Assembly (NCBI GenBank): GCA_030698575.1
Contig: JAUYMQ010000219.1
Span: 1-12,648, forward strand
From: Deltaproteobacteria bacterium
Lineage (GTDB): Bacteria; JAUYMQ01
Direction of reading: 5' to 3'
DNA length: 12,648 nucleotides
Shown: piece after piece, positions 1 through 12,648 of the stretch
Position numbering within the stretch: position 1 is the first letter of the stretch
How the letters are laid out: every line of letters begins with the position of its first letter
Made by a program: the position numbers and the translations under genes
The notes under the pieces: generated by a model
Seen by the model: the letters and a program-made list of their open reading frames with translations, nothing else
What the model was told of the DNA's origin: nothing
The model's database searches: none

Positions 1-2328
1 CGGGCCAAAGCCGAGAGAGCCCTTGCAGAAAACGAGATGCGCCTTCGTGCCATCTTCGCATCGGCGCTCGACCCCGTGATCACCACTAACGCGGACGGGA
101 TCGTCCAGGCGGCCAGCGACTCGGTCGAACGGTGCTTCGGCTGGCATCCGCGGGAGACCTTTGGGAAGAGCATCGATCGTCTCTTCTACGAAGGGTTCCA
201 CCGCGAGTATCAGCAGGACCCCGATTCCCCTCTGCCTGCGGAGGAGAGCGGGCTCCTGGGCCATACACGGGAGATCGTCGCGCTCCGGAACGACGGCTCC
301 AGCTTTCCGTGCGAGATCTCGGTCTCCAGGGTCACGCTGCCGGGCCAGGCGGGCACCCTCTTCACGACCATCATCCGCGACATCACCGAGCGCCGTCGGT
401 CGGAGGAGCAGCGCCGGCAGCTCGTCGAGCTGATCGAGCACAGCCCGGATCTCATCGGGCTCGCGTCGATCGAGGGCAAGGCGCTTTACGTCAACCGTGC
501 AGGTCGGGAAATGGTCGGACTGGGGCCAGCCGCAGAGGTGAAACGGACCACACTGTCCGACTATATCCTTCCGGAGGATCGTAGCGAGTTCAGCAATTCC
601 GTTCTCTCTCGGGTAATCTCCGGCGGCGGCTACGTAGAGAAGGAATTCCGATTGCGTAATTTCATGACCGGAGAAGCCATACCGGCGCAGGGAAAGTTGT
701 TTCTCATCAAAGACAGCGCGACGGGGGAGCCGGTCGCCCTCGCCACGGTCACCTCCGACATCCGGAGCCGCAAGAAGGCGGAAGCGGATCTTCGAGCGTC
801 CGAGGCGCTGTTCCGGCAGTTCGTGGAGAGCCTGCCCCTGGGAATCGTCGTCCACTGTGACGGCCAGATCGTCTACGCCAACCTCTCGGCCGCGAGGCTG
901 GTCGGCGAGGCGCGCGCCGAGGATCTTCTGGGCCGGGCGGTCATCGAATTCATCCATCCCGAGGACCACCATCGCTCCAGGGCGAGGATACGCGCCATGC
1001 TGGAGAGCGGAGCGGCTGCGCCGCTTGCCGAGATCACGCTGCTGGCCCGAGACGGACGGCAGTTCACGGCCGAGATGCACACCCGCCTGATCGATTTCGA
1101 GGGACAGCGGGCCATCCTGGGCGTGTTCATGGACGTGACCGAGCGGAGGCAGATGCAGGCGCGGCTCCTCCAGGCCGACCGGCTCGCTTCCGTTGGCCTG
1201 CTTGCCGCGGGCGTCGCCCACGAGATGAACAACCCGCTCAGCTACGTGATCGCCAACCTCGACTTCGTGACCGAGCACCTGTCGCGTCGGAAGGCCCGGG
1301 ATCCGGAATCGGCGGAGCCCCCGGTGGATGCCGCCTCCCTGGAGGAACTGGAAGAGATCCTGCGCGAGGCCCGCAGCGGGGCGGAGCGCGTGAAGGTCAT
1401 TGTCAAGGATCTCAGGACCTTTTCGAGAACGGACGAGGAGACGGGCACCCCCACCGATCTGCACCCGGTGCTCGAGTCGACCGTCAACATGGCCTTCAAG
1501 GCCATCCGGACCGAGGCGCGGATCGTCAAGGACTACGGGAAGACCCCGCTCGTGGCGGGCAACGAGGCCCGTCTCGGGCAGGTCTTCATGAACCTGCTCC
1601 AGAACGCGGCCCAGGCGCTCGACAGCGCGAGGCCCGGGGGGAACGAGATCCGGCTGTCGACCCGCACGGACGACAGCGGGCGGGCCTGCATCGAGATCAG
1701 CGACACGGGACAGGGGATCGACGAGATGACCCTTCCCCGCGTCTTCGACCCGTTCTTCACGACGAAGCCGGTGGGGCTCGGCACCGGGCTGGGCCTTTCG
1801 ATCTGCCGGAACCTGCTAGAAGCGCTCGGCGGGGAGATCTCGATCACCAGCCGCCCCGGCGAGGGGACGACCGTCCGCGTGCTCCTGCCTGCGGCGGAGG
1901 CCGTGGCGCCCGCCCGATCCCGGCCCGGAGAAGCGCCCTCCGGCGCCCCCCTCCCGCGGTCCCGCGTGCTCGTCGTGGACGATGATCCTGCGCTGGGCGC
2001 CAGCCTGAAACGGGGACTCGCGGAATTTCACGACGTCGACGTCGTCGTGGGGGGCGACGAGGCCATCGCGCTTCTGCGGGAGAATCCGGCTTTCGATGTG
2101 ATTCTCTGCGACGTCATGATGCCCGGCAGAAGCGGCGGCGAGGTATACGAGACGCTTCGCGCGGAAAAGCCGGAGCTGGCTCAGCGATTCGTCTTCATGA
2201 CCGGCGGCGCGTTCACCGAGAAAGCCCGGCTGTTCCTCGAACGGGTGGACAACCCCGTCATCGAGAAGCCCTTCGACCTCGCGCACATCCGCACCTTCCT
2301 CGGCACCTTCGCGCGGCACCGGGCCTGA
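1..2328 (+). CDS. Hybrid sensor histidine kinase (PAS-PAS-PAS-HisKA-HATPase-receiver), 5' end missing
   Basis: The frame is open to the left edge, so the true start lies upstream. The ATG at 37 sits inside a PAS-linker-like helix (AENEMRLRAIF) and is not a credible start. Counting from that ATG, three PAS modules cover about residues 1-118, 122-248 and 250-372, and the first and third end in the usual D(I/V)TERR linker. HisKA follows, with the phospho-acceptor His at 395 in AHEMNNPLSY. HATPase_c has the N-box around 518-524, G1 at DTGQGID (556-562), then the F box and a GLGTGLGLSI G2 loop. An Ala/Pro linker leads to a receiver domain (643-763) with the acidic DDD at 648-650, phospho-acceptor Asp 692 and Lys 744. 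All catalytic residues are present. No membrane segment is visible in this part, so it is probably cytosolic, though the N-terminus is unseen. No DNA-binding regulator is adjacent, so the output partner and signal are unknown. Family assignment is secure. Confidence 0.93.
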   Translation, partial: RAKAERALAENEMRLRAIFASALDPVITTNADGIVQAASDSVERCFGWHPRETFGKSIDRLFYEGFHREYQQDPDSPLPAEESGLLGHTREIVALRNDGSSFPCEISVSRVTLPGQAGTLFTTIIRDITERRRSEEQRRQLVELIEHSPDLIGLASIEGKALYVNRAGREMVGLGPAAEVKRTTLSDYILPEDRSEFSNSVLSRVISGGGYVEKEFRLRNFMTGEAIPAQGKLFLIKDSATGEPVALATVTSDIRSRKKAEADLRASEALFRQFVESLPLGIVVHCDGQIVYANLSAARLVGEARAEDLLGRAVIEFIHPEDHHRSRARIRAMLESGAAAPLAEITLLARDGRQFTAEMHTRLIDFEGQRAILGVFMDVTERRQMQARLLQADRLASVGLLAAGVAHEMNNPLSYVIANLDFVTEHLSRRKARDPESAEPPVDAASLEELEEILREARSGAERVKVIVKDLRTFSRTDEETGTPTDLHPVLESTVNMAFKAIRTEARIVKDYGKTPLVAGNEARLGQVFMNLLQNAAQALDSARPGGNEIRLSTRTDDSGRACIEISDTGQGIDEMTLPRVFDPFFTTKPVGLGTGLGLSICRNLLEALGGEISITSRPGEGTTVRVLLPAAEAVAPARSRPGEAPSGAPLPRSRVLVVDDDPALGASLKRGLAEFHDVDVVVGGDEAIALLRENPAFDVILCDVMMPGRSGGEVYETLRAEKPELAQRFVFMTGGAFTEKARLFLERVDNPVIEKPFDLAHIRTFLGTFARHRA

Positions 2329-2389
2329 CGCCCCATCCCGCCCGCTCCCGCGGGGGCTGATTCGGGAAGGGCCCTGCCTCTGATCGCGC

Positions 2390-2419
2390 TTGCGACCCCG
2401 CGCCGCGGGGTGCTATAGC
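2390..2419 (+). promoter_or_regulatory. Candidate sigma70 promoter with a hairpin in its spacer
   Basis: TTGCGA (2390-2395) and TATAGC (2414-2419) are separated by 18 nt. The spacer region holds a perfect 7-bp inverted repeat (2395-2401 and 2405-2411, loop GCC), and the -10 lies in the palindrome GCTATAGC. It lies about 95 nt before the TPR gene start. The hexamers are imperfect and the inverted repeat may instead be an operator or a chance GC-rich palindrome. Confidence 0.35.
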
Positions 2420-2513
2420 TCCCCCGACCCGCGCGCCCTGATCACGCATCGGCGGACCGGCCCCCAGGGCAGGCCCGCCTTCACCTCTCCCTTTGATTCC
2501 AAAGGTTTACGCC

Positions 2514-4229
2514 ATGCGGGGGACATCCCTGCCCAAGCGAGTGACCAGCCTGGTCGGCCTCGTCGCGTTCTTGAACGCGCTCATCGTGGCCCCCCTCGCG
2601 CATGCATCCCTCACCGGCGATCTCATCACGCTCGGCAACCGCCACTATCTCAGCGGCGAGATGCCCGAGGCAGAGGAGTCCTACCAGAAGGCGCTCGGCG
2701 TCCGGCGCGAAGATCCCGTTGCTCACTACAACCTGGGCGTGGTTCTCTTCGAGACGGGAAACCTCGACGGGGCGCTGACACACTTCGAGCGATCCGCCTT
2801 CGCGGACCCCGCCCGCCCCGAAGCCTGGAACAACCTCGCAATCGTGCTCTGCGCGAAGGGGTATCTCGATCAGGCGGAGAGCGCGGCCAGGCGGGCACTC
2901 GAGAGCGATCCCGCGTTTGCCCCGGCCTACAACAATCTGGGCCTTGTGCTGGATGCCCTCAAACGACTGCCGGAGGCGCGGGAGTCGTTCGTGAACGCCG
3001 TGGGCATCGAACCGGGCCTGGCGGAAGCACAGAACAACCTTGGTGCCGCCCTGGCGCGCTCCGGTGAACTCGAGACAGCCCGGGCCGCTTTCGACCGCGG
3101 GATCCTCGCGGACGACCGGGTTGCCTACCTCTATTTCAACCGCGGGCTCCTCTCCCTCCGGAATGGCGACTACCGGGAGGCCCTGCGGGACTGGGAGCGC
3201 GCGCGACGGCTCGACCCGAACGCCGCGCCGGATTTCGTGATCGCCAGCGTGGCGCTGCAGGGGGGCGACTACGAGAAGGCCATCAGCCACTTCGAATCGG
3301 TCGACCCCGGGGGGCCGAAGCCCTCGACCCCCGTCGACCTCGACGACTTCAAGCCGCTCTTCGCTCCCTCCGGGATCGATGACCCCCGCATCCGGAAGGC
3401 CCTCGGCCAGAAGCACCGGGACGGGCGCGGGGCGCCTCCGGCGGCCGCTGCGGAAAAGCCGGTGGATCCCAAACGGCTCTCGAAGGACTATGCGGATCTG
3501 GGCCAGGTGAGCTTCGATCGCGGCCTGGATGAGCGCGCGGAGGAGCTGCTCGCCGACGCAATCCGGCTGGATCCGGACAACCTCGCGGCGCGGGAGGCGC
3601 TGGGAAGCGTGTACCTCAAGCGGGGGCGAGCCGAGGAGGCTGTCATCGTCCTCGAGCCGCTCGCAGAGCTACCCGATGTCCGGGCCGACCAGCTCGTGCT
3701 GCTCGCCGACGCCCGCTCTGAGGCCAATCAGTTGCCGGAGGCGATGCGGCTCTACGAGCGCGCCGCCCTGCTCGATCCCGGCAACGCCAAGGCGCGCATC
3801 GGCCTGGGATGGATCCAGTTCCGCGCCAACCAGAGAGAGGTGGGGATTAAGACGATCCGCCAGGGCGTCGCTCTCGCACCCAAGGACTCCTACGGACGCG
3901 TGATGCTCGCCGATACGCTGCAAATCGCCGACAAGCCGGAGCCGGCCGAGCGCGAATACCGGCGGGCGCTGCGCGCTAACCCGCGGGACGCTCGGGCGCA
4001 TGCCCACTATGCAAGTTTCCTCGTCTCCCAGTCGCGCTTCAGCGAGGCCCAGGAGCACTACGGAAAGGCCCTCGAGTTCGATCCGGACGCGGACGACGTG
4101 GCCGAGGAGATGGAGCGCCTCCGCACACGCAAGAAGGCCAAAATCAGCAACATCTGGGAAGGGATCGTGATCATGCCGCTGCTGCCGTTCATCGGGATTG
4201 CAGGCCTGATGCACAAGGTGTCGAAGTGA
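2514..4229 (+). CDS. Exported TPR-repeat protein with C-terminal hydrophobic anchor
   Basis: The ATG at 2514 is preferred over an in-frame TTG at 2493, because AAAGG lies 8 nt upstream and the protein then begins with a good Sec signal peptide (positively charged start, hydrophobic core, probable cleavage after AHA at residue 31). The 571-residue protein has about six TPR-like units over residues 35-265 and another five or so over 320-530. The usual pattern is visible (YNLGVVLFETG, WNNLAIVL, YNNLGLVLDALKR, ALEFDPD). A proline-rich, charged linker (about 264-318) separates the two blocks. A hydrophobic helix at about 548-565, rich in Ile, Pro and Leu, precedes a short basic end. I infer a periplasmic scaffold held at the inner membrane. 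TPR proteins bind partner proteins, but nothing here identifies the partner. The next gene overlaps the stop codon, so the two are probably made together. Confidence 0.88.
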   Translation: MRGTSLPKRVTSLVGLVAFLNALIVAPLAHASLTGDLITLGNRHYLSGEMPEAEESYQKALGVRREDPVAHYNLGVVLFETGNLDGALTHFERSAFADPARPEAWNNLAIVLCAKGYLDQAESAARRALESDPAFAPAYNNLGLVLDALKRLPEARESFVNAVGIEPGLAEAQNNLGAALARSGELETARAAFDRGILADDRVAYLYFNRGLLSLRNGDYREALRDWERARRLDPNAAPDFVIASVALQGGDYEKAISHFESVDPGGPKPSTPVDLDDFKPLFAPSGIDDPRIRKALGQKHRDGRGAPPAAAAEKPVDPKRLSKDYADLGQVSFDRGLDERAEELLADAIRLDPDNLAAREALGSVYLKRGRAEEAVIVLEPLAELPDVRADQLVLLADARSEANQLPEAMRLYERAALLDPGNAKARIGLGWIQFRANQREVGIKTIRQGVALAPKDSYGRVMLADTLQIADKPEPAEREYRRALRANPRDARAHAHYASFLVSQSRFSEAQEHYGKALEFDPDADDVAEEMERLRTRKKAKISNIWEGIVIMPLLPFIGIAGLMHKVSK

Positions 4230-4819
4230 CCTCATTCTCACGCCTCATGCCGGGCCCCCTGGCGCTGATTCTCTGTGCGTTGGTAGCGCTCACAGGGTGC
4301 AAGACGTTCTTCCACCTGGATCCGCTCCGTTCTCCGGATGATTTCTATCCGCTGGCCATCGGAAACCGGTGGATCTACCAGGACTCGACGGGAACCGAGA
4401 TCGAAGAGGTCATCACGGATCACATCGGTGAGTATTTCTACAACGGGAAGACTCGCCTGGGCACCGCGCACGTGACGACGGGTGTCATGCAGGCAAACTT
4501 TCACAAGGGCATCGCCCGCTCCCCTCGCCATCTCATCAAGCTGCCTCTCACGATTGGCGCAATATGGACCGCAGAGGACCTGATCTACGAGGTCAGCGAC
4601 ACGAAGAAGCGCGTTCAGGTCCCAGCCGGAATCTTCGAGAACTGCCTCGAGATTCGTGTAAGGCACCGCCGGGAATTCGTCACGAACCGCGAGAAGGGGG
4701 CGATCGAGACCTACGTGACAGTCACCTTCGCCCCTGGCGTGGGCCCCGTCGAATGGGCGACGCGGCAGGGCAACCGCATCATCTACCGCAAACAGCTTCT
4801 GAGCTACTACCTCGCCTGA
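4226..4819 (+). CDS. Putative lipoprotein of unknown function
   Basis: The GTG start overlaps the TGA of the TPR gene (GTGA), with AAGG about 7 nt upstream inside that gene, which indicates translational coupling. An ATG seven codons later (4247) is an alternative. The 197-residue product starts with a lipoprotein signal peptide: a hydrophobic stretch ending in the lipobox LTGC with Cys 25. The residue after Cys is Lys, not Asp, which by the E. coli sorting rule favours the outer membrane. The mature part resembles a common type of small exported protein, with a 'FYPLAIGNRWIYQD' opening, 'GIFENCLEIRV' in the middle and 'TFAPGVGPVEW' near the end. I recognise this pattern but know no function for it. 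Coupling to the TPR protein suggests that the two act together in the envelope. Confidence 0.85.
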   Translation: MTSFSRLMPGPLALILCALVALTGCKTFFHLDPLRSPDDFYPLAIGNRWIYQDSTGTEIEEVITDHIGEYFYNGKTRLGTAHVTTGVMQANFHKGIARSPRHLIKLPLTIGAIWTAEDLIYEVSDTKKRVQVPAGIFENCLEIRVRHRREFVTNREKGAIETYVTVTFAPGVGPVEWATRQGNRIIYRKQLLSYYLA

Positions 4820-4867
4820 CGCCGGGCACGGGCGCTTCGGCGTCAGCCGCGCGGTGCCCCTCCCGGG

Positions 4868-4921
4868 AAAAAGAAAAGCGCGCGGCACCGGGATCGACCG
4901 GCGCCGCGCGCTCTGTTTTTT
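4868..4921. terminator. Bidirectional intrinsic terminator
   Basis: A 9-bp stem (4878-4886 with 4903-4911) continues, after one mismatch, into 4 more base pairs (CCGG/CCGG) around a GATCGA loop. On the + strand it is followed by TCTGTTTTTT. On the - strand it is followed by TTTTCTTTTT (complement of 4868-4877). It lies between the convergent lipoprotein gene and the 92-residue gene and can end transcripts from both sides. Confidence 0.85.
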
Positions 4922-4952
4922 CCAGGACTCCGGCCTGCCGGCGCCCTCGGTG

Positions 4953-5231
4953 CTAGTGCATGTTCTCGAGACTGTCGGGCGGCGTACGGGTGCTCATCTC
5001 GTCGTGCCCCGTGACCGTCTCGAGCGGCTCGTTGTTGAGCATCCAGTGAAACGGCCGGAAGACCAGCTGATCCGCCACGAAGCCGGCGGCGTAGACGGGA
5101 ATCGCCGCGAGCTTGAATGGATGAGTATTGAGGGAATCCTCGTAGTCGTCATGCGCCAGCGCCCCGACGGGGCTCACAACAACCGCCAGCAGGGCAACCG
5201 CCGCCAGAAATCCTATTCGCTTCCAGTTCAT
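4953..5231 (-). CDS. Small exported protein, unknown function
   Basis: The product has 92 residues. The ATG at 5231 is preceded by a strong ribosome-binding site (GGGAGGAG, about 4 nt spacing). A Sec signal peptide covers residues 1-26, with probable cleavage after ALA. The mature protein starts with an acidic His-Asp-Asp-Tyr segment, then a hydrophobic stretch at about 40-58 (KLAAIPVYAAGFVADQLV), then VFRPFHWML, and ends in a polar tail containing GHDE. I recall similar short proteins with a 'RPxHW' motif and a terminal 'GH' in deltaproteobacterial-type genomes, but this is from memory and no function is known to me. The protein is probably anchored in or at the inner membrane. The gene stands alone, is followed by the bidirectional terminator, and reads towards the lipoprotein gene. 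Confidence 0.75.
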   Translation of the reverse strand: MNWKRIGFLAAVALLAVVVSPVGALAHDDYEDSLNTHPFKLAAIPVYAAGFVADQLVFRPFHWMLNNEPLETVTGHDEMSTRTPPDSLENMH

Positions 5232-5528
5232 CCGACTCCTCCCATTTTCCGCGGGGCCGGGGCCGCCGCCTCGAGGCCGGCCTGCACCGCTCTCAATCCT
5301 AGCTCATCGGCTGGGGAAAGACGTAACTTGACCCCCATTTCCACGGCCCGTTTCAACCCCCTTCCGTGGGTCAGCCGGGGCCAGCGGGGGGGGCCGCAAC
5401 CTGCCGGGCCCCCAAAAAAAGGCAGGAACCTCCGAAGAAGTTCCTGCCCTCCCCTGTGAAACAGCCTGCATTCGCAGGTCATGGTGTACGTGGCCCACCG
5501 AGGTGGAAAGTGTCAGTTTATTTTCACC
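5232..5528. other. Intergenic region between two - strand genes
   Basis: No convincing gene is seen on either strand in these roughly 300 bases. The right half holds the hairpin terminator at 5414-5448 and a second inverted repeat next to the upstream stop codon. The left half should carry the promoter of the 92-residue gene. A weak -10-like TAGGAT (- strand, 5296-5301) is present without a clear -35. An inverted repeat CCACGG/CCGTGG (5341-5346 and 5364-5369) has no assigned role. Confidence 0.5.
5414..5448 (-). terminator. Intrinsic terminator downstream of the DUF4124 gene
   Basis: A perfect 9-bp stem (5421-5429 with 5440-5448) encloses a 10-nt loop. Read on the - strand it is followed directly by seven T residues (A-tract 5414-5420 on +). 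It lies about 80 nt beyond the stop codon of the - strand DUF4124 gene. Confidence 0.88.
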
Positions 5529-5530
5529 TC
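5500..5530. repeat. Inverted repeat at the stop codon of the DUF4124 gene
   Basis: Two 10-nt arms (5500-5509 and 5521-5530) pair at 9 positions plus one mismatch around an 11-nt loop. The outer arm overlaps the stop codon (5529-5531). There is no U-tract at the expected side, so this is not a standard terminator. It may stabilise the 3' end of the mRNA. Confidence 0.4.
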
Positions 5531-6131
5531 AGGGGTGTCCGCCGATGTAGAGATCCAGCTCGGGGAGCCGCACCTCAGGCCCGTAGACCCGCTCCAGAAC
5601 TTCCTTGTCGTGCCAGTTCACCTCGGTCTCGACGGGGACGGGGTTACGAAGGAAGAACCGCTGCCCGTCGATGTAGACAACCCGCTCGGTCCCCGTATGA
5701 TCGCTCGGGGAGTGACCGGTCGCCTCTTCGACGTAGCCGAGGTTCGGGACGTAGGCCCAGCGCTCCGAGCTGTTCTTGAAGCCCCGATGCTGTCGGGCGC
5801 TCGTGTCGCGCTGCGCTGCGCGGTTCACCTTGCCACTCTGGAGGTGGCCCGGAATAACGATGGGATCGAGGTCGGCCGGCATCATCCCCTGGATGGGAAC
5901 GCGCCGGGCAAGCTCGGTCTCCGACATCGTCGTGGCGGAACTGCGGTAATCCGCCGGGACCTTGTCGATCTCGTCGGTAAATCCGACATTGCCCTGCCCG
6001 TCGATCCATCGGTAGATGGTCGCCGTTGCGGGGGGCGCGCACAGTGCCAGGATCGCAAGACTGAAGAGCGCTTCGCCAAATATGCGAAGCGCACTCGCCC
6101 GCGCGGTGCTGCCGCTTGCGAGGTTGGCCAT
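5529..6131 (-). CDS. Exported DUF4124-domain protein
   Basis: The ATG at 6131 is chosen because AAGGAGG lies 8 nt upstream and a signal peptide begins soon after. A longer in-frame start at 6197 would bury that signal behind a proline-rich, charged extension. The product has 200 residues. A rather long signal sequence covers residues 1-38, with its hydrophobic core at about 18-32, and cleavage is expected near PATA. A DUF4124 domain follows at about 39-63, with the typical IYRWIDGQGNVGFTDE pattern. The remaining 140 residues are polar and rich in Pro, Arg and Glu, with a second aromatic Gly-Asp strand pattern (VVYIDGQRFF) near 160. DUF4124 domains occur in many Gram-negative exported proteins; their function is not established. 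The gene lies 135 bp beyond thrC on the same strand and may be cotranscribed, but it has its own terminator. Confidence 0.82.
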   Translation of the reverse strand: MANLASGSTARASALRIFGEALFSLAILALCAPPATATIYRWIDGQGNVGFTDEIDKVPADYRSSATTMSETELARRVPIQGMMPADLDPIVIPGHLQSGKVNRAAQRDTSARQHRGFKNSSERWAYVPNLGYVEEATGHSPSDHTGTERVVYIDGQRFFLRNPVPVETEVNWHDKEVLERVYGPEVRLPELDLYIGGHP

Positions 6132-6266
6132 GGGGGAATCCTCCTTTTCCGGCCAGTCGGCGGGAGCCGGGATGCTGCCAGGGTATGGGTTTTTCACCTC
6201 ACCTTTTAAGTGGCAGGCAATCCGGTCCGGTGGCAGCGGGAGGCGGGAAAAAGAGGAGAATCAGGT

Positions 6267-7613
6267 TCAGAAACGCTTGTCGAGCGCTTCGAAGATGGCC
6301 CGGCGTACAGAATCGTAATCCGGCGGGAGGACGATGGGCAGATTCGCGTGCGCGGGCGTTACACCGTCGAGCTGCCCCTCGTGGTACTGGATCTTGAATT
6401 CGGGGAACTTCAGGCCGTTGGCCGTCGAGATGAGCACGACCTTCTGGTAATTCTTGATCACGCCCTGATCGATGAGCTTGATGAGCCCGGCGAGCGCGAC
6501 GCCGGTGTGCGGACAGGTGAACATCCCCGCGCGATCGGCCCGGGCGGAGGCGTTCGCAAGCTCGTCCTCGGTCGCCTCCTCGACAACCCCGTCGAACTCC
6601 TTCAGGACCTTCACGGCCTTCTCGAAACTGACCGGATTCCCGATCTGGATGGCGCTGGCGAGGGTCTTCTCCGCCTGGATCGGCTCTAAATCCTTGAAGC
6701 CCTTCTTGAAGCTCCGGTAGAGGGGATTGGCGGCATGCGCCTGGGCGACGGCTATCCGCGGAAGCTTCGACACGAGGCCGAGGTCACGCATCATGAGGAA
6801 CCCCTTCCCCAGCGCGCTCACGTTCCCGAGGTTTCCTCCCGGAATCACCACCCAGTCGGGCACGACCCAGTCGAACTGCTGCGCCACCTCGATGCTGACG
6901 GTCTTCTGCCCTTCCACACGAAGGGAGTTCATCGAGTTGGCCAGGTAGAGATCGTTCTCGGTGCAGACCTTCTGGACAATCTCCATGCAGCCGTCGAAGT
7001 CGGTCTCGAGCGCGAGCACGAGGGCGCCGTTGGCCAGCGGCTGGACGAGCTGGGCGTTCGACACCTTCCCCTTCGGGAGGAAGACGATGGACTGAATGCC
7101 GGCCGATGCGCAGTAGGCGGCCAGGGCCGCCGAAGTATCCCCCGTGGAAGCGCATGCGACAGCGGGAATTTTCTTGCCCTGGGCGATCATCTGCTTCACG
7201 GCCGAGACCAGCACGGTCATTCCCAGATCCTTGAAGGACCCGGTGTGGCTGTTGCCGCAATGCTTGACCCAGAAGTCCTCGAGACCCAGCTCTCGCCCGA
7301 ATCGTTCGGCCCAGAACAGATTCGTATGGCCCTCGAACATGGAGACGATATTCCCGTTATCGATGTTCGGAAGCACCCATTCCTTCTTCCCCCAGACACC
7401 CGATCCGAAGGGCCACTCGGTGCTGTGAGACCGTTCCTCGAAGATCTTCATCCAGGAAGCCGCGCTGCGGTTGCCAAGTTTCTCGAAGTCATGAACGACC
7501 TCGAGGAGCCCGCCACAGCGGCGGCACCGATAGACGATCTCATCGAGCGGATACCGCTCGCCGCAACGCCTGAAGCACTCGAACCAGGCGTTGTATTCGG
7601 TCGGGCTGTCCAT
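6267..7613 (-). CDS. thrC: Threonine synthase
   Basis: This PLP enzyme converts O-phospho-L-homoserine to L-threonine and phosphate, the last step of threonine synthesis, in the cytoplasm. The 448 residues match the bacterial form with an N-terminal zinc-ribbon-like segment: Cys 13, Cys 17, Cys 30 and Cys 33. The PLP Schiff-base lysine is Lys 128 in [12 protein letters not shown]. The [12 protein letters not shown] loop follows, as does the PGGNLGN phosphate-binding motif. Near the C-terminus [12 protein letters not shown] and STANGLKF are typical of the family. The ATG at 7613 has GGAG about 8 nt upstream. No other threonine-pathway gene is nearby, so it appears to be a single-gene unit or to lead a two-gene unit with the DUF4124 gene. 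A good promoter lies about 120 nt upstream, and the leader shows no threonine-rich attenuator peptide. Confidence 0.96.
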
Positions 7614-7736
7614 GGCTCACTCCAAGGCGGGCGGCGCCTGTGACAAGCTCCGCGGAGGTTGCACTCGAGGTCCCGGTGGCGCGCCGGCCGGGTGGATCAA
7701 CCCGCCCGCCGGAGGCGAAAATGGCCCCTTCAGGAG

Positions 7737-7766
7737 ATATTAGGGAGTGCGTCCGAGCGCTGTCAA
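7737..7766 (-). promoter_or_regulatory. Sigma70-like promoter for thrC
   Basis: Read on the - strand, a perfect TTGACA (7761-7766 on +) is followed after 18 nt by TAATAT (7737-7742), 5 of 6 to consensus. Transcription would start near 7730, giving a leader of about 117 nt before the thrC ATG. Confidence 0.68.
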
Positions 7767-7783
7767 CGGACATTCGACTTTGG

Positions 7784-7812
7784 TTGTCAGCCTGAACCCT
7801 TCGTGATATACA
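7784..7812 (+). promoter_or_regulatory. Sigma70-like promoter for the lipoprotein operon
   Basis: TTGTCA (7784-7789), a 17-nt spacer and TATACA (7807-7812) form a near-consensus promoter. The start point would be about 7819, some 65 nt before the first ATG. It is back to back with the thrC promoter; the two -35 boxes are 17 bp apart. Confidence 0.68.
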
Positions 7813-7883
7813 TTGCCACTCCTGCGGCCCCTCCAGCGCGCCTCCGGGCAGCACCGTGGCAGTGAGATCCGACTAGCAATATC

Positions 7884-9089
7884 ATGACGCCAATCTTCCC
7901 CCTTCGGATACCTCAGTCTATGCGCGCCTTGTTCCTGATCCTGGCCATTGTCGCACTGCTCTCTCTACTGCCCGCCTGCGGCGAGAAACCTCCCGGGGGC
8001 GCCGAGTCGCCCGCCGCGAGCGCCGAATCCCAGAAGAGCCCCGAAGATCAGGCCTTCGAATCCGTCGTGAACGGATTCGAGACGGGGAATTTTGCGGGCG
8101 CGATCCGGGCAGCGCAGGATTTCTCGGACCGCTATCCCGAGAGCCCCCGCCTTCCGCAGGTGCTCTACCTTTCCGGACGCGCGTCCATAAGCCGGGGCGA
8201 GTTCGAAGCGGGTGAAGCCACGCTTCAGACAATGCTCGACCGGTTTCCGGACAACGAGAACGCGGCCTTCGCCGGCTTCTACCGCGCGCAGGCGATCTAC
8301 CTGAAGACGCACGCCCCGGTGAAGGAGTACAAGCTCGAGCGAGAGGCCGCCATGCCGGGTTATGAGCAAGCCCTCGCGGCCTTCGAGGAAGTGGGGGAAA
8401 AGCACAAGGGAGACGCCGAGGTCGCGGCACGTTCCCGGCTCATGGCGGCCCAGATCCTTTACGACATGGGGCGTCGGGAGGAGTCGCTCAAGGAGTTTCA
8501 GGCATACCAGGACGAGCAGCCGGAAGGCGACTACGCTGACCAGGCGCTCTTTCAGATCGGCTGCCTTCTCATGGATCTCGAGCGCTACGAGGAGGCGACC
8601 AAGATATTCGATCGGCTGACCCGCGAGTATCCCGGGAACCCGAACTCCGGTGCGGCCATCGATCGTATTCGCGAGATGACCCTCATCGGACGTCCAATGC
8701 CGCCCCTCGATAATGCAAACTGGGTCACGAAGGCCAAGAAACAGGACACCAGCGGAAAGGTCGTTCTCATCGTCTTTTTCAATACCTGGTGCCCGCACTG
8801 CCAGCACGAGGTGCCGCGCCTCGAGAAGGTCTATCGCGACCTGAAAGACCGGGGTCTCGTCGTGCTCGCGCTCACAAGCCATTCGAAGGAGCAGACCGAC
8901 GAAACGGTCAGAGGGTTCGCTTCGAAGCACGGCCTCACGTTTCCCATCGGGGTCGAGCCGGGAAAGACGGCCGACGCCTACGCAGTCGGACGGATACCCG
9001 CTGCGGCCATCATCGACCGCGCTGGGGTCGTGCGGTGGCGGAACGCAGGCGATCTGGTAAACGAATCGCTCGTGGAGAGGTTCCTCTGA
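7884..9089 (+). CDS. Lipoprotein with TPR-like repeats and a TlpA/ResA-like thioredoxin domain
   Basis: This is an envelope thiol-disulfide protein. With the first ATG (7884) it has 401 residues; the ATG at 7920 would give a compact 19-residue lipoprotein signal and may be the true start, as neither has a clear Shine-Dalgarno. The signal ends in the lipobox LLPAC (Cys 32 from 7884). Gly after Cys favours the outer membrane by the E. coli rule. Residues about 55-265 are helical TPR-like repeats of the tol-pal/YbgF kind (FSDRYPESPRLPQVLYLSGRA, then IFDRLTREYPGNP). Residues about 285-400 are a thioredoxin fold with the redox motif WCPHC (Cys 303, Cys 306), TSHSKEQ after the next strand, and the cis-proline Pro 372 in GRIPAAAIID. 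TlpA/ResA-like proteins reduce disulfides in exported proteins, for example in cytochrome c maturation; the actual partner is unknown. No cytochrome gene is seen. It heads a group of envelope genes. Confidence 0.87.
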   Translation: MTPIFPLRIPQSMRALFLILAIVALLSLLPACGEKPPGGAESPAASAESQKSPEDQAFESVVNGFETGNFAGAIRAAQDFSDRYPESPRLPQVLYLSGRASISRGEFEAGEATLQTMLDRFPDNENAAFAGFYRAQAIYLKTHAPVKEYKLEREAAMPGYEQALAAFEEVGEKHKGDAEVAARSRLMAAQILYDMGRREESLKEFQAYQDEQPEGDYADQALFQIGCLLMDLERYEEATKIFDRLTREYPGNPNSGAAIDRIREMTLIGRPMPPLDNANWVTKAKKQDTSGKVVLIVFFNTWCPHCQHEVPRLEKVYRDLKDRGLVVLALTSHSKEQTDETVRGFASKHGLTFPIGVEPGKTADAYAVGRIPAAAIIDRAGVVRWRNAGDLVNESLVERFL

Positions 9090-9156
9090 CCTCCGGCCGG
9101 ATGGGCAATTCGGGCGGCGCATTCCGCTACAGGGGACCCGTGATCACAGGAGAGAG

Positions 9157-9879
9157 ATGATGAGAGCTTGGGGCGAAGCCCGTCGCGGCCTTCCAGCGCT
9201 TCTCCTTGCACTGGCCATCGCGGGGATCGGTATGCCTGGCGCCGCACAGGGCGAGATCTTCAAGTGGATCGACGACAAGGAGGTGGCTCACTACACCTCC
9301 AACCGCGCCAGCATCCCGATCAAGTACCAGGATACCGTCAAGCTCGTGGAAACACGGGCTGACCCCGGCCTCTACCGGACCCTCGATATTGCGCTGCCGG
9401 AAGGCCCCGTCCCCGGCTTCGAGGAAGAGCCCCTGGCGCCCGAAGGCGACGCGCCGCGAAGGACGGGCGGCACGGACGTGGTCGGCGACATCCTTCAGGG
9501 AGAGGCTGCGGGGGCGCCCGCCGCAAGCGCCGCCCGGCAGGCGGCCCCTCGCCCGGCAATCCGGCGCACGGCACGCCTCGGGTTGCGCGAGTACGTCGGG
9601 AAGGGAGAGGCCTGGTGGCAGGCCCAGTTCGCCCAGGCGAACGCGCTCGTGAGCAAGCAGCAGCAAATCGTTGACGCCCACCGCAACCAGCTCAGGAAGA
9701 TCATCAAGTCGCACTCGAGCGGCAACGAGGTGCTCCCCCTCGAGGACAACCCGGATTTTCAGAAGCTCTCCCGGATCCTCCCGCGTGAGGAGAGTCGGCT
9801 GAATCAGCACAAGCGCGACCTTCGCAGGCTCGATGCGCGCGCCACGGAGTTGCGCGTCCCGGAATCCTGGAGAGAATGA
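9157..9879 (+). CDS. Exported DUF4124 protein with C-terminal coiled coil
   Basis: Two consecutive ATGs (9157 and 9160) follow AGGAGAG; either may be used. The product has 240 residues. The signal peptide covers about 1-32 (basic start, Leu/Ala core, cleavage near AQG). DUF4124 follows at about 33-60 (EIFKWIDDKEVAHYTS), where the sequence has the aromatic-Asp core but lacks the usual Gly after Asp. An Ala/Pro/Gly-rich linker runs from about 83 to 140. The C-terminal third (about 148-232) is charged and helical, starting with GEAWWQAQF and ending in VPESW. This is the common layout of DUF4124 proteins that carry a 'YWR' helix pair. The role is unknown; it is probably periplasmic. It lies 67 bp after the TlpA-like lipoprotein gene and is probably in the same transcript. 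The DUF4124 gene at 5529-6131 shares only the domain, not the C-terminal part. Confidence 0.85.
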   Translation: MMRAWGEARRGLPALLLALAIAGIGMPGAAQGEIFKWIDDKEVAHYTSNRASIPIKYQDTVKLVETRADPGLYRTLDIALPEGPVPGFEEEPLAPEGDAPRRTGGTDVVGDILQGEAAGAPAASAARQAAPRPAIRRTARLGLREYVGKGEAWWQAQFAQANALVSKQQQIVDAHRNQLRKIIKSHSSGNEVLPLEDNPDFQKLSRILPREESRLNQHKRDLRRLDARATELRVPESWRE

Positions 9880-9909
9880 CCCCGCCGGAGGGCAGGGCCC
9901 CAAGAACAT

Positions 9910-9966
9910 GGGCCCAGAGGATATAGGCCGGAAGAGATGGGCCCGAGGATCTGGGCCCGAGGATCT
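9910..9966 (+). repeat. Short tandem repeat carrying duplicated Shine-Dalgarno sequences
   Basis: GGGCCCGAGGATCT occurs twice head to tail (9939-9952 and 9953-9966). A degenerate copy, GGGCCCAGAGGATAT, lies at 9910-9924. Each unit has a GAGGAT ribosome-binding-like core, and the last one is correctly spaced for the ATG at 9970. The 14-nt period is not a multiple of three, so the repeat is unlikely to be coding. Confidence 0.75.
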
Positions 9967-9969
9967 GGA

Positions 9970-10257
9970 ATGGATCGACTCATCGACATCACGGACTACC
10001 TGACGGGCAGCCAGCTGGTCGAGGACCTCTCCAATCCCTGGGTCCAGGGAGCAGTGCTCGCGATCATCGTCATCACGATTCTGAAGCGGTGGCGCGCGCT
10101 GTTCACGTTCATTGTCATGACCCTCGTCGTCGTCACCATCGTCCGCGTGGGATTCGGCGGCGGGAGCACCGGGGTCATCGAGCAGGCCCCCGTTTTCCTC
10201 GCGGGGCTCGGGTTGAGCATCCTGGTCGCCGTCTACCTCTTCTACGTGCGCCGCTAG
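9970..10257 (+). CDS. Small multi-spanning membrane protein, unknown
   Basis: The ATG at 9970 is preferred over the ATG at 9937, because GAGG lies 7 nt upstream and the earlier start would translate the tandem repeat. The product has 95 residues. A soluble amphipathic start (about 1-24) is followed by a hydrophobic stretch at about 26-38, a basic loop (KRWR, 39-42), a long helix at about 44-61, a Gly-rich turn (GFGGGSTG) and a last helix at about 73-92 ending in Arg-Arg. Two to three membrane spans are expected, with the basic loop and the C-terminus cytoplasmic by the positive-inside rule. I do not recognise the family. It follows the DUF4124 gene by 90 bp on the same strand and may belong to the same envelope unit. 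Confidence 0.72.
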   Translation: MDRLIDITDYLTGSQLVEDLSNPWVQGAVLAIIVITILKRWRALFTFIVMTLVVVTIVRVGFGGGSTGVIEQAPVFLAGLGLSILVAVYLFYVRR

Positions 10258-10379
10258 GCGCCGGCGCGTGACGTCCCCCTCGATATTGTAGATAGCTGAC
10301 GACCCCGGGAATCCCGTCTCCGCTGCGCCACCATTCTTTGCCTCGACACTCGCCGCCCCAGACCGCTCGCGCAGACCAC

Positions 10380-10397
10380 GGGAGGAACTGTTTCTTG
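10380..10397 (+). promoter_or_regulatory. Shine-Dalgarno that sets a TTG start
   Basis: GGGAGGA (10380-10386) is followed after 8 nt by TTG (10395-10397). This is the strongest ribosome-binding site near the 5' end of the metallopeptidase frame and decides the start used below. Confidence 0.65.
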
Positions 10398-10823
10398 AAC
10401 TGGGACAGGTTCAGCGAGGAAGAGAGGGAGATTCTTGAACGGCTCGATCACCACGCCCGGCTGCTGGCTGGCAGGTTCGGGTTGCCACTCGCCCATCTCA
10501 CCAGGGAAAGCGGCCGGGTCAAGCGCCGGTACGGCAGCTGTGACGTGAATGGCGTGATCCGGCTCCGGCTTCATGACCGGCGGAACGGGGCATTCCTGAA
10601 GTACTCGTCGCTCATCGCCACCCTCTGTCACGAACTCGCTCACCTGAAGCATCTCAACCACGGAATACGCTTCCGCGCGCTCTACATGCAGATCCTCGAG
10701 TACGCTCGCGCCGCCGGGATCTACCGCCCGCGGGCCGTCATCTCCCCGGGGAAGGACGACCCCGGGAGAGAGGCCCGGGAAGCGACGCCCGGGGGGAGTC
10801 CCCCGGCGGCCGCTCGGCGCTGA
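10395..10823 (+). CDS. YgjP/DUF45-type zinc metallopeptidase-like protein
   Basis: With the TTG start at 10395 the product has 142 residues; a TTG at 10338 in the same frame would add 19 residues of no clear pattern and lacks a good ribosome-binding site. The active-site motif is CHELAHLKHLNH: His 79, Glu 80 and His 83 form HExxH, and His 89 is a probable third zinc ligand. Upstream, RRYGSCDVNGVIRLRL (from about 44) matches the conserved 'WGSC...G.I.LN' strand of the YgjP-like family, here with Tyr in place of Trp. At 142 residues it is shorter than typical YgjP proteins (well over 200 residues) and covers mainly the catalytic part. The last 25 residues are low-complexity Pro/Gly/Ala/Arg. No signal peptide is seen, so it is expected to be cytoplasmic. 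YgjP-like proteins are predicted metal-dependent proteases; their substrates are not well known. It precedes the F420 operon but shares no obvious function with it. Confidence 0.82.
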   Translation: MNWDRFSEEEREILERLDHHARLLAGRFGLPLAHLTRESGRVKRRYGSCDVNGVIRLRLHDRRNGAFLKYSSLIATLCHELAHLKHLNHGIRFRALYMQILEYARAAGIYRPRAVISPGKDDPGREAREATPGGSPPAAARR

Positions 10824-10872
10824 ACCCTCCGAGGAGCCAGCCGACGCCACGTTCGCGAGAAATCCAGCCGCG

Positions 10873-10902
10873 TTGATCCACCCCCCGCGCCCCGCCTATA
10901 CT
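10873..10902 (+). promoter_or_regulatory. Sigma70-like promoter for the cof operon
   Basis: TTGATC (10873-10878), an 18-nt C-rich spacer and TATACT (10897-10902) lie in the gap between the metallopeptidase gene and cofD. Transcription would start near 10909, about 100 nt before the cofD ATG. No terminator was seen after the preceding gene, so read-through may add to this. Confidence 0.6.
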
Positions 10903-11010
10903 CGCGCTCGGAAAGCCGCCGCCTCTGCCGGGCCGGCGAGTGCGGCGAACCACATCCCTCTGCCGTTCCGGGCCGGCCCGCCGAGCGGGGAGTCGACGCG
11001 CGTGAAGACA

Positions 11011-11940
11011 ATGAAGCTCGCGGTCCTCGCCGGAGGTGTGGGGGCGGCCCGTTTTCTGAGGGGACTCTCGGGCGTGACCGACCCGCAAAGCCTCACCGCC
11101 ATCGTCAATACTGCGGATGATTTCCTCCATTTCGGCCTCCACATATCGCCCGACATCGACACCGTCTGTTACACGCTCGCCGGAATCGTGGACGAGGCAA
11201 GAGGCTGGGGCGTGGGTGGAGACGGAACGGCATGCCTCGAGATGCTCAGCCGCCTCGGCGAGGAGACATGGTTTCAACTGGGCGACCGTGACCTGGCGTT
11301 GCATCTGACCCGCACGCGCCGGCTCGGCGAGGGAGCGCCACTCTCGGCGGTCACGGAGGAGATCCGGTCCGCCCTCGGCGTTCCCGTCGCCATCCTTCCC
11401 GTCACGGATGATCCCGTCGCCACCGAAATCGAAACGCCCGAGGGCACCCTTCCCTTCCAGGAATACTTCGTGCGCCGCGCGTGCCGTGACAAGGTCCTCG
11501 GTGTCAGCTTTCGCGGCGCCGAGCAGGCGCGCCCGGCCCCCGGGGTGCGGGAAGCCCTCGCCTCGGCCGCCGGCATCGTTATCTCCCCTTCGAACCCGGT
11601 TGTGAGCATCGCGCCAATCCTGGCGGTACCGGGGCTGCTTGACGCCATCGCCGAGAGCGGGGCGCCCGTCGTGGCCATCTCGCCCATCATTGGCGGAAGG
11701 ACCGTGAAGGGGCCGGCGGCGAACATGCTCCGCGATCTCGGACACGAGGCGAGCGCCCTGGGGGTGGCGCGGCTCTACGAAAAGCTGGCGACCACCTTCG
11801 TGCTCGACACGGTCGACGCGCCGCTCGCGCCGGCAATCGAGTCGCTCGGCATGAGGGTCCTCGTGTGCGACACGCTCATGGCCGACGCCGAACGGGCAAG
11901 GCGCCTGGCCACGGCGGTCGTCGGGCTCATCCGGCCATGA
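11011..11940 (+). CDS. cofD: CofD, phospho-3-carbon-acid transferase of F420 biosynthesis
   Basis: CofD transfers the phospho-lactyl or phosphoenolpyruvyl group from its GDP- or GPP-activated form to Fo (7,8-didemethyl-8-hydroxy-5-deazariboflavin), giving F420-0 or dehydro-F420-0, in the cytoplasm. The 309 residues show the family pattern throughout: LAGGVGAARFLRGL at the N-terminus (nucleotide-binding loop), NTADDF at 33-38, HISPDIDTVCYTLAG at 44-58, QLGDRDLALHL, LPVTDDPV, SPSNPVVSIAPIL and SPIIGG. The ATG at 11011 gives the usual start MKLAVLAGG. A GTG at 11002 (three residues longer, with GGGGAG 9 nt upstream) is equally possible. The stop overlaps the cofC start (ATGA), so the two are translationally coupled. 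Family assignment is secure; the acyl group used is not decided by what I can read. Confidence 0.95.
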   Translation: MKLAVLAGGVGAARFLRGLSGVTDPQSLTAIVNTADDFLHFGLHISPDIDTVCYTLAGIVDEARGWGVGGDGTACLEMLSRLGEETWFQLGDRDLALHLTRTRRLGEGAPLSAVTEEIRSALGVPVAILPVTDDPVATEIETPEGTLPFQEYFVRRACRDKVLGVSFRGAEQARPAPGVREALASAAGIVISPSNPVVSIAPILAVPGLLDAIAESGAPVVAISPIIGGRTVKGPAANMLRDLGHEASALGVARLYEKLATTFVLDTVDAPLAPAIESLGMRVLVCDTLMADAERARRLATAVVGLIRP

Positions 11941-12599
11941 AGCGCCCGCCCGTGCACGTCCTGATCCCCGTGAAGACCCCCCAACGCGCCAAGGGGCGCC
12001 TGGCCGAGCTACTTTCCCCGGCGGCACGCGGGGAGCTGGCGCGCGCGATGCTCCGCGACGTTCTGCGCGCGGCGAAGGCGGCCCGCGGCGTCCCGGAAGT
12101 GTGGGTGGTGAGTCACGACCGGTCGGTGCTGGCGGAAGCAGCCGGATGGGGAGCCCGATGCCTCGAAGAGAAGACCGATATGGGCCTCAATCCGGCGCTG
12201 CGGTTCGCCACGCGCATGGTCAGGGAAGCGGGAGCGCCCGCCCTGCTCATCCTGCCGTCCGACATCCCGCTTGTCCGACCCGGGGATATCGAGCGCCTGC
12301 TCACCTCCCTCAACCGGCGACCAGCCGATGGCCGGCTGGTTGTCGGAGTTCCCTCCAAGGAGGGAACCGGGACCAACGCGCTGCTCCGCGTGCCGCCGGA
12401 CGTCATACCGCCGAGCTTCGGAAAGCAGAGTTTCGAGCGGCACGAGCGCCAGGCCGCCCGCCGCAACACGCCCTTCCGCAAGCGGCGAATCGCCCGCATC
12501 GCCCTCGACGTCGACACGCCTCGGGATCTGCTTTCGCTCCTGTCCCTCGAGCGGAGGGGCCACACGGCCCGCGTTCTCGGCCAGCTGGGGCTTATCTAG
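11937..12599 (+). CDS. cofC: CofC/FbiD, guanylyltransferase of F420 biosynthesis
   Basis: CofC activates a phosphorylated 3-carbon acid with GTP (2-phospho-L-lactate in archaea, phosphoenolpyruvate in mycobacteria, 3-phospho-D-glycerate in Paraburkholderia rhizoxinica) and hands the product to CofD. The ATG at 11937 overlaps the cofD stop by 4 nt. The product has 220 residues and a GT-A-like nucleotidyltransferase fold. Visible motifs are IPVKTPQRAKGRL (10-22), MGLNPAL (82-88), LPSDIPLV (106-113, metal-binding Asp), PSKEGTGTNALL (139-150) and FGKQSFERH (161-169). All are typical of the family. Which substrate is used cannot be told from these motifs. An in-frame ATG further upstream (11865) lies inside cofD and is not expected to be used. 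Confidence 0.94.
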   Translation: MKRPPVHVLIPVKTPQRAKGRLAELLSPAARGELARAMLRDVLRAAKAARGVPEVWVVSHDRSVLAEAAGWGARCLEEKTDMGLNPALRFATRMVREAGAPALLILPSDIPLVRPGDIERLLTSLNRRPADGRLVVGVPSKEGTGTNALLRVPPDVIPPSFGKQSFERHERQAARRNTPFRKRRIARIALDVDTPRDLLSLLSLERRGHTARVLGQLGLI

Positions 12600-12600
12600 C

Positions 12601-12648
12601 ATGAAAGAACTGCGTGTCTTCGCCGTGACCGGCGTCCCCCCCATCCTG
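12601..12648 (+). CDS. cofE: CofE, coenzyme F420:L-glutamate ligase, N-terminus only
   Basis: The ATG at 12601 follows the cofC stop by 1 nt, with GGGG about 10 nt upstream, and the frame runs open to the right edge. Only 16 residues are visible, MKELRVFAVTGVPPIL. They resemble the CofE start, where a short strand precedes a 'G(I/L)PE(I/V)' turn. CofE adds glutamates to F420-0 using GTP. The call rests mainly on position after cofD and cofC; the sequence agrees but is too short to prove it. Whether a nitroreductase-like domain is fused at the C-terminus, as in actinobacterial FbiB, cannot be seen. Confidence 0.72.
   Translation, partial: MKELRVFAVTGVPPIL

What the first reader, a model, noticed from the sequence alone, without database searches (positions are those of the whole stretch)
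10873..12648. F420 biosynthesis operon (cofD-cofC-cofE) in a probable Gram-negative
cofD, cofC and the start of cofE are tightly coupled (ATGA overlap, then a 1-nt gap) behind their own promoter. F420 is best known from archaea and Actinobacteria; its spread into Gram-negative lineages is less studied. Outside Actinobacteria the acyl donor differs between groups (lactate, PEP or glycerate type), so the cofactor made here could be any of these.
Basis: partly seen in the sequence, partly recalled or inferred. Interest (0 to 1): 0.6.

Follow-up and report, generated by a model that had tools for sequence, protein, structure and literature searches.

The report
F420 cofactor operon, uncultured Gram-negative bacterium
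The end of this stretch carries genuine, tightly packed genes for making coenzyme F420 in a deep-branching, uncultured Gram-negative bacterium; it is a sound but ordinary new case of a pathway already known to be scattered across bacteria, with one loose end about how the side chain is made.

Summary
cofD (ATG 11011, stop 11940) overlaps cofC (11937-12599) by ATGA. cofE starts at 12601 after a 1-nt gap and is cut by the contig end after 16 codons. CofD and CofC pass the curated NCBIfam cut-offs for the F420 enzymes. Base 10873 is the -35 box of a promoter-like site, not the cofD start.

The same MAG encodes FO synthase (fused fbiC, plus separate cofG and cofH), a CofE fragment, NADPH:F420 reductase, about 14 LLM oxidoreductases and 2-3 F420H2 quinone-reductase-family proteins. 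RpoB and LpxC make it a diderm on the Proteobacteria/Acidobacteria side; no phylum-mate is held.

New here: CofC carries the L/L/T/G pocket of 2-phospholactate/PEP enzymes, so 3PG-F420 is unlikely. The dehydro-F420 reductase FbiE, present beside the operon in the nearest relative, was not found, so PEP versus 2-phospholactate stays open.

Verdict: a new member of a known kind, low to moderate interest.

The parts
10873..10902 (+). promoter-like site TTGATC-18-TATACT upstream of cofD
   Evidence: 9/12 consensus matches, 1 found vs mean 0.0 in shuffles; function not shown
11011..11940 (+). cofD (fbiA homologue): 2-phospholactate/PEP-guanosine : FO phosphotransferase, 309 aa
   Evidence: TIGR01819 305.9 bits (cut-off 257.45); PF01933 172.5 bits; PDB 3c3d E 9.4e-65 and 6uvx E 1.1e-52; sole copy in genome
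11937..12599 (+). cofC (fbiD homologue): guanylyltransferase activating the C3 phospho-acid, 220 aa; overlaps cofD by ATGA
   Evidence: TIGR03552 168 bits (cut-off 105); PDB 7p97 E 2e-19, 6bwg E 8e-14, 2i5e E 2e-9; catalytic Asp/Lys/Ser/Thr conserved, pocket L/L/T/G
12601..12648 (+). start of cofE (F420-0:gamma-glutamyl ligase), first 16 codons only; contig ends
   Evidence: sequence; the only CofE match in the genome is the C-terminal 140 aa at contig C566:3-425 (L114), consistent with the other end of the same gene across an assembly gap

Best explanation
An F420-0 assembly operon, cofD-cofC-cofE, transcribed together. CofC joins a three-carbon phospho-acid (2-phospholactate or PEP, not 3-phosphoglycerate) to GMP from GTP. 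CofD transfers the phospho-acid to FO. CofE adds the gamma-glutamyl tail. FO comes from CofG/CofH (or FbiC) encoded elsewhere in the genome, and the cofactor serves an NADPH:F420 reductase plus LLM- and Ddn-type oxidoreductases. I lean to PEP (about 0.55) over 2-phospholactate (about 0.35), because the nearest relative carries the dehydro-F420 reductase FbiE directly after cofE. That reductase was not found in this MAG, so this sub-claim is weak. Shown: gene identities, order, pocket residues, gene complement. Inferred: co-transcription, activity, acyl donor, physiological use.
For: Equivalog-level hits for CofD and CofC and alignment to the solved CofC/FbiD and CofD/FbiA chains. Complete pathway in the same genome: FbiC 1145 bits (cut-off 1018), CofG 426 and CofH 475 bits, CofE fragment 166 bits over 104-244 of 244. 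Users: NpdG 211 bits (cut-off 149.8); 9 of 13 scanned LLM proteins above the cut-off of an F420-dependent LLM subfamily; PF04075 139 and 133 bits, with none of the 14 control genomes matching. The D-C-E order recurs in Thermomicrobiales, Chloroflexia and Rubrobacter MAGs and, by reading L070, in the nearest RpoB relative. CofC pocket residues equal those of Mtb FbiD except I to L (PMC8764529).
Against: cofE is split between two contigs that were not shown to be joined. No FbiE: the best nitroreductase scores 67 bits on the FbiE profile, while FbiE genes beside cof operons score 221 or more and the next score is 50. The genome is a 653-contig MAG, 91.6% complete and 4.6% contaminated, with two FO synthase sets of different origin, so one set may be foreign. 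Eight of 80 sampled contigs, all under 3 kb, read as N, so absence is not proof.
Confidence: 0.9

Rival explanations
1. The operon makes 3PG-F420 from 3-phosphoglycerate, as in Mycetohabitans.
For: The genome is Gram-negative, and the only proven 3PG-F420 producers are Gram-negative (PMC8764529); no FbiE was found, and 3PG-F420 needs none.
Against: All four positions tied to 3-PG use differ: M91 to L, C95 to L, H145 to T, S162 to G. S162 mutants other than S162T lost the 3-PG preference in Mycetohabitans rhizoxinica CofC (PMC8764529).
Confidence: 0.03
2. The operon makes F420 directly from 2-phospho-L-lactate, as in archaea, with no reductase step (a variant within the best explanation).
For: No FbiE in the readable genome, while the FbiE profile separates cleanly. 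2-PL is the best CofC substrate in most assays (PMC8764529).
Against: Bacterial CofDs tested with their own CofC prefer EPPG from PEP (Msmeg) or shift toward it (Entotheonella) (PMC8764529). 2-PL is not thought abundant in most organisms (PMC7253369). Nearest relative L070 has FbiE after cofE.
Confidence: 0.35
3. The window contig is a contaminant in the MAG, so the pathway does not belong to the RpoB-defined organism.
For: 4.6% contamination; two FO synthase sets, one (C202) of the fused proteobacterial type.
Against: C599 lies inside the tetranucleotide and GC3 cloud of the bin. It carries the only CofD. The CofE fragment's highest identity, 61%, is to L070, the sister by RpoB.
Confidence: 0.07
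4. The genes are relics or serve only FO-related photolyase chemistry.
For: FO alone can serve as a photolyase chromophore (PMC8498797).
Against: Intact reading frames, conserved catalytic residues, cofE present, and many F420-dependent oxidoreductase families in the genome.
Confidence: 0.02

Closest known systems
cofD-cofC-cofE operons of Thermomicrobiales/Chloroflexia and Rubrobacter
   Same: Same gene order, often with ATGA-type overlaps (e.g. L023, L007); CofD 53-56% identical
   Different: The window CofD is a lone deep branch outside their clade; some of these loci have FbiE within reach (L005, L013, L017, L061), this genome has none found
Deltaproteobacteria MAG NC_groundwater_360_Ag_B (L070)
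   Same: Nearest by RpoB (73%); cofD-cofC-cofE in the same order; CofE 61% identical
   Different: L070 has npdG before cofD and FbiE after cofE; its CofC has E, not G, at the S162 position
Mycobacterial FbiA/FbiD (PEP route, via dehydro-F420-0)
   Same: CofC pocket matches Mtb FbiD at L92, T and G163 positions
   Different: CofE ends without a fused FbiB C-terminal domain, and no FbiE orthologue was found
3PG-F420 pathway of Mycetohabitans
   Same: Same enzyme families
   Different: All four 3-PG-associated positions differ
Alphaproteobacterial fbiC-npdG-cofE-cofD-cofC clusters
   Same: The genome's C202 fbiC-npdG resembles them (about 60% identity)
   Different: Different gene order around cofD, and the window CofD falls outside their clade

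Membership tests
CofD / 2-phospholactate transferase (TIGR01819, PF01933) | score above the curated equivalog cut-off, full length | tested here: met
   305.9 bits vs 257.45, 2-300 of 301
CofC / guanylyltransferase (TIGR03552, PF01983) | score above the curated equivalog cut-off | tested here: met
   168 bits vs 105
CofC / guanylyltransferase (TIGR03552, PF01983) | metal-binding Asp triad, substrate Lys and carboxylate-binding Thr/Ser | tested here: met
   D116, D191, D193, K20, K26, T147, S165 equivalents all conserved
CofE (TIGR01916) | full-length match over cut-off | tested here: inconclusive
   16 codons in the window; C-terminal 140 aa on C566 scores 166 bits vs 180.65 as a fragment
3-PG-type CofC (Mycetohabitans) | Ser/Thr at position 162 (with M91, C95, H145) | tested here: not met
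   G at 162; L, L, T at the others
PEP route (FbiA/FbiD/FbiE or FbiB) | dehydro-F420-0 reductase FbiE or FbiB C-terminal domain in the genome | tested here: inconclusive
   Not found: TIGR03553 best 33 bits vs 249.55; operon-FbiE profile best 67 bits vs 221 or more for operon FbiE. Absence is not settled because the genome is incomplete and partly masked
PEP route (FbiA/FbiD/FbiE or FbiB) | in vitro turnover of PEP by the cognate CofC/CofD pair | not testable with these tools
   needs enzyme assay
2-phospholactate route | source of 2-phospho-L-lactate (CofB activity) | not testable with these tools
   CofB enzyme described only as putative in PMC7253369
F420-producing organism | FO synthase (CofG+CofH or FbiC) | tested here: met
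F420-producing organism | F420-dependent enzymes | tested here: met
   NpdG, LLM subfamilies, PF04075; family names, not tested function
F420-producing organism | cofactor detected chemically | not testable with these tools
   needs mass spectrometry
Gram-negative (diderm) host | LPS synthesis gene lpxC and RpoB placement | tested here: met
   LpxC 368 bits, matching only diderm control genomes; RpoB with L070 (98) in the Proteobacteria/Acidobacteria clade (99)

The most novel reading that the evidence does not exclude
A bacterium of a lineage with no held phylum-mate makes classical F420 without FbiE: either from 2-phospholactate, a route so far established only for archaea, or from PEP with an unrecognised dehydro-F420 reductase.
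Probability: 0.3. Interest if true: 0.5.

Novelty: new member of a known kind. Interest (0 to 1): 0.27.

Why it matters
Which acyl donor non-actinobacterial bacteria use for F420, and what they do with it, is listed as open in the field's review (PMC8498797). This genome adds a deep-branching Gram-negative lineage with a full gene set, a clearly non-3-PG CofC and no detectable FbiE. That is a concrete test case for whether FbiE is always needed in bacteria. The operon itself is expected from known distribution.

Tried and rejected
Unrelated nucleotidyltransferase for CofC: rejected by the equivalog score and conserved pocket. YvcK-type CofD relative: 43.5 bits vs cut-off 196. The C651 nitroreductase as FbiE: rejected as an orthologue, since 67 bits on the FbiE profile is below nitroreductases in the PDB that are not FbiB, such as 3gfa at 128 bits, and its own PDB search does not bring up FbiB. 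Tetranucleotide and GC3 analysis to decide whether C202 (fbiC-npdG) is foreign: C202 is only a mild outlier, no verdict. The first RpoB tree used wrong-frame ORFs for some rows and was rebuilt. The two first family scans used a wrong frame. Naming the organism: no held genome shares its phylum, so only RpoB placement was possible. Structure prediction was not run because sequence families already settle the identities.

Full report
What is in the sequence. The window is the complete contig C599 of a 4.13 Mb, 653-contig MAG, 91.6% complete and 4.6% contaminated. At its right end three genes run on the + strand: cofD (ATG 11011 to stop 11940, 309 aa), cofC (11937-12599, 220 aa, ATGA overlap) and the first 16 codons of cofE (ATG 12601, 1-nt gap), cut by the contig end.

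What the genes are. CofD scores 305.9 bits on the NCBIfam equivalog TIGR01819 (cut-off 257.45) and CofC 168 bits on TIGR03552 (cut-off 105). Among solved structures CofD matches M. mazei CofD (3c3d) and mycobacterial FbiA (6uvx); CofC matches Mycetohabitans CofC (7p97), Mtb FbiD (6bwg) and M. mazei CofC (2i5e). The only CofE match in the genome is a C-terminal 140 aa at the left edge of contig C566. It ends without a fused FbiB-type domain and no nitroreductase follows. It is probably the other end of the window's cofE, with roughly 90 codons missing between the contigs; this was not proven.

The rest of the pathway. FO synthase is present twice: a fused FbiC of 801 aa on C202 (1145 bits on NF006687, cut-off 1018), followed directly by npdG, and separate CofG (C467) and CofH (C328). 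C202 FbiC groups with proteobacterial fused FbiC (100/100; about 60% identity), while the CofG/CofH pair does not. C202 may be a contaminant or a transferred gene; composition does not decide. Users of the cofactor: a full NpdG on C638 (211 bits), about 14 LLM genes, of which 13 were scanned and 9 exceed the cut-off of an F420-dependent LLM subfamily, and two strong plus one partial PF04075 proteins. A PPOX-type Rv1155-like protein falls just below its cut-off (78.2 vs 79.05). These are family assignments, not tested functions.

The organism. No other genome of its phylum is held. A tree of RpoB places it as sister (98) of L070, a groundwater MAG labelled Deltaproteobacteria (73% identity), inside a clade with Proteobacteria and Acidobacteria (99). 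LpxC is present (368 bits). So 'Gram-negative' stands.

Acyl donor. Hasan et al. (PMC8764529) tied 3-PG use in CofC to S162, M91, C95 and, for engineering, H145. The window CofC has G, L, L and T there, as Mtb FbiD has G, L, I and T; all catalytic positions are kept. Of 65 related CofCs with a letter at position 162, 64 have G, one (L070) has E, none has S or T. 3PG-F420 is therefore unlikely. PEP and 2-phospholactate cannot be told apart from CofC alone (PMC8764529).

The PEP route needs the dehydro-F420 reductase FbiE or the FbiB C-terminal domain. A profile of nitroreductases from cof operons (A1) has Mtb FbiB as its best solved structure (160 bits). Among the 80 related loci the hits split cleanly: 23 at 221 bits or more, the next at 50 (15 of the 23 loci supplied the profile rows, the other 8 score 221-293). 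In this genome the best is 67 bits (C651) and TIGR03553 gives 33 bits. FbiE was thus not found, although L070 has it right after cofE. Part of the genome is missing or masked, so this is an open point rather than a finding.

Evolution. The window CofD is at most 56% identical to any CofD fetched here and is a lone, deep branch; it is not in the alphaproteobacterial clade. This fits the published picture of mixed vertical and horizontal spread (PMC8498797). No direction of transfer is claimed.

Verdict. The observation and the core interpretation are right. It is a new member of a known kind. F420 genes are already recorded in several Gram-negative and candidate phyla (PMC8498797). The one point worth following is the missing FbiE.

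Noticed in passing
G000:C202 (L111) 437-3354; C467 (L113) 1079-2269; C328 (L112) 1670-3058: Two FO synthase sets in one MAG: a fused fbiC followed directly by npdG, and split cofG and cofH on other contigs; one set may be foreign or recently acquired.
   Followed up: partly
L016 8939-10324 (+): A 461-aa ORF in a Rubrobacteraceae MAG matches both CofC and CofE, a possible CofC-CofE fusion.
   Followed up: no
L070 354-3274 (+): The nearest RpoB relative has npdG-cofD-cofC-cofE-FbiE; its cofD appears frameshifted near the 3' end in this assembly, and its CofC has E at the S162 position, unlike the G of all other related CofCs read.
   Followed up: partly
L073 (Pseudorhodoplanes MAG), downstream of cofC: An alphaproteobacterial F420 cluster carries an FbiE-type nitroreductase (234 bits), while the other proteobacterial clusters fetched show none nearby.
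   Followed up: no
window 10338-10823 (+): Short putative metallopeptidase (WLM/YgjP-like) just upstream of the cofD promoter-like site.
   Followed up: no
window 4226-4819 (+) and 9157-9879 (+): Two predicted proteins with no Pfam match at E up to 0.01.
   Followed up: no
window 1-2328 (+): Multi-PAS hybrid histidine kinase with a receiver domain, nearest in NCBIfam to Myxococcus EspA/EspC but far below their cut-offs.
   Followed up: no
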